64,000 bases of DNA from NCBI RefSeq assembly GCF_018132105.1, contig NZ_JWHL01000006.1:1-64000 (forward strand), given 5' to 3'. Positions 1 to 64,000 of the stretch are shown here, in pieces (position 1 is the first letter of the stretch; each line of letters begins with the position of its first letter). The DNA comes from Methanocalculus chunghsingensis (GTDB lineage: Archaea; Halobacteriota; Methanomicrobia; Methanomicrobiales; Methanocorpusculaceae). The notes beneath the pieces are model-generated. The model was not told the DNA's origin. It searched no databases and saw only the letters and a list, made by a program, of their open reading frames with translations. The translations under genes were made by a program, and so were the position numbers.

Positions 1-113
1 ATGTGTGGAAAAGTTTGGGTTAAATGATTCCCTCTGGGGGATCAGTATCATCGTTCTTAATGATCCATGGATGATCGATTGGATCCGGTTCTGTTCCGAA
101 TCCCGGAGAAGAA

Positions 114-135
114 ATCTAATAGAAAACTATTAGAT
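114..135. promoter_or_regulatory. Perfect 9-bp inverted repeat upstream of hsdR
   Basis: ATCTAATAG (114-122) and CTATTAGAT (127-135) are exact reverse complements around an AAAA spacer, ending 29 bases before the hsdR ATG. The position suits an operator or a hairpin in the hsdR leader. AT-rich palindromes in front of restriction genes often bind controllers of restriction expression, but no controller gene is visible in the window, so the role is inferred. Bases 1-113 hold nothing I recognise. Confidence 0.5.
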
Positions 136-164
136 GATTGTCCGTCAAAGTCTGAATTGAACCA

Positions 165-2471
165 ATGGACAAACCTGATAAAAAGAAATTAAGTGAGAGG
201 GATATCTGTACGAAATTCATCACTCCTGCCCTCATTCATTCGGGATGGGATATTCAGTCACAGATTCGTGAAGAGGTGAATATCACGGATGGCCGTGTCC
301 TCGTCAGTGGCGAGACGGTGAGCCGGGCAAGACCGAAGAGGGCGGATTATATCCTCTCCTATAAACAGAATATTCCGATCGCTGTCATCGAAGCAAAGGA
401 TAATACACATATTGTCGGCTCCGGCATGCAACAGGCGCTTGTGTATGGAGAGATGATGGATATCCCGTTCGTCTTCAGCTCCAATGGGGACGGCTTTTTG
501 TTGCATGACCGCTCCGGCACATATGAGCCTATGGAGCATGAGCTCTCACTCTCCGAATTTCCTTCTCCTTTTAATCTCTGGAGCCGGTACCGGATATGGA
601 AAGGCCTTGATGATACGAAGGAGCGTATCATAACAGAGAGCTATTATTCCACAGACTTCAGGAAGACTCCCCGGTACTACCAGCTGAATGCGATCAACCG
701 GACTGTTGAAGCGATTGCGAATGGGAGGGATCGGATCCTGCTCGTTATGGCGACTGGAACCGGCAAGACATATACTGCGTTTCAGATAATCTGGAGGCTC
801 TGGAAGTCCGGGACAAAGAAACGTATTCTCTTCCTTGCGGATCGGAATATCCTTGTTGACCAGACGAAAACGAACGATTTCAAACCGTTTGGATCGGCGA
901 TGACGAAGATCACCAACCGTCAGGTGGACAAGAGTTATGAGATTTATCTCTCCCTTTATCAGGCAGTTTCCGGAAACGATGAGGAGAAGAATATCTATAA
1001 GCAGTTCTCACCCGACTTCTTTGACCTGATAGTCGTTGATGAATGCCACCGGGGGAGTGCGGCCGAGGATGCCATGTGGCGGGAAATTCTCGACTATTTT
1101 ACCAATGCAACTCAGATAGGGCTGACAGCGACCCCGAAGGAGACGAAGTACGCCTCAAACATCCATTACTTCGGGGAACCGGTGTACGTCTATTCCCTGA
1201 AGCAGGGGATCGAGGATGGTTTTCTCGCACCCTATCGGGTCTATCGGATCGATCTTGATAAGGATCTCCAGGGGTGGCGGCCGAACAGGGGGCAGGTTGA
1301 CAAGTATGGTACCCTCATCGAGGATAGGATCTATAACCAGAAGGACTTTGACAGGAGCCTTGTTCTGGAGAGGCGGACGGAACTGGTTGCCAGGAAGGTA
1401 TCGGAGTTCCTGAAAAATACCGGCAGGTACGACAAGACGATCGTCTTCTGTGAGAATATCGATCATGCGGAACGGATGCGGCAGTATCTTGTGAATGAGA
1501 ATGCGGATCTGGTGCAGGAGAACAGCAGGTATATCGTCAGGATCACCGGGGACAGCCCGGAGGGGAAGGCCGAACTCGATAACTTCATCCTCCCGGATTC
1601 ACGATATCCGGTGATAGCGACCACCTCACGACTGATGGGTACCGGGGTGGATGCCCAGACCTGCAAGCTGATTGTAATCGACAAGCGGATCGAATCGATG
1701 TCCGAGTTCAAGCAGATCATCGGGCGCGGAACACGGATCAACGAGGATTATAACAAGTACTTCTTCACGATCATGGACTTCCGGAAGGTGAGCGAGCTCT
1801 TCGCTGATCCTGACTTTGATGGTGAACCGCTGGAGAACACCGAGTTTGACCCTGTTGCCTCACCGCCTTCGATAAAGCCCGTGGTCCCGGCCTCCTCAGG
1901 AGGGAATCGGTATGTGGTGAACGATGTTGCGGTTGAGGTGATTGCCGAGCGTGTCCAGTACTATGGTGCGGATGGGGCATTAATCACTGAATCGCTTGAG
2001 GATTATACAAAGAAGCACGTCACACGGCAATATGCGACCCTGAACTCTTTCCTCACATCATGGACGAAGGCTGAACAGAAGACGGCGATCCTGGAGGAGC
2101 TGAAGGAGCAGGGGGTATTGTTTGATGCCCTCCAGGAACAGGTCGGAAAGGATTACGATCCCTTCGATCTGATCTGCCATGTCGTCTTTGGACAACCGCC
2201 CCTCTCCCGGAAAGAGCGGGTTGAAAAGGTACGGAAGGCCGATTATTTCACGAAGTACGGAGGCCCTGCCCGAAAGGTACTGGATGCCCTCCTCTCGAAG
2301 TATTCTGATGGCGGAATTGCTGATATTGAGAGTATGGAGGTGCTCCGGGTGGATCCATTCACAGCGATTGGAACCCCGATGGAGATTGTGAACACTATTT
2401 TTGGAGGGAGTGCCAACTATATATCAGCAATACGGCAACTTGAGCAGTGTCTCTACACGGCTGAGTGCTAA
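165..2471 (+). CDS. hsdR: Type I restriction enzyme R subunit (HsdR)
   Basis: This is the DNA-translocating and cleaving subunit of a type I restriction-modification complex. The N-terminal nuclease domain shows the PD-(D/E)xK pattern (Asp61, then Glu76-Ala-Lys78 in AVIEAKD). A superfamily 2 helicase follows with Walker A ATGTGKT near residue 195, a DECH box (VVDECH) near 290, TATP, and motif VI (QIIGRGTR) near 520; the C-terminal part would contact HsdM and HsdS. At 768 residues it is at the short end for EcoEI-like HsdR proteins and looks complete. The ATG has no strong ribosome binding site. hsdM follows after about 27 bases, so the two are probably co-transcribed. Confidence 0.93.
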   Translation: MDKPDKKKLSERDICTKFITPALIHSGWDIQSQIREEVNITDGRVLVSGETVSRARPKRADYILSYKQNIPIAVIEAKDNTHIVGSGMQQALVYGEMMDIPFVFSSNGDGFLLHDRSGTYEPMEHELSLSEFPSPFNLWSRYRIWKGLDDTKERIITESYYSTDFRKTPRYYQLNAINRTVEAIANGRDRILLVMATGTGKTYTAFQIIWRLWKSGTKKRILFLADRNILVDQTKTNDFKPFGSAMTKITNRQVDKSYEIYLSLYQAVSGNDEEKNIYKQFSPDFFDLIVVDECHRGSAAEDAMWREILDYFTNATQIGLTATPKETKYASNIHYFGEPVYVYSLKQGIEDGFLAPYRVYRIDLDKDLQGWRPNRGQVDKYGTLIEDRIYNQKDFDRSLVLERRTELVARKVSEFLKNTGRYDKTIVFCENIDHAERMRQYLVNENADLVQENSRYIVRITGDSPEGKAELDNFILPDSRYPVIATTSRLMGTGVDAQTCKLIVIDKRIESMSEFKQIIGRGTRINEDYNKYFFTIMDFRKVSELFADPDFDGEPLENTEFDPVASPPSIKPVVPASSGGNRYVVNDVAVEVIAERVQYYGADGALITESLEDYTKKHVTRQYATLNSFLTSWTKAEQKTAILEELKEQGVLFDALQEQVGKDYDPFDLICHVVFGQPPLSRKERVEKVRKADYFTKYGGPARKVLDALLSKYSDGGIADIESMEVLRVDPFTAIGTPMEIVNTIFGGSANYISAIRQLEQCLYTAEC

Positions 2472-2498
2472 ACAGAGAGGATGAAAGGGCAGATTAGT

Positions 2499-3944
2499 AT
2501 GGCAGTCGGAACGACGATCAAAACGATTCAGGATATCATGAGGAAGGATGCGGGTGTCGATGGCGATGCCCAGCGAATCAGCCAGTTGAGCTGGATGCTC
2601 TTCCTGAAGATCTTCGATGATAAAGAGATGGAGTATGAGCTCTTCCAGAAAGGGTACAGGTCACCGATGCCGGATCGCCTCAGGTGGCGGAGCTGGGCTG
2701 CTGATCCGGAGGGGATTACGGGCGAAGCGCTCATGAAGTTCATCGATGATGATCTTTTTCCAACGCTCCGTGACCTCTCTCCCGATGCCGGATCGAATGG
2801 CTCGGCAATCCTGCTCCGTCGGGTCTTTGAGGATTCATACAACTACATGAAGAACGGAACACTGATCCGGCAGGTAGCAAATAAGATCAATGAGATCGAC
2901 TTCAACAAGACCGAGGATCGCCATCTCTTCGGCGAGATATACGAGAAGATCCTCAAAGACCTTCAGAGTGCCGGGAATGCAGGTGAATATTATACACCCC
3001 GTGCCGTTACCCAGTTTATGGTGGATCAGGTGGATCCCAAACTCGGCGAGCAGGTTCTCGATCCCGCCTGCGGAACCGGGGGATTCCTTGCCTGTGCGAT
3101 TGAGCATATCCGGAGGTCCGTGAAGACGGTCGATGACGAGGTTCTCCTCCAGAAATCAATCCACGGTGTCGAGAAGAAACCGATGCCCCATCTCCTCTGC
3201 GTCACGAACATGATGCTTCATGGCATCGATGTTCCGATCCAGATCAAGCATGACAATACCCTCGCCCGGCCGCTGAAGGATTATACGGTTCGGGATCGGG
3301 TGGATGTGATCGTCACGAACCCACCGTTTGGGGGGGTGGAGGAGGACGGGATTGAGACAAATTTCCCGGCATCTTACCAGACACGGGAGACGGCTGATCT
3401 CTTCCTCGTCCTGATCATGCATATCCTGAAAGATGGTGGCAGGGCGGCGATTGTCCTCCCGGATGGAACGCTCTTTGGTGAGGGGGTGAAGAGCAGGATC
3501 AAGGAGAAGCTCCTGACCGAATGCAATCTCCATACGATCATCCGACTCCCGAACGGGGTCTTCGCTCCTTACACCAGTATAAAGACGAATCTGCTCTTCT
3601 TTGAGAAAGGAAAGCCAACCAAAGAGATCTGGTATTACGAGCATACCTATCCCGAGGGCTATAAGTCGTACTCAAAGACAAAACCGATCCGGATCGAGGA
3701 GTTCGATGCTGAGAAGGCATGGTGGACGAACCGGATCGAGAATGAGCATGCATGGCGGGTTCCGGTTGAGCAGGTGATTGAGAACGGGTTCAACCTGGAT
3801 ATCAAAAATCCGAATGTTGCACCTGAAGAGAACGGTGATCCTGTGGAGATACTCCGTGAGTACGAGCGGATACAGGCAGAGGCGGCAGCCACACGCGAGG
3901 CGCTGAAGCGGGAGCTGATGGCGTCCCTTTCAGTAGGGAAGTAA
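2499..3944 (+). CDS. hsdM: Type I DNA methyltransferase M subunit (HsdM)
   Basis: This subunit methylates adenine N6 at the site chosen by HsdS and protects host DNA. An N-terminal HsdM helical domain (IQDIMRKDAGVDGDAQR) leads into the Rossmann methyltransferase with SAM motif DPACGTGGF near residue 195 and catalytic motif IV NPPFGG near 280. I prefer the ATG at 2499 because family members begin close to the motif AVGTTIK and an AAAGGG lies 9 bases upstream. An in-frame ATG at 2481 sits directly against AGAGAGG, which is too close for a ribosome binding site. Length (481 residues) is normal. A 379-base gap separates it from hsdS, unusual for such loci. Confidence 0.93.
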   Translation: MAVGTTIKTIQDIMRKDAGVDGDAQRISQLSWMLFLKIFDDKEMEYELFQKGYRSPMPDRLRWRSWAADPEGITGEALMKFIDDDLFPTLRDLSPDAGSNGSAILLRRVFEDSYNYMKNGTLIRQVANKINEIDFNKTEDRHLFGEIYEKILKDLQSAGNAGEYYTPRAVTQFMVDQVDPKLGEQVLDPACGTGGFLACAIEHIRRSVKTVDDEVLLQKSIHGVEKKPMPHLLCVTNMMLHGIDVPIQIKHDNTLARPLKDYTVRDRVDVIVTNPPFGGVEEDGIETNFPASYQTRETADLFLVLIMHILKDGGRAAIVLPDGTLFGEGVKSRIKEKLLTECNLHTIIRLPNGVFAPYTSIKTNLLFFEKGKPTKEIWYYEHTYPEGYKSYSKTKPIRIEEFDAEKAWWTNRIENEHAWRVPVEQVIENGFNLDIKNPNVAPEENGDPVEILREYERIQAEAAATREALKRELMASLSVGK

Positions 3945-4069
3945 TTCTGGTGGGGATTTTTGATGAGCGAAGAGGTGTCTGATGTTGGATCTGTGCCGGG
4001 GCGGAGTTGGATTTATTTCCTGCCTTTGCATGCTTCTGATCACTGAATCATCTCGAATACAAGTGAATT

Positions 4070-4112
4070 CTATATTTTAGTTGGAAATTAGTTGGATAAA
4101 TGTTGGATAATC
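4070..4112 (+). promoter_or_regulatory. Putative hsdS promoter with three tandem 11-bp repeats
   Basis: An A/T box TATATTTTAG (4071-4080) is followed by three back-to-back 11-mers, GTTGGAAATTA, GTTGGATAAAT and GTTGGATAATC, starting at 4080, 4091 and 4102. In an archaeal promoter transcription would start about 25 bases after the box, inside the repeats. Spacing of 11 bp places the copies on one face of the helix, as expected for a cooperatively bound repressor site. The rest of 3945-4126 holds no gene that I can support. Confidence 0.4.
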
Positions 4113-4126
4113 TGAAGGTTTGAACG

Positions 4127-4327
4127 ATGGAAGAAAGAACATATATTCCCGAATCTGAAAAAGAGGCAAAACCGCTTTACGCCGATGTCCGGAATGGTTG
4201 TACCGGGGGTCTATTGGGGATCGATTGGGGAAATATAGCCCCCATCCCCGGCTGCTTTTGTGAATTAATCAGAATAAAGGCGGGAATCGCATTCTTCGAT
4301 GCGGCTCCGATTGGGGAATTACCATGA
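4127..4327 (+). CDS. Possible small protein upstream of hsdS
   Basis: This 66-codon frame has no recognisable domain. Two features argue for it: GAAGGT sits 7 bases before the ATG, and its stop overlaps the hsdS start as ATGA, the arrangement used for translational coupling. Against it are ordinary composition, no known family, and the chance that this is simply the hsdS leader. The product would have a charged N-terminus, three cysteines (CTGG and CFC) and no membrane segment. It could be a regulator acting through the neighbouring repeats, which is speculation. Confidence 0.3.
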   Translation: MEERTYIPESEKEAKPLYADVRNGCTGGLLGIDWGNIAPIPGCFCELIRIKAGIAFFDAAPIGELP

Positions 4328-6045
4328 TGACAGAGACAACCACACAAGAAACGGATCTTCTCTTCCAACACTTCGCCACCCTCGCCACCGGACCGGATGG
4401 GATAGCCCGGCTGAGGGAATTGATCTTGCAGCTTGCAGTGCAGGGGAAGCTCGGGACGCAGGATCCGGGGGATGAGCCGGCTGGATTTCTGATGGATAGA
4501 ATCAATTTAAAAAAAGCGAGACTCGACATAAAAACAAGGAAAAAAACACAGAATGATTTCCCTCCATTTTCTGATGAAGATTCCCCATTTCATATTCCTA
4601 ATAATTGGATATGGACACAATTAGGTGAACTTTTTGAAATCACATCGAGTAAACGAATTCACGAAAGTGATTGGAAAAGTAGCGGAATTCCATTTTTGCG
4701 AGCGAGAGAGATCGTTTCTTTATTAAAAGGCGAAGTCTTCAGCTCCCCAATCTTTATTTCCGAAGAATTATACGAAAAAGTAAAGCTACAAACCGGAGTA
4801 CCTGAGCCAAACGATATTCTTGTCACTGGCGTTGGAACTGTCGGCATTCCCTACATTGTAACCGGAAAAGAGAAATTCTATTTTAAAGATGGAAATGTTG
4901 TCTGGTTAAAAAATTCATTTTCTATTTACGCAAAATTCATCGAATTGGTGGTAAAATCCCCGTATATTTCTAATGTTATTAATGAAACTCATGGAACAAC
5001 CGTTAAAACATTTACAATAATTAAAGCGAAATCGCTTGTAATCCCCCTCCCCCCTCTCGCCGAACAGCACCGTATCGTCGAAAAAGTTGACCGGCTCATG
5101 GCGCTCTGCGATGAGCTTGAACGACAACAGCAGCAGGAACGTTCAACCTGCCTTCGACTCGGCACCGCGAGCTTTGCGGGGTTGCAGAACGCGGAGAGCC
5201 CGGGAGAGTTCGGGGGGCAGTGGGCGCAGATCTGCGATACATTTGACCTGATGCTGGACTGCCCGGAGAATGTGGCGGTGCTCAGGCAGACGATCCTGCA
5301 CCTGGCGGTGCAGGGGAAGCTCGGGACGCAGAATGAGAGGGATGAGCCTGCGAGTGTGCTTTCAAAAAAAATTCTCGATGAAAAAAAGAAACTTCAAAAA
5401 CAAGGAATTATTTCAAGGTCGCGTTCATTTCCTGAAATAACATCCGAAGAAAAAACATATGCCATACCAAAAAAATGGCTTTGGTTGCGCCTTGATGACA
5501 TTGGACATAATTGGGGGCAGAAAGAGCCAAATAATTCTTTTACTTATATCGATGTTGCTGCCATAGATAATAAGAAAGGGGAGATCGGTGACTATGTTGA
5601 TGTACTATTACCAGACGAAGCACCTTCAAGGGCTCGAAAACTTGTGAGAAAAGGAACTTTGATCTATTCGACAGTTCGCCCGTATCTTTTAAATATCGCA
5701 ATTATTGAAAAAGAGTTCAATCCAGAGCCTATTGTTAGTACGGCATTTGCTGTCTTACATCCATTTGAGGGTATCTCCAATCGATACCTATTCTATTATC
5801 TCCGTTCCAAGCCTTTTATCGCTTACGTGGAGTCACAGATGAAAGGGATGGCATATCCTGCAATTAATGATCAAAAATTCCATATGGGACTTATTCCAGT
5901 TCCACCAACTGCCGAACAGCACCGAATCGTCGAAAAAGTGGATCGGCTTATGGCACTCTGTGATCAGCTTGAAGCGCAGCTGAAGGGGCGGGCAGGGGTG
6001 CAGGAGCGCTTTGCGAAAGCTGTTGTGGGGGGTATTACTCCATAA
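4324..6045 (+). CDS. hsdS: Type I restriction specificity subunit (HsdS)
   Basis: HsdS chooses the two-part DNA target for methylation and cleavage by the complex. The 573-residue protein has the classic two-fold plan: conserved block (LAVQGKLGTQ), target-recognition domain 1 (about residues 60-235), helical spacer (AEQHRIVEKVDRLMALCDEL), a second LAVQGKLGTQ block, recognition domain 2 (about 345-525), and a second helical block. The two recognition domains are much richer in A and T and in lysine, asparagine and isoleucine codons than the conserved blocks, as if acquired separately. The start ATG overlaps the stop of the small upstream frame. It is complete, with no frameshift seen. Confidence 0.93.
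   Translation: MMTETTTQETDLLFQHFATLATGPDGIARLRELILQLAVQGKLGTQDPGDEPAGFLMDRINLKKARLDIKTRKKTQNDFPPFSDEDSPFHIPNNWIWTQLGELFEITSSKRIHESDWKSSGIPFLRAREIVSLLKGEVFSSPIFISEELYEKVKLQTGVPEPNDILVTGVGTVGIPYIVTGKEKFYFKDGNVVWLKNSFSIYAKFIELVVKSPYISNVINETHGTTVKTFTIIKAKSLVIPLPPLAEQHRIVEKVDRLMALCDELERQQQQERSTCLRLGTASFAGLQNAESPGEFGGQWAQICDTFDLMLDCPENVAVLRQTILHLAVQGKLGTQNERDEPASVLSKKILDEKKKLQKQGIISRSRSFPEITSEEKTYAIPKKWLWLRLDDIGHNWGQKEPNNSFTYIDVAAIDNKKGEIGDYVDVLLPDEAPSRARKLVRKGTLIYSTVRPYLLNIAIIEKEFNPEPIVSTAFAVLHPFEGISNRYLFYYLRSKPFIAYVESQMKGMAYPAINDQKFHMGLIPVPPTAEQHRIVEKVDRLMALCDQLEAQLKGRAGVQERFAKAVVGGITP
4438..4461 (+). repeat. 24-bp direct repeat within hsdS, copy 1 (copy 2 at 5308-5331)
   Basis: The 24 bases encoding VQGKLGTQ are identical at 4438-4461 and 5308-5331. 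A second, less perfect repeat pair of about 65 bases encodes the two AEQHRIVEKVDRLMAL helices near 5057-5122 and 5911-5976. Both pairs frame the recognition domains, so recombination between them could swap or delete a domain. Confidence 0.85.
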
Positions 6046-6112
6046 TCGCTTAATATTGAGGGTTTAAGCAAGAGATCAATCTCAAATAGACTTAGATTGC
6101 CTTCTCAATCGC

Positions 6113-6139
6113 CAGTTGTTTCCAAAATGGAAATAACTG
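6113..6139. repeat. Palindromic element, copy 1
   Basis: Outer arms CAGTT and AACTG, a G/T position, inner arms TTTCC and GGAAA, and a 5-base centre AAAAT (a further A-T pair can close it). Copy 2 keeps the same fold with different outer bases. It lies 67 bases after the hsdS stop. Confidence 0.6.
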
Positions 6140-6348
6140 CCTCACACTCCAATGATTCTAATCTCTCCTTAAGATATCGTAAAGATAATTTTCTCGTAGA
6201 ATATCCGCTAAAAATTAAAAAAGGGGCGAAATATTTGCGCTTGAGTGTCGGTACCCTGCTCTCCTTTAGATAGTATTGGATAATTTTTTGCCAGTGGGTG
6301 GTGGATATGCGTAAAACCCTTGCGTTACTATTCCCCTCCTTCCGGACG

Positions 6349-6373
6349 AACTGTTTCCTAATTGGAAATAGTT
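6349..6373. repeat. Palindromic element, copy 2
   Basis: Arms AACT and AGTT, the same G/T position, inner arms TTTCC and GGAAA, and centre TAATT. Compared with copy 1, the second pair is A-T instead of G-C and the third is C-G instead of T-A, so pairing is kept by compensatory change. It ends 34 bases before the next start codon. Confidence 0.6.
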
Positions 6374-6407
6374 GCCACCTCACCCCCCTCCCCAAGTATC
6401 TTCTCCC

Positions 6408-7535
6408 ATGAACGCCTCACCTTTCTCCATGGCTGCGAAGGTATGGTTCGCCTCGTCTGAGGCGGGATGTTGTGGCGAGAGCCTCCAGGCAAAGATCCTC
6501 AGGATCCTTGACGAGGCCGGGCTGAAGGAGATAATCCCGGAACAGGGGCTTGTTGCGGTGAAGACCCATTTCGGCGAGGAGGGCTGTGACAGCTTCGTCT
6601 CCCCCCTCTATATCCGGCAGGTCGTCGAGAAGGTGAAGGAGGCGGGCGGGGTGCCGTTTGTGACCGATACGAACACCCTCTACCGGGGGATGCGGTTTGA
6701 TGCCGTCTCCCATCTCGCCCTTGCGATCCGGCATGGGTTCGGCTCCGAGGTGATCGGTGCTCCGGTCTTTATCGCAGACGGGCTTCGGTCAAAAAATGAT
6801 GTGGTGGTGGAGATTCCGGGAGTACACCATAACGAGACCCGGATTGCTGCGGGGATCGCCGAGGCGGATGCTTTGATCGTCGTCTCGCACCTGAAGGGCC
6901 ACGCCGTCGCCGGGTTTGGCGGTGCGATCAAGAACCTTGCGATGGGATGTGCCTCCGCAGAGGGGAAACGCGAACAACACCGGGCGATGCCGGCCATCGT
7001 CAGGGATGAGGAGTGTGTCGGCTGCGGCGGCTGCATCTCTGCCTGCCCGGAGGGGGCGATCAGGTTCGAGGGCTTTGCACTGGTTGATTCGCACCGGTGT
7101 ATCGGGTGCGGCATCTGCGTTGAGGTCTGCCCGGAGTCTGCGATCTACTTCGATTACAAACGTGATGCGGCACGCTTTTCAGAACACCTCGCCGAGTACG
7201 CCCTCGGTGCCGCCTCCCTCTTCCCAGAAAAGGCATTGTACCTGAATGTCCTCCTTCGGATCACCCCGGACTGTGACTGTGCTCCCTTCAGCGACCGGCC
7301 GATCGTCCCGGATATCGGCATCCTTGCTTCAACAGATCCGGTCGCAATCGATGCAGCAAGCCTTGATCTCGTCGATGGCCAGCAGGGATTTACCGGGACG
7401 AGACTTGCGGCACATCATCGCCCCGGCGAGGATAAGTTTTCCGGGGTCTGGCCGGAGATACCGATCAGAACCCAGATTCGCCATGGGGAGCGGATCGGGC
7501 TTGGAAGAAGTGAGTATGACCTGATCCGGATCTGA
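6408..7535 (+). CDS. DUF362 protein with two [4Fe-4S] ferredoxin motifs
   Basis: The protein combines a DUF362 domain on both sides (VKTHFGEEG near the N-terminus, SHLKGHAVAGFGGAIKN in the middle, ASTDPVAIDAASLDL near the end) with an inserted bacterial-type ferredoxin domain: CVGCGGCISACP and CIGCGICVEVCP near residues 215-255. Such proteins are common in methanogens and their substrate is not established; the clusters imply electron transfer in the cytoplasm. I take the ATG at 6408, with 6429 possible; a TTG further upstream lies inside the palindrome and is unlikely. The gene converges on thiC with one base between them. Confidence 0.85.
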   Translation: MNASPFSMAAKVWFASSEAGCCGESLQAKILRILDEAGLKEIIPEQGLVAVKTHFGEEGCDSFVSPLYIRQVVEKVKEAGGVPFVTDTNTLYRGMRFDAVSHLALAIRHGFGSEVIGAPVFIADGLRSKNDVVVEIPGVHHNETRIAAGIAEADALIVVSHLKGHAVAGFGGAIKNLAMGCASAEGKREQHRAMPAIVRDEECVGCGGCISACPEGAIRFEGFALVDSHRCIGCGICVEVCPESAIYFDYKRDAARFSEHLAEYALGAASLFPEKALYLNVLLRITPDCDCAPFSDRPIVPDIGILASTDPVAIDAASLDLVDGQQGFTGTRLAAHHRPGEDKFSGVWPEIPIRTQIRHGERIGLGRSEYDLIRI

Positions 7536-7536
7536 A

Positions 7537-8775
7537 TCAGCGGGAGAGTGACTCCCGCATGATCTTGATGGCACAATATTCGCCGCACATCGAGCAGGGG
7601 CCCTCATCCGGGATCCGTGTAGAGAGTCCATCCGGATCAATGGCTTTTCCGATCTGTCCTTTCCAGTCGAGCTCTGCCCGGCATGCCGAGAGTTCTGCAT
7701 CCAGATAATCTGATCCGATTCTGACCGTGTCGCCGATATGAGCTGCTATCTTAAAGGCGATCAGCCCCTCCACCACCTCTTCTTCGGTCGGAAGACCGAT
7801 ATGTTCTGCCGGAGTGATCGCACAGAGGTAGTCTGCCCCTGCCGATACGGCGATGCTCGCACCGATTGCCCCTGCAATCTGGTCATGACCGACGGCCCGG
7901 TCGGTTGCCAGGGGTCCGGCGACGAAGAGGGGGTACGGGCAGGCATCCTTGTACAGCTGGACACAGAAGGGGATGCGGTCGATTCTGACATGACCGCCGC
8001 AGCCTTCAATGATCACTTGAACACCATGCTCATGACACCTGCCTGCGATCTCAATATTCTGTTTCCGTTCAACCGTGGCGGCTGCATCCCCTCCATCCAC
8101 TATACTGCCGCCTCGCATGGTATTTCCAAGTGAGATGACGATTTCGTGCCGCCGTGCGATTTCCACCACCTCATCGAAATATTCGAGGAACGGGTTTTCG
8201 CGCCCGGTATGGAGCATATACGCGGCGGTCATGGAGCCACCTTTTGAGACGACGCCGAGGATTCGCTGGCTCCTCCCGAGTGCTGAGAGGGTTTTCTGAT
8301 CCGTCATGTGAAGGACACAGGAGCTCACCCCTTCAGCTGCATGAGCCCTGAATGTATCAATCAGATCATCCGCGCTCAGGCAGTCGATCCCCCCTGCATC
8401 GACGACCGCCTGGTAGATCGGCACGGTGGTGAGGGGAAGCGCTGTTTCTCTCAGGATCGCGGATCGGATCTCTCTGATACCACCTCCCATTGAGAGGTCG
8501 GTTAAGGTGTCTGCCCCATACCGCCCGGCTACCGCTGCCTTCCTCAACTCGGCTGCGAGATCAGACCGGACGGTTGAGGTGCCGATATTGACATTCACTT
8601 TTGTAGTAAATCCTTTGCCTATCCCAACAGCCCTTTTCTTTCCAACCATCACGGTGGTGCGCCCCTGGGCGATGTTTTGGATGAGATCATAGGGATCGAG
8701 CTCCTCCCGCTCTGCTGCAGCCATGACGGCGGGTGCAATTCGCTCCTCTCGTGCCTCTTCAATGATTGTCCCCAT
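7537..8775 (-). CDS. thiC: Phosphomethylpyrimidine synthase (ThiC)
   Basis: ThiC is the radical SAM enzyme that converts aminoimidazole ribotide to hydroxymethylpyrimidine phosphate for thiamine. The family signature is clear: MVGKKRAVGIGKG near the start, the SMGGGIREIR region, GGSMTAAYML, EGCGGHVR, and the C-terminal cluster motif CSMCGEYC that holds the [4Fe-4S] centre. I place the start at 8775 because GGAGG lies 9 bases upstream on the coding strand and the family begins at this point; the frame stays open for 44 more codons to 8907 without matching the family. At 412 residues it is a normal archaeal ThiC. Several archaea carry two thiC genes, so this could be either copy. Confidence 0.9.
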   Translation of the reverse strand: MGTIIEEAREERIAPAVMAAAEREELDPYDLIQNIAQGRTTVMVGKKRAVGIGKGFTTKVNVNIGTSTVRSDLAAELRKAAVAGRYGADTLTDLSMGGGIREIRSAILRETALPLTTVPIYQAVVDAGGIDCLSADDLIDTFRAHAAEGVSSCVLHMTDQKTLSALGRSQRILGVVSKGGSMTAAYMLHTGRENPFLEYFDEVVEIARRHEIVISLGNTMRGGSIVDGGDAAATVERKQNIEIAGRCHEHGVQVIIEGCGGHVRIDRIPFCVQLYKDACPYPLFVAGPLATDRAVGHDQIAGAIGASIAVSAGADYLCAITPAEHIGLPTEEEVVEGLIAFKIAAHIGDTVRIGSDYLDAELSACRAELDWKGQIGKAIDPDGLSTRIPDEGPCSMCGEYCAIKIMRESLSR

Positions 8776-8934
8776 CTGCTGGATCCTCCGGTTTGTACAT
8801 ATCTTCTGCACCAATCCTGAATGAAGGTACGTATTATACTCCCGGATCTCTCGTTTCATCTCGCGGATGAGTAACCGGTTCTTCGGAAAGGGGAGATATC
8901 CCCGCATGCCAGAAAAATAAGATTGTGCCCGATC

Positions 8935-9414
8935 TCAGGTGCCATGCAAAGCTACTGAGACGGTATCCTGGAATTCCGGATCCGCGGCCTGCATCTTCCT
9001 TTCAACAGCGGCCACTGCGGCCGGAGTATGAATCCTGAGAAGTGCAGCTGCGGTTAATGCCTGACAGGACTCTGAGGAACTGCAATTGAGATTCTCAATG
9101 AGGCAGTCAACACAGCGTTCATCTCCGATCTCAGCAAGAGCCCATACCGCAGCTGTTCGCAACTGTTCGTCATCCCTCTTCAGAGCGTCAATCAGTGCCG
9201 GGACAGCCGGGCTCCCCACCCTGGCAAGTCCCATCACCGCTCTCCAGCGGGCGGCGGTCTTTCCTGAGGCAAGCTCCTCCATAAGCGGACTGACTGCCGG
9301 GGTGCCTATCTTCCCAAGCTCTGCTGCCTCCATAAGGCTGTGGTATATGTCCCGTTGCATCAGGTTCTTTACATGCGTTGAGACCTCATCCTGCTTCTCT
9401 TCTCCATCTGCCAT
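8935..9414 (-). CDS. Small HEAT-repeat protein
   Basis: This 159-residue protein is made of HEAT/PBS-lyase type helical repeats: SPLMEELASG, RAVMGLARVGSPAVPALIDAL, RTAAVWALAEIG and LTAAALLRI recur at about 30-residue spacing. Such repeats serve as protein interaction scaffolds or as lyase-like partners of cofactor proteins; no substrate can be deduced. The ribosome binding site AGGAGGTGATG lies 7 bases before the ATG and is an almost perfect match to the archaeal consensus. It sits between the PAS sensor gene upstream and thiC downstream on the same strand. A larger HEAT protein is encoded at 52942-54117. Confidence 0.8.
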   Translation of the reverse strand: MADGEEKQDEVSTHVKNLMQRDIYHSLMEAAELGKIGTPAVSPLMEELASGKTAARWRAVMGLARVGSPAVPALIDALKRDDEQLRTAAVWALAEIGDERCVDCLIENLNCSSSESCQALTAAALLRIHTPAAVAAVERKMQAADPEFQDTVSVALHGT

Positions 9415-9518
9415 CTTTCATCACCTCCTGTATAGTTCCTCATTAATATTAATTATAAAAGTAAATTTATAAATCAACGACGATCTGCGATAGAGATTTA
9501 CATACATTTATTAATATA

Positions 9519-11450
9519 TTATGGAAGTTCTCTTCCATCGGGAACCTTTGATCGTCTTCCGATCGTATTATCCAAACCCTCTCCTGCATTTCTTCTCCTT
9601 TGGAGTGATGCGATTTCACTGACCAGAATCCTGTATGCAGTCCTCTCTTCCGTGACATCCGTATAGGTGATGTATTCGGTGCCATCGGAGAGCTCGACCG
9701 GCTGGAAGAGGATCATCCGTGTATCGCCATCCTTGCACCGGACCGGATATGTCCGGGGCCTCACCTCGCCCCGGCGTATCCGCTCATGATCCTCCTTCCA
9801 TGAGGTGATCACGGTCTGCCGTGTTTCAGGGTCCGGAAATGCCTTCTCAAACCAGTCTCTTCCGGTTGGTATATCCTCAGGTGTGTACCCGAATATCCGG
9901 GTGAACTGGCGGTTGACAAAGATGTACGTCCCGTCGGCATCGATGATAGCGGTCGGGAAGGGTGAGAGATCCACGATCTCCCGATACAGCCTCTCACTTC
10001 TCCGGAGCTGATCCTCTGCATTCATCCGGTTGATAGCAGCCCCAAGCTCCCTCCCGATGGAGAGGAGTATCTGCTCTTCGTGTGGTGTAACTCTCCTCTT
10101 TGTTCTGCTTGCAACATTGAGGGCGCCAATGATGCCCCCTCCGGCAACAAGGGGGGCACATACAAGAGATGAAAATCCGGAGAGGCTTCCATGAAGAGGG
10201 CAGACATCAGAGTAGGCGTCTGTTATCAGTGGTTCGCCGTTGAGAAAGAGGATGCTGTTTGGAGGATCATGAATCCTGATGGTTCTGACGCGGGTGAGAA
10301 ACTCTTGTGGCAGATTATCTGAATGAATGATTGAGGCTGTCTCTCCACCGGGATCGAGGAGATAAATTCCCCCGGCATCATACCCAAGGAGCTGGATCGT
10401 CATCGTCAGAAGTCTCTCCAGTATCTCCTGGATATTCTTACACCTGTTTGCGGTGATTATAATATCATTAAGGATGGAGAGTGCAGCTGACTGCTGGTGC
10501 AATGTCTCTTCAGCCTCTTTCTGGATTGTGATATCACGGCCGACAGACTGAAATTCAGTGACCTTTCCTGATGAGTCAAAGATGGCACGGTCACTCCATT
10601 CCTGCCACCGGATAGAGCCATCAGGCATGATGATCCGGTGTTGTATCCTCCCGACCGCCGTCGCTTCTGTCAGTGAGGTGAAGAAGGTCCGGAGCCGATC
10701 CCGGTCCTCCGGAGGGATCACCGGATGATACCCATGCTCGAGGATAGCATCCCTCTCAAGGCCGAAGTACCGGCAGTAGGCTTCATTGACGAAGAGATAT
10801 CTTCCATCCGGTCTGAAACGGCAGATGAACTCTGTCTGATCCTCAACAATATTCCTGTACCGCTCCTCCCCCTCCCGCAACTCCTCTTCCATCCGTTTCC
10901 GTTCGGTAATATCCTCTAAAATGATGGTTATTCCCTTCTCTCCATCCTCAAAGGTCGTGGGGATGACCTCCATCCGGAAGATGAACCCTCCACCATCTCG
11001 TGTAAACCGGATCTCAGTGACGGAATGCTCATCAGCTCCATTCCTCTCAATCATCGCCAATGCCCCGGGTGTGGTGATCACAGGAAGGGCTGTATCCTGT
11101 ATCGAGAGGCCGATCAGATCCGGAATTGAAGCAGAGAAGGTTTCTGCGAACTGATCATTGGCATGGACGATCCTCTTCTCACTGTCAAGGACCAGGATCA
11201 GGTTCCTGGTAAAACAGAGGAAGGCGGAGAGTGGAACCCGCCTGGCGATCGAGTAGAGCTTTGCATTGCCGATGGATCGCATCTCAACCCTTCCAGTGAT
11301 CCGGAGGATCTCCAGGTGCTTTGAGACCGAATTCCGGGTTGCACCGATACGCCTGGCCACTTCGGTGATGGTCATCCCCTTCGGTCGGAAATGGAGTCCA
11401 CGCAGGACTCTTGCCTGCAGGTCATGCTCTTCTTCCCGGCGGGGTTGCAT
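9519..11450 (-). CDS. HTH-PAS-PAS-GAF-PAS one-component sensor
   Basis: Residues 10-65 form an ArsR/MarR-like winged helix (ITEVARRIGATRNSVSKHLE is the recognition region), followed by PAS domains at about 72-190 and 195-320, a GAF domain at about 335-480 and a third PAS at about 485-605. The last 35 residues are basic and disordered. No histidine-kinase or output enzyme domain is present, so the likely role is direct ligand- or redox-responsive transcription control rather than phosphotransfer. It is read away from the first binding-protein gene at 11708, with palindromes between them. Domain boundaries are estimates. Confidence 0.85.
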   Translation of the reverse strand: MQPRREEEHDLQARVLRGLHFRPKGMTITEVARRIGATRNSVSKHLEILRITGRVEMRSIGNAKLYSIARRVPLSAFLCFTRNLILVLDSEKRIVHANDQFAETFSASIPDLIGLSIQDTALPVITTPGALAMIERNGADEHSVTEIRFTRDGGGFIFRMEVIPTTFEDGEKGITIILEDITERKRMEEELREGEERYRNIVEDQTEFICRFRPDGRYLFVNEAYCRYFGLERDAILEHGYHPVIPPEDRDRLRTFFTSLTEATAVGRIQHRIIMPDGSIRWQEWSDRAIFDSSGKVTEFQSVGRDITIQKEAEETLHQQSAALSILNDIIITANRCKNIQEILERLLTMTIQLLGYDAGGIYLLDPGGETASIIHSDNLPQEFLTRVRTIRIHDPPNSILFLNGEPLITDAYSDVCPLHGSLSGFSSLVCAPLVAGGGIIGALNVASRTKRRVTPHEEQILLSIGRELGAAINRMNAEDQLRRSERLYREIVDLSPFPTAIIDADGTYIFVNRQFTRIFGYTPEDIPTGRDWFEKAFPDPETRQTVITSWKEDHERIRRGEVRPRTYPVRCKDGDTRMILFQPVELSDGTEYITYTDVTEERTAYRILVSEIASLQRRRNAGEGLDNTIGRRSKVPDGRELP

Positions 11451-11532
11451 ATTGTTTCTATAGGGATATAATATATAAATTGATGGCTATCAAAAATCTC
11501 CTCTGCTTTCTGCCTCTTGTTTGTTGTTAACC

Positions 11533-11581
11533 CGTACATCCTCTTGTACGATCCCGCTTCCCGTTTGATAGTCCCGACTAT
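11533..11581. promoter_or_regulatory. Two short palindromes in a divergent regulatory region
   Basis: Between the divergent PAS-HTH gene and the first binding-protein gene lie CGTACA/TGTACG with a 6-base spacer (11533-11550) and ATAGTC/GACTAT with a 2-base spacer (11568-11581). They are candidate operators for the adjacent DNA-binding sensor. Binding is inferred from position only. Confidence 0.35.
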
Positions 11582-11707
11582 TCTGTGTGCGATCTGCTGA
11601 AAAACCCGGATATTTTATGGAAGAAATTTCCTATTTTGAACGTGATTTATACCATAGGCTGTTATAAAGCGATATCTTCATGTATGCTGATATCTAACTA
11701 AAAAATA

Positions 11708-12856
11708 ATGGATTATAGTAAAATTAACTTTGTCTTGGGGGGAATTCCCCTCCTGCTCCTGGCAATTCTGGCATTCTGCGCAGCAACCGGATGTGTTGCG
11801 GATGTCTCCTCTGAGAATACGGTCACCATCACCGACCAGTATGGACGGGAAATCTCAGTTCCATCAGATGTGGAGTCAGTCCTCTGCTCGGGTGCAGGAT
11901 CGCTCCGGTACCTTGTCTACCTCCAGGCAGAGGATCTGGCTGTCGGGGTGGATTCTGCCGATAAAGTACAGAATGATGTCCTCGGCAGGCCATATTCCAT
12001 TGTACATGGTGAGAAGTTCTCCGCTCTTCCGCTCTTTGGCGAGTGGCGGGGCAACGATGATCCTGAGAAGGTCATTGCAATCGATCCTGATCTTGTCTTC
12101 AAGGCAGGGTCATCCGGCATAGCCTCCGGGGCGGATGCTGCTGATGCCGAGGCACTCCGGCAGAGGACAGGGGTACCGGTCATCGGGTTCCAGTATGGAT
12201 CGGTCCGGACAGAGGCCGACCGGCTCCTGATGTATGACTCCCTCCGCCTGATGGGCAGCGTCATCGAGAGGGAGGCACGTGCCGAAGCGGTGATCGCCTA
12301 TATTGAGGCGACAATTACCGATCTGGAGGATCGAACCCGGGATATCCCTGTATCTGAGAGAAAGCGGGCTTATATCGGTGGTGTCGGGAGCAGGGGCGCC
12401 CACGGCATCATCTCGACCGAGCCTGCGTATGGACCGTTTGTCTGGGTGCATGCGGAGAATGTGGCATCCGGTCTCGGAACTGCACATGCCAGTGCTGCCA
12501 AAGAAGCCCTTGTGGACTGGGATCCCGACTATCTCTTCATCGATGTGACCACCACACATCTCGGAGAGGGTAATGCCCTCGATCAGCTGAAGACCGATCC
12601 CGCACTGAAGGGGATCTCCGCTGTGAAGAGCGGGAATGTCTATGGTGTACTCCCATACAATGCCTATACCACAAATTATGGGACCGTGCTTGCAAATGCG
12701 TATTTTGTCGGGAAGGTTCTCTATCCCGATCGGTTTGCGGATATCGATCCGGCAGAAAAAGCTGATGAGATCTATACCTTCCTTGTCGGGGAGCCGGTAT
12801 TCTCAGAGCTGAACAGCCAGTATGGAAACCTTGGGTTCTCGCCGATCCAGCTCTGA
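11708..12856 (+). CDS. FecB/BtuF-type ABC binding lipoprotein, paralogue 1
   Basis: This is a periplasmic-binding-protein class III lipoprotein (382 residues). The N-terminus has a hydrophobic segment and a lipobox-like ATGC, so it should be anchored outside the membrane. The body shows the family pattern: VTITDQYGREISVP, then SVLCSGAGSLRYLVYLQ, DPEKVIAIDPDLVFKAG, and DWDPDYLFID near the end. Likely cargo is a metal chelate, cobamide, haem or oxyanion; sequence alone does not decide. No permease is adjacent; the nearest FecCD-type permease and ATPase are at 18616-20522. Two close paralogues follow at 13041 and 16095. Confidence 0.88.
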   Translation: MDYSKINFVLGGIPLLLLAILAFCAATGCVADVSSENTVTITDQYGREISVPSDVESVLCSGAGSLRYLVYLQAEDLAVGVDSADKVQNDVLGRPYSIVHGEKFSALPLFGEWRGNDDPEKVIAIDPDLVFKAGSSGIASGADAADAEALRQRTGVPVIGFQYGSVRTEADRLLMYDSLRLMGSVIEREARAEAVIAYIEATITDLEDRTRDIPVSERKRAYIGGVGSRGAHGIISTEPAYGPFVWVHAENVASGLGTAHASAAKEALVDWDPDYLFIDVTTTHLGEGNALDQLKTDPALKGISAVKSGNVYGVLPYNAYTTNYGTVLANAYFVGKVLYPDRFADIDPAEKADEIYTFLVGEPVFSELNSQYGNLGFSPIQL

Positions 12857-12879
12857 ATCATACTGTCTCTTCTCTCCAC

Positions 12880-12907
12880 AAGGGGGGGGTTCTCCCCCTT
12901 ATTTTCT
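12880..12907 (+). terminator. Hairpin terminator after binding protein 1
   Basis: AAGGGGG (12880-12886) pairs with CCCCCTT (12894-12900) across a 7-base loop, followed by ATTTTCT. It begins 23 bases after the stop. Confidence 0.6.
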
Positions 12908-13023
12908 CATCGTGATTCCTGAGTAATCTCTTCACTTTATTTGGTTAAACATCAAAAAAATTTGTTATTCTGTACTACAATCCTGAATGAATAGGTTGTT
13001 TTAAGTAAGGGCATCTCCCACTC

Positions 13024-13044
13024 TCATACGATGTGGTGCTATGA
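13024..13044 (+). promoter_or_regulatory. Start-codon hairpin of binding protein 2
   Basis: TCATA (13024-13028) can pair with TATGA (13040-13044), which contains the start ATG at 13041; the 11-base loop carries GATGTGGT. The same layout occurs at paralogue 3 (16077-16099). It may limit ribosome access, or may simply reflect common ancestry of the leaders. Confidence 0.35.
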
Positions 13045-14183
13045 ATAGCCGAATTGGTATTATTTTCTGTGGGGCGGTACTCCTCTTACTCCTTGCAGTT
13101 GCCGGATGTACGACAGATGTTCCGGGTGGTGCCTCTTCCGAATCGGAGATCACCGTCACTGATGGATTTGGCAGAACCGTTACTCTCCCATACCCTGTTC
13201 GGAGTATCCTCTGCTCAGGTTCAGGCGGTGTGCGGTATGCCGTGTACCTGGAGAGCATTGATCGAATCGTCGGCGTGGACAGTCAGGATAAGAATTATCG
13301 GGAGTTAGAGGGGAGGCCTTATGCCCTCCTGCACCGGGATCACCTGATGACGCTCCCGCTCTTTGGTGAGCTCCGTGGGAAGGACGATCCCGAGAAGATC
13401 ATTGCGATTGCACCTGATCTCGTCTTCAAGACCGGATCGACCGGGACAAGCTACGCGACGAGCCGGCCTGAAGCAGATATGCTCCAGCAGAAGACCGGTG
13501 TCCCGGTCGTTGCGTTCCCCTACGGCTCTCTCAGAAATGATGCCGAGAAGGCTGAGATGTTTACAGCCCTCCGCCTGATGGGAACTGTTCTTGGCAGAGA
13601 GGATCGTGCCGAAGCCGTGATCGCCTATATCGAGGAGACGATGGCGGATCTCGAATTACGCACCGGTGATATCCCTGCGGCAGAACGAAAGCAGGTCTAT
13701 ATCGGGGGTGTGAGCAGTGCCGGTACGCATGGTATCATCTCGACCGAACCCGCGTACCCGCCATTCCTCTGGATACATGCCGATAATGTTGCGGCAGGCC
13801 TTGGCGCTGGACATGCCGATGTTGCCAAGGAGGCAATTGTTGACTGGGATCCTGAATACCTCTTCATCGATGTCAATACGATGACATCGGATGATGAAGG
13901 TGCAATTGGTCAGTTGAAGCATGATCCGGCACTGAAAGGCCTCACTGCGGTGAAGGAAGGCAGGGTCTATGGTGTTCTTCCATACAACTTTTATAATGTG
14001 AACCATGGTACCGTGCTTGCAAATGCGTATTTTGTTGGGAAAGTTCTCTATCCCGACCGGTTTGCGGATATCGATCCGGCAGAAAAAGCAGATGAGATCT
14101 ATTCCTTCCTGCTGGGAGAGCCGGTATTCTCAGAGGTAAACAGCCAGTATGGAAACCTCGGGTTCTCGCAGATCCCGATCTGA
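13041..14183 (+). CDS. FecB/BtuF-type ABC binding lipoprotein, paralogue 2
   Basis: This 380-residue paralogue of the protein at 11708 has lipobox LAVAGC, then SEITVTDGFGRTVTLP, LCSGSGGVRYAVYLES, DPEKIIAIAPDLVFKTG and DWDPEYLFID. Its C-terminal 60 residues (from VLANAYFVGKVLYPDRF) are nearly identical to paralogue 1, showing recent duplication or gene conversion, while the substrate-facing middle differs more. The leader resembles that of paralogue 3. It converges on the ABC-2 permease gene, with a run of seven T residues between the stops. Exact substrate unknown. Confidence 0.88.
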   Translation: MNSRIGIIFCGAVLLLLLAVAGCTTDVPGGASSESEITVTDGFGRTVTLPYPVRSILCSGSGGVRYAVYLESIDRIVGVDSQDKNYRELEGRPYALLHRDHLMTLPLFGELRGKDDPEKIIAIAPDLVFKTGSTGTSYATSRPEADMLQQKTGVPVVAFPYGSLRNDAEKAEMFTALRLMGTVLGREDRAEAVIAYIEETMADLELRTGDIPAAERKQVYIGGVSSAGTHGIISTEPAYPPFLWIHADNVAAGLGAGHADVAKEAIVDWDPEYLFIDVNTMTSDDEGAIGQLKHDPALKGLTAVKEGRVYGVLPYNFYNVNHGTVLANAYFVGKVLYPDRFADIDPAEKADEIYSFLLGEPVFSEVNSQYGNLGFSQIPI

Positions 14184-14218
14184 ATCCTTCATTTATCGCT
14201 ATTTTTTTGTAGGATTGA

Positions 14219-14974
14219 TCAGATCCGCCTGCTCACCGTCCTTGCATGGAGTCTTATCGCAAGCAGGGCGAAGATGATGGAAAATACCGCCAGTGCAGCG
14301 AAATTAACAGAGAGCGGGAAGCTGTTCGTTCCCATGATACAGTAGCGGGCGATATCGGTGAAGTAGGTGAGGGGGGAGCAGATCGCAAGCACCTGTCCCG
14401 CAAAGGGGAGCTGCTCTACCGGGATGAAGACACCGCTGATGAAGATGAGCGGGAACTTCAGGAGGGATGAGAGCATCATGATGTTTGATGGCACATTCGT
14501 TGCCGGTGTCGAGAGGAGGAGGCCGAGTGCCGAGAAGCAGAAGGAGGCGAGGATGATCCCGGCTGCGAGAAGAAGGGGATAGAGCGGCACAACCCCGACC
14601 AGCACTCCGATCATGATGGGTACGATGGCAATCCCGACAGCAAAGAGGAAGGAAGCGAACATATCGCCGGCAATCAGGGTCTTCATCGTGACTGGACAGG
14701 CGATCAGCCGTTCCAGGGTCCTTGCCTGCGCCTCCCAGGGCTGGATCACCGGCGAAACAGCGGTTGCCGTGAAGAAGACGGTCATTGCGAGGAGGCCGGA
14801 GAGGAGAAACGGCATCGGGAGATTCCTGTTTCCAAGAGCAAATGCCAGGAAGAGGAAGAGTGGCATGAAGAGGCCGAAGATGACGACCGGGCCTTTGGCA
14901 TAGTAGATCCGGATATCCTTCTTCGTAATCGCAAAGGCCCGTTTTGCCTGTTCGATAATACTCTCCGGGTTCAT
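14219..14974 (-). CDS. ABC-2 type transporter permease
   Basis: This 251-residue membrane protein has about six hydrophobic segments and the ABC-2 family signature around FPLIFISGVFIPVEQLP near residue 170. With the ATPase whose gene overlaps it by 4 bases (14971-14974), it should form a DrrAB/NodIJ-like exporter of a lipid, drug-like or polysaccharide substrate. Nothing in the sequence shows which one. The pair lies between two binding-protein genes on the opposite strand, so it is probably an independent unit. Confidence 0.85.
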   Translation of the reverse strand: MNPESIIEQAKRAFAITKKDIRIYYAKGPVVIFGLFMPLFLFLAFALGNRNLPMPFLLSGLLAMTVFFTATAVSPVIQPWEAQARTLERLIACPVTMKTLIAGDMFASFLFAVGIAIVPIMIGVLVGVVPLYPLLLAAGIILASFCFSALGLLLSTPATNVPSNIMMLSSLLKFPLIFISGVFIPVEQLPFAGQVLAICSPLTYFTDIARYCIMGTNSFPLSVNFAALAVFSIIFALLAIRLHARTVSRRI

Positions 14975-15921
14975 GCAGAATCAGCTCCGGTGAGCCTGAG
15001 GAATGCCTCGTCCAGTGTCGGTGAGAGTGTCCGGAGCATCTCAATCTTCAGATTGTGTTCTCTTCCAAACGTGGTGATCGCGTGAATGGCAGAATCAACA
15101 TCCTCGGTGGTGATCACCAATTTGTCCCCTTCCCGGCGGGCAGATTCGATCCCCGGGAATGTGATGAGATCATCAGCCGACCTGGCCGGATCGAAACTGA
15201 CCTCGATGGTATGCAGCCGTTCAATCGCCATCTTCAGCCGCTCAGGCGAGTCAATGGTAACTATTCTTCCCTTTTGTATGATCGCGACCCGGTCGCAGAG
15301 GCGGTTTGCCTCTTCCATATTGTGGGTGGTGAGAAAGATCGTGGTTCCGTTCCTGTTCAGTTCCCGGAGCATCCCGGTGATCAGGTGGGTGCTCTGGACA
15401 TCGAGGCCGGATGTCGGCTCATCAAGGAAGAGGAGCTCTGGTTTATGGAGGAGTGCCATTGCAAGGATCAGCCGTTGTTTCATCCCTTTTGAGAAGCCCT
15501 GCACTTTCTGGTCCTTTCGTTCAATGAGGCCGAGGGCTGTCAGAAGTGTTTTTGCACGCTCTTCTGCATAATGTTTCGGGACGCCATAGAGTTCTCCCAT
15601 CAGCATCAGGTTCTGCCAGGCGGAGATGTCGGTATAGGCGTTTGCGGTCTCCGGTACCACCCCGCACCGCTGTTTTGCGCGAACCGGGGCATGCACGATG
15701 TCATGGCCGAAGATCGCAGCAGATCCTCCATCCGGCTGCATCACCCCGGTCAGCATCCGTGCAGTCGTCGTCTTCCCGGCACCGTTTGGACCGAGAAAAC
15801 CGAATATCTCCCCTCTTCTGACCGTAAACGAGATCGAATCGACTGCGACGATATCGGAGAAGGTCTTCCTGAGATCTGTTGCGTGGATGGCGTCTTCCTG
15901 ATAGCTATCTGCTTCTGACAT
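14971..15921 (-). CDS. ABC transporter ATPase (DrrA-like)
   Basis: The nucleotide-binding subunit has Walker A GPNGAGKTT, signature FSKGMKQRL, Walker B LLFLDEPTSGLD and a switch histidine in TTHNMEEA. A C-terminal extension of about 85 residues (from HTIEVSFDP) is typical of the DrrA/CcmA-like exporter class. I choose the ATG at 15921, where GGAGAG precedes the start and the family N-terminus begins; an in-frame start at 15993 would add 24 unmatched residues. It couples with the permease gene by a 4-base overlap. Confidence 0.88.
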   Translation of the reverse strand: MSEADSYQEDAIHATDLRKTFSDIVAVDSISFTVRRGEIFGFLGPNGAGKTTTARMLTGVMQPDGGSAAIFGHDIVHAPVRAKQRCGVVPETANAYTDISAWQNLMLMGELYGVPKHYAEERAKTLLTALGLIERKDQKVQGFSKGMKQRLILAMALLHKPELLFLDEPTSGLDVQSTHLITGMLRELNRNGTTIFLTTHNMEEANRLCDRVAIIQKGRIVTIDSPERLKMAIERLHTIEVSFDPARSADDLITFPGIESARREGDKLVITTEDVDSAIHAITTFGREHNLKIEMLRTLSPTLDEAFLRLTGADSA

Positions 15922-16076
15922 GCATCTCTCCAGTATTTCTGCCCTCTTTTGATTTTTTTGTAGGGGGTGGGAACTGATTATGGTTGCTTCCATGCCATGT
16001 TAATAAAAAAATTTTTTGTAACACGAATGTTTAAGGAATTTCAAATAGTTATGTTAAAATATAGCTTGCTACTATC

Positions 16077-16099
16077 TTCATATGATGTGGTATTATGAA
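16077..16099 (+). promoter_or_regulatory. Start-codon hairpin of binding protein 3
   Basis: TTCATA (16077-16082) is complementary to TATGAA (16094-16099), which includes the start ATG at 16095; the loop is 11 bases with GATGTGGT as in paralogue 2. There is little other ribosome binding signal unless the loop GTGGT serves. Confidence 0.4.
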
Positions 16100-17246
16100 T
16101 AATTACATTCGTTTGATTATGTGTGGGGCACTTCTTCTTGCCCTCCTCGCAGCCGCTGGCTGTGTCGATGAATCAGGTTTATCCGCTACTCAATCGGCAG
16201 AACCTCAAGAGATGACCCTCAACGACGGCTTCGGCCGCACGGTGACGATACCGCAACCCGTGGAGAGCGTCCTTTGCTCCGGCTCCGGCACGCTCCGGTA
16301 TCTTGTGTATCTCCAGGGCGAGGATCTCGTTGTCGGTGTCGACAGCATCGAGAAGCAGCACCGTGACATAGAAGGGCGCCCCTATGCGCTGGTGCACCGG
16401 GAGAGGTTCCAGCAATTACCTCTCTTTGGTGAGTTCAGAGGAAAGGACGACCCCGAAAAAGTCATCGGTATCGGTCCCGATCTGATCTTCAAGGGGGGAT
16501 CAAGCGGGACTGCATATGGCACAAGTATTGCTGAAGTAGATGATCTCCAGACAAAAACCGGTGTACCGGTGATCGGGTTTGCCTATGGTTCGCTCAGAAA
16601 CGATGCGGAAAAGACCGAGATGTACACCGCCCTCAGGGTGATGGGCAAAGTTATCGGGAATGATGATCGTGCCGAAGAGGTGATCGCATACATCGAGACG
16701 ACGATAGATGATCTTGAGGCACGTACCCGCGACATTCCTCCTGAAGAACGGAAGCGCGTCTATATCGGTGGTGTGAGCGCTGCCGGAGCCCATGGCATCA
16801 TCTCGACTGAACCGGCATACCCGCCATTCCTCTGGGTGCATGCAGATAATGTCGCATCCGGCCTCGGGACCGCTCATGTTGATGTTGCCAAAGAGGCGAT
16901 TGTGGACTGGGATCCCGACTATATCTTCATTGATGCCGGTACAACCCGGATGGACAATGAAGGAGCAGTCGGGCAGCTGAGGGATGATCCGGCTCTCAAG
17001 GGCCTCACCGCCGTGAAAGAGGGGCGGGTGTATGGAGTGCTTCCGTACAACTTCTACAACACAAACTACGAAACGGTACTTGCGAATGCCTACTCTATCG
17101 GCAAGGTGCTCTATCCCGACAGGTTTGAGGATATCGATCCTGTAGAGAAGGGTGAGGAGATCATGGCCTTCTTCGTCGGAAAACCGGTCTTTTCCGAGCT
17201 AAACAGCCAGTTCAACAACTTTGGATTCCGGCCTGTATCGCTCTGA
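16095..17246 (+). CDS. FecB/BtuF-type ABC binding lipoprotein, paralogue 3
   Basis: This is the third paralogue, 383 residues, with lipobox LAAAGC, MTLNDGFGRTVTIP, LCSGSGTLRYLVYLQ, DPEKVIGIGPDLIFKGG and DWDPDYIFID. It is the copy nearest to the FecCD-type permease genes, although a minus-strand radical SAM gene lies between. All three copies keep a YIGGVS-type strand, GAHGIISTEPAY, and a C-terminal half typical of two-lobed binding proteins with a rigid helix. Having three receptors for a single visible transporter suggests either a shared permease or different ligands. Confidence 0.88.
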   Translation: MNNYIRLIMCGALLLALLAAAGCVDESGLSATQSAEPQEMTLNDGFGRTVTIPQPVESVLCSGSGTLRYLVYLQGEDLVVGVDSIEKQHRDIEGRPYALVHRERFQQLPLFGEFRGKDDPEKVIGIGPDLIFKGGSSGTAYGTSIAEVDDLQTKTGVPVIGFAYGSLRNDAEKTEMYTALRVMGKVIGNDDRAEEVIAYIETTIDDLEARTRDIPPEERKRVYIGGVSAAGAHGIISTEPAYPPFLWVHADNVASGLGTAHVDVAKEAIVDWDPDYIFIDAGTTRMDNEGAVGQLRDDPALKGLTAVKEGRVYGVLPYNFYNTNYETVLANAYSIGKVLYPDRFEDIDPVEKGEEIMAFFVGKPVFSELNSQFNNFGFRPVSL

Positions 17247-17275
17247 GGGAAGATCTCCATTTCTTCCCTCTTTTT
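17245..17275. terminator. Strong bidirectional terminator between convergent genes
   Basis: GAGGGAAGA (17245-17253) and TCTTCCCTC (17262-17270) form a perfect 9-bp stem with an 8-base loop, followed by TTTTT. The stem overlaps the stop codon of binding protein 3. The opposite gene ends at 17290, so the hairpin could serve both directions. Confidence 0.75.
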
Positions 17276-17289
17276 GTGCAGGGGTGTCT

Positions 17290-18336
17290 TCAGTGGTTCT
17301 CTTCTTCCTTTGGATCGCCTTCATCCGGGAGCGAGCTGCTGTAAAAGGTGCCACGGGTGCCGCGGTAGGATCTGATCTCGCCTGCATTCTCAAGATCCCG
17401 CAGTATCTTCGCCACCTCGCCTCCGGACATGCCGGTTGCCGTGATGATATCCTCGATTGTCGAGGGGCGGCGGGAGAGCATCGCACTGATCATCTCTTTC
17501 TCTTCGCCAGGTACGGTTCCTGATTTTGGTGCAGACGGTGAGAGGTTGACAATCTCTACCTTCTCTCTGCCAAGAATCTCTCGTACCATATTCAGTTCTG
17601 CCTCAGATGCCGCCTGCACCCAGCTCTCCGGAGCGGGCCGGTCAAGCGTGTTCAGTTGTACACGATCGGGATTTATTCTGGTGATTGCGTCACGGAGTGA
17701 AATGAGTTCTTCTTCTGAGGTATTGACCCCCGGAATGATGAAGATCTCAAGCCAGATCCCGCCCCGGTACTCTCTCCTGAACTCTTCCATCCCTGCGATG
17801 ATTGCATCGATCGAAAGTGAGGGGTGGGGCCTGTGAATACGTTCAAATGTCTCCTGCCTGGCGGAGGTGAGGGTGGGTATCACCCGGTCTGCACGCATGA
17901 GCTCTTCTCTGACATCCGACCGGGTGAGGAGGCTTCCGTTCGTGAGGACGCTTATGATGTACTGTGGAAACTCCTCTTTCACCATCGCAATCACATTACC
18001 AAGCGAGAGTGAGAGGGTTGGTTCCCCCGATCCCGCGAAGGTGACCGAGTCGAGTTGCGGACTGGTGGAAAGGGTACTCCTGAGCTCTTCCATCACTTCG
18101 TTCTCAGGAATGATTATGGATCGTTCTATCGTCTGGATGGTAGTCTCACCGCATTCGCAGTAGACGCAGTTGTATGAACAGGTCTTATACGGGATGAGAT
18201 CGATCCCAAGCGATCTGCCGAGCCGATGTGACTGAACTGGTCCAAAGATATGTTTTCTTCTCATGATTCTCTCTCTTCCGGTCGTCAGCGATTCGCTGGT
18301 GGATCGCTGTTTCATCTGTGTGTTCATTCTTGTCAA
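17290..18336 (-). CDS. Radical SAM protein (COG0731-like) with C-terminal winged helix
   Basis: The radical SAM cluster motif is CSYNCVYCECG near residue 54, within GIDLIPYKTCSYNCVYC, typical of archaeal Fe-S oxidoreductases of the COG0731 group. GSGEPTLSLSLG is the SAM-binding glycine motif. The last 80 residues (from MISAMLSRRP) look like a winged helix. The substrate is unknown; the group has distant relatives in wybutosine synthesis. A TTG at 18336 has GGAG 6 bases upstream; an ATG at 18264 is the alternative and would keep all domains. Confidence 0.8.
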   Translation of the reverse strand: MTRMNTQMKQRSTSESLTTGRERIMRRKHIFGPVQSHRLGRSLGIDLIPYKTCSYNCVYCECGETTIQTIERSIIIPENEVMEELRSTLSTSPQLDSVTFAGSGEPTLSLSLGNVIAMVKEEFPQYIISVLTNGSLLTRSDVREELMRADRVIPTLTSARQETFERIHRPHPSLSIDAIIAGMEEFRREYRGGIWLEIFIIPGVNTSEEELISLRDAITRINPDRVQLNTLDRPAPESWVQAASEAELNMVREILGREKVEIVNLSPSAPKSGTVPGEEKEMISAMLSRRPSTIEDIITATGMSGGEVAKILRDLENAGEIRSYRGTRGTFYSSSLPDEGDPKEEENH

Positions 18337-18532
18337 TTATAGCTCCTTGTATTGATGCAGACCAACTCTTCAGTTCCATCGGAGATCCGGTAGTGTACAC
18401 AGAATTACAAAAAGCAGGCTGTGGTTATATGCTCTATAAATTATATTTTGTTGAATTGTTCGGAAAATGATTAAAATAGGTAATCTTATGTATTCGTAAA
18501 ATACATTTGTATCTGAAGAGGTATACAGTTAT

Positions 18533-18548
18533 TTCATATTCGTATGAA
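18533..18548. promoter_or_regulatory. Inverted repeat upstream of the FecCD-type operon
   Basis: TTCATA (18533-18538) and TATGAA (18543-18548) are separated by TTCG. The arms are the same hexamers as in the start-codon hairpin of binding protein 3, which may mean a shared regulator. Otherwise 18337-18593 is AT-rich and carries nothing I recognise. Confidence 0.35.
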
Positions 18549-18593
18549 GTACTGAAAACTCCCACCACCACACGAAAACCCGAGGGATCCGAA

Positions 18594-18641
18594 ATGACAG
18601 AGAAGAAGATACGGGGTGAATCCTGGTTTGCACTTCGCTGA
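18594..18641 (+). other. 15-codon leader frame with strong ribosome binding site
   Basis: GAGGGATC is followed by an ATG that opens a frame of only 15 codons (MTEKKIRGESWFALR) and overlaps the start of the permease gene in another frame. It is either a leader peptide or the displaced true start of the permease, separated from it by a one-base shift. Confidence 0.4.
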
Positions 18642-19698
18642 TGGCGAATTACCAGCGGACTATCTTAAGTATACCTACCGGAAGGTTCTCTGGATACTTG
18701 GTGGGATCGTCGCTCTCTTCCTCCTTCTTATCCTCTCGATCTCGGTCGGGGCTGTGACAATACCTCCCTATGAGGTCTTCCTGACCCTTATCGGGCAGAA
18801 TGTCACCGATAAATGGGATCGGATCATCTGGAATATCCGGCTCCCCCAGGCACTGACGGCGATCGTCTGTGGAGCCGGGCTTGCGGTTGCCGGGGTTGCG
18901 ATGCAGTCGATCCTCCGAAATCCGCTTGCCTCACCCTTCACCCTTGGTATCTCAAACGCGGGTGCGTTTGGTGCTGCGGTCGCAATCATCTTCCTTGGAA
19001 CAGGAAGGATGACCTCGACGACTGCGGGTGCGGTTATGATAAATAATCCGTACCTGACGACGATCGTCGCCTTCATCTTCTGTATGCTCGCAACGATAGC
19101 GATCATTACGATAGCGAAGGTCAAGGCCTCCTCTCCGGAAGTTGTGATCCTCGCTGGTGTCGCCCTTTCGTCACTCTTTACGGCAGGTGTGATGTTCCTC
19201 CAGTACTTCAGTGATGATGCACAGCTTGCAGCGGTCGTTCACTGGACATTCGGCGATGTCGGGCGAGCCGGATGGTCGGAGTTTTACCTTATGGCAGGTA
19301 TTGTCGTGCTCGCCTGCATCTACTTCATTGCAAACCGCTGGAACTATAATGCGATGGATGCCGGGGATGAGACCGCCAAAGGGCTCGGTGTCAATGTGGA
19401 GCAGCTCAGGAATGTCGGAATGATCGTCGCTGCCCTCGTCACAGCCGTCCTCGTCTCCTTCCTCGGGGTGATCGGGTTCGTCGGCCTTGTCTGCCCCCAC
19501 ATGGTCCGGCGGATCATCGGGGATGAGCAGCGGTATCTGATTCCCGGATCAATTGTGATGGGCGGCATCCTCCTGCTTGCCTCTGATACGGTTGCACGTC
19601 TGATTGTAGCTCCGTATGTTCTGCCGGTTGCAATCCTGACGGCGTTTATGGGTGCCCCGGTCTTCATCTATCTCCTCCTCAGGGGGTATAACCGATGA
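18616..19698 (+). CDS. FecCD/BtuC-type ABC permease
   Basis: This is an integral membrane subunit of a metal-chelate, cobamide or haem importer (360 residues, about ten helices). Family motifs include WNIRLPQALTAIVCGAGLA, GVAMQSILRNPLASPF, GVIGFVGLVCPHMVRR and the C-terminal GAPVFIYLLLR. The only start in frame is GTG at 18616, without a clear ribosome binding site, while a strong site serves an out-of-frame ATG at 18594. The stop overlaps the ATPase start as ATGA. Likely partners are the three binding proteins upstream. Confidence 0.9.
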   Translation: MNPGLHFADGELPADYLKYTYRKVLWILGGIVALFLLLILSISVGAVTIPPYEVFLTLIGQNVTDKWDRIIWNIRLPQALTAIVCGAGLAVAGVAMQSILRNPLASPFTLGISNAGAFGAAVAIIFLGTGRMTSTTAGAVMINNPYLTTIVAFIFCMLATIAIITIAKVKASSPEVVILAGVALSSLFTAGVMFLQYFSDDAQLAAVVHWTFGDVGRAGWSEFYLMAGIVVLACIYFIANRWNYNAMDAGDETAKGLGVNVEQLRNVGMIVAALVTAVLVSFLGVIGFVGLVCPHMVRRIIGDEQRYLIPGSIVMGGILLLASDTVARLIVAPYVLPVAILTAFMGAPVFIYLLLRGYNR

Positions 19699-20522
19699 TC
19701 CTTGGTGTTGATGAACTGAAGTTTATGTACCGGAACAAGGGGATTCTCGACGAGATCGCCTTCTCCATTAATGAAGGTGAGATCGTTGCGATCCTCGGGC
19801 CTAATGGTGTCGGGAAGACGACCCTCCTCAAGTGCTTAAACCGGATCCTTGTCCCGAAGCAGGGTGTCGTTACCGTTGGTGGCGATACCATCACCTCCCT
19901 TGACCTGATGGAGATCGCCCGGAGGATCGGCTATGTTCCCCAGCGGGTCGAGACAGGGAGATTAACCGGCTTCGATGCCGTCCTCCTCGGGAGGCGGCCG
20001 CATATTGGCTGGGATGTCACCGAAAAGGATCTCCGGATCGTCGAGGCGGCATTTCGGAGCTTTGGGATTGATCGCCTCCGCCTCCACTACATCGACGAGA
20101 TGAGCGGGGGAGAACTCCAGATGATCGCCATTGCACGGGCCTTTGTCCAGGAGCCGAAGATCCTCCTGCTGGATGAGCCGACGAGTGCGCTTGACCTGAA
20201 GAACCAGATCGAGATCCTGCAGAGAATCAACGCAATCGTGGCAGAACACAATATCGCTGTTGTAATGACGGTCCATGATCTCAATACGGCCCTCCGATAT
20301 GCAGATCGGTTCATCTTATTGAAGGATCAGTATGTCCATACCTGCGGGGATAAGAGCGTCGTTACTGCTGAGGTGATCGAGGCGGTCTATGGCGTCCCGG
20401 TGATGATCGGAGAACTTGCCGGGGTTACCTGTGTCATCCCACAATGTCTCTGCAATGGGAATGGAAGGAAAACGAAGATACCCACAGACGAAGAAGGTAC
20501 TACCTATGTGCGAAACTCATGA
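19695..20522 (+). CDS. FecE/BtuD-type ABC ATPase
   Basis: The ATPase drives the FecCD-type permease whose gene it overlaps by 4 bases. Walker A is GPNGVGKTT, the signature MSGGELQMIAIARA, Walker B ILLLDEPTSALD, and the switch histidine lies in TVHDLNTALRYAD. At 275 residues it is slightly long; the C-terminal tail after VYGVPVMIGELAG contains PQCLCNGNG and overlaps the next gene by 17 bases. The tight coupling to an FmdE-family gene is a clue to the substrate. Confidence 0.9.
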   Translation: MILGVDELKFMYRNKGILDEIAFSINEGEIVAILGPNGVGKTTLLKCLNRILVPKQGVVTVGGDTITSLDLMEIARRIGYVPQRVETGRLTGFDAVLLGRRPHIGWDVTEKDLRIVEAAFRSFGIDRLRLHYIDEMSGGELQMIAIARAFVQEPKILLLDEPTSALDLKNQIEILQRINAIVAEHNIAVVMTVHDLNTALRYADRFILLKDQYVHTCGDKSVVTAEVIEAVYGVPVMIGELAGVTCVIPQCLCNGNGRKTKIPTDEEGTTYVRNS

Positions 20523-21141
20523 TCACCAGCATTTTGAAGCAACCGGGAAATACCCGGAATTTGAAGAGTGTGTAAAATTTCACGGTCATTCATGCCCAGG
20601 TCTTGCGACCGGCTATCGTGCCGCCCTCGCAGCGATGCAGGCGCTCGGTGTCGCCCGCCCCTATGATGAGGAGCTCGTCACCGTCGCAGAGACTGATGCC
20701 TGCGGACTCGATGCGATCCAGTTGGTGACCGGTTGCACTGCAGGAAAGGGGAACCTGATCATCAATGATTATGGGAAGCACGCATTCAGCTTTTATGCCC
20801 GTGAGAAGGGAAAAGGCGTCCGAATTCTCATTAAGAACCGGGATATGCCGGGGAAGGCCGAGCTTGATGGCCTGAGGAAGAAGGTATTTGGAGGTTCTGC
20901 AACCGAAACCGAGCAGAAGCGGTTTTATGAACTGATGGCGGCAGCAACCGATGCACTCCTCTTGATTCCACAGGATGAGTTGTTGACGGTTGTCGAGATC
21001 GCGTATAACCCGCCGCAGAAGGCACGCATCTTTGCCACAGTCACCTGCCCTGACTGCGGGGAGCCTGTTGCTGATGGGAAGATGAGGACGGTTGATGGAA
21101 AGACTGTCTGTATCCCCTGCTCACTTGCATCCAGGCAGTAA
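20506..21141 (+). CDS. FmdE-family protein with C-terminal zinc finger
   Basis: The N-terminal domain carries the FmdE signature FHGHSCPGLATGYRAAL with the later acidic/cysteine element ETDACGLDAIQ; the C-terminus has a CxxC...CxxC zinc ribbon (CPDCG and CIPC). FmdE-like proteins were first noted beside molybdenum formylmethanofuran dehydrogenase and often sit next to metal or oxyanion transporters; their reaction is not settled. The ATG at 20506 with AAGGT upstream is chosen over in-frame starts further back in the ATPase gene. The 17-base overlap with the ATPase gene argues for shared translation and function. Confidence 0.85.
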   Translation: MCETHDHQHFEATGKYPEFEECVKFHGHSCPGLATGYRAALAAMQALGVARPYDEELVTVAETDACGLDAIQLVTGCTAGKGNLIINDYGKHAFSFYAREKGKGVRILIKNRDMPGKAELDGLRKKVFGGSATETEQKRFYELMAAATDALLLIPQDELLTVVEIAYNPPQKARIFATVTCPDCGEPVADGKMRTVDGKTVCIPCSLASRQ

Positions 21142-21253
21142 GCATCATTCATTTTTTTAACCGGGTTACTTGGAAATCCATTCATTGAATACTATTATTC
21201 AGAATCAAAAAAATATATATTCCCTGATGACCCCTCTCTCATCAGGTGCAATA

Positions 21254-22159
21254 ATGGTGAAAAAATGCATGTATGGTATTCTTGGAGCCCTCATTCTCAT
21301 CAGCTGTCTGGTGGCAGGGTGTATAGGGGCTGACCAGGCCGGAACGAGTGAGACGATCGTCATCGGCGGAAAACCCTTTAATGAACAGTATATTCTTCCC
21401 CAGATGATAGCACTCCTTCTTGAAGATGAGGGATACCGGACAGATATCCGGCCAGGAATGAATGATGCGACCCTCTTTGCCGGGATCAAAAGGGGCCAGG
21501 TTGATATCTATGTTGAGTACACCGGAACTGCGTACTCCCAGTTGTTGCAACGTGAACCTCTTGAGACCTGGGACCCGGATCTCGTCTTTGCAGAGGTCCG
21601 GTCAGGCATGGCTGAAGAAGGGATCCATGTCCCGTTCAGGCTTGGGTTCAGGAATGACTATGCAATCGCGGTGAAGGAGTCATATGCCACAGAAAATAAT
21701 ATTGAAACCATCAGCGATCTTGTCCCATATGCAGACACCCTTGTCTTTGGCAGCGATCTCGTCTTCCATGAACGTGAAGACGGCCTCCCACGACTGGCAG
21801 AGGTTTATGGCCTCTCCTTTGCGGATGTCAGGCCGATGTCGCCGACCCTGATGTATGAGGCGATCGACAAAAACCAGGTTCAGGCGATCCCTCCGTATAC
21901 CACCGACTCACGGGTGGATCTGTACAATCTGGTCGTCCTTCGGGATGATCAGGCGGCTCTCCCTCCCTATGAGGCGATGCTCTTCATCAGATCCGATCGG
22001 ATGGCCGATGTTCGTCTCATCAACGCCCTTTCTGTCCTTGAGAACCGGATTGATACCGATGAGATGCGGGCACTGAATGCAGAGTTTGATAATGACAAGC
22101 GGGAGGCACGGGATATTGCACGGGATTATCTCATCAGGGAAGGATTGATCTCCTCTTGA
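21254..22159 (+). CDS. Osmoprotectant ABC binding lipoprotein (OpuC/ProX type)
   Basis: This is the substrate-binding lipoprotein of a glycine betaine/choline-type importer. Lipobox LVAGC follows a hydrophobic signal; the mature part starts with IVIGGKPFNEQYILPQM, the family hallmark, and contains RGQVDIYVEYTGTAY. AGGTG lies 6 bases before the ATG at 21254; upstream in-frame starts would add a non-signal extension. ATPase and two permeases follow in the order usual for opuC-like operons. Ligand identity (betaine, choline, carnitine) cannot be read safely. Confidence 0.9.
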   Translation: MVKKCMYGILGALILISCLVAGCIGADQAGTSETIVIGGKPFNEQYILPQMIALLLEDEGYRTDIRPGMNDATLFAGIKRGQVDIYVEYTGTAYSQLLQREPLETWDPDLVFAEVRSGMAEEGIHVPFRLGFRNDYAIAVKESYATENNIETISDLVPYADTLVFGSDLVFHEREDGLPRLAEVYGLSFADVRPMSPTLMYEAIDKNQVQAIPPYTTDSRVDLYNLVVLRDDQAALPPYEAMLFIRSDRMADVRLINALSVLENRIDTDEMRALNAEFDNDKREARDIARDYLIREGLISS

Positions 22160-22179
22160 TTCTGGTGTATCTGCAATAG

Positions 22180-23325
22180 TCTTCGGAGTGTGATGATCTG
22201 GATCAGGGACGGCCGTTTGAGCGTATCGATACCATCACGATACGAGGGATAACGAAGAGGTTTGGAGAGACGGTTGCCGTTGATGATGTCAGCCTTGAGG
22301 TACAGGGTGGCGAGCTGCTCATCCTCATCGGAGGATCGGGGTCCGGGAAGACGACGACACTCCGGATGATCAACCGGCTGATCGATCCCGATCAGGGCTC
22401 CATCTCGATCAACGGGACTGCTATCACCAGCATCGATGAGATCATTCTGCGGAAGAATATCGGGTATGTGATCCAGCAGATCGGCCTCTTCCCCCATATG
22501 ACTGTCAGGGAGAATATCGGCCTTGTCCCAAAGATCGAGGGGTGGAGCCATGATCGGATCGAAGAGCGGGTGAAAGAGCTCCTCACCCTCGTTCATCTTC
22601 CCCCGGAGATCTTTATGGATCGATATCCAAAGGAGCTCTCCGGCGGCCAGCAGCAGCGGATAGGCCTTGCCAGGGCACTTGTCATGGATCCCCCCCTCCT
22701 TCTGATGGATGAGCCGTTCGGGGCCCTTGACCCCCTTCTCAGGCGGCAGCTGCAGGATGAGTTCATCGGGATCAAGGAGGATATCGGCAGAACGATCGTC
22801 TTTGTGACCCATGATATCAATGAGGCGTTCCGGCTTGGCGATCGGATCGCGATCATGCATGAAGGAAGGATTGTACAGGTGGGTACTGCACGGGATCTCA
22901 TCCTGAGTCCTGCTGATCCGATGGTCGCCGGACTCGTCGGGTCTGATCACCTGTACAGACATCTTGAGAACCTGACCGTACAGGATATCATGCGGCCGGT
23001 CTCCCGGGTATGCCTTCTTCAGGCTTCTACCTCAATCAGTTCTGCGATTGTCCTGATGACCGATGGGGGTGAGGAGGTTGCGGTCATCAGTGACGGGTCA
23101 TCCCTCTCCGGAGTTGTCTGGATCTCTGATCTTCTGCGGGGTGGCCGGCTTTCGGGGACGGTTGGATCCTATGCCCGATCCCCCCCCATCCTGAGACCGG
23201 ATGGCACAGCCCTCTCGGCAATCTCCGGCATGAAGGCTGATGGAGATTCCATTGCCCTTGTTATGAATGGTGAGGAGCTGCTTGGCATCTTCACCCCTGA
23301 TGAGGTTCTGCGGCGGCTTGTATAG
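22180..23325 (+). CDS. Osmoprotectant ABC ATPase with CBS region, start codon disrupted
   Basis: The frame is complete in function: FGETVAVDDVSLEV, Walker A GGSGSGKTTT, signature LSGGQQQRIGLARAL, Walker B LLLMDEPFGALD, switch FVTHDINEAF, then a C-terminal CBS-like part of about 110 residues that in OpuA-type ATPases senses ionic strength. However, between the upstream stop (22177-22179) and Walker A there is no ATG, GTG or TTG in frame. A GGAG-preceded ATG at 22193 is in a different frame and reaches a stop at 22250. Either a one-base shift near 22200-22245 or a rare start such as ATC at 22225 must be used. The first in-frame ATG (22366) would delete Walker A. Confidence 0.85.
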   Translation, partial: SSECDDLDQGRPFERIDTITIRGITKRFGETVAVDDVSLEVQGGELLILIGGSGSGKTTTLRMINRLIDPDQGSISINGTAITSIDEIILRKNIGYVIQQIGLFPHMTVRENIGLVPKIEGWSHDRIEERVKELLTLVHLPPEIFMDRYPKELSGGQQQRIGLARALVMDPPLLLMDEPFGALDPLLRRQLQDEFIGIKEDIGRTIVFVTHDINEAFRLGDRIAIMHEGRIVQVGTARDLILSPADPMVAGLVGSDHLYRHLENLTVQDIMRPVSRVCLLQASTSISSAIVLMTDGGEEVAVISDGSSLSGVVWISDLLRGGRLSGTVGSYARSPPILRPDGTALSAISGMKADGDSIALVMNGEELLGIFTPDEVLRRLV

Positions 23326-23336
23326 GGTGACCCCGG

Positions 23337-23972
23337 ATGATCGATGAGATACAGACGGTCTGGATCAGATATAATCTGACCGAACGGACGATAGAGCATC
23401 TTCAGATATTCACCATCGCCCTCCTGCTGGCAATCACTATCGGGGTGGCGACCGGACTCTTTCTCTACCGGCGGAGGAGATATTCACCACCGGTCTTTTC
23501 GACCCTGAATGCGGTGCAGACCTTCCCTGATATCGCCCTTCTCATTCTTCTCATTCCTCTTGCAGGAATAGGGACTGTCCCGACGATCATCGCCTGCGTC
23601 CTCTACTCGATCCTCCCGATTGCACGAAACACCTATACAGGGCTTATCTCTGTCGGCCCCGAGCTCCTTGAGGTCGGGCGGGCGATGGGGCTGGTTGAAC
23701 GGGATATCCTCATGAAGATCCGGTTTCCCCTCGCCTTCCCGATGATCGCCGGTGGGATCCGGATTGCCATCGTCTTTACGATGGGGATCGTCACCCTTGG
23801 CGGGATCTTTGGTGCAGGGGGGCTCGGAGCACCGCTCCAGACCGGGATTAACCTGATGCGGCCCGATATCATCTTTGTTGCGGGTATCTGGGTCGGGCTT
23901 CTTGCCGTCATCCTTGATGGTATCGCAGGCGGTATCGAGGCGGAACTGAAGAGGAGGTTTGGATCATGGTGA
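23337..23972 (+). CDS. Osmoprotectant ABC permease 1 (OpuCB-like)
   Basis: This 211-residue inner-membrane subunit has about five helices and the family loop LEVGRAMGLVERDILMKIRF, the EAA-like contact with the ATPase. NAVQTFPDIALLILLIPLAGIG is the usual second signature. It starts 12 bases after the ATPase stop and overlaps the next permease by 7 bases, so the two halves of the channel are probably made in equal amounts. Confidence 0.9.
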   Translation: MIDEIQTVWIRYNLTERTIEHLQIFTIALLLAITIGVATGLFLYRRRRYSPPVFSTLNAVQTFPDIALLILLIPLAGIGTVPTIIACVLYSILPIARNTYTGLISVGPELLEVGRAMGLVERDILMKIRFPLAFPMIAGGIRIAIVFTMGIVTLGGIFGAGGLGAPLQTGINLMRPDIIFVAGIWVGLLAVILDGIAGGIEAELKRRFGSW

Positions 23973-24577
23973 GCCTTGAGCTGCTTGGAACCCCGGTTCT
24001 TCAGCATATCATCCTTGCATATATCGCTCTCATTGCGAGCATTCTCCTTGGAATACCACTTGCCATCCTTTCCCTCTACAGCCGGTCCTTGCAGAAGGTC
24101 GTCATGGTCATGGCAAACCTGATGCAGGCGGTTCCAACATTTGCCGTTGTTGCCTTCGTCGTTCCGCTCATCGGGATCGGGTTCTGGCCCGCGATCATCG
24201 CCATCCTCCTCCGGGCTCTCCTCCCGATCATCAAAAATACATGGGTCGGGCTTTCGTCCCTGGATCCTGCACTCATCGCCTCTGCCGAGGGCATCGGCCT
24301 CTCCCAATGGGAGATCATCAGGTATGTCCGGCTCCCGAATGCCTATCCTGCAATCTTTGCAGGGGTGAAGTTCGCCGCGATCCTTGCAAACAGTGTTGCG
24401 ATACTGACGGCGATGATCGGGAGCGGCGGGCTTGGAACAGTCGTCTTTGAAGGGCTCGCCGGGGTGAATATGATGAAGATGATGTCCGGGGCCCTCCCCG
24501 CCATCGGGATCGCCCTCTTCCTCGATACCTCATTTGGATGGCTGGAGAAGAGGATGGTGCCGCCAGGGATGAAGTGA
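23966..24577 (+). CDS. Osmoprotectant ABC permease 2 (OpuCD-like)
   Basis: This is the second channel subunit, 203 residues. It has MQAVPTFAVVAFVVPLIGIG, the coupling loop ASAEGIGLSQWEIIRYVRLP, and GSGGLGTVVFEGL. It closes the operon; a 60-base gap precedes the next start. The paired permeases, CBS-tailed ATPase and ProX-type receptor make this a complete importer apart from the start problem in the ATPase gene. Confidence 0.9.
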   Translation: MVSLELLGTPVLQHIILAYIALIASILLGIPLAILSLYSRSLQKVVMVMANLMQAVPTFAVVAFVVPLIGIGFWPAIIAILLRALLPIIKNTWVGLSSLDPALIASAEGIGLSQWEIIRYVRLPNAYPAIFAGVKFAAILANSVAILTAMIGSGGLGTVVFEGLAGVNMMKMMSGALPAIGIALFLDTSFGWLEKRMVPPGMK

Positions 24578-24657
24578 TTATGCCTCCCCGGTGATAGATG
24601 CGAAGAAATTTGAAGTAATCGCCATAGTATTATTAAAGGGTGGCCGATACTACTGGT

Positions 24658-25851
24658 ATGAGAAGACTTCTTACAATAACAGCCCTCCTCCTTGGGGCAT
24701 CCATTGCCCTGGTTGCAGCAGGCTGCGTATCTGTTCCTCCGCCTCCACCGGATGATGAGATCGGATCGAATCTCCCCGGAACAACATGGCAGCTCTCCAC
24801 ACTCTATGTTGATGGATCGGCATCCCCGGTCCTTCCGAATACGACAATCACAGTTCGGTTCGATGAAGACACCATCGCCGGATCTGCCGGCTGCAACCAG
24901 TACTTTGGATCGTACAGTCTGGTTGGTTCCGAGATCTCCATCGGAACAATCGGCTCAACCCTGATGTACTGTGGAGAACCCGGTGTTATGGATCAGGAGG
25001 CGCTCTATCTCTCCCTCCTCGGCGATGCAGATGTAATTGCTGCCGATGAAGAGAACCTTACCCTGTCGGCTGCTGACGGTTCATTCCTCCTCGTCTTTGA
25101 TCGCTTCAGGGAGATCCCCGCAATCCCGGATGAGGGGCTGGCAGAGTACATCAAAGGATCAGAATGGCAGCTTACCGCTCTCCATTATGATGATGCGGTC
25201 TCCTCCGTCATCTCAGGCTCTGAGATTACTCTCATCTTTGATGAAGAGAGCATCTCCGGCTCGGCAGGATGCAACCGGTATATGGGATCATACAGTGTGG
25301 ATGGAGCCGGGATCTCCATAGGAGCGATCGGAGCCACGAAGATGTTCTGTGGGGAGGCTGGCATTATGGCACAGGAGACACGATACCTCTCCCTCCTTGG
25401 CGAGGCAGAAGCCATTGCAGTCGATGGTGAGAGGCTTGTCCTCTCTGCCGCAGACGGTTCCCCGCTTCTCACCTTCAAGCGTGCCATTGAGTCGCCCGCC
25501 CTCTCCCTGACCGGAGTGCAGTGGAGGCTTCTCTCCATCACTGAGAATGGCACTCGTACCGAGGCCATCCCTGAACGGGCAGTAACCGCAACCTTTGATG
25601 GTGAGCGGATCGGCGGTTCCGGTGGATGCAACAGTTACTCTGCGGGCTACCAGATAGACGGTTCGATGCTGGTGATCGATCACCCGGTCTCGACCCTGGT
25701 CTACTGCCAGTCTCCTCCGGGCCTGATGGACCGGGAGAGCCGTTTCTTCTCTCTTCTGCCGAAGATGGATCTGTACATCATTGAAGATGGCTCTCTCACC
25801 CTCTCCTCGGCCGATGGAGATATTTCTCTCTCATTTGTCAGTGGAATATAA
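24658..25851 (+). CDS. Lipoprotein with three META (HslJ-like) domains
   Basis: After a signal and lipobox (VAAGC), three META domains repeat at about residues 40-150, 165-275 and 285-395. Each begins with a W-Q-L or W-R-L strand and carries GSAGCN or GSGGCN, then a Y-C or F-C cysteine that can pair with the first, and ends LTLSAADGS or similar. META domains occur in outer-envelope stress proteins such as HslJ; their molecular role is unknown. A GTG at 24640 is in frame, but the ATG at 24658 sits at the right distance from the signal. Three copies in one protein is unusual. Confidence 0.85.
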   Translation: MRRLLTITALLLGASIALVAAGCVSVPPPPPDDEIGSNLPGTTWQLSTLYVDGSASPVLPNTTITVRFDEDTIAGSAGCNQYFGSYSLVGSEISIGTIGSTLMYCGEPGVMDQEALYLSLLGDADVIAADEENLTLSAADGSFLLVFDRFREIPAIPDEGLAEYIKGSEWQLTALHYDDAVSSVISGSEITLIFDEESISGSAGCNRYMGSYSVDGAGISIGAIGATKMFCGEAGIMAQETRYLSLLGEAEAIAVDGERLVLSAADGSPLLTFKRAIESPALSLTGVQWRLLSITENGTRTEAIPERAVTATFDGERIGGSGGCNSYSAGYQIDGSMLVIDHPVSTLVYCQSPPGLMDRESRFFSLLPKMDLYIIEDGSLTLSSADGDISLSFVSGI

Positions 25852-26390
25852 GATTCCTCATTCCGCTGATGAGGGGGTGGGGATGATTTCCCTCTCCCAT
25901 GCAGCTTTTTTCTGAACTATCTGGGTATTCTCCATAATATTCGTTTGTTCATGATTTAATCCGCGAAGAAGTCTTTTTACGCCGTCTACTCCTCCCCTCG
26001 GGAGGATGATGCATTTCCCTTCATTTCTGATTCATGAGTTACCGATACAGAAAAAGCAGAACCTCTGATATTTGTATATAATTCGCGATATGCCGCGCAC
26101 TATACCTCTCCTTTATATTCCGGTGTCCATGCACGTAATATATCTTATCAAAACCTATAAAAAGGTTAGAAAAGCTCATCTCTCAAAGGAATACTCTTTT
26201 CTCTCCAAAGGTGATCTCGTCGGATTTGGTACCTGCTCTCTGTTCGCAACATGCAAAACAAAATCGTATGAACGTTAACTAAGTTAAGTTTACAGCCAAT
26301 TTCCAAATAGGGGTGCATTAAAGCAATAAAATTCAAATCAACATATTTAAGCCATGAATATTACACCACTCTATTGTCCGAGGTTTAACC
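25852..26390. other. Long intergenic region upstream of fdhA with hairpins and promoter elements
   Basis: Near the META gene a hairpin CCTCAT/ATGAGG (25856-25874) may be a terminator. TCCTCCC/GGGAGGA (25990-26006) forms a stable 7-bp stem with a 3-base loop. TTAACT-A-AGTTAA (26275-26287) is a palindrome about 100 bases before fdhA, and CATATTTAAG (26342-26351) is a reasonable TATA box. GAGGT lies 6 bases before the fdhA ATG. A 68-codon frame at 26072-26278 has no ribosome binding site or family and is not called. Confidence 0.5.
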
Positions 26391-28463
26391 ATGGCAATGA
26401 AATATGTACAAACCACCTGCCCGTACTGCGGGACAGGCTGCAGCATGAACCTGGTCGTCAACGACGGCAAGGTCGTGGGCGTCGCCCCATACCAGCGCTC
26501 CCCCGTCAATGAGGGGAAACTCTGTCCAAAGGGCGTCTATGCTCACGAGTTCATTAACAGTGAAGACCGGCTGACCACCCCGCTCATCAAGAAGGACGGG
26601 AAGTTCGTCGAAGCCAGCTGGGACGAGGCATACGACCTCATCGCCCAGAAGCTGAAGTCCTACAAGCCGAGCGAGCTTGCAGTGCTTGCCTCTGCCCGTG
26701 TCAGCAACGAGGAGAACTATGCGATCATGAAGTTCGCCCGTGGTGTACTGAAGACGACGCACATCGATCACTGTGCCCGTCTCTGCCACTCCTCCTCCGT
26801 CGCCGGGCTTGCAACGACGTTCGGCTCCGGTGCAATGACCAACTCGATCGCCGACATCGCCGAATCGAAGTGTATCTTCATCATCGGGAGCAACACCTTT
26901 GAGCAGCACCCGCTCATCGGCCGGAGTGTCGCCCGTGCCCGGAAGAACGGCGCCAAACTGATCTACGCTGATCCCCGTCTCACCGCCACCGGCAAGCAGG
27001 CCGACCTGTACATGCAGTTTAGAAGCGGCACCGATGTGGCCATCTTCAACGCAATGATGCAGGAGATCATCAAAAACGGCTGGGAAGACAAAGAGTTCAT
27101 CGAGAAGCGTTGTGTCGAGTATGACGCCCTGAAGGGCGAAGTCATGAAGCCCGAATACTCGCTTGAGAACGTCGAGAAGATCTCGGGTATCCCCGCCGCC
27201 CAGCTGAAGCAGGCCGCAGAATGGTACGCCACAAGCGGCGCCTCCTCGCTCCTCTTCTCGATGGGTATCACGCAGCACACCACCGGTGTGGATAACGTCA
27301 AATCGACCGCCAACCTCGCCATGCTCACCGGCAACATCGGTCGGCCCGGCACCGGTGTGAACCCGCTCCGTGGCCAGAACAATGTCCAGGGTGCCTGTGA
27401 CATGGGCTGTCTCCCTGTCGTCTTCACCGGCTACCAGAAGGTCATCGATGAAGCCGCCCACAAGAAGTTCTCCGATGCCTGGGGCTTCCCGGACGGCATC
27501 TGTGCGCCACAGAACGGGTATGAAGTCACCATCATGCTCAAGACGCTCAATGAGAAGCCCGGCGAATTAAAGGGCATGTACATCATGGGCGAGAACCCGA
27601 TGCTCTCTGATGCAAACCTCTCGCATGTAAAAGAAGCAATGGAGAAGCTTGAGTTCCTCGTCGTCCAGGATATCTTCATGACCGAGACCGCCGAGATGGC
27701 CGATGTCGTCCTCCCCGCCACCTGCTATGCAGAGAAGGATGGATGCCAGACCTCGACCGAGCGTCGTGTCCAGCGTTTCAGAAAGGCGCAGGACCCACCC
27801 GGCCAGGCAAAAGTCGACTGGCAGATCATCGCCGAGGTTGCCGCAAAGATGGGCTATGCAGAGCAGTTCGCCTGGCAGTCTGCTGAGGATATCTTCAACG
27901 AGATCACCAGCCTGACCCCGTCCTATGGCGGTATGTCGTATGAGCGTATCAACAAACCCGAAGCGCTCCAGTGGCCCTGCCCCGCAGCCGACCACCCCGG
28001 CACCCCGATCCTGCACACCGCGGCATTTGCCCCCGCAATGCCCGACAGCAAGGGTCTGATGACGGCCATCCCGTTCAAATATCCGGCAGAAGTTCCTGAC
28101 GCCGAGTATCCGTTCATCCTGACGACCGGGAGGAGCTTATTCCACTGGCACACCGGTGGTATGACCCGGCGTTCCGAGTCGCTTGACAGCGAAGTACCAA
28201 CCGGCTGGATCGAGATCAATGTCGATGATGCCAAAGAACTCGGTATCGCTGACAACGAGATGATCGTCGCAAAGACCCGGCGTGGCCAGGTCAATGTGCC
28301 TGCCCGTGTCACAAAGGATATCATGAAAGGCGTGATGTTCATGCCATTCCACTTTGTCGAATGTGCAGCCAACATCCTGACAAACGACGCCCTCGATCCG
28401 GTCTCGAAGATTCCGGAGTTCAAGGCCTGTGCTGTCACCGTTGAGAAGATCCAGGAGGCCTGA
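26391..28463 (+). CDS. fdhA: Formate dehydrogenase alpha subunit (F420-type)
   Basis: This is the catalytic molybdo/tungstopterin subunit that oxidises formate and passes electrons through FdhB to F420. Cys10, Cys13, Cys17 and Cys45 bind the N-terminal [4Fe-4S] cluster. The metal ligand is Cys132 in HCARLCHSS, so this is a cysteine and not a selenocysteine enzyme. The C-terminal MopB domain includes PFILTTGRSLFHWHTGGMTRRS. Arginine is largely CGT/CGC and asparagine AAC, unlike neighbouring genes that use CGG, which suggests strong expression. Length (690) is typical. fdhB begins 6 bases after the stop. Confidence 0.96.
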   Translation: MAMKYVQTTCPYCGTGCSMNLVVNDGKVVGVAPYQRSPVNEGKLCPKGVYAHEFINSEDRLTTPLIKKDGKFVEASWDEAYDLIAQKLKSYKPSELAVLASARVSNEENYAIMKFARGVLKTTHIDHCARLCHSSSVAGLATTFGSGAMTNSIADIAESKCIFIIGSNTFEQHPLIGRSVARARKNGAKLIYADPRLTATGKQADLYMQFRSGTDVAIFNAMMQEIIKNGWEDKEFIEKRCVEYDALKGEVMKPEYSLENVEKISGIPAAQLKQAAEWYATSGASSLLFSMGITQHTTGVDNVKSTANLAMLTGNIGRPGTGVNPLRGQNNVQGACDMGCLPVVFTGYQKVIDEAAHKKFSDAWGFPDGICAPQNGYEVTIMLKTLNEKPGELKGMYIMGENPMLSDANLSHVKEAMEKLEFLVVQDIFMTETAEMADVVLPATCYAEKDGCQTSTERRVQRFRKAQDPPGQAKVDWQIIAEVAAKMGYAEQFAWQSAEDIFNEITSLTPSYGGMSYERINKPEALQWPCPAADHPGTPILHTAAFAPAMPDSKGLMTAIPFKYPAEVPDAEYPFILTTGRSLFHWHTGGMTRRSESLDSEVPTGWIEINVDDAKELGIADNEMIVAKTRRGQVNVPARVTKDIMKGVMFMPFHFVECAANILTNDALDPVSKIPEFKACAVTVEKIQEA

Positions 28464-28468
28464 TTACG

Positions 28469-29623
28469 ATGGTTGCAAAAGGCGATATGTTATATGCATG
28501 GGCATCTGACGCAGCATGCCTTGAGAAAGGCGAGTGCGGAGGAGCAGTTACTGCTCTCTTAAAGTATGCCCTTGAGAGCAAGATGGTTGATGGTGTCCTC
28601 ACCGTGAAGAAGGGGGCCGATGTCTATGATGCCAGTGTCGAGATCGTCACCGATCCGGCTGATGTGGAGAAAGGAGCCGGCTCACTCCATTGTGGAACCC
28701 TTCTCCTCTCAAAGATTCTCACAAAATATCAGGATGGAGCAAACAACAAGAAGCTCGCCCTCCCTGTCAAAGGCTGTGACATGATGGGTCTCCTTGAGCT
28801 TGCACGGAGAAACCAGGTCAATCTTGACAACCTTGTCCTGATCGGGCTCAACTGTGGAGGATCGGTCGCTCCCGTCAATGCACGGAAGATGATCTCCGAG
28901 AAGTTCGGAATCGATCCCTCCGATGTCGTGAAAGAGGAGATCGACAAGGGCCAGTTCATCGTCATCACAAAGGATGGCAACCACAAGGGCATCTCCATCG
29001 ATGAGCTTGAGGAAGAAGGATATGGCCGGAGGAGCAACTGCCGCCGCTGCCTGTATAAGGTTCCACGCCAGGCAGATCTCGCCTGCGGGAACTGGGGTGT
29101 CATCGGCGACAAGGCAGGCAAGGCAACCTTTGTTGAGGTCTGTTCCGAGAAGGGAGCCGATCTCGTCAGTAAGGCAGAAGCTGCAGGAGCTGTTGCCACA
29201 TCGGCAGCTGATCCAAAAGGTATTGCGATTCGTGGCAAAGTCGAGAATGCCATGCTGAAGCTTGGTGAGAAGTGGCGCAAGCATGACTTTGCCGCCCTCT
29301 CCGGGAACCTCTGGGATGATATCCAGAAAGAGACCTCCCGGTGCATCAAATGCTACTCATGCATCGAGAACTGCCCGGTCTGTTTCCCGAAGGAAGAGGA
29401 TCTGAAGAAAGCGACTACGATGGTTCCCACAGGGCAGGTTCCGCCAAACCCCATGTTCCACATGCGGCGACTTGCCCATATCTCGGACTCGTGTGTCAAC
29501 TGCGGCCAGTGTGAAGAGCTCTGCCCGATGGACATACCGCTTGCGCTCTACTCTCATGCTGTGAGGGCAGAGGCGGATACGACATATCTGCCAAAACTTG
29601 GTGAAGCTCCATATAAAAATTAG
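28469..29623 (+). CDS. fdhB: Formate dehydrogenase beta subunit (F420-reducing)
   Basis: FdhB carries FAD and reduces coenzyme F420. The FrhB/FdhB-type domain fills the first 275 residues (VKGCDMMGLLELARRNQVN, GLNCGGSVAP, CRRCLYKVPRQADLACGNWG). A C-terminal ferredoxin part has CIKCYSCIENCPVC near 295 and CVNCGQCEELCP near 345 for two [4Fe-4S] clusters. It forms an operon with fdhA and ends at a good terminator. The complex is cytoplasmic in methanogens and can also supply electrons to heterodisulfide reductase. Confidence 0.95.
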   Translation: MVAKGDMLYAWASDAACLEKGECGGAVTALLKYALESKMVDGVLTVKKGADVYDASVEIVTDPADVEKGAGSLHCGTLLLSKILTKYQDGANNKKLALPVKGCDMMGLLELARRNQVNLDNLVLIGLNCGGSVAPVNARKMISEKFGIDPSDVVKEEIDKGQFIVITKDGNHKGISIDELEEEGYGRRSNCRRCLYKVPRQADLACGNWGVIGDKAGKATFVEVCSEKGADLVSKAEAAGAVATSAADPKGIAIRGKVENAMLKLGEKWRKHDFAALSGNLWDDIQKETSRCIKCYSCIENCPVCFPKEEDLKKATTMVPTGQVPPNPMFHMRRLAHISDSCVNCGQCEELCPMDIPLALYSHAVRAEADTTYLPKLGEAPYKN

Positions 29624-29652
29624 AAAATCTGTGCGGAGTACTATGACACGGA

Positions 29653-29691
29653 ATCGGTGAGGGTGGCGTGTACCCTGCCGATCACTTTTTT
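29653..29691 (+). terminator. Terminator of fdhAB
   Basis: A two-part stem, ATCGG/CCGAT (29653-29657 with 29678-29682) outside AGGGT/ACCCT (29660-29664 with 29672-29676), is followed by CAC and six T residues (29686-29691). Confidence 0.7.
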
Positions 29692-30031
29692 CCCTCTTCA
29701 AATCATTGACTTCTCTTGGATTCGATTGGAAATCCATTGGTATATTCTTCTATCCATGGTCTCGTTCGTTATTTTCGTCAATTTCCACGATATTAGGTTT
29801 TGACGAATCATTTGATCGGTACAATGCAATATTCTCTTCAAAACCGAATTATTTGAGATTTTACATCCTTTTTCCGAATCTTGTTTGGAGACGCTTCATA
29901 CCAACCGAATAACCAAATACATCAGGTATCCCCTGATCTGGAAGGGTGGATATGAAAAGGTATGTCAAAGGGCGATTGTTGCCAGATTGTTTCGTGTAAC
30001 AACCCTATTGACATGACAGGAATGAAGGACT
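29692..30031. other. AT-rich intergenic region before the His-rich protein gene
   Basis: The stretch contains a hairpin ATCAGG/CCTGAT (29921-29937, 5-base loop) and several A/T boxes that could be promoters. A 15-codon frame opens at 29952 but has no support. No gene of normal size is present. Confidence 0.45.
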
Positions 30032-31207
30032 ATGATAAAGAAATTATGTGTACTATTTGTATGTGCTCTCTGTCTCTGCGGCTTTGCATCTGCCCACCCG
30101 CATGACGATGGTGATACTCCGGATGTGAATCTGCCTCCGATTGTACTTGCTGAAGACGGAAGAACGATATCGATCACCCTTGATGATATGGCCCTCTATT
30201 TTGCAGAACTTGATGGCAAAGACAACCCGCATATCGGTTGCTGCATGGTGGTAACCTATCGGGCTTTTGCTGCGGGAATATCCGAAATCTGGGGAGATGG
30301 GATCCCGGAGAGATCAGACATTGAGTTTACGTCCGCTCTCGTCTCCAGAGGTAATGTTCGGTCGGCAAAGTATCTCACCGGCAATTTCAAGGATATGAAT
30401 CCGGCTCATCGCGGGAAGGCCTGGTTCACCGGAGCTGATGGATCATTGATCTCAGATCCAAAGCAGGATGATCTCCAGCACGCATCACGGGAGCGATCTG
30501 CTGATTCGTACCGGTTTACCATGACCCGGATCTCGACCGGTGAATCAGTAACGCTCACATTTGCCGATCATGTCTTTCCGGAAGGATACTTTGAGCTGAG
30601 GAAGAAAGTGGAAGTCGAAAAAACAGCGACTCCCGAGGAGATTCTCAGGTATGCCGAAGAGCATGCGCTTGTGGATGGGCATTTTATTGATAAATCAGAT
30701 GCCTGGCTCTTCAATGAGATCTCAAGCGTCCACCCGGTTGTTGTGGAGCTTGAGATCATCGACCGGAGTACCGGCAAAGTTGTTGCCGATTTCCATTATG
30801 ATCACTGGCATGGAGGGCTCCCGCATATCCATGAAGGCGAGGATATCGAGCTGATGGCACGGTATATCGATGAAAGCGGATCAGTTATTCCGCTCTACCA
30901 TGGAACCCGGAACCCCGGTGCAGCCTATGCGATGTCCGCAAGGATTGCAGACGGGGCTCCGGCAGGATTTGCCCGGGTCTCGGATCACGGGGATCATGTC
31001 CATATCTATGGGGATCATGATGGCGACACCTATGTCGTCTTCCAGCTGATCGACCGTGACACCGGTGCTGTTATCTGGGAATCAGGCAGAATCGAGGTTG
31101 AGGTTGAGGAGGGGCACCTGAACATGAAGATGCTCGCTGCAATCGGTGGAGGATTGGTTCTCCTGATTGGTGCGGGCATTGTGATGATGAAGAGAAGGAA
31201 GGAGTAA
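30032..31207 (+). CDS. Membrane-anchored His-rich surface protein
   Basis: This 391-residue protein has a signal peptide (cleavage expected after FASAHP or nearby) and a C-terminal membrane helix (MLAAIGGGLVLLIGAGIVM) followed by a basic MKRRKE tail, so it is displayed outside and anchored. Three acidic/His clusters suggest metal binding: HPHDDGD at the mature N-terminus, HYDHWHGGLPHIHEGED near 250 and DHGDHVHIYGDHDGD near 320. The segment around GCCMVVTYRAFAAGISEIWG weakly recalls the FmdE fold, but I would not assign it. It starts a run with a cytochrome b-like protein and a Cys-rich lipoprotein, pointing to metal or redox work at the surface. Function unknown. Confidence 0.7.
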   Translation: MIKKLCVLFVCALCLCGFASAHPHDDGDTPDVNLPPIVLAEDGRTISITLDDMALYFAELDGKDNPHIGCCMVVTYRAFAAGISEIWGDGIPERSDIEFTSALVSRGNVRSAKYLTGNFKDMNPAHRGKAWFTGADGSLISDPKQDDLQHASRERSADSYRFTMTRISTGESVTLTFADHVFPEGYFELRKKVEVEKTATPEEILRYAEEHALVDGHFIDKSDAWLFNEISSVHPVVVELEIIDRSTGKVVADFHYDHWHGGLPHIHEGEDIELMARYIDESGSVIPLYHGTRNPGAAYAMSARIADGAPAGFARVSDHGDHVHIYGDHDGDTYVVFQLIDRDTGAVIWESGRIEVEVEEGHLNMKMLAAIGGGLVLLIGAGIVMMKRRKE

Positions 31208-31243
31208 AGCCCTTCCTTCCGCCTTGAATCTCTCTTGAGTACC

Positions 31244-31516
31244 ATGAAACGGAGATCTCTTCTCTATGTCGTCAATATGGGGATGCTCATCTCATTCATC
31301 CTCTGTGCTCTGACAGGGATAGTAAAATGGCCGGGGCTCATCCCGAAGCTTGGGCTCACATATCAGACCCTGCCGTTTCCTACGATTACGCTTATCCATG
31401 ACTGGAGCGGGCTTGTACTCTGTATTCTGGCTGCCATCCATCTTGGTATGCACTGGAACTGGATGATTATCATGACAAAAAGAATGTTCCTCGAACGGAG
31501 GCGATCTGATGAATAG
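31244..31516 (+). CDS. Small two-helix membrane protein (DUF4405/cytochrome b-like)
   Basis: The product has about 90 residues and two membrane helices: LLYVVNMGMLISFILCALTG and WSGLVLCILAAIHLGMHWNW. Histidines in LIHDWSG and in IHLGMHW are spaced as in DUF4405 and cytochrome b561-type haem-binding helices, so b-type haem between two protomers is plausible. The ATG at 31244 is preferred over an in-frame TTG at 31235. The stop overlaps the lipoprotein start by 8 bases and the surface protein ends 36 bases upstream, so the three genes should be one transcript. Confidence 0.75.
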   Translation: MKRRSLLYVVNMGMLISFILCALTGIVKWPGLIPKLGLTYQTLPFPTITLIHDWSGLVLCILAAIHLGMHWNWMIIMTKRMFLERRRSDE

Positions 31517-31796
31517 TACTATGCTGACCGCAGTCCGGCTGATGCTTCTGGCTGGTCTCTTCTGTGGCGTCTCCGGATGCGTTGATGAACAACCAGGAGG
31601 GGACCGACATCTCATTCCCCCGGAAGAGGGTGACTCGATCCAGCAAAGTGAGATGACCCCTGATGAAGCCGCCGCCGCCCTTGCCGGTGCCTGCCCGTTT
31701 GGGAAGATCTGCTGTGGTGGTCGTGGTGACTGTTCTTTATTTGCCGATCTGAATGGTGATGGGTGTTGTGATCTCGGTCTCCGTGATGATCCATAG
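31509..31796 (+). CDS. Cys-rich lipoprotein
   Basis: This 95-residue precursor has a signal and lipobox (GVSGC), a short acidic linker, and a C-terminal motif CPFGKICCGGRGDC followed by DLNGDGCCDLG. The pattern C-P-x-G with D-x-N-G-D-G-x-C-D resembles small domains found beside DUF4405-type proteins that may bind a metal or Fe-S cluster, and the NGDG part looks like a calcium loop. This is inference from pattern. It would be tethered outside, next to the cytochrome b-like protein, and could take electrons from it. Confidence 0.7.
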   Translation: MNSTMLTAVRLMLLAGLFCGVSGCVDEQPGGDRHLIPPEEGDSIQQSEMTPDEAAAALAGACPFGKICCGGRGDCSLFADLNGDGCCDLGLRDDP

Positions 31797-31798
31797 TC

Positions 31799-31817
31799 GA
31801 TACTGTTTGGGAGTATC
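31799..31817. terminator. Hairpin between convergent genes
   Basis: GATACT and AGTATC form a 6-bp stem with a 7-base loop, in the 31-base gap between the lipoprotein stop and the hydrolase stop. It lacks a long T run, so termination is likely but not certain. Confidence 0.45.
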
Positions 31818-31827
31818 TCTATCTCCC

Positions 31828-32706
31828 CTACTTCTCCGTCCCTTTGAGAAAAGCGCTCAAAAAAGCTATATACTCCTCTTCTGCCTCAAGAAAATGCATA
31901 TGCGATGCGCCGGCAAAGACGTGTACTATCGCCCCCTCGGTCATAGCTGCATAATCCCGAACGGTCAGCGGTAGTGCCTCATCGAACTCGCCGCAGGTAT
32001 AGAGGACAGGCAGCCTGAGGTCGGGGAGCACGCCGGTTGTATCTACCTGCCGGAGGGTCCCCCGGACCGTGAACTCGGACGGCCCCCACATCGCCATGTA
32101 GATCGGGACAGCCAGCCGCTCAAACATCCGGTTCAGGCAGTCAGGCCAGGGCTCCATCCGGCAGACGTGACGGTGGTAGTAGCTCATCATCGCCTCCTGG
32201 TATGCGGGGGAATCATAGGTCTCAGATGCTTCATGCATCTCGATCACCGCCCGATTATCCGGTGGCATCCGGGCAAGCAGCTGCCGCTGATCTGCTTCCC
32301 AGCGGGGTGACGAGATCAGTGGTCCGGCAAGGATCAGTGACGATATCCCGTCCTGGCCAAACCGTTCGAGGTATGCTAAAGCGAGCATCGCCCCAAATGA
32401 ATGGCCAAGGAGATGCACCGGCCCCGGAGCAAGTGCCTTCCTGACTGCATGCAGCTCATCGGCGAACCGTTCGAGTGTCAGAAACGATGTATCAGGCCTG
32501 CCAGGAGAACGGTATGATCCAAGCTGGTCATAGAAGATCACCGGCCGGGCATCGGCAAGAGAACCGAACGGCTCGAATGCATCATAGCTCCCTCCCGGCC
32601 CTCCATGGATCAGGATGAGCGGGGTGCCGTTCGTCTCTTTCCCTGCAATACAGTAGCCGACCTCGCCGCCTGGAACGGGGATTGTCCCCTTTGTCCGGGT
32701 GTACAT
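31828..32706 (-). CDS. Alpha/beta hydrolase, proline iminopeptidase-like
   Basis: This 292-residue cytoplasmic hydrolase has the oxyanion motif HGGPGGSYD, nucleophile GHSFG near residue 105, acid in CGEFDEA and catalytic histidine in ASHMHFLE. The HGGPGG signature belongs to the prolyl aminopeptidase/tricorn-factor F1 group (peptidase S33), so removal of N-terminal proline or similar residues from short peptides is likely. No protease partner is adjacent. It is divergent from the next gene. Confidence 0.85.
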   Translation of the reverse strand: MYTRTKGTIPVPGGEVGYCIAGKETNGTPLILIHGGPGGSYDAFEPFGSLADARPVIFYDQLGSYRSPGRPDTSFLTLERFADELHAVRKALAPGPVHLLGHSFGAMLALAYLERFGQDGISSLILAGPLISSPRWEADQRQLLARMPPDNRAVIEMHEASETYDSPAYQEAMMSYYHRHVCRMEPWPDCLNRMFERLAVPIYMAMWGPSEFTVRGTLRQVDTTGVLPDLRLPVLYTCGEFDEALPLTVRDYAAMTEGAIVHVFAGASHMHFLEAEEEYIAFLSAFLKGTEK

Positions 32707-32821
32707 AAGAGTAATTCGGGTTTGTGTTATAAATCAGTTGAGTGCGATAGATCCCCTGTCCCTTGGATACGCCGGGACAGTATCTCTTTTGAAGGGAAGC
32801 GATCAATATGAATGCATCACA

Positions 32822-33463
32822 ATGGAAACCCATCGGTTCGTGTTATATGCAGTCATAGCACTCTCACTTCTCACTGCAGCCCTCATCCATCCCGTTGCCC
32901 CGGAGATTATCCCGACACACTGGAACCTCTCGGGCGAGCCTGATGCATGGTCTGATACAGCATACGGACTCGCAATCATCCCGGCAATTATCATTGCATC
33001 CGCTCTCCTCTTCGGAATGTTGATCCGGCACTTCGGCTCCGGGGATATGAGGACGCAGAGAGCAGCCGGGTGGTTCATCGTCTTACTGCTCGGTCTCCTG
33101 TATGCAATCCAGATCAATCAGGCGTTCACCGTACTCGGCCATCCGGTTGATCCTCTTCTCTTCTTCCCGGTCATCTTCGCTCTCTTCTATCTCGGCATCT
33201 CGTTCCTCCTCCCCCGTCTCTCCAGCCAGAATCCTGTCATCGGAATACGAACACCCTGGACGATGAAGAATGCAATCGTCTGGGAGAGGACGCATCAGGC
33301 AGGTGCACGGACCTTCCGGATCGCTGCGGGGCTGACACTCCTTGGTGCCTTCTTCCCTGATTACCTCTTTCTCTTCATCATCGGTTCAGCTCTCGGAGCC
33401 ACGATATGGCTTGTCATCGTCAGCTACCGTGAATATCGACGACTGGAGACGATCCATGGGTGA
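32822..33463 (+). CDS. SdpI-family membrane protein (DUF1648)
   Basis: The protein has about six membrane helices, with the DUF1648 motif PTHWNLSGEPDAWSD near residue 32 and the SdpI motif IGIRTPWTMKNAIVWERTH near 140. The bacterial SdpI is an immunity and signalling protein against a killing peptide, but most homologues, including archaeal ones, have no known role. The ATG at 32822 begins the first helix; a GTG at 32699 would add 41 unmatched residues and overlap the hydrolase start. Its last 8 bases overlap recQ. Confidence 0.8.
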   Translation: METHRFVLYAVIALSLLTAALIHPVAPEIIPTHWNLSGEPDAWSDTAYGLAIIPAIIIASALLFGMLIRHFGSGDMRTQRAAGWFIVLLLGLLYAIQINQAFTVLGHPVDPLLFFPVIFALFYLGISFLLPRLSSQNPVIGIRTPWTMKNAIVWERTHQAGARTFRIAAGLTLLGAFFPDYLFLFIIGSALGATIWLVIVSYREYRRLETIHG

Positions 33464-34700
33464 TGAGACGACAACCCAGAAGACCCTCGAAGCTTTCTTT
33501 GGTCTCACCTCGTTTCGGCCGAATCAGGAGGCGATCATCTCTGATATCCTGGCTGGCCGCGATGTTCTTGCGATCATGGCGACCGGTGGCGGCAAATCCC
33601 TCTGTTACCAGTTGCCTGCTGTGAAGCTCGGTGGTCTCTCAGTCGTCGTCTCTCCATTGATCGCCCTGATGAAGGATCAGGTTGACAGCCTCCTGGACCA
33701 GGGGATCGAGGCAGCCCTTCTCACCTCCGGCCAGACCTATGACCAGAGGAAGGCGGTTGAGGCGGATATTAAAGATGGAAAAATCCGGATTCTCTATGTA
33801 TCTCCCGAACGGATGGCGCTTCCGGCATTTCAACAGCTTCTCAGAGAGGCCGGACCGAGGCTCTTTGCCATCGACGAGGCGCATTGCATCTCCCACTGGG
33901 GTCATCAGTTCCGGAAGGACTACCGCTCCCTCTCGCTGATCCGGGATATCTTCCCGGAGGTTCCGATCATCGCCCTCACCGCGACCGCGACAGAGGAGGT
34001 CCGGGATGATATTGTGAGAGAACTGAGGCTCCGATCACCATCCCGGTACATCGGGAGCTTTGATCGGGAGAATATCAGGTATACTGTCAGGGAGGTGCCA
34101 ACGGAGAAGGAACGGTTCCGCCGTCTCGTCCAGTTCATCTCAAATAACCATCCCGGCTCCGGGATTGTTTACTGCCGCTCCCGGAAAGCTGTTGAAGAGA
34201 CCGCGGAAAATCTCAGGGAACGCGGTATTCCTGCCCTCCCCTATCATGCCGGACTCTCTGCAAACGAGCGGACCCGTGTACAGAATGCCTTCCTGAGAGG
34301 GGAGATCCGGGTCGTCTCTGCAACCATCGCCTTTGGGATGGGGATCGACAAACCCGATGTCAGGTTCGTCGCCCACTACCATCCGCCAAAGGATATCGAA
34401 TCCTTCTATCAGGAGAGCGGGAGGGCAGGCAGAGACGGAAAGCCCTCCGAATCCCTTCTTTTATACTCAAGGAGTGACTTTAAAATCGCAGAGAAGCTCA
34501 TCAAACAGGAAAATTCGGAAACTGTGGATCATCCGGCCCGGCTCGCCAAACTCTCCCAGATGGCCGTCTGGTGCTCCGGAGATACCTGCCGGAGGCGCAC
34601 GCTCCTCGCTCTGTTTGGTGAAAAATATCCCGCGACTCTCTGCGGATATTGCGACTGCTGTGATGCCCTGAAACGGCAGAAGAGAGCAGGGAAGCGATAA
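33456..34700 (+). CDS. recQ: RecQ-family DNA helicase
   Basis: This is an ATP-dependent 3'-5' DNA helicase for recombination and fork repair. It has Walker A ATGGGKSLCYQLP, DEAH box AIDEAHCISHWGHQFRKDY, motif VI ESGRAGRDG, and a C-terminal zinc-binding RecQ-Ct with CSGDTC and CGYCDCC. The ATG at 33456 is the family start; the frame opens earlier inside the previous gene. At 414 residues it lacks the winged-helix and HRDC domains, a short form seen in other prokaryotes. A T-rich stretch follows the stop. Confidence 0.92.
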   Translation: MGDETTTQKTLEAFFGLTSFRPNQEAIISDILAGRDVLAIMATGGGKSLCYQLPAVKLGGLSVVVSPLIALMKDQVDSLLDQGIEAALLTSGQTYDQRKAVEADIKDGKIRILYVSPERMALPAFQQLLREAGPRLFAIDEAHCISHWGHQFRKDYRSLSLIRDIFPEVPIIALTATATEEVRDDIVRELRLRSPSRYIGSFDRENIRYTVREVPTEKERFRRLVQFISNNHPGSGIVYCRSRKAVEETAENLRERGIPALPYHAGLSANERTRVQNAFLRGEIRVVSATIAFGMGIDKPDVRFVAHYHPPKDIESFYQESGRAGRDGKPSESLLLYSRSDFKIAEKLIKQENSETVDHPARLAKLSQMAVWCSGDTCRRRTLLALFGEKYPATLCGYCDCCDALKRQKRAGKR

Positions 34701-34753
34701 TATCATTTTTTAGATCTCTTTGCCGGATTGTAGGATACATTTATCATTTAGAT

Positions 34754-34808
34754 GTACATATATATTCATCATACCACAAATTTGTATTTGAATGGAGGTT
34801 TTTGTAAG
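34754..34808 (+). promoter_or_regulatory. Putative promoter and ribosome binding site of trpB2
   Basis: GTACATATATATT (34754-34766) is a good archaeal TATA box; GGAGG lies 10 bases before the ATG at 34809. A very similar box, GTACAAATATATAC, stands at 37307-37320 before the acyl-CoA ligase gene. Confidence 0.5.
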
Positions 34809-36167
34809 ATGCAGACCAAAATATACCTTGATGAGGAGAGCATTCCCAGAACCTGGTATAATATCCAGGCCGATCTCCCTACCCCGCTTGATCCGCCGCT
34901 CCATCCGGCGACCGGCAGGCCGGTTATCCCTGATGATCTCGCCCCGATCTTTCCAAAGGAACTCATCCTTCAGGAGATGAGTCAGCAGCGGGATATTCCG
35001 GTCCCTGACGAAGTCCGGGAGATCCTCAAACTCTGGAGGCCTGCCCCGCTCTATCGTGCACACCGGCTTGAGAAGTATCTCAAGACCCCGGCAAAGATCT
35101 ACTACAAGTACGAAGGAGTCAGTCCGGCAGGGAGCCATAAGCCAAATACCGCCATTCCCCAGGCATACTACAATATGAAGGAGGGGATTGAGCGGATCGC
35201 CACAGAGACCGGGGCCGGACAGTGGGGGTCAGCCCTTGCCTTTGCAACGAATATCTTTGATCTGGAGTGTACCATCTACATGGTCAGATCCAGCTATGCC
35301 CATAAACCATACCGAAAATCGATGATGCATGTCTGGGGTGCAGAATGTATCCCGAGCCCGAGCACCAAAACCGCAGCAGGAAGGGCGGTCCTTGAAAAAG
35401 ATCCGGAGACGACCGGGAGCCTGGGCATTGCCATCTCTGAAGCGGTTGAGGATGCCGCGATCAATGCAAACACCCATTACGCCCTTGGATCGGTCCTAAA
35501 CCACGTCTGCCTCCATCAGACGGTGATCGGCCTTGAGGCACGGGAGCAGCTTGCGACGGTTGATTCCTACCCGGACGTCGTCATCGGCAGTGTCGGCGGG
35601 GGATCGAACTTCGCAGGGATTGCGTTTCCATTTGCTGGAGATATCCTCACCGGGAAGGCGGAAGGGACGGAGATCATCGGTGTCGAGCCTGCCGCCTGCC
35701 CGACGATGACGAAGGGACTCTATGAGTATGACTATGGCGATGTTGCCGGGCTGACACCAATGCTGAAGATGTACACCCTCGGCCACGAGTTCGTCCCGCC
35801 ATCACTTCACTCAGGTGGACTGCGGTACCATGGAGACTCCCCGATCGTCTCCCGCCTCGTCCATGACGGTATCATCACCCCGGTGTCGTACTTCCAGAAT
35901 GAGGTCTTCGCCGCCGCAGAGGTCTTTGCCCGGACTGAGGGGATCATCGTCGCACCCGAAGCTGCCCATGCGGTCAAAGGGGCGATTGATGTCGCCCTAG
36001 AATGCAGGAAGACCGGTGAGGAGAAGACGATCCTCTTCTGCAACTCCGGCCATGGCCACTTTGACATGACGGCATATGATGCCTACCATGCAGGCGAGAT
36101 CATCGATTATGAATGTCCGGACGACCTGATCAGGGAATCCCTCTCCCATCTCCCGAAGGTTCGGTGA
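34809..36167 (+). CDS. trpB2: Tryptophan synthase beta-like protein, TrpB2 type
   Basis: This is a PLP enzyme that joins serine (or phosphoserine) with indole to make tryptophan. The PLP lysine lies in SHKPNTA near residue 110 and the phosphate loop in [10 protein letters not shown] near 270. The N-terminal extension and the long family form (452 residues) place it in the TrpB2 group, which does not need TrpA channelling and can salvage free indole. It begins a run with an ATP-NAD kinase homologue, an acyl-CoA ligase and an ECF transporter rather than the trp operon, so it may serve indole or another aromatic taken up from outside. Confidence 0.9.
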
Positions 36168-37297
36168 TGCAGAGGATCGGGCTTGTCATCAATCCCATTG
36201 CCGGCCTTGGGGGGACTGTCGGTCTGAAGGGAACAGACGGCCTCTCTGAAGAGGCATTGAAGCGGGGAGCAGAGCCCCGCTCCCTCCTTCGTGCGGAAGA
36301 GACCCTCTCCCTTCTTCAAAATGAACCGATCGAATTTCTGACCGCATCCGGTTCGATGGGTGAGGATGCCCTCCGCAATGCCGGAATCTCCCGGTATACG
36401 GTCCTCTATGAATGCAATGCCTCGACGACTGCGGAGGATACTGTGGCGGCATGCAGGAGATACGCAGAGGCGGGAGCAGCCCTGATCCTCTTTGTCGGTG
36501 GTGACGGAACCGCCAGGGACGTCCTTGCCGCGATCGGCACCCGTATTCCTATCCTTGGCATCCCGGCAGGGGTCAAGATGTACTCGGCGGTCTTTGCAAC
36601 AGATCCGCAGGCGGCCGCCCCTCTCATCCGGGATATCGGTTCGCTCCCGCTCCAGGATGCAGAGGTCCTTGATGTCGATGAGGTGGCATACCGCTCCGGC
36701 CGGCTCAGCACCCGTCTCTATGGCATTGCGAGGATTCCTTACAGGAGCGGCTTTCTCCAGCATGCGAAGGAGACGTACGCAACTCATGGAGATGAAGAGC
36801 GGCAGAGGAGAGAGATAGCCCGCTTTATGGCAGCCGTCCTCTCCTCAGGCCGTCCGTTCATCCTTGGTGCAGGATCGACGACAGAGGCGATAGCAGATGA
36901 GATGGTGCTCCCAAAGACCCTCCTTGGTATTGATGCGTATGCTGGAGGCACCCGCTTTGCAGGCGATCTTGATGCACGTTCCCTCCTTGCATTCCTGGAG
37001 AGACACCCGGATGCACGCCTTATCATCAGCCCGATCGGATCCCAGGGATTCATCATCGGCCGTGGGACACAGGTGATCACCCCGGCTGCAATCTCCCGGA
37101 TAGGTGTGGAGAATATTATCGTCGTGGCAACACCGGAAAAACTCAGAGGAACGCCTCTTCTCCATATTGATACCGGTGATCGTCTCTGTGATGCAGCATT
37201 TCCTGAAACGATCCGCGTCATCTGCGGATATGGCATCGCAGAACGAAGACGACTCGCCAGTTCCTGCTCTTCTCCTCCCGGTGATCGGTCAATTTAA
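36167..37297 (+). CDS. ATP-NAD kinase-like protein (COG3199/AcoX group)
   Basis: The N-terminal half has the NAD-kinase/diacylglycerol-kinase fold signature FVGGDGTARDV near residue 110 and a start IGLVINPIAGLGG typical of COG3199. Phosphorylation of NAD or a related metabolite is expected but the specificity of this group is poorly known. The start ATG shares one base with the trpB2 stop (TGATG), so the two are translated together. Length is about 376 residues. A second promoter-like box follows the stop. Confidence 0.82.
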   Translation: MQRIGLVINPIAGLGGTVGLKGTDGLSEEALKRGAEPRSLLRAEETLSLLQNEPIEFLTASGSMGEDALRNAGISRYTVLYECNASTTAEDTVAACRRYAEAGAALILFVGGDGTARDVLAAIGTRIPILGIPAGVKMYSAVFATDPQAAAPLIRDIGSLPLQDAEVLDVDEVAYRSGRLSTRLYGIARIPYRSGFLQHAKETYATHGDEERQRREIARFMAAVLSSGRPFILGAGSTTEAIADEMVLPKTLLGIDAYAGGTRFAGDLDARSLLAFLERHPDARLIISPIGSQGFIIGRGTQVITPAAISRIGVENIIVVATPEKLRGTPLLHIDTGDRLCDAAFPETIRVICGYGIAERRRLASSCSSPPGDRSI

Positions 37298-37306
37298 ATG
37301 ACTATT

Positions 37307-37320
37307 GTACAAATATATAC
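37307..37320 (+). promoter_or_regulatory. TATA-like box before the acyl-CoA ligase gene
   Basis: GTACAAATATATAC lies 36 bases before the ATG at 37356 and closely resembles the trpB2 box. It suggests a second, co-regulated promoter for the ligase and ECF genes. Confidence 0.45.
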
Positions 37321-37355
37321 ATCAGAGAACAGATATTCTTTCCATGGAGCCGGAG

Positions 37356-38888
37356 ATGCCAAACATCACTACATTTCTTGATATCGGTGCCGCAAGGTCA
37401 GACGATCCAGCTCTGATTCTTCCAACAACGGGTGAATCCTATACGATGCGGGATCTCCTTGATGCAACCTGCAATCTTGGATCGATCCTCCTTTCCCATG
37501 GAGTCTCAACGGGGGAGAGGATCACCATCTGCCTGGAGAGTTCTGCAGGCTATCTCGTCTCATACTTTGCCGCATGGCGGATCGGTGCCGTTGCTGTCCC
37601 GGCAAACCGGGTGTCGACGAGGGAGGAACTTGCCTATGCCGTATCGGACTCAGGGAGCCGGGTGATCATCACCGACCCCGAAGGTTCAGAGATGGCATCT
37701 TCCATCCCGGGCGTCACTGTCATCGTCGCAGGGGGGGAGGCTTTGGAAGGAACTGTCCCATGGAGACTCCTCCCCGATGAAAGGGTCTGGATTGAGCCTG
37801 CCAACTGTCTGGGTTCAGACCTCTGCCATATTCAGTATACCTCCGGAACCACCGGACGGCCGAAGGGTGCGATGCTCACCCAGGGGGGATGGATGGCAGC
37901 ACTCGATGCCGAGGCTGAGGTCCTCACCCTCCGCCCGGATGATATCTATCTTGGTATCTACCCGATGGGCCATGTCGGCATCTCCTGGGGGATAGCCGCC
38001 CTGAAGGCCGGTGCCAGCTTCGTTGTGATGGAGCGTTTTGATCTGGAGACATATCTCCGACTGGCTGAAGAGTACCGGGTGACCATCCTTGCAGGGATGC
38101 CCCCTGTGATTCATTCACTCCTCACCTCCCCACCAGGAACGGAAAGAAGGCTTGCATCGGTCCGGGAGATCATCTCCGGGGGCGGCCCGCTTCACCCTGA
38201 TATCTGGAAACCCTTTCATGAGCGGTTTGGCATTCCGATCATCAACGCCTACGGCCTCTCGGAGACGATCGTCGTCGGGACAGGGACTGCTATCCGTGCA
38301 GATGATTATCCGCTCGCTGACCGGTTCCTCTCTGTCGGCCATCCTGCCGGATACTCCGAAGTGCGGATCGTTGATACAGAGGATCCATCACAGGTCCTCC
38401 CCGCAGGTACGGAGGGTGAGATCGCCCTTCGCGGTCCTTCTGTCGCTCTCGGCTATTATGGGATGCCCGAGGAGACGGCGGCGGTCTTCCTTCCGTCGGG
38501 ATGGTTCCTGACCGGTGATATCGGATACCTGGATGAGAACGGGATGCTCTCGATCACCGACCGGAAGAAGGATATGATCATCATGTCCGGCTGGAAGATC
38601 TACCCCACAGAGGTTGAAAACGTCCTCCTCAGCCACCCCGATATCGCAGACGCCGCAATATTCGGCGTTCCTGATCCACGGCGGGGGGAGATCCCGGTCG
38701 CGGCGGTCGTTCCGAAGCGTTCCATCCGGATCGAAGAGATCATCGCCTACTGCCGTCGGTATCTCGCAGGATACAAGGTTCCGCGTGAGGTGCAGATCGT
38801 CGATCACCTGCCGCGGGTCAATGGCTGGAAGCTGATGAGAAAGAGTCTCAGGGAAACGTATTCAAAGAATTTAAGGCAAATACCATGA
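37356..38888 (+). CDS. AMP-forming acyl-CoA ligase
   Basis: This adenylate-forming enzyme activates a carboxylic acid with ATP and joins it to CoA. The AMP-binding P-loop is YTSGTTGRPKGAM near residue 165; GWFLTGDIGYLDENG and DRKKDMIIMSGWKIYP mark the hinge; the catalytic lysine is in the C-terminal GWKLMRKS. The acid is unknown; fatty, aryl or indole acids are possible. GGAG 6 bases before 37356 favours that ATG over 37344. The stop overlaps the ECF S-component start by 4 bases, so the ligase probably acts on the transported compound or regulates its use. Confidence 0.88.
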   Translation: MPNITTFLDIGAARSDDPALILPTTGESYTMRDLLDATCNLGSILLSHGVSTGERITICLESSAGYLVSYFAAWRIGAVAVPANRVSTREELAYAVSDSGSRVIITDPEGSEMASSIPGVTVIVAGGEALEGTVPWRLLPDERVWIEPANCLGSDLCHIQYTSGTTGRPKGAMLTQGGWMAALDAEAEVLTLRPDDIYLGIYPMGHVGISWGIAALKAGASFVVMERFDLETYLRLAEEYRVTILAGMPPVIHSLLTSPPGTERRLASVREIISGGGPLHPDIWKPFHERFGIPIINAYGLSETIVVGTGTAIRADDYPLADRFLSVGHPAGYSEVRIVDTEDPSQVLPAGTEGEIALRGPSVALGYYGMPEETAAVFLPSGWFLTGDIGYLDENGMLSITDRKKDMIIMSGWKIYPTEVENVLLSHPDIADAAIFGVPDPRRGEIPVAAVVPKRSIRIEEIIAYCRRYLAGYKVPREVQIVDHLPRVNGWKLMRKSLRETYSKNLRQIP

Positions 38889-39409
38889 AATCCAGAGATA
38901 TAGCAATCGTCGGCATCCTGCTTGCGGCAGGGGCCATCGTCCGGTTTATGTCACTTGTCATCCCGGGCCCGATCGTCGCAAACCTTGTCATCGCGTTCTA
39001 TTCACTTGCTATCCTCCTTGTTGTTCCGAAGGTGAATGAAGCCCTTGGAATCGGGGTGATCGCCGGCCTGATATCCGCATTGATCAGCCATTCAATCTTC
39101 CCGCCGGCAAATCTTATCTCAGAGCCCGTCGGAGCCGTCGTCTGTATCCTCGTCTTCATGATAGTGAAGGATCGGATCAAAATCGGGGCTCCGGGTATCT
39201 CAGCGACTGTTGCAACGCTTGCATCTGGATTTACCTTCGTGGGGGTTGTTGTTCTCCTCCTCCTGGCAGCACCCGGAATGCTTGCAAAGGCAGTAACGCT
39301 GACCGGCTTTGTCATGGCAATCGTTCCGATTGTTGTCCTCACCGCTTTCGTCAACGGAATCATCGTCCAGATGCTCTATCCGTCAGCCTCAAGAATCCTG
39401 GAGAGATGA
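38885..39409 (+). CDS. ECF transporter substrate-binding membrane component (S)
   Basis: This 174-residue protein has five or six hydrophobic helices and no catalytic motif. Its place directly before ECF ATPase and EcfT genes identifies it as the S component, the part that binds the vitamin, metal or metabolite. AGFISALISHSIFPPANL-type small-residue helices are usual for the fold. The sequence does not clearly match the biotin, thiamine, riboflavin or cobalt groups, so the substrate is open; the neighbours suggest an acid or an aromatic compound. Confidence 0.8.
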   Translation: MKSRDIAIVGILLAAGAIVRFMSLVIPGPIVANLVIAFYSLAILLVVPKVNEALGIGVIAGLISALISHSIFPPANLISEPVGAVVCILVFMIVKDRIKIGAPGISATVATLASGFTFVGVVVLLLLAAPGMLAKAVTLTGFVMAIVPIVVLTAFVNGIIVQMLYPSASRILER

Positions 39410-39412
39410 TCG

Positions 39413-40813
39413 ATGCCTATTGATATTCAGAATCTCAGTTACACATACCTGAGAGGGGACAGGCCGGTTCTAAACGATATCTCCGTCTCTCTCCCCGCAG
39501 GATCAATGCTGGTCATCACCGGCCCTTCAGGATCCGGGAAGACCACCCTCTGCCGGGCGATGGCAGGAATCCTCTCCCATCTCTACTCGGGCAGGCTCGA
39601 GGGTTCAATCTCCGTCAAAGGAAAGGATATTATGGCGTATGACGGCGTCGAAGAGCTTTATTATGAGGTCTCGATGGTCTTTGATGACGCCGATGCCCAG
39701 CTGATCTTCACAACCGTCGGCGAGGAGATCTCGACCAGTCTCCGGAATCGGGGTTTCTCCCGGAGTACGACGGAAGAGGAGCTGGTTCGGATCCTCGGTC
39801 TTCTTGAGATCGAGGACCTGGTTGATCGCCCCCCTTATACGCTCTCGGGTGGCCAGAAACAGAAGGCGGCACTTGCCGCAACGCTGGCACTCGGAACCGA
39901 TATCCTGATCCTCGATGAGGCGACATCAGAACTTGATGAAGCCGCCAGAGGGGTCGTCTTCTCCCTCCTCCGCCAGCTTGCTGATGAAGGGAAGACGATC
40001 ATCCTTGTCGAGCATATGATCGATGAAGCCGCGTTATATGCCGATGCCTGTATCCTCCTTGAGGATGGGCGGATCACCGCTTCGGGATCAGCCGAAGAGG
40101 TCTCACGCCGGATACAGGAATCACTTCATCCGGTCAGGAGACGTACAACAACTGCGAATGGGGACCGCCTCATCGAGATGCAGGATCTCGTCCACTGTTA
40201 TGGGGATCTCCGGGCCGTTGATGGCGTGAATCTGACACTCAGGCGTGGTGAGATCATCGCGATCATCGGGGAGAACGGCTCCGGCAAGACGACTCTTGTG
40301 AAGCATATGAATGGCCTTCTCCGCCCGACTGAAGGATCGCTACTCATCTCCGGGACCCGGTGCCATGACCAGTCGGTCTCTCTCCTCTCCCGGCATACCG
40401 GCCTCGTCTTTCAGAACCCGGATACCATGCTCTTTGAGGATACTGTCCGGAAGGAGGTCGCCTTCGGTTTGAAGAATATCGGGAGAGATACCGGATGTAT
40501 CGAGGCGGTCCTTGCGGAGGTCGGCCTTGGAGGCAGAGAGGAGGTTAATCCACGCCATCTCAGCAGAGGTGAACGGCAGCGTCTTGCCCTCGCATGTGTC
40601 ATCGCGATGGGACAGGATGTCTTCGTCCTGGATGAACCGACAACCGGACTTGATCCGGTGGAATCGCTTCAGATTATGGAGATACTGATGCGGCTTGCCG
40701 ATGAAGGCCATGGTATCGTGATGATCACGCATAATCCCGGACTTGCGACAACCTACGCGGATCGGGTCATCAGGATGAACAACGGCCGGATCGTATCGAT
40801 CGAGGAGGCCTGA
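39413..40813 (+). CDS. ECF transporter ATPase, two fused ABC domains
   Basis: The two nucleotide-binding domains, separate in many bacteria as EcfA and EcfA', are joined in one 466-residue protein. Domain 1: GPSGSGKTT, LSGGQKQKAALA, ILILDEATSELD, VEHMIDEA. Domain 2: GENGSGKTT, LSRGERQRLALA, VFVLDEPTTGLD, ITHNPGLA. Both look active, although the unusual EATSELD box of domain 1 has threonine-serine in place of proline. It is 3 bases after the S-component and 2 bases before the T-component, which makes a complete importer. Confidence 0.92.
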   Translation: MPIDIQNLSYTYLRGDRPVLNDISVSLPAGSMLVITGPSGSGKTTLCRAMAGILSHLYSGRLEGSISVKGKDIMAYDGVEELYYEVSMVFDDADAQLIFTTVGEEISTSLRNRGFSRSTTEEELVRILGLLEIEDLVDRPPYTLSGGQKQKAALAATLALGTDILILDEATSELDEAARGVVFSLLRQLADEGKTIILVEHMIDEAALYADACILLEDGRITASGSAEEVSRRIQESLHPVRRRTTTANGDRLIEMQDLVHCYGDLRAVDGVNLTLRRGEIIAIIGENGSGKTTLVKHMNGLLRPTEGSLLISGTRCHDQSVSLLSRHTGLVFQNPDTMLFEDTVRKEVAFGLKNIGRDTGCIEAVLAEVGLGGREEVNPRHLSRGERQRLALACVIAMGQDVFVLDEPTTGLDPVESLQIMEILMRLADEGHGIVMITHNPGLATTYADRVIRMNNGRIVSIEEA

Positions 40814-40815
40814 CG

Positions 40816-41598
40816 ATGCAGGAGATTATGCAGTATATCCCGGGTGATGGCATCTTCCATCGGATCCATCCCCTGACAAAGCTTGTATTTACCGTGATCC
40901 TTGTCGGGCTCGCCGTCCTGACCGGAGATCTTCTCATCCTCTCCGGTCTCCTCATTGCGGTCTATCTTGCTGCATTGGTGGGAGGACTTTCCCGTGGTCT
41001 GACAGAGCAGATCCCGCTCCTCGTGATCCTCGGTGGGATGCTCGTTCTCTTCACCGTCCTGACGATGCAGGGGGGCGAGGTGATCCTGACGCTCATCCCG
41101 GCTGCCGTTCCATTGATCGGTGGTGCGCTTCCGGTGACGAGCGGGGCACTCCTTTTTGGAACCATCCTTGCCCTCCGGTTTTCTGTGATGCTCTTTGCAT
41201 TCCAGCTTCTGGTCATCTCGACCAGGCCGGGCGAGCTGGTCATGACGCTCCGCCAGCTCCGGATGCCGATCGATTACACACTGATGTTCCTCATCGCGCT
41301 CCGCTTCATTCCAACGCTTCAGAGGGAGGGAATCCGGATAAGCGAGGCACAGCTTGCACGCGGGTACTCCCCCGGAGACGGATTCATCGGGAAGGTCAGG
41401 GGACTCCGGCCTGTTATTCTCCCCCTCATCTTTAACTCTCTCGGAAAGGCTGATACCCTTGGAATGACGATCGATATGCGTGGATACAGACGCGGGAAGG
41501 CTGAACCGGATCCGATCTCGTTTGGCCGTCTTGACGGGATTGTTATCACTGCGGTATCGCTCCTCGCCATTATGGTGGTTGCCGTACCCCTGATGTAG
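40816..41598 (+). CDS. ecfT: ECF transporter transmembrane component (EcfT)
   Basis: This scaffold subunit links the ATPases with the S component. Five or so helices are followed by two coupling helices with the ARG-type motifs: AQLARGYSPGDGF near residue 180 and MRGYRRGKAEPD near 220. Length 260 is normal. It ends 6 bases before the KaiC-like gene, extending the same transcript. Confidence 0.9.
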   Translation: MQEIMQYIPGDGIFHRIHPLTKLVFTVILVGLAVLTGDLLILSGLLIAVYLAALVGGLSRGLTEQIPLLVILGGMLVLFTVLTMQGGEVILTLIPAAVPLIGGALPVTSGALLFGTILALRFSVMLFAFQLLVISTRPGELVMTLRQLRMPIDYTLMFLIALRFIPTLQREGIRISEAQLARGYSPGDGFIGKVRGLRPVILPLIFNSLGKADTLGMTIDMRGYRRGKAEPDPISFGRLDGIVITAVSLLAIMVVAVPLM

Positions 41599-41604
41599 GA
41601 TACG

Positions 41605-42186
41605 ATGATGGATGAATCTCTGATGAGAACAAGCGGTGTGCCGGGCCTTGATCCGGTCCTCGGTGGCGGGTACCGGACTGGTGCCCGGATCATCGTCTAT
41701 GGATCTCCCCTCTCCGGGATTGAGATACTTGCAGCCCGGTTTGCAGAGGCGACAGGAGGTGTCTACCTGAGCCTTGATGAGGAGCCCGTCGGGCAGGCAT
41801 TCGCCGCAGCAGGCCTCTCGGTCGAGGATATTGCTCATGATATCAGGGGGCCGTCCGCAGTCCTCGACTCACTCTCGTCGGTGATTCTTGACAGGGGTAT
41901 CTCCCAGGCGATCCGTCTCCTCACCATCGCTACCGATTCGTTCCGATCAGAAGGGGGGTGCCTCCTCTGTACGCTGTACGAAGGCCTGCATACCCCCTAT
42001 GAAGAGATCCTGATCTTCCGGCAGGCGGATATTGTCATCTATCTCAGGACAGAGGTTCATCAGTCCCAGGTGGAACGACGGCTCCAGGTGATGAAGTACC
42101 GGGGGATGCGAATCCCTGATCGGACCGTCCCCTTCATCCTCACCGGGGATGGCATCGAGCTCTCGACGACATCAAGGGTGGTGTGA
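41605..42186 (+). CDS. KaiC/RadA-like protein with destroyed Walker A motif
   Basis: The 193-residue frame begins like KaiC/GvpD-type RecA-fold proteins (TSGVPGLDPVLGGGYRTG) and keeps later strands (VYLSLDEEP, DIVIYLRTEV). The Walker A site should be GSPGSGKT but reads GSPLSGIE, residues 33-40, so the lysine and threonine needed for ATP are gone. It is therefore probably a regulatory or structural pseudo-ATPase rather than a motor. It is shorter than usual single KaiC domains. Six bases separate it from ecfT, so a role in regulating the transporter or its partners is possible. Confidence 0.7.
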   Translation: MMDESLMRTSGVPGLDPVLGGGYRTGARIIVYGSPLSGIEILAARFAEATGGVYLSLDEEPVGQAFAAAGLSVEDIAHDIRGPSAVLDSLSSVILDRGISQAIRLLTIATDSFRSEGGCLLCTLYEGLHTPYEEILIFRQADIVIYLRTEVHQSQVERRLQVMKYRGMRIPDRTVPFILTGDGIELSTTSRVV

Positions 42187-42575
42187 GGAGAAGGGCATTT
42201 GGGGGCTCCTGCTCATATCTGGGTCGGATATACAATCCACCTGGTTGATACATCCCCATTGACTTCGCTGGATATCCTGCAGCGTTGCCGGAATGCCTGA
42301 CCCGATTATGCACTATCTCGCCGGAATATTAAAAATTCTACTGATATAAATCCTTATCTCTGGTTATTTGTATATTTTTTTATTCATTAATTATAATATT
42401 TTTAGATATATTTATTGCTGGAAAAACCAAGCAACGTCTGCCGTCGATACTTCACATACCAGATCATACCGCAGAGATGTCATGGAACAGATAAGGGCCA
42501 TCCTCCCCCTTATCACGATACAAATGCTATAGCGGGAGACCACTACAGCTCCTCGGAGGGATCGGCGAATCGGAC
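42187..42575. other. Intergenic leader region upstream of the PKD protein gene
   Basis: The first part is AT-rich. A perfect 8-bp hairpin GATAAGGG/CCCTTATC (42490-42514, 9-base loop) and a small CTCC/GGAG hairpin near 42550 lie between it and the gene, which could make a structured leader. I could not match a known riboswitch class. No ORF of size is present. Confidence 0.4.
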
Positions 42576-44252
42576 GTGAAGGTTATGAAACATCGTATTT
42601 TCTCCTTAATGGCACTGCTCATCCTCATGGTTCTTTTTGTGCCACCTGCTGTTGCTGATGAACCACATCAGAATGACGACATCCTCCTCTTATCTGATAA
42701 CTCCCTGACTCTGGATGGACAGATAAGTGGTTCACGGGTTATTCAGGTTGAATCTCCCCACCCATATCCGAATAACTATGACTACACCTGGACAATAACA
42801 CAGCCTGGTGCCGACCAGATGCGTATACATTTCGATACACTCGGGCTGTATGATTCTGTTGATAGGGTAAGGCTCTATGATGGCGGCAACCAGTTACTTA
42901 CCACGTATTATGGCTCCCGAGCGAATGAAGATTTATGGTCGGAATGGTATACCACTGATACAATAAAGGTACGACTAGAAACCGGTGGTAGTGGTACTGC
43001 TTATGGCTTTTTAATCGATTTTATTGAGACCGGTAACGGGCTTATCTCTCCGATATTTTCGATAGGTGATAGTGTATATGTGCAAAACTCCGATTCTGGG
43101 TTAAATGTCCGTGATTCCCCGGGCCATGGGACAATAATCCTTGGAGAGGTGCATAATGGCGATAGAGGTACGATACTTGAAGGGCCAATTCGGGCCCCCA
43201 TTGGGGGTGTTGTGCATACATGGTGGAAGGTTGCATGGGATGGTGGATTGAATGGCTGGTCAACTGAGAGATATCCTCGCGGTGATTTCTATCTCAAAGT
43301 TATCACTTCATCTCCATCGAATCCGCCTGTGGCTGCATTCACCGGAACCCCGGTTACCGGACAGGTCCCGCTTGCTGTGAGCTTCACCGATCAGTCGACA
43401 GGCACTCCGACAGAATGGCAGTGGAACTTCGGTGATGGAAACACTTCCACAAATCAACATCCGATGCACACCTACACGTCAGCTGGAACGTACACCGTCA
43501 GTCTTACCGTAACGAATGCCGATGGTACCGCCACCGAGACGAAGACAGATTATATCATCGTTGATTCCTTGGTACTTCCAGGCGCGAACTTCAGCGCCAC
43601 TCCTACCTTTGGAAGAGTCCCTCTTGCTGTGAGCTTCACCGATCAGTCGACAGGCACTCCGACAGAATGGCAGTGGAACTTCGGTGATGGAAACACTTCC
43701 ACAAATCAACATCCGATGCACACCTACACGTCAGCTGGAACGTACACCGTCAGTCTCACCGTAACGAATGTCGATGGTACCGACACCGAGACGAAAAAAG
43801 ATTACATCACTGTTGATCCACTGGTACTTCTAATAGCGAACTTCATTGCAAACACCACGAACGGATATGCCCCGCTTGCGGTTCAGTTCAACGATACCTC
43901 CACCGGGACACCCGGCTCCTGGCTATGGGACTTCGGTGACGGAGGAACCAGCACGGATCAGGATCCGCTCCATACCTACACCCGAATCGGGACAAACAAT
44001 GTGACACTCACCATATCCAACGAGCATGGAGAAACCACCGAACACAAACAGGACTACATCTCCGTCCACCTTCGTGCAGACTTCAACCGAAATGGCAGAA
44101 TCGATATCGGGGATGTGGCAAAAGTTGCGTATATGGCAGTTGGCCTGATCGCAGATGATCCCGAGGCCCGGCTCATGGGTGGTGCCCAGGTCACAGGAGC
44201 CGATGCGGCAAAGATCGCCTATTTCTATGTAGGGGCGATCCCAGCATTGTGA
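42576..44252 (+). CDS. Secreted multidomain protein: CUB-like, SH3-like, three PKD, dockerin-like
   Basis: The 558-residue product has a signal peptide (LMALLILMVLFVPPAVA), a CUB-like jelly roll (about 45-150), an SH3-like domain (about 165-240, with VYVQNSDSGLNVRDSPG), three PKD domains (about 250-330, 335-415, 420-495), each with the W-x-F-G-D core, and a C-terminal pair of dockerin-like calcium loops (DFNRNGRIDIGDVAKVAYM and GADAAKIAYF). The first two PKD domains are nearly identical. It is likely a cell-surface or extracellular adhesion protein; the dockerin suggests docking to a cohesin, none of which is seen here. GTG (42576) or ATG (42585) may start it. Confidence 0.85.
   Translation: MKVMKHRIFSLMALLILMVLFVPPAVADEPHQNDDILLLSDNSLTLDGQISGSRVIQVESPHPYPNNYDYTWTITQPGADQMRIHFDTLGLYDSVDRVRLYDGGNQLLTTYYGSRANEDLWSEWYTTDTIKVRLETGGSGTAYGFLIDFIETGNGLISPIFSIGDSVYVQNSDSGLNVRDSPGHGTIILGEVHNGDRGTILEGPIRAPIGGVVHTWWKVAWDGGLNGWSTERYPRGDFYLKVITSSPSNPPVAAFTGTPVTGQVPLAVSFTDQSTGTPTEWQWNFGDGNTSTNQHPMHTYTSAGTYTVSLTVTNADGTATETKTDYIIVDSLVLPGANFSATPTFGRVPLAVSFTDQSTGTPTEWQWNFGDGNTSTNQHPMHTYTSAGTYTVSLTVTNVDGTDTETKKDYITVDPLVLLIANFIANTTNGYAPLAVQFNDTSTGTPGSWLWDFGDGGTSTDQDPLHTYTRIGTNNVTLTISNEHGETTEHKQDYISVHLRADFNRNGRIDIGDVAKVAYMAVGLIADDPEARLMGGAQVTGADAAKIAYFYVGAIPAL
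43371..43504 (+). repeat. 134-bp perfect direct repeat in PKD gene, copy 1
   Basis: Bases 43371-43504 and 43623-43756 are identical over 134 bases, and similarity continues past both ends with single changes. The unit spacing of 252 bases equals 84 codons, one PKD domain. Confidence 0.95.
43623..43756 (+). repeat. 134-bp perfect direct repeat in PKD gene, copy 2
   Basis: This is the second copy of the repeat at 43371-43504. Identity at silent positions shows recent duplication or ongoing gene conversion. The third PKD domain is clearly diverged. Confidence 0.95.
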
Positions 44253-44314
44253 TCTCTTATCAGTGTCTTGTGGAGCAGAAACGAGATGATATAAGATGAG
44301 GGTGTCGAAACACC

Positions 44315-44373
44315 TTCATTGAATATTTTCAGGTTCTCCGGCTGGGTTGCGGCCTCATCATCAAGGACGGCGA
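44315..44373 (-). pseudogene. Fragment of the neighbouring metE gene
   Basis: These 59 bases match 45164-45222 inside metE at 51 of 59 positions in the same orientation, and the minus-strand frame still reads AVLDDEAATQPENLKIFNE against AVLDIEAATQPENLGIFNE in metE. The match stops abruptly on both sides. It is a partial-duplication remnant, separated from metE by the toxin-antitoxin genes. A minus-strand frame of 66 codons (44225-44425) covers it and is not a real gene. Confidence 0.75.
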
Positions 44374-44378
44374 AGCCT

Positions 44379-44666
44379 CTAATAACCGTATCTTTTATGA
44401 GCCTGTTCGATCGGCAGGATCTCATGGATAATTACGAGTTTTTCTTCTTTATCGATCTCGTAAAAAACAGTATACCTGCGGGAGATGTGAAGCCGGTATA
44501 TGACAACGCCGCCCCGTAGAATCAGCTTTTCTTTATCTCCATGGTTTCCTGGAAAAGGATCTTCTTCCAGCCGCATTAAAGCAGTTTTTATGATTCTACG
44601 GGTTTTTTCCGGGAGATGATTGATCTCATCAGCCAACTCATGCCAGAGAATAAGGGAAAATGTCAA
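44379..44666 (-). CDS. RelE/ParE-type toxin
   Basis: This 95-residue protein has the RelE/ParE superfamily layout: two N-terminal helices (LPEKTRRIIKTALMRLEED), then beta strands (LILRGGVVIYRLHISRRYTVFYEID, KLVIIHEIL) ending KRYGY. It would cleave mRNA at the ribosome or inhibit gyrase, depending on subgroup. The gene overlaps the antitoxin stop by 4 bases. Together they sit between metE and its fragment, which suggests arrival or rearrangement at this site. Confidence 0.82.
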   Translation of the reverse strand: MTFSLILWHELADEINHLPEKTRRIIKTALMRLEEDPFPGNHGDKEKLILRGGVVIYRLHISRRYTVFYEIDKEEKLVIIHEILPIEQAHKRYGY

Positions 44667-44863
44667 TCCTTAATCTCCGATAATGAAACATAGCTATCTT
44701 TCCGACGACTGCTCCAGGTACTGACATCTTCCTCAAGCCTGCGTCTCTTTCGGTCCTCGATCATCTCTGACAGGAGATCTGTATAGGTCTGACCTGCCGC
44801 TCTCATTTCAGCAAGCTCCTTCCAGACATGTTCTGTTACCGGGATCCGTTTTACTGCTGACAT
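44663..44863 (-). CDS. Antitoxin of the RelE-type pair
   Basis: This 66-residue, highly charged protein starts with a ribbon-helix-helix-like segment (KRIPVTEHVWKELAEMR) and ends with a disordered acidic tail (WSSRRKDSYVSLSEIKD) that would wrap the toxin. It matches the size and arrangement of archaeal antitoxins. It should also repress its own promoter. The start ATG is followed by metE 67 bases upstream on the same strand. Confidence 0.75.
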   Translation of the reverse strand: MSAVKRIPVTEHVWKELAEMRAAGQTYTDLLSEMIEDRKRRRLEEDVSTWSSRRKDSYVSLSEIKD

Positions 44864-44929
44864 GAACGCAATGTAAGTATTGTAAGTATGAATACTTTTG
44901 GTTTGTTCTTGATCTTCAGCCCCCGCATT

Positions 44930-45841
44930 CTATTTATACTCCCTTCTCACCAGCCTGACCGCCTCGCACATCCGGGAGAGCTTTGCAGCCGCCCCCTCCG
45001 GGGTATGCATCCGCAGGCCGCAGTCCGGGTCGATCAGGATCGTCTCAGGTGAGAATACATCGATACATCGTTCTATCCGCTCTTTGATCAGCCCAACCGG
45101 TTCAACGTCATGGTCTGAAGATGCCACACACCCGCACCCGATCATCTTCCCACGGAGATCCTTTTCATTGAATATCCCAAGGTTCTCCGGCTGGGTTGCG
45201 GCCTCGATATCAAGGACTGCGATCGGCAGGCGGAGGAGGTCATCGATGATTCCGGCGAGCGGCCCGCAGACATGCACGCAGACAGGAATCTCCACTGCGC
45301 CTGCGATGATCCCGATCGCCTCCGTCCCGGTTGCTATATCGGCGGCTCCCGTCGAGAGGATCGGCTCATCGATCTGGATCATACAGACCCCTTCCCGTGC
45401 AAGCGCCTGCGCCTCGGCGGCGAGGGCAGCGGCGATATCAAGGACAACTTCGTCTCTGTTCCTGTACTCAGGCGTTTTGATCCTGAGTGCATGGGCAATG
45501 GAGGAGGGACCGGTGAGGATGCCTTTGACCAACTTTGCCTGTGAGAGTGCATATCTGGTATCCCCGACCGTGATCCCGGATGCCGCAGGGAGAATACGGG
45601 AGATGATGGTATCATCCCGGATCCCTGGCAGCTTCCCGGCGAATGCCTGGATCATCCCTTCACGGACCTGTCCGTCCGAGATGATATCGATGCCCGCACG
45701 GATCTGCTCGGCAACAGCAAACCGGACCGCATGCCGATAGGGATCGATGATCGCGCCAAGTCCGGTCCCCTTCACTGCAGGGAAGCTCCCGACGACCGTC
45801 GTCGGGAGGATCATACCGGGATCGAATAGAGGCGAAGACAT
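44930..45841 (-). CDS. metE: Archaeal core MetE methionine synthase
   Basis: This cobalamin-independent-type MetE catalytic core, 303 residues, transfers methyl from a corrinoid or other donor to homocysteine. It keeps the zinc ligands HVCG near residue 210 and DCGLR near 280, and the start TTVVGSFPAV. Archaeal forms lack the N-terminal half found in E. coli MetE and use methylcobalamin in Methanothermobacter. It ends after LVRREYK. aspS lies 3 bases upstream on the same strand. Confidence 0.9.
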   Translation of the reverse strand: MSSPLFDPGMILPTTVVGSFPAVKGTGLGAIIDPYRHAVRFAVAEQIRAGIDIISDGQVREGMIQAFAGKLPGIRDDTIISRILPAASGITVGDTRYALSQAKLVKGILTGPSSIAHALRIKTPEYRNRDEVVLDIAAALAAEAQALAREGVCMIQIDEPILSTGAADIATGTEAIGIIAGAVEIPVCVHVCGPLAGIIDDLLRLPIAVLDIEAATQPENLGIFNEKDLRGKMIGCGCVASSDHDVEPVGLIKERIERCIDVFSPETILIDPDCGLRMHTPEGAAAKLSRMCEAVRLVRREYK

Positions 45842-45844
45842 GGC

Positions 45845-47137
45845 TTATGGGGTGACGCGGTGGCGGTCACGCGGGAAGAGGACCGCTTCACGGATGTTCT
45901 GGAGTCCGCACATCGTCATAACGAGCCGCTCGGCCCCAAGACCCCAGCCTGCATGGGGCGGCATCCCATATCGGAATGGCTTGAGATAGAACTCAAATCC
46001 TTCCGGCGAGAGTCCTTTGCTCCTGATCTGCTCGACGAGCTGGTCATGGATATGGCATCGCTGGGCTCCTGATGAGAGCTCCATCCGGGGATGCATCAGA
46101 TCAAAGGCATTGCAGATGGAGGGATCACGCTCGTTTGGCATCGCATAGTAGGGGCGGATGGCCGTCGGCCACTCGGTGATGAAGTAATGGGCTCCCATCT
46201 CCTCGCCGATTATCCGCTCACTTGCCGTCCCGAGATCATCGCCATAGGCGATCGGATCCTCGCTCTTCCTCGCCGCGATTTCGATCGCTTCGGCATAGGG
46301 AAGCCGGGGAAGCGTTGTGTCAGGGATGGCAGGGTCGGTTACCCCGAGGTGGGCGAGCTGGTCAGCACAGTCGTCGGCGACTGCCTGATAGACCGTTCTC
46401 ATCAGCCGTTCGAGGAGCTGCATCACATCTTCATGGTCGGCAAAGGAGACCTCGACATCGATCGATGTCGCCTCGTTGAGATGGCGGACAGTATTATGCT
46501 CCTCGGCACGGAAGATCGGGCCGATCTCAAAGACCTTCTCACAGCCGCCGGCCATCATCATCTGCTTGTACAGTTGCGGGCTCTGGCCGAGGAACGCCTC
46601 CTTCTCAAAGTATGCAATCGGGAAGAGCTCTGTTCCCCCTTCGGTTGCTGCAGCGACCACCTTCGGGGTGGTGATGTTGATGAACCCCTCATTGAAGAGG
46701 AATGAGTGTGTTGCCTCCATCACCCGGGACCGGATCTGGAAGATCGAGGCGATCCTCGGCCGCCTGACATCAAGGAACCTGGCATCAAGGCGTGTATCAA
46801 TCTCAGCAGGCACCTTCTCTGCAACATCGAGCGGCAGGGGTGAGGCCGCCTTTGCCAGGATCTCAAAGCTTTCCGGGACGAGCTCGCGGCCACCGGGGGC
46901 CTTTTCGGTCGCTTTGATGATCCCTGTCACCCTGACAACCGATTCGCGGGAGACCTCTTTGATGGCATGAAGGACCGCTTCAGGAACCTTCTTCTTGGGA
47001 ACAGTCACCTGCATGATACCGGTTCTGTCCCGGATGAGGAAGAATGCGAGCCCGCCGAGGTCCCGCTCTTCATGTACCCATCCGGCTATCGTTGCCTTCT
47101 CCAGATCAGGAGTGACCTCTTGTATTGGTATGCGCAT
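45845..47137 (-). CDS. aspS: Aspartyl-tRNA synthetase, probably non-discriminating
   Basis: This class II synthetase of 430 residues has an N-terminal OB anticodon-binding domain (to about 105) and a catalytic core with motif 2 FRAEEHNTVRHLNEA and motif 3 GWGLGAERLVM. At the two positions that set tRNA specificity in Thermococcus AspRS, this protein has His22 and Pro81 (AGWVHEERD and EKAPGG) rather than Trp and Lys, the state of non-discriminating enzymes that also charge tRNA-Asn for later amidation by GatCAB. It overlaps nothing; metE follows by 3 bases. Confidence 0.92.
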   Translation of the reverse strand: MRIPIQEVTPDLEKATIAGWVHEERDLGGLAFFLIRDRTGIMQVTVPKKKVPEAVLHAIKEVSRESVVRVTGIIKATEKAPGGRELVPESFEILAKAASPLPLDVAEKVPAEIDTRLDARFLDVRRPRIASIFQIRSRVMEATHSFLFNEGFINITTPKVVAAATEGGTELFPIAYFEKEAFLGQSPQLYKQMMMAGGCEKVFEIGPIFRAEEHNTVRHLNEATSIDVEVSFADHEDVMQLLERLMRTVYQAVADDCADQLAHLGVTDPAIPDTTLPRLPYAEAIEIAARKSEDPIAYGDDLGTASERIIGEEMGAHYFITEWPTAIRPYYAMPNERDPSICNAFDLMHPRMELSSGAQRCHIHDQLVEQIRSKGLSPEGFEFYLKPFRYGMPPHAGWGLGAERLVMTMCGLQNIREAVLFPRDRHRVTP

Positions 47138-47228
47138 AAAATCGAGTATTTGTATCTCTTACAAGGCAAAGAGGTTAACCCATCGTGGCTATCATAGCCT
47201 TTCAGGGGATGATGGTGAGAAAGAAACC

Positions 47229-47885
47229 TTATCCATCATCTACGAGGATGCCATGCTCCCGGCACCATCGTTCTTCTTCGGCGATGAGATTCTCCATATC
47301 TTTCGTCTCATCCCCCCATCCTGCAGAGATGGATCTCGCGGGTGAGAGGCACTGGCAGATGATACCATCATAGACCTGTGGCAGGACCCTGAGCCTGCGG
47401 TGATGAATAGCGATCTGGCGGCGTTCCTCAGGGGTGAGAGAGTCCCCCATCCTCTCTGCAATAGTCATATCCTGCCGGAGATCTGCAAAGACCTTGTTTA
47501 ATAAGCTGATGAACTCTCCCATACGGACCGGTTTCTTGATCCAACCGACGATCTCAGGTCCATATCTGATCATCTCGATCGGGAGGAAGACCTTGCCGGT
47601 GAGGATGAGAATCGGAATATCCTCATATGCGGGCACGTTCCGGATTGCTTTGAGTGTAGCCCATCCATCCATCGGTTCCATCATAATATCCAGGACGATG
47701 AGGTCGGGAATCGTCTCGGAGAGGATTTCAAGGCATTCTTCTCCACCGCCAGCTGTCATGACATGATATCCAAACTGGCTGAGGACATCCGGGATCATCA
47801 ACCTGAGGGCCGGGTTATCATCGACGAAAAGGATCAGTCTCTCGGTGTCACCGCTCTTCTCGCCGGGCTCAGGGTCACCACGCAT
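47229..47885 (-). CDS. Response regulator with uncharacterised C-terminal region
   Basis: An N-terminal receiver domain (residues 15-130) has acidic DD, phospho-acceptor Asp in VLDIMMEPMDG, Thr in ILILTGK and Lys in WIKKP. About 85 further residues (from MTIAERMGDSLTPEERRQ) form a helical domain with CQCL and SPAR that matches no DNA-binding type I know. It likely passes a signal to another protein. The upstream RNR gene ends 39 bases before it; A/T boxes there may hold its promoter. Confidence 0.8.
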   Translation of the reverse strand: MRGDPEPGEKSGDTERLILFVDDNPALRLMIPDVLSQFGYHVMTAGGGEECLEILSETIPDLIVLDIMMEPMDGWATLKAIRNVPAYEDIPILILTGKVFLPIEMIRYGPEIVGWIKKPVRMGEFISLLNKVFADLRQDMTIAERMGDSLTPEERRQIAIHHRRLRVLPQVYDGIICQCLSPARSISAGWGDETKDMENLIAEEERWCREHGILVDDG

Positions 47886-47924
47886 ATTTGCATTATTATA
47901 CTACATATTATTAAAAGGTTGCAA

Positions 47925-49628
47925 TTATTCTTCAGGTTCATATGTGCCACAGACAGAACAGCCATGGGGTCTATATACGGTATCCCGCCTGCTTCCGATC
48001 CGATAACATGTCACCCCCTTGAGACCAAGAGTCCAGGCTGATATGATAGCATGGGTGATCTCATCCATTATTGTATCTGATCTGAGATTGATTGTCTTGG
48101 CAATGGCTGCATGGGTATGGCGCTGAAACGCCGCCTGCATCCGGAGATGGTCATCCGGGCTGATATCCCCGGCAGAACGATAGAGCCTCCGGAAAGAATG
48201 ATGGAGCCAGTCTATATTCCGGAGTGTCCCCGTCGCTCTGATATGATCGATCACCTCTCTTCTCTTCACCTCTGCTGCACTCTCTGTGTACCCGCATCTG
48301 GCGATCTCTTCATCGAGTGCTCTTTTGAATACCGGATGAATCATCTCAAATTCCCGCCCTGCCGTATGACGGCGTATAGAGACAAAAGAGTAGACCGGCT
48401 CAATCCCCGGCGAGACTCCGGCAATGAGGGAGATGGTCCCGGTCGGCGCAATCGTGGTCAGCGCTGCATTTCGGATCGGTTCATGCCATATACTTCCTTC
48501 CCATGCTGGAAATACCCCCAGCTCTGCTGCACAGCATTTCGACTCATCGATTGCAGTCGCCGTGATGAATCCCATCACCTCTTCAGCAAAGGTTCGTGCC
48601 TCCTCTGAATCATACGGGATTCCTGCAAGAAGGAGGGTGTCATGGAGCCCCATCACCCCAAGGCCGATCTTTCGCGTCCTCCTTGTGGCTTCTGCAATCT
48701 CAGGGAGGGGATGGGTCGTCTGGTCGATGGCATTATCCAGGAAACGGACTGCAAGGCGGGTGATCTCATCGAGCTTATCCCAGGCAACCGATTGATTCTG
48801 AAGGAAAAGTGGCAGATTGATACTCCCGAGGATACAGGATTCATACGGGAGAAGAGGCTCCTCGCCACAGGGGTTTGTTGCCCTCATCGATCCAAGTGCC
48901 GGTGTCGGATTTGCAGCATTGATGGTATCGGCAAAAAGAACTCCAGGCTCCCCGTTCCGATGGATCCCCTCAACAATTGCTGAGAATACCTCCCGGACGC
49001 TGATCACCTCTCCGGAGATTGGGTGGATGGTGAGGATCTCATCATGAGATCCCTCCGTAAGCGCCTGCATATATCGATCAGGGATCATCACCGAGATATT
49101 GAAGTTCTCAAGCACCCCCTCCTCTTTTTTCGCAGTGATAAAGGAGAGGATATCCGGGTGGGCGATATCGAGGACACCCATGTTCGCTCCCCTTCTCCTC
49201 CCGCCTTCACGGATGACACGGGTCGCGGTGTCAAAGATCTCCATAATCCGGACCGGTCCGGGTGAGATCCCCCCACCTTCTTTAATGGGAGTTCCGCAGG
49301 GTGGAATTTCTGAAAATGAATACCCCGTTCCGCCATCGTTTACCTGGATGATCGCTCCTTCCCGCAATGCTCTGAAGATTTCAGGGATGGTGGGCCCAAC
49401 CGGAATGACAAAACAGGCGGAGAGCTGGGGATTTCTGGTCCCTGCGTTCATCAGGGCAGGAGAGTTTGGGAGGAAGAGGAGATCCTCCATCATGTGGAGA
49501 AACTGCTCACGCTCAGCCTCATCCTTTCCGATGGCAGATGCGACACGGGAGCAGATATCAGAGAAGCTCTTCTCTCCCGGCTGGAGGTACCTGCTCTTCA
49601 GGATATGATCCCGTATCGCTCCGTTCAT
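47925..49628 (-). CDS. nrdJ: Adenosylcobalamin-dependent (class II) ribonucleotide reductase
   Basis: The enzyme reduces ribonucleotides to deoxyribonucleotides using adenosylcobalamin. The start of the barrel has LPNSPALMNAGTRNPQLSACF with the first redox cysteine, and NPCGEEPLLPYESC with the thiyl-radical cysteine and the glutamate. IAPTGTISLIAG is the phosphate loop. The C-terminal GCSVCGTYEPEE holds the CxxC that delivers electrons. At 567 residues it is a compact form. The secreted-protein gene stands 4 bases upstream and the response regulator downstream. Confidence 0.93.
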   Translation of the reverse strand: MNGAIRDHILKSRYLQPGEKSFSDICSRVASAIGKDEAEREQFLHMMEDLLFLPNSPALMNAGTRNPQLSACFVIPVGPTIPEIFRALREGAIIQVNDGGTGYSFSEIPPCGTPIKEGGGISPGPVRIMEIFDTATRVIREGGRRRGANMGVLDIAHPDILSFITAKKEEGVLENFNISVMIPDRYMQALTEGSHDEILTIHPISGEVISVREVFSAIVEGIHRNGEPGVLFADTINAANPTPALGSMRATNPCGEEPLLPYESCILGSINLPLFLQNQSVAWDKLDEITRLAVRFLDNAIDQTTHPLPEIAEATRRTRKIGLGVMGLHDTLLLAGIPYDSEEARTFAEEVMGFITATAIDESKCCAAELGVFPAWEGSIWHEPIRNAALTTIAPTGTISLIAGVSPGIEPVYSFVSIRRHTAGREFEMIHPVFKRALDEEIARCGYTESAAEVKRREVIDHIRATGTLRNIDWLHHSFRRLYRSAGDISPDDHLRMQAAFQRHTHAAIAKTINLRSDTIMDEITHAIISAWTLGLKGVTCYRIGSRRDTVYRPHGCSVCGTYEPEE

Positions 49629-49632
49629 GCGG

Positions 49633-50799
49633 TTACCCTCCTATTCCTGAGATGATCCGATGTATATGTGGTACAATAAATTCGATGAAGGAATCGATGA
49701 GGGCCCCAATCTTTTCAAATGAGATGAGATCAGGATATATTCCCCCGGTATCATCTGGTGCAGGGAGGGGATCCGGGGTATGGGCCGGTGTCGTATCGGT
49801 CGTTGGTACCGGAGTTGGTGAAGGGGGTATGACGGGTATCTCTTCAGGTTCTTCCAACAGATCTGCTATAGATGCCGGATGAATAAAGATTGCTCCTTCA
49901 CGTGCGTACCCGTCAGGGCCGCACTGGCTGATCTCAAGGAGGGGAAAACCTGCGTCTGGAGGAACCCCTCCGGTGACGGCAACCCTGAGGCCGACATTCT
50001 CCCGCTGTGGATAGGAGAGCTCAAAGCCGGGTATGGTGTAGTAAGGGCTCCTCCGTGTTGATGATGGCATCTCCGCACCATTCCGGATGAGGGTCACTTC
50101 CCATGCCGGGTCGATGAGTGCCGACCTGAGCCGGAGGGTATCTGTTCCAGGAAACGATGTTGAACGGAGGCGATCGAAGGAGAGCCGGGTTCTGAGGGTA
50201 ACTGTCTCCCCGGGTGTCACCTCCCCTGCCGGAGTGGTGTATCGGGGTGAAATGGTGAAGGCGGAGAGATCCGGCGGGGGTGGTGCAATGATGACCGGAT
50301 CCGGTATCCCTCCGGAGGGGATGATCCCTGATGGAGAGACGATCTGTGAGACCGAGTATTCATTATCTTCCCGGAGCTGATAGGATCCGTCAAGCTGCCG
50401 CACCCTGATGATGGATAGCGGTGCATCTGAGCCGTTTCCAGGAACCGTTCCCCTGAGACTGATTGAGAGAGTGACATCCTCAGCTGCCGGGTATGAGAGT
50501 TCCCACCCGGATATCCTCTCCCGGGATCTCACCGACTGCCTGAGCGTGCTCTCTCCCCCACCCCTTCTCAGGATCACGGTCCATTCCGGATTCGTGAGAT
50601 CGGTTTGGAGCTCCAGGATGTCTCCTGACGGGAAGGAGAGGAGTTCGAGTCCAGGAAAGCCGAGATTGACAAGAACAGTCTTTTCATCTCCCAAAATGAG
50701 ATATCCATCCGGAATTCCATCAGAATCCAGAACGACAAATCCTGCTGCTGAAGGGATGAGGAGGATGAGGATTGCACAAGAGATGATTCCCCGCATCAT
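49633..50799 (-). CDS. Secreted protein with a duplicated domain and C-terminal amphipathic tail
   Basis: A signal peptide (IISCAILILLIPSAAG) is followed by two related beta-rich domains at about residues 30-165 and 190-310: each has F/TL-E-L..DL-NPEWTVILRRG..SRERISGWELSYPAAEDV-type strands, most visible as GWELSYPAAEDV and GFELSYPQRENV. A Pro/Thr/Asp-rich linker (about 325-355) leads to a hydrophobic end that could anchor it. No known family is clear. The next gene starts 5 bases later, so it may share the RNR transcript, perhaps by chance. Confidence 0.65.
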   Translation of the reverse strand: MMRGIISCAILILLIPSAAGFVVLDSDGIPDGYLILGDEKTVLVNLGFPGLELLSFPSGDILELQTDLTNPEWTVILRRGGGESTLRQSVRSRERISGWELSYPAAEDVTLSISLRGTVPGNGSDAPLSIIRVRQLDGSYQLREDNEYSVSQIVSPSGIIPSGGIPDPVIIAPPPPDLSAFTISPRYTTPAGEVTPGETVTLRTRLSFDRLRSTSFPGTDTLRLRSALIDPAWEVTLIRNGAEMPSSTRRSPYYTIPGFELSYPQRENVGLRVAVTGGVPPDAGFPLLEISQCGPDGYAREGAIFIHPASIADLLEEPEEIPVIPPSPTPVPTTDTTPAHTPDPLPAPDDTGGIYPDLISFEKIGALIDSFIEFIVPHIHRIISGIGG

Positions 50800-50858
50800 A
50801 CATGATCATCATCGCAGGAGATGAAAGATGCTTTCGTTCTTGAGTTCTATTATGGTCT

Positions 50859-51725
50859 ATGCAACTGATCGTTCTTGTTGATAACACAACCCTCATCGAC
50901 AGATACTATCGGGCTGAGCCCGGCCTCTCCTTCATACTCCGGGATGGCGACACCAGGATCCTCTTTGACTGCGGATATTCTGATCTCTTCATCGCAAACG
51001 CAGATGCAATGAAAGTCGATCTCAACTCCATCAACAGCATTGTCCTCTCCCATGGCCATATCGATCATACCGGGGGTCTCATTCCGCTCATACGATTCTA
51101 CCATGCGATCCCGGATGGGGATACCCCCGGGACGAGGCCATCCATCATCACGCATCCTGCGACATTCGGACGGAAGGTTTCAGAAAAGGAGGGGGATGTC
51201 GGCTGTCCGGTGACGAGAGATCAGCTTGCCGCAATCGGGGACCTGCACCTCTCTGAGCGCCCTCTCAGGATAAGTGATCGTATCTGGTTCCTTGGCGAGA
51301 TACCACGTACCGATCCCTCCCGAACCCAGAAGAGTACCGCTTCTGTTGAAAGCCCGGCCGGGTGGGTTCCGGATCCGGTGACCGAGGACTCCGCACTTGT
51401 CTATTGCGGGGATGAGGGGCTTGTCATCATCTGTGGCTGCACCCATGCAGGGATTGAGCATACCGTCTCATATGCGCGTGAAATCTGCGGGGATGAACGT
51501 GTTGCGGCTATTATCGGGGGGCTTCATCTCTATTCAGCATCTCCTGAACGAATTGCCGGAGTTGCTGACTGGTGCGCGGAGGAGGGGATACCGGAGATCT
51601 ATCCCTGCCACTGTACCGGCCTCCCAGCGACGATCGCCTTTTCAAAACATCTTACGGTCATACCTATCGGGGTTGGAAGTCACCTCACATGGGATGAGGA
51701 GCCGGTATCCCTTGACAAAGTTTAA
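50859..51725 (+). CDS. Metallo-beta-lactamase-fold hydrolase, MJ0301-like
   Basis: This 288-residue protein has the metal site [10 protein letters not shown] near residue 65, HPATF near 105, CGCTHAG and GGLHLY. The group (COG1237) includes the MJ0301 enzyme assigned as 7,8-dihydropterin-6-methyl-4-(ribofuranosyl)aminobenzene-phosphate synthase, on the methanopterin route, which fits a methanogen. The assignment rests on overall pattern and not on substrate-binding residues. The arginine decarboxylase gene starts 16 bases later. Confidence 0.8.
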
Positions 51726-51741
51726 ACTCCGTCGAAAACGA

Positions 51742-52296
51742 ATGATGCTTATGGTTGTTCCCCAGAAGGTTTTCTTTACAAAGGGTGTCGGCGTCCATAA
51801 GGACAAACTCGCTTCTTTTGAGCTTGCCCTCAGAGAGGCAGGCATCGAGAAATATAACCTCGTTTATGTGTCGAGCATCTTTCCACCCAACGCCACAACC
51901 GTTTCACGTGAGGAAGGGTTAAAAGAGCTTAATGCAGGCGAGATCGTGTACTGCGTCATGGCACGTAACGAGACGAAGGAAGCCAACAGGCTCTCTTCAG
52001 CTGCCATTGGACTTGCACTTCCAAGGGATGCCAACGAGTACGGATATCTCTCAGAGCATCATGCATATGGTGAGACCGCACTTGTATCCGGTGAGTATGC
52101 TGAGGATCTCGCCGCGACGATGCTTGCCACGACACTTGGTATCGAATTTGATCCGGATAAGGCATGGCAGGAGCGGGAGCAGATCTATAAGGCGAGCGGT
52201 AAGATCATCGAGACGACACATATCTGCCAGTCGGCTGAGGGCGACGCTGAAGGCCGATGGGTGACCGTCATCGCCGCTGCTGTCTTTGTCCTTTAA
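51742..52296 (+). CDS. pdaD: Pyruvoyl-dependent arginine decarboxylase
   Basis: This enzyme makes agmatine for polyamine synthesis and agmatidine-tRNA. The proenzyme self-cleaves at the Ser44-Ser45 bond in [10 protein letters not shown], which gives the pyruvoyl group. Other family parts are [19 protein letters not shown] and [11 protein letters not shown]. At 184 residues it is normal. ATG codons at 51742, 51745 and 51751 are all near the family start; I take the first. Upstream in-frame codons lie inside the hydrolase gene and are not credible. Confidence 0.92.
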
Positions 52297-52334
52297 TTTC
52301 ATTGCAATTTCTTTTTTAAGGGGATGATGCTGAG

Positions 52335-52937
52335 ATGGAGATCGCTGGTATTCCTCTCGTCGATCTCTATACATGGGTAATCATTCCCCTTTTCATAGTC
52401 GTTGCACGGATCATCGACGTGAGCATCGGAACGATCCGGATCATCTTCGTATCACGTGGATACCGGTTCCTTGCCCCGGCGCTTGGATTCTTTGAGGTGA
52501 TCATCTGGCTGCTCGCAATCGGTGAGATCATGAAGAACCTGAATAATCCGGCGGCATATATTGCATATGGGCTTGGTTTTGCTCTCGGAAACTATCTGGG
52601 GATTCTGCTAGAGGATCGCCTCTCAATCGGCCAGGTTATCGTCCGTGTGATCACCAAACGGGATGCATCCGTCCTTGTCGAGATGCTGAAGCAGGGGAAT
52701 TACGGTGTCACCACCATTGATGCTGAAGGGGCGACCGGTCAGGTGAAGCTCATCTTCCTTGTGATAAACCGTTCCCGCCTGACTGAGGTGATCGAGCTGA
52801 TCAAGCACTTCAATCCGGCTGCTTTTTACTCGGTGGAGGATGTCCGATCGGTGAAGGAGGGGGTATTTCCTATGGAACGATCGGGCTTCCTCAGCTCCCG
52901 GATCAATGCGATGAAGGTCAGGCGCAAGCAAAAATAG
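52335..52937 (+). CDS. UPF0316/DUF2179 membrane protein
   Basis: The protein has three hydrophobic helices (residues 10-80; VVARIIDVSIGTIRIIFVSRG is the family mark) and a soluble C-terminal DUF2179 domain (about 95-170; ITKRDASVLVEMLKQGNYGV). This soluble part binds nucleotides in some relatives. Function is unknown. It follows the arginine decarboxylase by 38 bases and converges on the HEAT-repeat gene with 4 bases between. Confidence 0.85.
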   Translation: MEIAGIPLVDLYTWVIIPLFIVVARIIDVSIGTIRIIFVSRGYRFLAPALGFFEVIIWLLAIGEIMKNLNNPAAYIAYGLGFALGNYLGILLEDRLSIGQVIVRVITKRDASVLVEMLKQGNYGVTTIDAEGATGQVKLIFLVINRSRLTEVIELIKHFNPAAFYSVEDVRSVKEGVFPMERSGFLSSRINAMKVRRKQK

Positions 52938-52941
52938 GATA

Positions 52942-54117
52942 TTATTTATTGAGGCGTTCAAGTGCCTCAAAGGCCTCCCTCCGGACGGAAGGATCATTGT
53001 CGCGGAGGAGATCGGTGAGTGGCTCGTGAGCCTCATGACTTCCGATTTCGCCGAGAACGGTGGTTGCCTGCCTCCGGACGACGGGATCCTCATTCCTGAG
53101 GTAGGTGATCAACGTTCGTACTGCCGGCTCTCCGATTCCGGCAAGAATCTCCATTGCACCTTCACGGATTCTGCTCTCCCGGCTCTCAAAGGCTGCCGTG
53201 ACTTCGGGGAGGGCAGCATTCCCGAAAGCCGCGAGGGCGATGATCGCCCCGTCTCTGACTTCCGGATCAGGATCAGCCAGAGCTCCGATGAGGTGCGGAA
53301 CAGTATTGAGATCCCTGATTCTGCCGAGAATGCGAATCCCGGTCTTTCTCATTGTTGGATCTTCATGCTGAAGGAGTGGAATGATTTTTCCGCATGCAGG
53401 GGATCCGATCTGTGTCATCGCCTCCTCTATCCGTAGTCTGATCTCTGGATCAGCTTCCTGGAGTGCCTGAATGAGGGGTGGTACAGCGGTCGTTCCAAGT
53501 TGAGTGCAGGCATGAATGGCAGCATTTCTGACCCGTTCGTCATGATCTCCAAAAAGAAGAAGGAGTGTTGGTATTGCACGATCATCAGGGAGATATCCAT
53601 ATGCCCGTGCAGACGCGGCACGGACTTCCGGATCCTCGTCACTGAGTGCTTTATTCAGGGGTTCAATCCGTCTCTCCCCGCCCATCAGGGCGATCGTCTC
53701 AATCGCACCTGATCTGATCGCCGGGGACGGGCTGTTGAGTGCCGATACGAGTGAGGGGAATGTGGTATCGCCGATGAGATGCAGGGCTCTGATCAGCTCC
53801 CTTCGTACATCGCTTCTCCCTCCCTCAAATGTCTGGATCATTGGTGTGACTGCCGGTTCCCTGATCCTGATAAGCCCGGCAGCTGCCCCCCTCCTGACCC
53901 TCCAGCTCTCATCATGGAGGGCTGTGATCAGGAGGGGTATTGCTGCCTTGCCGATCTCTCCAATCGCCGAGACTGCATGAAGGCGGACCTCGGGATCCGG
54001 GCTGCCGAGGGTCTCATCGAGAGATAGCCTTGGAAGATGCGCTTCTTCCTCCCCCCCTTCCTCAATCTTCTGACTGTCTGATCCAATTCGTGATCTGAGA
54101 TTCCTCAAAAAACCCAT
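52942..54117 (-). CDS. HEAT-repeat protein
   Basis: This 391-residue protein consists of about eleven HEAT/PBS-lyase repeats of roughly 31 residues (for example EVRLHAVSAIGEIGKAAIPLL, ERVRNAAIHACTQLGTTAVPP, DPVVRRQATTVLGEIGS). It has a short charged N-terminal tail and no membrane segment. Such superhelices bind partner proteins; no enzyme can be named. It is divergent from nothing; cofD lies upstream on the same strand, 75 bases away. Confidence 0.85.
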   Translation of the reverse strand: MGFLRNLRSRIGSDSQKIEEGGEEEAHLPRLSLDETLGSPDPEVRLHAVSAIGEIGKAAIPLLITALHDESWRVRRGAAAGLIRIREPAVTPMIQTFEGGRSDVRRELIRALHLIGDTTFPSLVSALNSPSPAIRSGAIETIALMGGERRIEPLNKALSDEDPEVRAASARAYGYLPDDRAIPTLLLLFGDHDERVRNAAIHACTQLGTTAVPPLIQALQEADPEIRLRIEEAMTQIGSPACGKIIPLLQHEDPTMRKTGIRILGRIRDLNTVPHLIGALADPDPEVRDGAIIALAAFGNAALPEVTAAFESRESRIREGAMEILAGIGEPAVRTLITYLRNEDPVVRRQATTVLGEIGSHEAHEPLTDLLRDNDPSVRREAFEALERLNK

Positions 54118-54192
54118 AGACTTCCTCTGTATGTTGGTATCGGTGGACGGATTGTATATATTTACTCTTTTTTATCTACAGTTAATTTTTCC

Positions 54193-55098
54193 TCATCGGC
54201 GCCCCTGGATGATCGAGAGGAGATCCCAGGCGAGGGACTCGCTCTGCTTTACCCCTGTCATCATCGTGTCGAGCCGGAGGCTCCCCGGAACCTCGATGGG
54301 ATCGCGGACATCCTGAACGAAGAGATCGATGACATCCCCGTATGCATCGCGTGTCCCTTGTGAATCCGGGGGATATCCCCATGCTTCCATCAGCGCTGCT
54401 GCCGGCCCCGAGATTGGTCTGCTCCCGATAAAAGGACTGATGGCGATGACGAAAGCTTCTCTCAGCGCCTCCTGCATTCCTTCACATTCAAGGATTGGAC
54501 CGATGCTTGTGACAGGATTGGACGGACCGATGATCACCGCATCGCTCTTTCTGATCCGCTCAATGGCTGCATCCGTTGCAACCGGGGGCGTTTCTGCCTC
54601 CCGTTTGATCCCCGAGATGGCGACATTCCCCCGATGCTTCACCCAGTACTCCTGGAAATGCATCGGCCCGTCTGCGGTCTGCACATGCGTTGCTACGGGT
54701 GTGTCGCACATCGGGAGAACCTCCGCTTCGACACCGAGAACAGATCCGATTGCCCGGGTTGCTTCAGTCAGGGTCTCTCCCCGCCTGAGAAGCTCCCCAC
54801 GTGCAATATGAATGCCGCGATCCCGGTCTCCGATGGAGATCGATTCGGGCATTCCGATCCGCTCAAGGTACCTGTTCGTCTCAAAGCTGTCCCCCCGGAT
54901 ACCCCACCACGTCTCGGTATTGAGAATTCCGGCAAAGAGGTACAGCACTGTATCGATATCCGGGGAGAGATGATTTCCTGAGATCCAGAGGTCTTCAGCA
55001 GTGTTGACGATGACGGTGATCTCGCTGTCATGGAGCACCTGGCGGATTCCGCGAAGCAGCTTTGGTGTCCCTGTTCCACCCGAGAGAAGGGTAATCAT
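54193..55098 (-). CDS. cofD: 2-phospho-L-lactate transferase (CofD)
   Basis: CofD joins the phospholactyl (or phosphoenolpyruvyl) unit to the deazaflavin Fo in F420 synthesis. The first residues [16 protein letters not shown] hold the conserved glycine loop; [31 protein letters not shown] and [13 protein letters not shown] follow. Length 301 is typical. It fits the F420-dependent formate dehydrogenase in this window. It is divergent from the kinase gene, with 26 bases between starts. Confidence 0.93.
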
Positions 55099-55124
55099 GG
55101 TGATAACATCGTGTCTCAGGATAG

Positions 55125-57533
55125 ATGAGTCTTATCAAAGGGATCGAATGGGTAGATTTTTCGTCTCGTCTCACCTGCCTATCAATAGTAACCCTTTCTG
55201 ATATGCAGAACAATCCGGACTCGCACCTGGCCTTCTTTGCGGAGAGGACAGAGGATCTGGTGTACCGGCTCCGCATCTCCCCTGACGGCACTCCTGAAGT
55301 GCTGTACATCTCACGATCCGTCAGGAGTATCCTTGGATATGATCCCGCTGAATTTTACCAGAATCCGTCTCTTCTCTTCAGCCTTCTTCCCCCCGAAGAG
55401 CGCGGACTCTTTCTAACGATTGATGGCGGTGAAGTGGAGTGTGTCTGGCCGCTCAGTCTCATCCGCAAGGATGGCAACATTCGGTTCATCGAGACGAAGA
55501 ATGTGATTCATCGTGATCCCGTGAGTGGATACTTCATTGTCGAAGGGATCGGCCGCGACAGGACAGAGGAGCGGCAGAAGGAATCTGATCTCCGCTCCCG
55601 TGACAGAATCCTTGAAGCAACCTCCTATATGGCATCCGAACTTCTCACCGGAAAAGAATGGCTGGACCGGATCAAGGGGGCGATCGGGAGGCTCGGCGGT
55701 GCTGCGAATGCCTCCCGTGCATATCTCTATCAGATGAATAGTGGCTCGCCCCGTCTCTCTGCTCATCTCGTGGCTGAGTGGGCCGCGGATGGGGTAAAGG
55801 CAGGGTCGCCCCCATATCTCGATGAGAAGGATTTTGAGGGTTCTGTCGAAGCGATCTTCTCCGGGATGACGATCGGAGGGCCTCTCGGGGCCCTCGGCCC
55901 CTTCGGTCTGACGGCGCTCCGTGCTTCTCCGGATCTCCGTTCGATATTGATCGTCCCGATTGCAGTGCAGGGTATGGTCTCGGCCGTTATCGGGTTTGAT
56001 GAGTGCCGGTATGATCGGGTCTGGAGTTCCTCTGAGGTTCTGGCACTCGAGACGGCAGCAAGGATCATCGGGGCTGCAATGGAAGGCGAAGCCCATCGAC
56101 ATGCCCTCATGCAGAGTGAGAGCCGGTTCCAGCGTCTCTTCCAACAAGCACCACTCGGGATGGTCATCGCAGATCATGATCTCCGGATAACCGATCTCAA
56201 TCCCGCATTTTTGACGATGACCGGCTATACGGCACCTGATCTGATCGGTCGGACATTCCGGGATATCACCCATCCCGATGATCTCCCCGGCAATGAAGCA
56301 GGGATACAGGAGCTTACCAGAGGAGTGCTGGATCATTACAGAATCCAAAAACGGTACATCAGAAAGGACGGAGGCGAGATCTGGACACAGACGGACGTCG
56401 CACCCTTCAGAGTGAAGGGGGGTCTTGGATATATAGCAATGATCGAGGATGTCACACTCCGCAGGCAGGCAGAAGAGAGGCTCTCAGAGAGCGAAGAGAT
56501 GCACCGGTCCTTTTTGCAGCACTTTCAGGGGATTGTCTACAGGAGCATTGAGGGAGAACCTGTCTTTCTTCATGGCGCTGTTCTGGAGATCACCGGGTAT
56601 ACTCCCGAGGAGATTAAAACCGGAAACCCCCTCTGGGAATCTCTCATTCACCCGGCTGATCTCGCCCATATCCGGTCACGCTATGCAGCATTATATGCAA
56701 CACCGGGAGATCGGTTCGATGAAGATTACCGGATCATCATACGAGATGGCAGGGTCCGATGGGTGCATGAGATGCTCCAGCACCGTATCGGGGGCGATGG
56801 TCGTTTGATGATCGAGGCTGCAATCTATGATATCACTGATCGCCACCGGATGGAGGAGGAGCTTTCCAGGTCCAATGAGAAGCTGAACCTTCTGCAGAGC
56901 GTCACCCGGCATGATATCCTCAACCAGGTGATGATGATCTCTGCCTATACCTCCCTCCTCTCTGACAGTATCACAGATACCGAATGTTCCAGGTATTGTG
57001 CGGAGATGGAGAGGGCAATCGACCGGATCCGGGATATCGCCGGATTCACCTATGATTACCAGAGCGTCGGCCTGAACGGTCCGGTCTGGCAGGACCTTGA
57101 TGCGGTTGTAAGGCGTGCGTTTATGATACGGGATCCGGAGTCCGTGGCCCTCGAGATGGATCCGGGTGGCTATGGGATCTACGCCGATCCCCTCCTTGAG
57201 AAGGTCTTCTACAACCTCATCGATAACAGTAGAAAGCATGGTGGAGAGGGGATATCCAGGATCATGATAACCTGCATCGAAGATGATGGTGATCTCTGCA
57301 TCCTTTGTGAGGATGATGGTGCAGGTTTTGATCCCACCCTCATACCCTCCCTCTTCCTCAATGGAAAGAGGGAAGGATCCGGACTTGGTCTTCTGCTGAT
57401 ACGTGAGATTCTTTCCATCACCGGTATATCCATTGAAGCTCTCCCCTCGCAGATGGGTGGTGCAGGGTTTCGGATCCGGGTCCCACATGACCGGTGGCGG
57501 AAGGAGATATATATCACCCCTCCTGCATCATAG
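55125..57533 (+). CDS. Multi-PAS histidine kinase
   Basis: An 802-residue soluble sensor kinase without membrane helices: PAS at about 30-145, GAF-like at about 160-325, PAS at about 330-450 and 455-580, then a short dimerisation helix with the H-box [11 protein letters not shown] near 600 and a C-terminal HATPase ([29 protein letters not shown]). This is the common methanogen layout for cytoplasmic redox or ligand sensing. No response regulator is adjacent; the one at 47229 is a possible partner. The start may be 55125 (CAGGAT upstream) or 55203. Confidence 0.88.
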
Positions 57534-57541
57534 ATCTGATC

Positions 57542-58792
57542 ATGCTTAGGAACGGGGTTGCGGCCTCGCCCGGCAGGATAATCAAAGATCCTGTCCATGG
57601 CGATATTGAGGTCGATGCCGGTATAGAGAGCCTCCTGGATACCCCTCCTGTCCAGAGGCTGCGGATGATCCGGCAGCTCGGTTTTTCGTTCCTTGTATAT
57701 CCGGGTGCGAATCATACCCGGTTTGAACATGCGCTCGGGACGATGCACCTGGCAACCCATCTCTGCCGCCATCTCTCTCTTGGCGTTTTGGAGACACACC
57801 TCCTCCGGGCTGCTGCCCTCCTCCATGACATCGGCCATGGCCCGTTCTCCCATGCATCCGAGCCGGTGATGGAGGTCTTCTGTGGCCATGGACATGACCG
57901 TGTCCGGGATCTCCTTGATGATCCGGCAACCGCTTCCGCACTTGCCGGGCTGGATCTCGATCCCGATGAGGTGGCGGCGGTGATTGCTGGCAAGCACCGG
58001 CTTGCCGGGGTGATTCATGGCGAACTGGATGTTGATCGGATGGACTACCTTCATCGTGATGCTCATTATACCGGGGTTCCTTATGGTGCGGTTGATGCCC
58101 ACCGGATCATCAGAAGCACACTTCTCTCAGAGACAGGGCTCGTCCTTGATGAGTCCGGGGTTCAGGCGGCAGAATCACTCCTCGTTGCGAGGACCCTGAT
58201 GCGGCCCGCCGTCTATTATCACCATGTCTCGCGGATCGCAGAGCGGATGTTTCTGATCGGTGCGATGGCGCACTGTGAAGACGGGGGCGATCCGAAAGAG
58301 CTGGTCGGGATGGATGATCCCGCCTGTATTATGGCGTTACGGGAGTCGGAGAGCGGGATCGCCCGTTCAATCATTCACCGCCTTCTCACGCGGGATCTGT
58401 ATAAAAGGGCGGCCTATGTCGGAATCGGGTCCCTGAACCGTGCCCGCATCCCGCAACCTGATCTTCGTGACTCCTTCAGGCTTGCTGAGGAGATCGCCGC
58501 CGCAGCAGGGGTTGATTCCGGGTCTGTAGCGGTTGATATCCCATCGTTTCCCCATGATCTGATGATAGGGGTCTCGGTGAAAAATCACCATGATATCGTC
58601 TCACTTGATGAGATATCTCCATTAATCAGGGGAATGAATGAGATACGGCGATCCCAGTGGCGGCTTGGGGTCTATGCTCCGGCAGAACACCGGGATCGGG
58701 TCGCTGCTGCTGCGGCCGAGGTTCTTAATCTCAGGCCGGTCACAAAACAAGATAAGCTCCTAATAGATACAGATGAAGTGGAGGGTAGATAA
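57542..58792 (+). CDS. HD-domain phosphohydrolase (COG1078/dGTPase-like)
   Basis: The metal motif is RFEHALGTMHLA, ALLHDIGHGPFSH and DVDRMDYLHRDAHYTGV, as in dGTPase-like YdhJ/SamHD1 relatives. The start PGRIIKDPVHGDIEV is the family N-terminus. Substrate could be dNTPs or cyclic nucleotides. I place the start at ATG 57542; a GTG at 57494 within the kinase gene is in frame. Its end lies one base before the ubiX GTG start, so it forms the first gene of the next operon, although its link to isoprenoid genes may be only positional. Confidence 0.85.
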   Translation: MLRNGVAASPGRIIKDPVHGDIEVDAGIESLLDTPPVQRLRMIRQLGFSFLVYPGANHTRFEHALGTMHLATHLCRHLSLGVLETHLLRAAALLHDIGHGPFSHASEPVMEVFCGHGHDRVRDLLDDPATASALAGLDLDPDEVAAVIAGKHRLAGVIHGELDVDRMDYLHRDAHYTGVPYGAVDAHRIIRSTLLSETGLVLDESGVQAAESLLVARTLMRPAVYYHHVSRIAERMFLIGAMAHCEDGGDPKELVGMDDPACIMALRESESGIARSIIHRLLTRDLYKRAAYVGIGSLNRARIPQPDLRDSFRLAEEIAAAAGVDSGSVAVDIPSFPHDLMIGVSVKNHHDIVSLDEISPLIRGMNEIRRSQWRLGVYAPAEHRDRVAAAAAEVLNLRPVTKQDKLLIDTDEVEGR

Positions 58793-58793
58793 C

Positions 58794-59345
58794 GTGAAAG
58801 AACTGGTCGTCGGGGTAACCGGCGCAAGCGGCATGATCTATGCGGAACGGCTCCTCGCTGTTACGGCAGGACGGTGCCGGATACACCTGATCGTCTCTGA
58901 GACGGCAGAGATGATCGCAGAGCTTGAAGGTGTGTCATTCTCCGGATTCGATGTTATTCATGAGACGAACAGCGATCTTGCAGCCGGCATCGCAAGCGGA
59001 TCGTTCCGGTTCGACGGGATGGTGATCGTCCCCTGCTCGATGAAGTCGCTTGCCGGAATTGCTCATGGGATCTCGGATTCACTGATTGCACGGGCTGCTG
59101 ATGTCTGTCTCAAGGAGAGGCGGCCGCTCGTCCTTGTCCCGAGGGAGACACCATATTCCAGGGTGCACCTCGTCAATATGCTCGCCGCCCATGATGCCGG
59201 GGCGCTTATCCTCCCGGCATCCCCCCCCTTCTACCAGAAGCCCGAGGTTATCTCTGATCTGGCAGATATGATCGTCTCCCGGATCCTTGATCACCTCCGG
59301 ATAGAACATGCAATAGGAACCAGATGGAGTGGCTACCATGCGTGA
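58794..59345 (+). CDS. ubiX: Flavin prenyltransferase (UbiX)
   Basis: UbiX makes prenylated FMN, the cofactor of UbiD decarboxylases, from FMN and dimethylallyl phosphate. The start GVTGASGMIYAERLL, the middle VIVPCSMKSLAGIAHGISDSL and PASPPFYQKP are family marks. GTG at 58794 has GAGGG 8 bases upstream; an ATG at 58773 in the previous gene is less likely. It overlaps ubiD by 8 bases, which fits delivery of cofactor to that enzyme. Confidence 0.93.
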   Translation: MKELVVGVTGASGMIYAERLLAVTAGRCRIHLIVSETAEMIAELEGVSFSGFDVIHETNSDLAAGIASGSFRFDGMVIVPCSMKSLAGIAHGISDSLIARAADVCLKERRPLVLVPRETPYSRVHLVNMLAAHDAGALILPASPPFYQKPEVISDLADMIVSRILDHLRIEHAIGTRWSGYHA

Positions 59346-60582
59346 ATATATCGATAGTCTCAGGGAGGTGGGTCTCCTCATCGAATATGAGGATGAAGTG
59401 GATATCGTCTATGACGCACCGAAGATAGCATATGGAACCGATCGCCCCCTTTTCTTCCACAACCTCAGTGGCGGGCACCGTGGTGTCATGAACCTGACAG
59501 CGAGCAGGGAGACCCTCGCTCTTGCCCTTCGAAAGGATCTCAACAGGATGGTCCCGGAGCTTGCCGCATGCAGGTACGACGGTGCGATCGTTGATGAGGG
59601 GAGTATTCAGACGAATTCCCCGGATCTCAGTAAAGTTCCGGTTATGACGCACTTTCCACTGGATGCAGGCCCCTATATCACTGCGGGCATCGTCTTCTCC
59701 TCGTATGGCGGTGTTGAGAATGCCGCGATACACCGGATGCTCGTCTCGGGCAGGGATCAGCTCACTGCCCGTATCGTCGAGGGTCGGCATACCTATCAGC
59801 TGATGAAGGCTGCTCATGCGGCAGGAGAGAAGCTCCCGATAGGAATTGCGATCGGGGTTCATCCGGCGGTCACCTTCGCATCATGCACCCGTGTACCCCA
59901 GGGGAGGGAACTGGCGTATGCAGCCGAGCTTCTCGGGGGGGATATTGGTGTTCGAACCCTTGGAAACGGTGTCAGGGTTCCGGATGCGGAGATCGTCCTT
60001 GAAGGGTATCTTACAGCGAAGACCGCTCCCGAAGGGCCTTTTGTGGATATCACCGGGACGTATGATCCTATCAGAACCCAGCCGGTGATCGAGATCACCG
60101 GGATTGCGGCAAAGCCGGATCCGATCTACCATGGGATCCTTCCGGCAGGTGCTGAACATCGCCTTCTGATGGGTGCACCATATGAACCCAGGATCTATCA
60201 GTCGGTCGCCGGGGTGACGAAGGTGCGGGATGTCCTGCTGACACGGGGGGGTGCCGGGTATCTTCATGCCGTCGTCTCGATAGAGAAGCAGACGGAGGGT
60301 GATGGGAAGAACGCCATCATGGCAGCTTTTGCCGCACATACCTCACTCAAGCATGTCGTCATCGTCGATCCCGATATCGATATCCATAATCCCGAGGATG
60401 TCGAATTTGCAATTGCAACCCGTCTCAGGGGGGATACCGATATCATGGTGGTGAGTGGTGTTCGTGGTTCATCCCTTGATCCCTCCCGGATTGCTGATGG
60501 CATGAATGTGAAGGTCGGGGTGGATGCGACGATCCCGCTGGGGAGAGAAGATGAGTTTATACGAGCAGGATGGGATGCGTAA
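59338..60582 (+). CDS. UbiD-family decarboxylase, probable anhydromevalonate phosphate decarboxylase
   Basis: This UbiD-fold, prenyl-FMN-dependent decarboxylase has 414 residues. The family features are HNLSGGHRGVMNLTASRE, NAAIHRMLVSGRDQLTARI, AEHRLLMGAPYEP and IVDPDIDIHNPEDVEFAIATR. Its partners, UbiX and the aconitase X large subunit, match the archaeal mevalonate route in which phosphomevalonate is dehydrated and then decarboxylated to isopentenyl phosphate. That is known for Aeropyrum and Methanosarcina; its role here is inferred from gene order. GGAG 8 bases upstream supports ATG 59338. The stop shares a base with the next start (TAATG). Confidence 0.88.
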   Translation: MREYIDSLREVGLLIEYEDEVDIVYDAPKIAYGTDRPLFFHNLSGGHRGVMNLTASRETLALALRKDLNRMVPELAACRYDGAIVDEGSIQTNSPDLSKVPVMTHFPLDAGPYITAGIVFSSYGGVENAAIHRMLVSGRDQLTARIVEGRHTYQLMKAAHAAGEKLPIGIAIGVHPAVTFASCTRVPQGRELAYAAELLGGDIGVRTLGNGVRVPDAEIVLEGYLTAKTAPEGPFVDITGTYDPIRTQPVIEITGIAAKPDPIYHGILPAGAEHRLLMGAPYEPRIYQSVAGVTKVRDVLLTRGGAGYLHAVVSIEKQTEGDGKNAIMAAFAAHTSLKHVVIVDPDIDIHNPEDVEFAIATRLRGDTDIMVVSGVRGSSLDPSRIADGMNVKVGVDATIPLGREDEFIRAGWDA

Positions 60583-61763
60583 TGGAACTTGACAGATCAG
60601 ATGAAGAGGTCCTTGCAGGGGAGTACGGAGAGACACGGCGAATATGTATGGAGATTCTTGTCGCTCTCGGCAAGGTATACGGAGCAGAGCGTCTTATTCC
60701 GGTATCCAGTGTTCAGGTTGCCGGGGCATCATACAAGACGATCGGTGATCCCGGACTGGAGTGGCTACAGAACCTGGATGCACGTGCAGTGGTTCCGGCA
60801 TTTTTAAATCCCATCGGGATGCCGAGGGATGACTGGAGAAAGATGAAGATTGATGAAGGGTTTGCAGAGAAGCAGCAGGAGATCCTTGATGCGTACCGTC
60901 GGCTGGGCATTTCCCTCTCCTGTACATGCACTCCGTATTACCATCAGCTCGTTCATTATGGCGATCATCTCGCCTGGTCCGAGTCGTCGGCTGTCTCATA
61001 TGCCAACTCTGTCATCGGTGCACGGACGAATCGTGAAGGTGGCCCGTCTGCCCTTGCATCCGCGTTGATCGGAAAGACGCCGGAGTTTGGGCTGCATATC
61101 GTCGGGAACCGGATTCCGGATCTCGTCATCGAGGTGGATGATCCCGATGCAACAAAGCAGTGGGGATCTGCTGAGTATGGTGCGCTCGGCTACCTTGCAG
61201 GAAAAGAGGCCGGAAACAGGATTCCATGCTTCAGAGCCATCCGTCCAAACCGGGACCGGCTGAAATCACTCGGAGCGGCGATGGCAGCAAGCGGGGCGGT
61301 CGCCCTCTATCATGTTGAGGACATCACCCCCGAGGCGAGGGTTCCGTTCTTTAAAAAGTCATTTACACTCGATCAGAAGGAGACGGTTACCATTCCGGTT
61401 GCGGACGTCAATGCCCTTTTCACTGAAATTGAAGTGAATGCTGTCGCCGTCGGGTGTCCGCATCTCTCAGAGGATGAACTCCGGACACTTGCCGGGCTCC
61501 TCTCCGGAAAGAAGGTGAAGAAGGAGTTCTTCGTCTTTGCCTCAAAGGAGATGATTGATGAGCACCATGATCTCGTCGGAACCATCGAAAAATCGGGTGC
61601 ATCTGTCTACCCTGATACCTGTATGGTCGTCTCTCCTGCGACAGACACCCTCGGTTCCGTGATGACAAACTCCGGCAAGGCCTTCACCTACCTTCCGACG
61701 ATGTGCGGTGTTCTTCCGCGCCTTGGGACCATTGAAGAGTGTGTCAGGGTGGCGACCGAATAA
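60582..61763 (+). CDS. Aconitase X large subunit, probable phosphomevalonate dehydratase
   Basis: This DUF521/AcnX large subunit has 393 residues with Fe-S ligands among SCTCTPYY near residue 110 and later cysteines, and the signatures AWSESSAVSYANSVIGARTN and GVLPRLGTIEECV. In archaea the large and small (DUF126) subunits form phosphomevalonate dehydratase, giving trans-anhydromevalonate 5-phosphate, the substrate of the UbiD enzyme just upstream. The small subunit is not present next to it in this window and must be elsewhere. Alternative AcnX roles, such as proline-related dehydratase in bacteria, are less likely with these neighbours. Confidence 0.85.
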   Translation: MELDRSDEEVLAGEYGETRRICMEILVALGKVYGAERLIPVSSVQVAGASYKTIGDPGLEWLQNLDARAVVPAFLNPIGMPRDDWRKMKIDEGFAEKQQEILDAYRRLGISLSCTCTPYYHQLVHYGDHLAWSESSAVSYANSVIGARTNREGGPSALASALIGKTPEFGLHIVGNRIPDLVIEVDDPDATKQWGSAEYGALGYLAGKEAGNRIPCFRAIRPNRDRLKSLGAAMAASGAVALYHVEDITPEARVPFFKKSFTLDQKETVTIPVADVNALFTEIEVNAVAVGCPHLSEDELRTLAGLLSGKKVKKEFFVFASKEMIDEHHDLVGTIEKSGASVYPDTCMVVSPATDTLGSVMTNSGKAFTYLPTMCGVLPRLGTIEECVRVATE

Positions 61764-61788
61764 CCCCCCTTTATTACTTCTCAGAATA

Positions 61789-62607
61789 ATGAGTGTTGTT
61801 GGTAGTATGGATCGAAGAGTATCAGAGGAGATGGGGAGACGGTCAGGATCTCCGGAGAATTTTGCGCGGGAACTGATCCTGAAACTTGCCCTGAAAGGAA
61901 ATGAGCGGGTCCTCCATATCGGATCAGGAGACGGGAAGCTGACCGCAGCCATTGCAGCATGCCTCCCACGGGGGAGTGTTCTTGGGATCGATCCCTCGGA
62001 TACGATGGTCCGGTCTGCACGGGATGCCTACCCCTCGAACCGATATAATAACATCAGCTTTCTGGGAGACGATATCGACAGGATCGATGGCGAAGGGGCA
62101 TTCACCCGTATCGTCTCTCTGGATATGATGAACTGGATTTGCGATCCAGACAGATTCTATGCAGCGGCAGCACGTCTCCTTGCTCCGGGTGGCAGGCTCT
62201 TTATCCAGATGGAGGGACCGGGGCCGACGGAGCTTATTCTCTCCCGGATTGAGGCACTCATCAGAACAAGCCCCTGGAATGAGTACTTCGACGGATATAC
62301 CCTCCCCTACACTCTCCCCGCTCCGGATGATATGATGCAGTGCTGTGAAGATGCGGGGCTCTATACCCTCAGGCTGAATCACCTGTCACGATCCCTCCTC
62401 TTCAATGATGACGATCTCTTTGCCGGATGGGTCAGGGCGTTCTGGTCCCGCCTGATCGAAAAGGTCCCTGATGATCAGAAGAGCCTCTTTACGAGGGAGA
62501 TCATCGGTGAGTACACCCTCCTCTATCCCCCCTCAACCGAGGGCGGGATCTCAGTGCCTGTACACAGGATTGAGATCGAGGCACGAAAGGATCCCGGGGA
62601 GATATGA
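61789..62607 (+). CDS. SAM-dependent class I methyltransferase
   Basis: This about 272-residue enzyme has Rossmann motif I VLHIGSGDGKLTAAIA near residue 45, motif II VLGIDPSDTMV, and later LLAPGGRLFIQ. It resembles ubiquinone/menaquinone-type small-molecule methyltransferases; the substrate is unknown. Start choices are ATG 61789 or ATG 61807, and upstream in-frame codons run into the aconitase X gene. It begins 25 bases after that gene and could be co-transcribed by read-through. Confidence 0.8.
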   Translation: MSVVGSMDRRVSEEMGRRSGSPENFARELILKLALKGNERVLHIGSGDGKLTAAIAACLPRGSVLGIDPSDTMVRSARDAYPSNRYNNISFLGDDIDRIDGEGAFTRIVSLDMMNWICDPDRFYAAAARLLAPGGRLFIQMEGPGPTELILSRIEALIRTSPWNEYFDGYTLPYTLPAPDDMMQCCEDAGLYTLRLNHLSRSLLFNDDDLFAGWVRAFWSRLIEKVPDDQKSLFTREIIGEYTLLYPPSTEGGISVPVHRIEIEARKDPGEI

Positions 62608-62699
62608 GGATGGGCAAAAACCTCTCAATTTTATCAAATGGTGGAGATTGAGGAGACAGTAACGAGTCCGTCTCGCCCAACCGCTTCAAGTCCATCTCG

Positions 62700-63101
62700 T
62701 TAGTCGAGGTCCATTGACTGCCAGGTGTTGCTGGATTCATCAAAGGGATTGATGAGGGTAAGATCATCAATCCACTGGAAATCCCCTATATTGCGGGTCA
62801 CTAATTTGAGATCAAATACCAGTGCGGTTCCGGCAATCAGTGCATCTCCTAATGTCATTCTTCTTTGTTGACGGAGGAAAACTGCTTTATCCTGAACCTT
62901 TTGAGAGATCGGAAGAATAAGGGATGCCCTAAAAAAATCTCTAATACAATGTTTTTCGTCTTCTTTCAGCTTATGATAGCCAAGGACCTCCACATAGCTG
63001 ACCGCAGATACATATGGTGCAGTCTTATCAATTATTAATCTGAGTTCCTCATGTTCAGGTTTCATTGCGTAGATTATAATATTACTGTCAATCAGCATCA
63101 T
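62700..63101 (-). CDS. PIN-domain toxin (VapC-like)
   Basis: This 133-residue PIN-fold ribonuclease has acidic residues in the expected places: Asp in LIDSNIIIY, Glu in YVEVLGY, and Asp in TLGDALIAG with Asp in WIDDLTL. It would cleave RNA when not bound by its antitoxin. ATG 63101 (and the adjacent 63098) starts at the family start; in-frame codons upstream lie inside the antitoxin gene. It overlaps that gene by 14 bases. Confidence 0.85.
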   Translation of the reverse strand: MMLIDSNIIIYAMKPEHEELRLIIDKTAPYVSAVSYVEVLGYHKLKEDEKHCIRDFFRASLILPISQKVQDKAVFLRQQRRMTLGDALIAGTALVFDLKLVTRNIGDFQWIDDLTLINPFDESSNTWQSMDLD

Positions 63102-63426
63102 ATCTGCCTGGCAACTTTCTATCTCGGCGTTGTTCACGTTGCCAGCGTATTGGATCGTGGATCTCCCCAAAAACATTCATTTTTGCCAATTGTTTCAGCG
63201 CATCCCCCATCTTTTTTCCACGTTCTGCGTCATTTTTTTTAAATGATTTCTTCGTGTCGATCAAAGTGGTGCTCTGATCTGCTCTCTCCTGATCACTCAA
63301 TATTGTGATAAATACGGGTATCTGTTCATCCGTTGGGATCTGACTTTCTGTGTCATTATCCCATTCGATATAGTTATTTCTTATCCGGGCTCTGAATGTT
63401 CGAAGCACATATATCACCTGGTACAT
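63088..63426 (-). CDS. Putative antitoxin of the PIN-domain pair
   Basis: This charged 112-residue protein lies directly before the vapC-like gene and overlaps it. The first half has beta-like segments (QVIYVLRTFRARIRNNYIEW and QIPVFITILSD); the second half is helical and basic (RGKKMGDALKQLAKMNVF, WQREQRRDRKLPG). It does not look like the usual VapB AbrB or ribbon-helix-helix types; I assign the role from position, and the family is uncertain. Confidence 0.6.
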   Translation of the reverse strand: MYQVIYVLRTFRARIRNNYIEWDNDTESQIPTDEQIPVFITILSDQERADQSTTLIDTKKSFKKNDAERGKKMGDALKQLAKMNVFGEIHDPIRWQREQRRDRKLPGRYDAD

Positions 63427-63642
63427 CGACTGACGATGGCTGATCCAAACCCATCCATATTACAGTCTGAGGAATGCGGGTTATCCATCCACCACACTCT
63501 TTGCTTGCGCATCTAATCCATGTCGGAGTATATGCTTTATCAGCATTTGAGGATCTATCGTTTTTGGATTATACTCCTGTATCTCCCCGACATCCTTAAT
63601 CTTTACGCTGATCCTGATGCTCCAAAAAAATATTCAGGCTCT
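63427..63642. other. Intergenic region, no gene recognised
   Basis: The 216 bases between the antitoxin start and the YeeE stop contain short A/T boxes, which may hold the antitoxin promoter on the minus strand. I see no RNA gene or repeat. Confidence 0.4.
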
Positions 63643-63993
63643 TCAGAGCCCCACGGCATGGAGAAGATAGAGGATCCCGGCGACCAGCACCGCCACGATC
63701 CCGACGGCCAGAACCTCTGATCGGATCCCGACGAGTTCCGGAATCGTCTCTGCCGGGAAGATCCCTTTATTCAGGATCGAGCGGTTGAGCCGGGGATAGA
63801 GGCGGGCGAAGATACCGGCACCGATGGCAATCCCGATCATCCCGATGGCGGCATCCATGGCCCCGGATCCGACCGCCCCGGCTGCTGTGCCCGGGCAGTA
63901 CCCGAGGATGCCAAAACCTGCACCGAAGATGAGACCGCCGATGATGGTGGATCCCACAGATCCCACCTTGTAATGGAGATTGGCAAGCCCCAT
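63643..63993 (-). CDS. YeeE/YedE-family half transporter, 5' end near window edge
   Basis: The visible 116 residues hold helices and the family motif GAGFGILGYCPGTAAGAVG with the conserved cysteine used to bind thiosulfate or a related sulfur compound in YeeE. Two more helices follow. The C-terminus is complete, but proteins of this group usually have a further helix before this point, so the true start probably lies beyond the window edge at 64000; the ATG at 63993 may be internal. A sister half-gene often lies next to it. Confidence 0.75.
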   Translation of the reverse strand: MGLANLHYKVGSVGSTIIGGLIFGAGFGILGYCPGTAAGAVGSGAMDAAIGMIGIAIGAGIFARLYPRLNRSILNKGIFPAETIPELVGIRSEVLAVGIVAVLVAGILYLLHAVGL

Positions 63994-64000
63994 CCATTTC

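Follow-up and report, generated by a model that had tools for sequence, protein, structure and literature searches.

A three-gene surface cassette of Methanomicrobiales and its probable place in a DtxR-type iron regulon

The three genes described here lie in a 64,000-nucleotide stretch of a Methanocalculus chunghsingensis contig (NZ_JWHL01000006.1, positions 1 to 64,000), which is referred to below as the window, and all are encoded on its forward strand, as are the features within them. Gene A (30032-31207, +) is an open reading frame of 391 amino acids that specifies a secreted, C-terminally anchored protein of two domains, termed A_N and A_C. Gene B (31244-31516, +) encodes a two-helix DUF4405 protein of 90 amino acids when read from the ATG at 31244, a TTG at 31235 being also possible as a start, and gene C (31509-31796, +) encodes a lipoprotein of 95 amino acids. 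A gap of 36 bases separates A from B and an overlap of 8 bases joins B to C, exactly as a first-pass annotation of this DNA had stated. Upstream of the cassette are fdhA and fdhB, and downstream, on the opposite strand, is an alpha/beta hydrolase gene. The cassette is regarded as a unit of its own because 408 bases separate fdhB from A and because it stands in a different setting in a Methanocalculus MAG (G005, locus L081), which belongs to the same genus as the genome of the window (G000). A search of Rfam gave no matches. The dN/dS values of A_N, A_C, B and C against the sister genome, 0.11-0.28, indicate that all four are under constraint.

Protein A carries the N-terminal hydrophobic signal, the C-terminal anchor and the three His/Asp-rich stretches that had been noticed at first reading. 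The predicted signal peptide (30032-30094, +; residues 1-21, ending ...FASA/H) would leave His22 at the N-terminus of the mature protein. The putative transmembrane anchor (31133-31195, +; residues 368-388) is recognised by a GG_III-CTERM match, with an E value of 6e-4 that is just under the cut-off of the model, and by a helix at 365-390 in the predicted full-length structure, a model (pLDDT 60) that was uninformative as a whole, as was its search against the PDB. Single-sequence searches with A likewise gave nothing significant in Pfam, NCBIfam or the PDB. The His/Asp-rich stretches are HPHDDGD at residues 22-28, FHYDHWHGGLPHIHEGED at 254-271 and DHGDHVHIYGDHDGD at 318-332. Composition alone gives the clustering little weight: the maximum of 5 His in 16 residues is matched by 1202 of 20000 shuffles. 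It is conservation that speaks for the clusters. Six histidines of the second and third stretches are invariant in 5/5 A_C sequences; within the first, only the predicted N-terminal His22 is conserved, being nearly invariant in 16 sequences. A histidine-brace role for this residue is only an idea.

The first domain, A_N (30095-30739, +; residues 22-236), is FmdE-like, an assignment that draws on Pfam matches, hhalign and an AF2 model of a relative. Residues 1-236 of A match a 260-residue protein that is complete by itself in other cassettes. PF02663 (FmdE) matches 9 of the 16 A_N members, with a best E value of 1.1e-5, and the A_N family aligns with 20 genuine FmdE sequences over 145 columns (hhalign, 97.6%, E 3.9e-12); protein A of the window, searched alone against Pfam, gave no FmdE match. 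An intact A_N relative is modelled with a pLDDT of 91.7, and a structure search with modelled A_N found no significant PDB match, the weak matches including thioredoxin-like folds. The likeness to FmdE extends over the whole domain, including the YRA helix, the TG turn and the C-terminal LRkKV...ELF. In contrast to FmdE, however, A_N is secreted and membrane-anchored, and its relatives are linked to feo rather than to formylmethanofuran dehydrogenase.

The metal site differs as well. FmdE binds Zn/Ni through His15, His17, Cys19 and Cys55, and its crystals held these metals (PMC2954224). In the A_N family the FHGHxC motif becomes YHG...PDxCxCCxC, such that only the equivalents of His15 (the His of YHG) and Cys19 are present, along with a cysteine-rich segment, and the Cys55 ligand is absent. 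The copy in the window (altered site at 30200-30361, +, from alignments) is without most of what remains: His57 is replaced by Phe, Cys69 by Gly and His110 by Arg, while Cys72 and Cys74 are lost. Cys71 is kept, and His67 and Cys70 are new, other residues standing there in most relatives. The four FmdE ligands are thus not matched in this protein, which has Phe57, His67, Gly69 and Gly107 in their places. On its sequence A_N is accordingly classed as FmdE-like and not as an FmdE, and the loss of most family ligands means that the domain in the window may now be reduced to a scaffold. The dN/dS values against G007, 0.26 for A_N and 0.11 for A_C, indicate that neither domain is decaying freely. 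A canonical FmdE domain lies 9 kb upstream of the cassette (20578-20985, 150.7 bits, within an open frame of 244 codons), so that the genome holds both a normal FmdE and a secreted, diverged protein of the FmdE type.

The second domain, A_C (30740-31126, +; residues 237-365), is His-rich and bears its six invariant histidines in the motifs HxDHWHG and HGDHVH. It was found only in G000, G007 and G002, and it is fused to A only in the genome of the window and one sister, the other six cassettes being without it. In G002 a stand-alone A_C gene directly follows fdhB (L026), and the joining of A_N and A_C in the gene of the window therefore appears to be recent. The His clusters, which had been put forward as a feature of the cassette, do not hold up as such, since two of the three lie in this domain and are absent from six of 8 cassettes. 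A two-copy relative of A_C is found between cobalamin genes and cbiM, a gene for Co/Ni uptake (L027, 8843-9871; L028, 7597-8610), and is itself a candidate extracytoplasmic Co/Ni-binding protein.

The relatives of A_N have neighbours of another kind. Without B or C, they occur in feo clusters in three Methanoculleus-type genomes, in two Chloroflexota and in 10/10 contigs of one family. At the Methanoculleus-type loci L022, L042 and L043, A_N is flanked by FeoB-like genes, accompanied in two of them by a DtxR-type regulator, which at L042 is confirmed as such by Pfam. The Chloroflexota loci L086 and L087 both have feo, with Pfam-confirmed FeoA, FeoB_N, FeoB_C and Fe_dep_repress at L087. In family f10 of the phylum, all ten contigs examined (L162-L171) carry, in this order, feoA, feoB, a 150-residue membrane protein where called, and A_N. 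No feo adjoins A_N at L044, L046, L047 or L048. With feo beside the relatives of one half and cbiM beside a relative of the other, both halves of A have relatives among metal-uptake genes, by independent lines of evidence.

Upstream of A is an operator-like element of 46 bases (29869-29914, +), of the form TTTTTCCGAA-N4/5-TTyGG ... CCGAAt, that lies 117 bases before the start codon. The element is kept upstream of 7/8 cassettes, across genera with otherwise unalike flanks, and the distance from the end of its first inverted repeat to the start codon varies from 66 to 159 bases; in the eighth cassette, that of G058, the site is weak (11.0 bits). When a matrix of the seven cassette sites was rebuilt without each genus in turn, the site of the omitted genus came top of its own locus each time, at 12 to 40 bits. 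The full seven-site matrix, in which feo sites have no part, picks out eight more sites scoring over 16 bits across 770 kb and zero in the controls, these being single-base shuffles, for which real genome sequence is the better control. Six of the eight, from three genera, precede feo operons or feoA itself (three Methanoculleus-type, G058, G003 and G005; 17-32 bits), one precedes an ABC transporter, and one has no clear gene. A palindrome at -111, ATCAGG-N5-CCTGAT, was dropped for lack of conservation in the sister genome, and MsvR was set aside as regulator because its TTCGN7-9CGAA site (PMC3729527) mismatches the element in order and spacing.

Within the 1.16 of 2.13 Mb of the window's own genome that the scan covered, the best non-cassette site given by the cassette-only matrix (22.7 bits, the next being 12.7 on the same contig stretch) precedes by 41 bases a gene of the DtxR type, in whose product both domains of an iron-dependent repressor are recognised. 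This site (L266, 3549-3594, -) is on contig C1 at about 68.5 kb, just beyond the window, and suggests that the repressor gene is autoregulated. A second, weaker site is seen about 520 bases further up. The feo units of the same genome are on contig C4, the cassette being on C1. They score 29.0 and 13.6 bits with a matrix widened by feo sites and 6.9 and 4.6 with the cassette-only matrix, so that support from its own feo alone depends on the widened matrix. In a methanogen DtxR and FeoAB change together with the iron source (PMC8516115). An operator common to the cassette, to feo and to the repressor gene, along with the occurrence of A_N relatives in feo operons, leads to the reading of the cassette as part of a DtxR-type iron regulon, although the cassette holds no feo gene of its own and feo lies on another contig. 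This is the firmest conclusion of the analysis and, as a prediction from DNA motifs, is held to be very probable. Surface metal handling by the encoded proteins is also considered probable.

The metal need not be iron. Protein A might instead bind haem, a corrinoid or nickel, with B and C releasing or loading it, as part of an acquisition system for haem, other metal-tetrapyrroles or Ni/Co. The A_C relative between the cobalamin genes and CbiM, the Zn/Ni of the FmdE crystals (PMC2954224) and the haem auxotrophy suspected in the order (PMC8351635) would all suit such a role, which is nonetheless judged very unlikely given the association of the A_N relatives and of the operator with ferrous-iron genes and the lack of A_C in the other six cassettes.

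That the three genes form one unit, as the first-pass annotation had supposed, is upheld by their distribution. A_N-B-C is contiguous on one strand in 8 genomes of four Methanomicrobiales genera (G000, G007, G005, G050, G060, G058, G112 and G115), and the order is kept in 8/8 genomes that have both A_N and C, with intergenic distances of no more than about 290 bases. G112 is Methanogenium cariaci and G115 is a Methanogenium, whilst G050 and G060 are probably Methanofollis and G058 Methanoplanus. Protein A has matches in 17/232 genomes of the order, 16 of the 17 via A_N, and C has strong matches in 15/232; DUF4405 is present in 115/232. Wherever C occurs in the order it adjoins a B gene, and C was not found beyond the Methanomicrobiales in 286 genomes of the phylum. 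A single genus (Methanospirillum-type) supplies seven more genomes that have B-C without A, among them G198, which we take to be Methanospirillum hungatei JF-1, and B-C may hence act independently of A. Scattered homologues, or loss of the histidines, had been named as grounds for giving up the idea of a single system. The genes proved to be linked and the haem-type histidines of B are conserved, but the His clusters are not, outside the A_C family.

Protein B matches PF14358 (DUF4405) with an E value of 7.8e-12 and 46 bits against a cut-off of 26.7. Its candidate haem ligands, His52 and His66 (31397-31441, +), stand 14 residues apart in helix 2 and are invariant in 27/27 relatives aligned, which agrees with the initial description of a two-helix protein with haem-type histidine spacing. 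His70 is conserved only in the cassettes and three other relatives. A spacing of 14 residues between histidines in one helix is that of the two-haem b cytochromes. In vitro binding of haem b has been demonstrated for one DUF4405 protein and for FezC, which is related to it, and the DUF4405 family is kin to cytochromes of iron-storage organelles (PMC11334425). B resembles these flavinylation- and ferrosome-associated proteins in scoring above the Pfam cut-off and in keeping the central histidines. It differs in having only two helices, for which a dimer would be needed, in being paired with a tetra-cysteine lipoprotein, and in that no apbE or flavinylated partner was seen by eye among the open reading frames of 27-35 kb.

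Elsewhere in the Methanomicrobiales, short DUF4405 genes adjoin a YedY-type molybdopterin oxidoreductase (L118, 5745-6437; L115, L117, L121 and others), a pairing that recalls MsrPQ, though its membrane partner is unusually small. Like MsrPQ/YedYZ, the cassette pairs an extracytoplasmic protein with a small membrane subunit of the haem type, and B-C might by analogy be a general outward redox relay that repairs thiols or sulfoxides of surface proteins or keeps these proteins reduced, A being one client among others, induced under iron limitation. The B-C pairs without A in Methanospirillum-type genomes would fit this proposal as well. No YedY-type subunit lies beside the cassette, however, where the neighbours are fdhAB and the alpha/beta hydrolase gene and the only molybdopterin protein is an FdhA of the cytoplasmic type. 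In the B tree, moreover, the DUF4405 genes linked to YedY cluster separately (99/99 support), in a subgroup different from that of B. There is also a split (98/97) between B of the eight cassettes and B of the seven B-C pairs, the deepest joins of the tree being weak. With the iron operator sitting on the cassette in addition, a repair relay is thought to be decidedly unlikely.

Protein C was correctly recognised at the outset as a lipoprotein with Cys/Asp motifs. Its lipobox cysteine, Cys24, is present in the cassettes and absent from the C proteins of the B-C pairs. The C-terminal motif (31692-31772, +), CPFGxxC...C...DxNxDGxCD, has four Cys and three Asp that are invariant in 14 sequences. 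Single-sequence searches of C gave nothing significant in Pfam, NCBIfam or the PDB. To judge by its residues, the DxNxDGxCD segment could be a calcium-binding, disulfide-stabilised loop that is not redox-active, or it could help to shape a redox site.

No Methanomicrobiales genome reaches the cut-off for the haem synthase AhbD, which fails as proof of a haem supply and leaves that supply uncertain. A survey of methanogens lists no known haem-b electron carriers and finds AhbABCD incomplete in the Methanomicrobiales (PMC8351635). At L226 (5206-8461) of the window's own genome, an AhbB gene scoring above the cut-off is flanked by two radical SAM genes whose likeness to NirJ, AhbC and AhbD falls short of every cut-off, a possible variant haem-type pathway. 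It is conceivable, then, that the cassette captures metal under iron control with no redox chemistry at all, A buffering the metal and handing it to Feo while B and C act as anchor and assembly partner, with B haem-less or its haem unused. Apart from the haem question, such a role would be in keeping with A_N adjoining feo without B or C in many genomes. The invariance of His52 and His66 in every relative aligned argues against it, as does the constant pairing of C with a B gene, and it is regarded as unlikely.

On the preferred reading, to which a probability of roughly one half is attached, the cassette is a module of the cell surface under iron control, capturing metal outside the membrane and supplying Feo with Fe(II) by reducing or releasing it; surface capture, reduction and delivery to Feo are what we infer from membership of the iron regulon together with the anatomy of the proteins. 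A DtxR-type repressor would sense cytoplasmic Fe(II) and, judging from the shared operator, free the element before A when iron is scarce. Anchored A, whose domains are recognised by sequence, might then hold metal through the FmdE-like fold and, in this lineage, A_C as well. B, probably as a dimer with two stacked haems, would move electrons across the membrane, in a presumed direction and from a presumed donor, and the tetra-cysteine lipoprotein C may relay electrons or metal between B and A. Fe(II) would finally enter via the Feo encoded elsewhere, on contig C4. Reduction is the weak step, because the electron donor is presumed, the haem supply is uncertain and C may not be redox-active, and reductive electron transfer by B and C is given slightly less than even odds. 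The shared metal or electron role proposed by the first-pass annotation has thus gained strong backing for metal, through feo beside A_N, CbiM beside A_C and the operator, and electron transfer across the membrane is something that we still infer. A more specific form of the module, a dedicated metal reductase that acts outside the cell and has a b-type cytochrome at its core, in which B draws electrons from the cell and C and A deliver them to Fe(III) or an iron-sulfide mineral under DtxR control so as to feed Feo, is a tentative and rather doubtful proposal.

The families of the parts of A, B and C are known, and it is the assembly and its iron control that look new; the literature searched makes no mention of A_N in feo operons, of the cassette or of the operator. 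The cassette is rated as an iron-uptake accessory of unusual make-up. It bears on how methanogens obtain iron from minerals, contact-dependent pyrite reduction being known and its mechanism not (PMC8630215). If the reductase proposal were true, a metal reductase with a b-type cytochrome would occur in methanogens that are counted among those without cytochromes. One member of DUF4405 has been shown to bind haem b, and the family is moreover found in about half of the genomes of an order counted as without complete haem synthesis. The cassette and its iron-type operator together offer three definite genes and a control site for study.

Several minor observations were made besides. One protein from another class of the phylum (L172, 3737-5686, -) joins an A_N-like domain to an apparent extracytoplasmic CbiX-type chelatase, so identified by eye. 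Operator-like sites with no clear iron gene occur at L023 (12087, +) and L274 (10930, +), the latter preceding a response-regulator-like gene. A further unit with the iron operator upstream consists of a nicotianamine-synthase-like methyltransferase fused to a FeoA domain and followed by a FeoB gene (L194, 8001-8909, -; L193, about 3070-4600), and is possibly a metallophore-linked iron operon.
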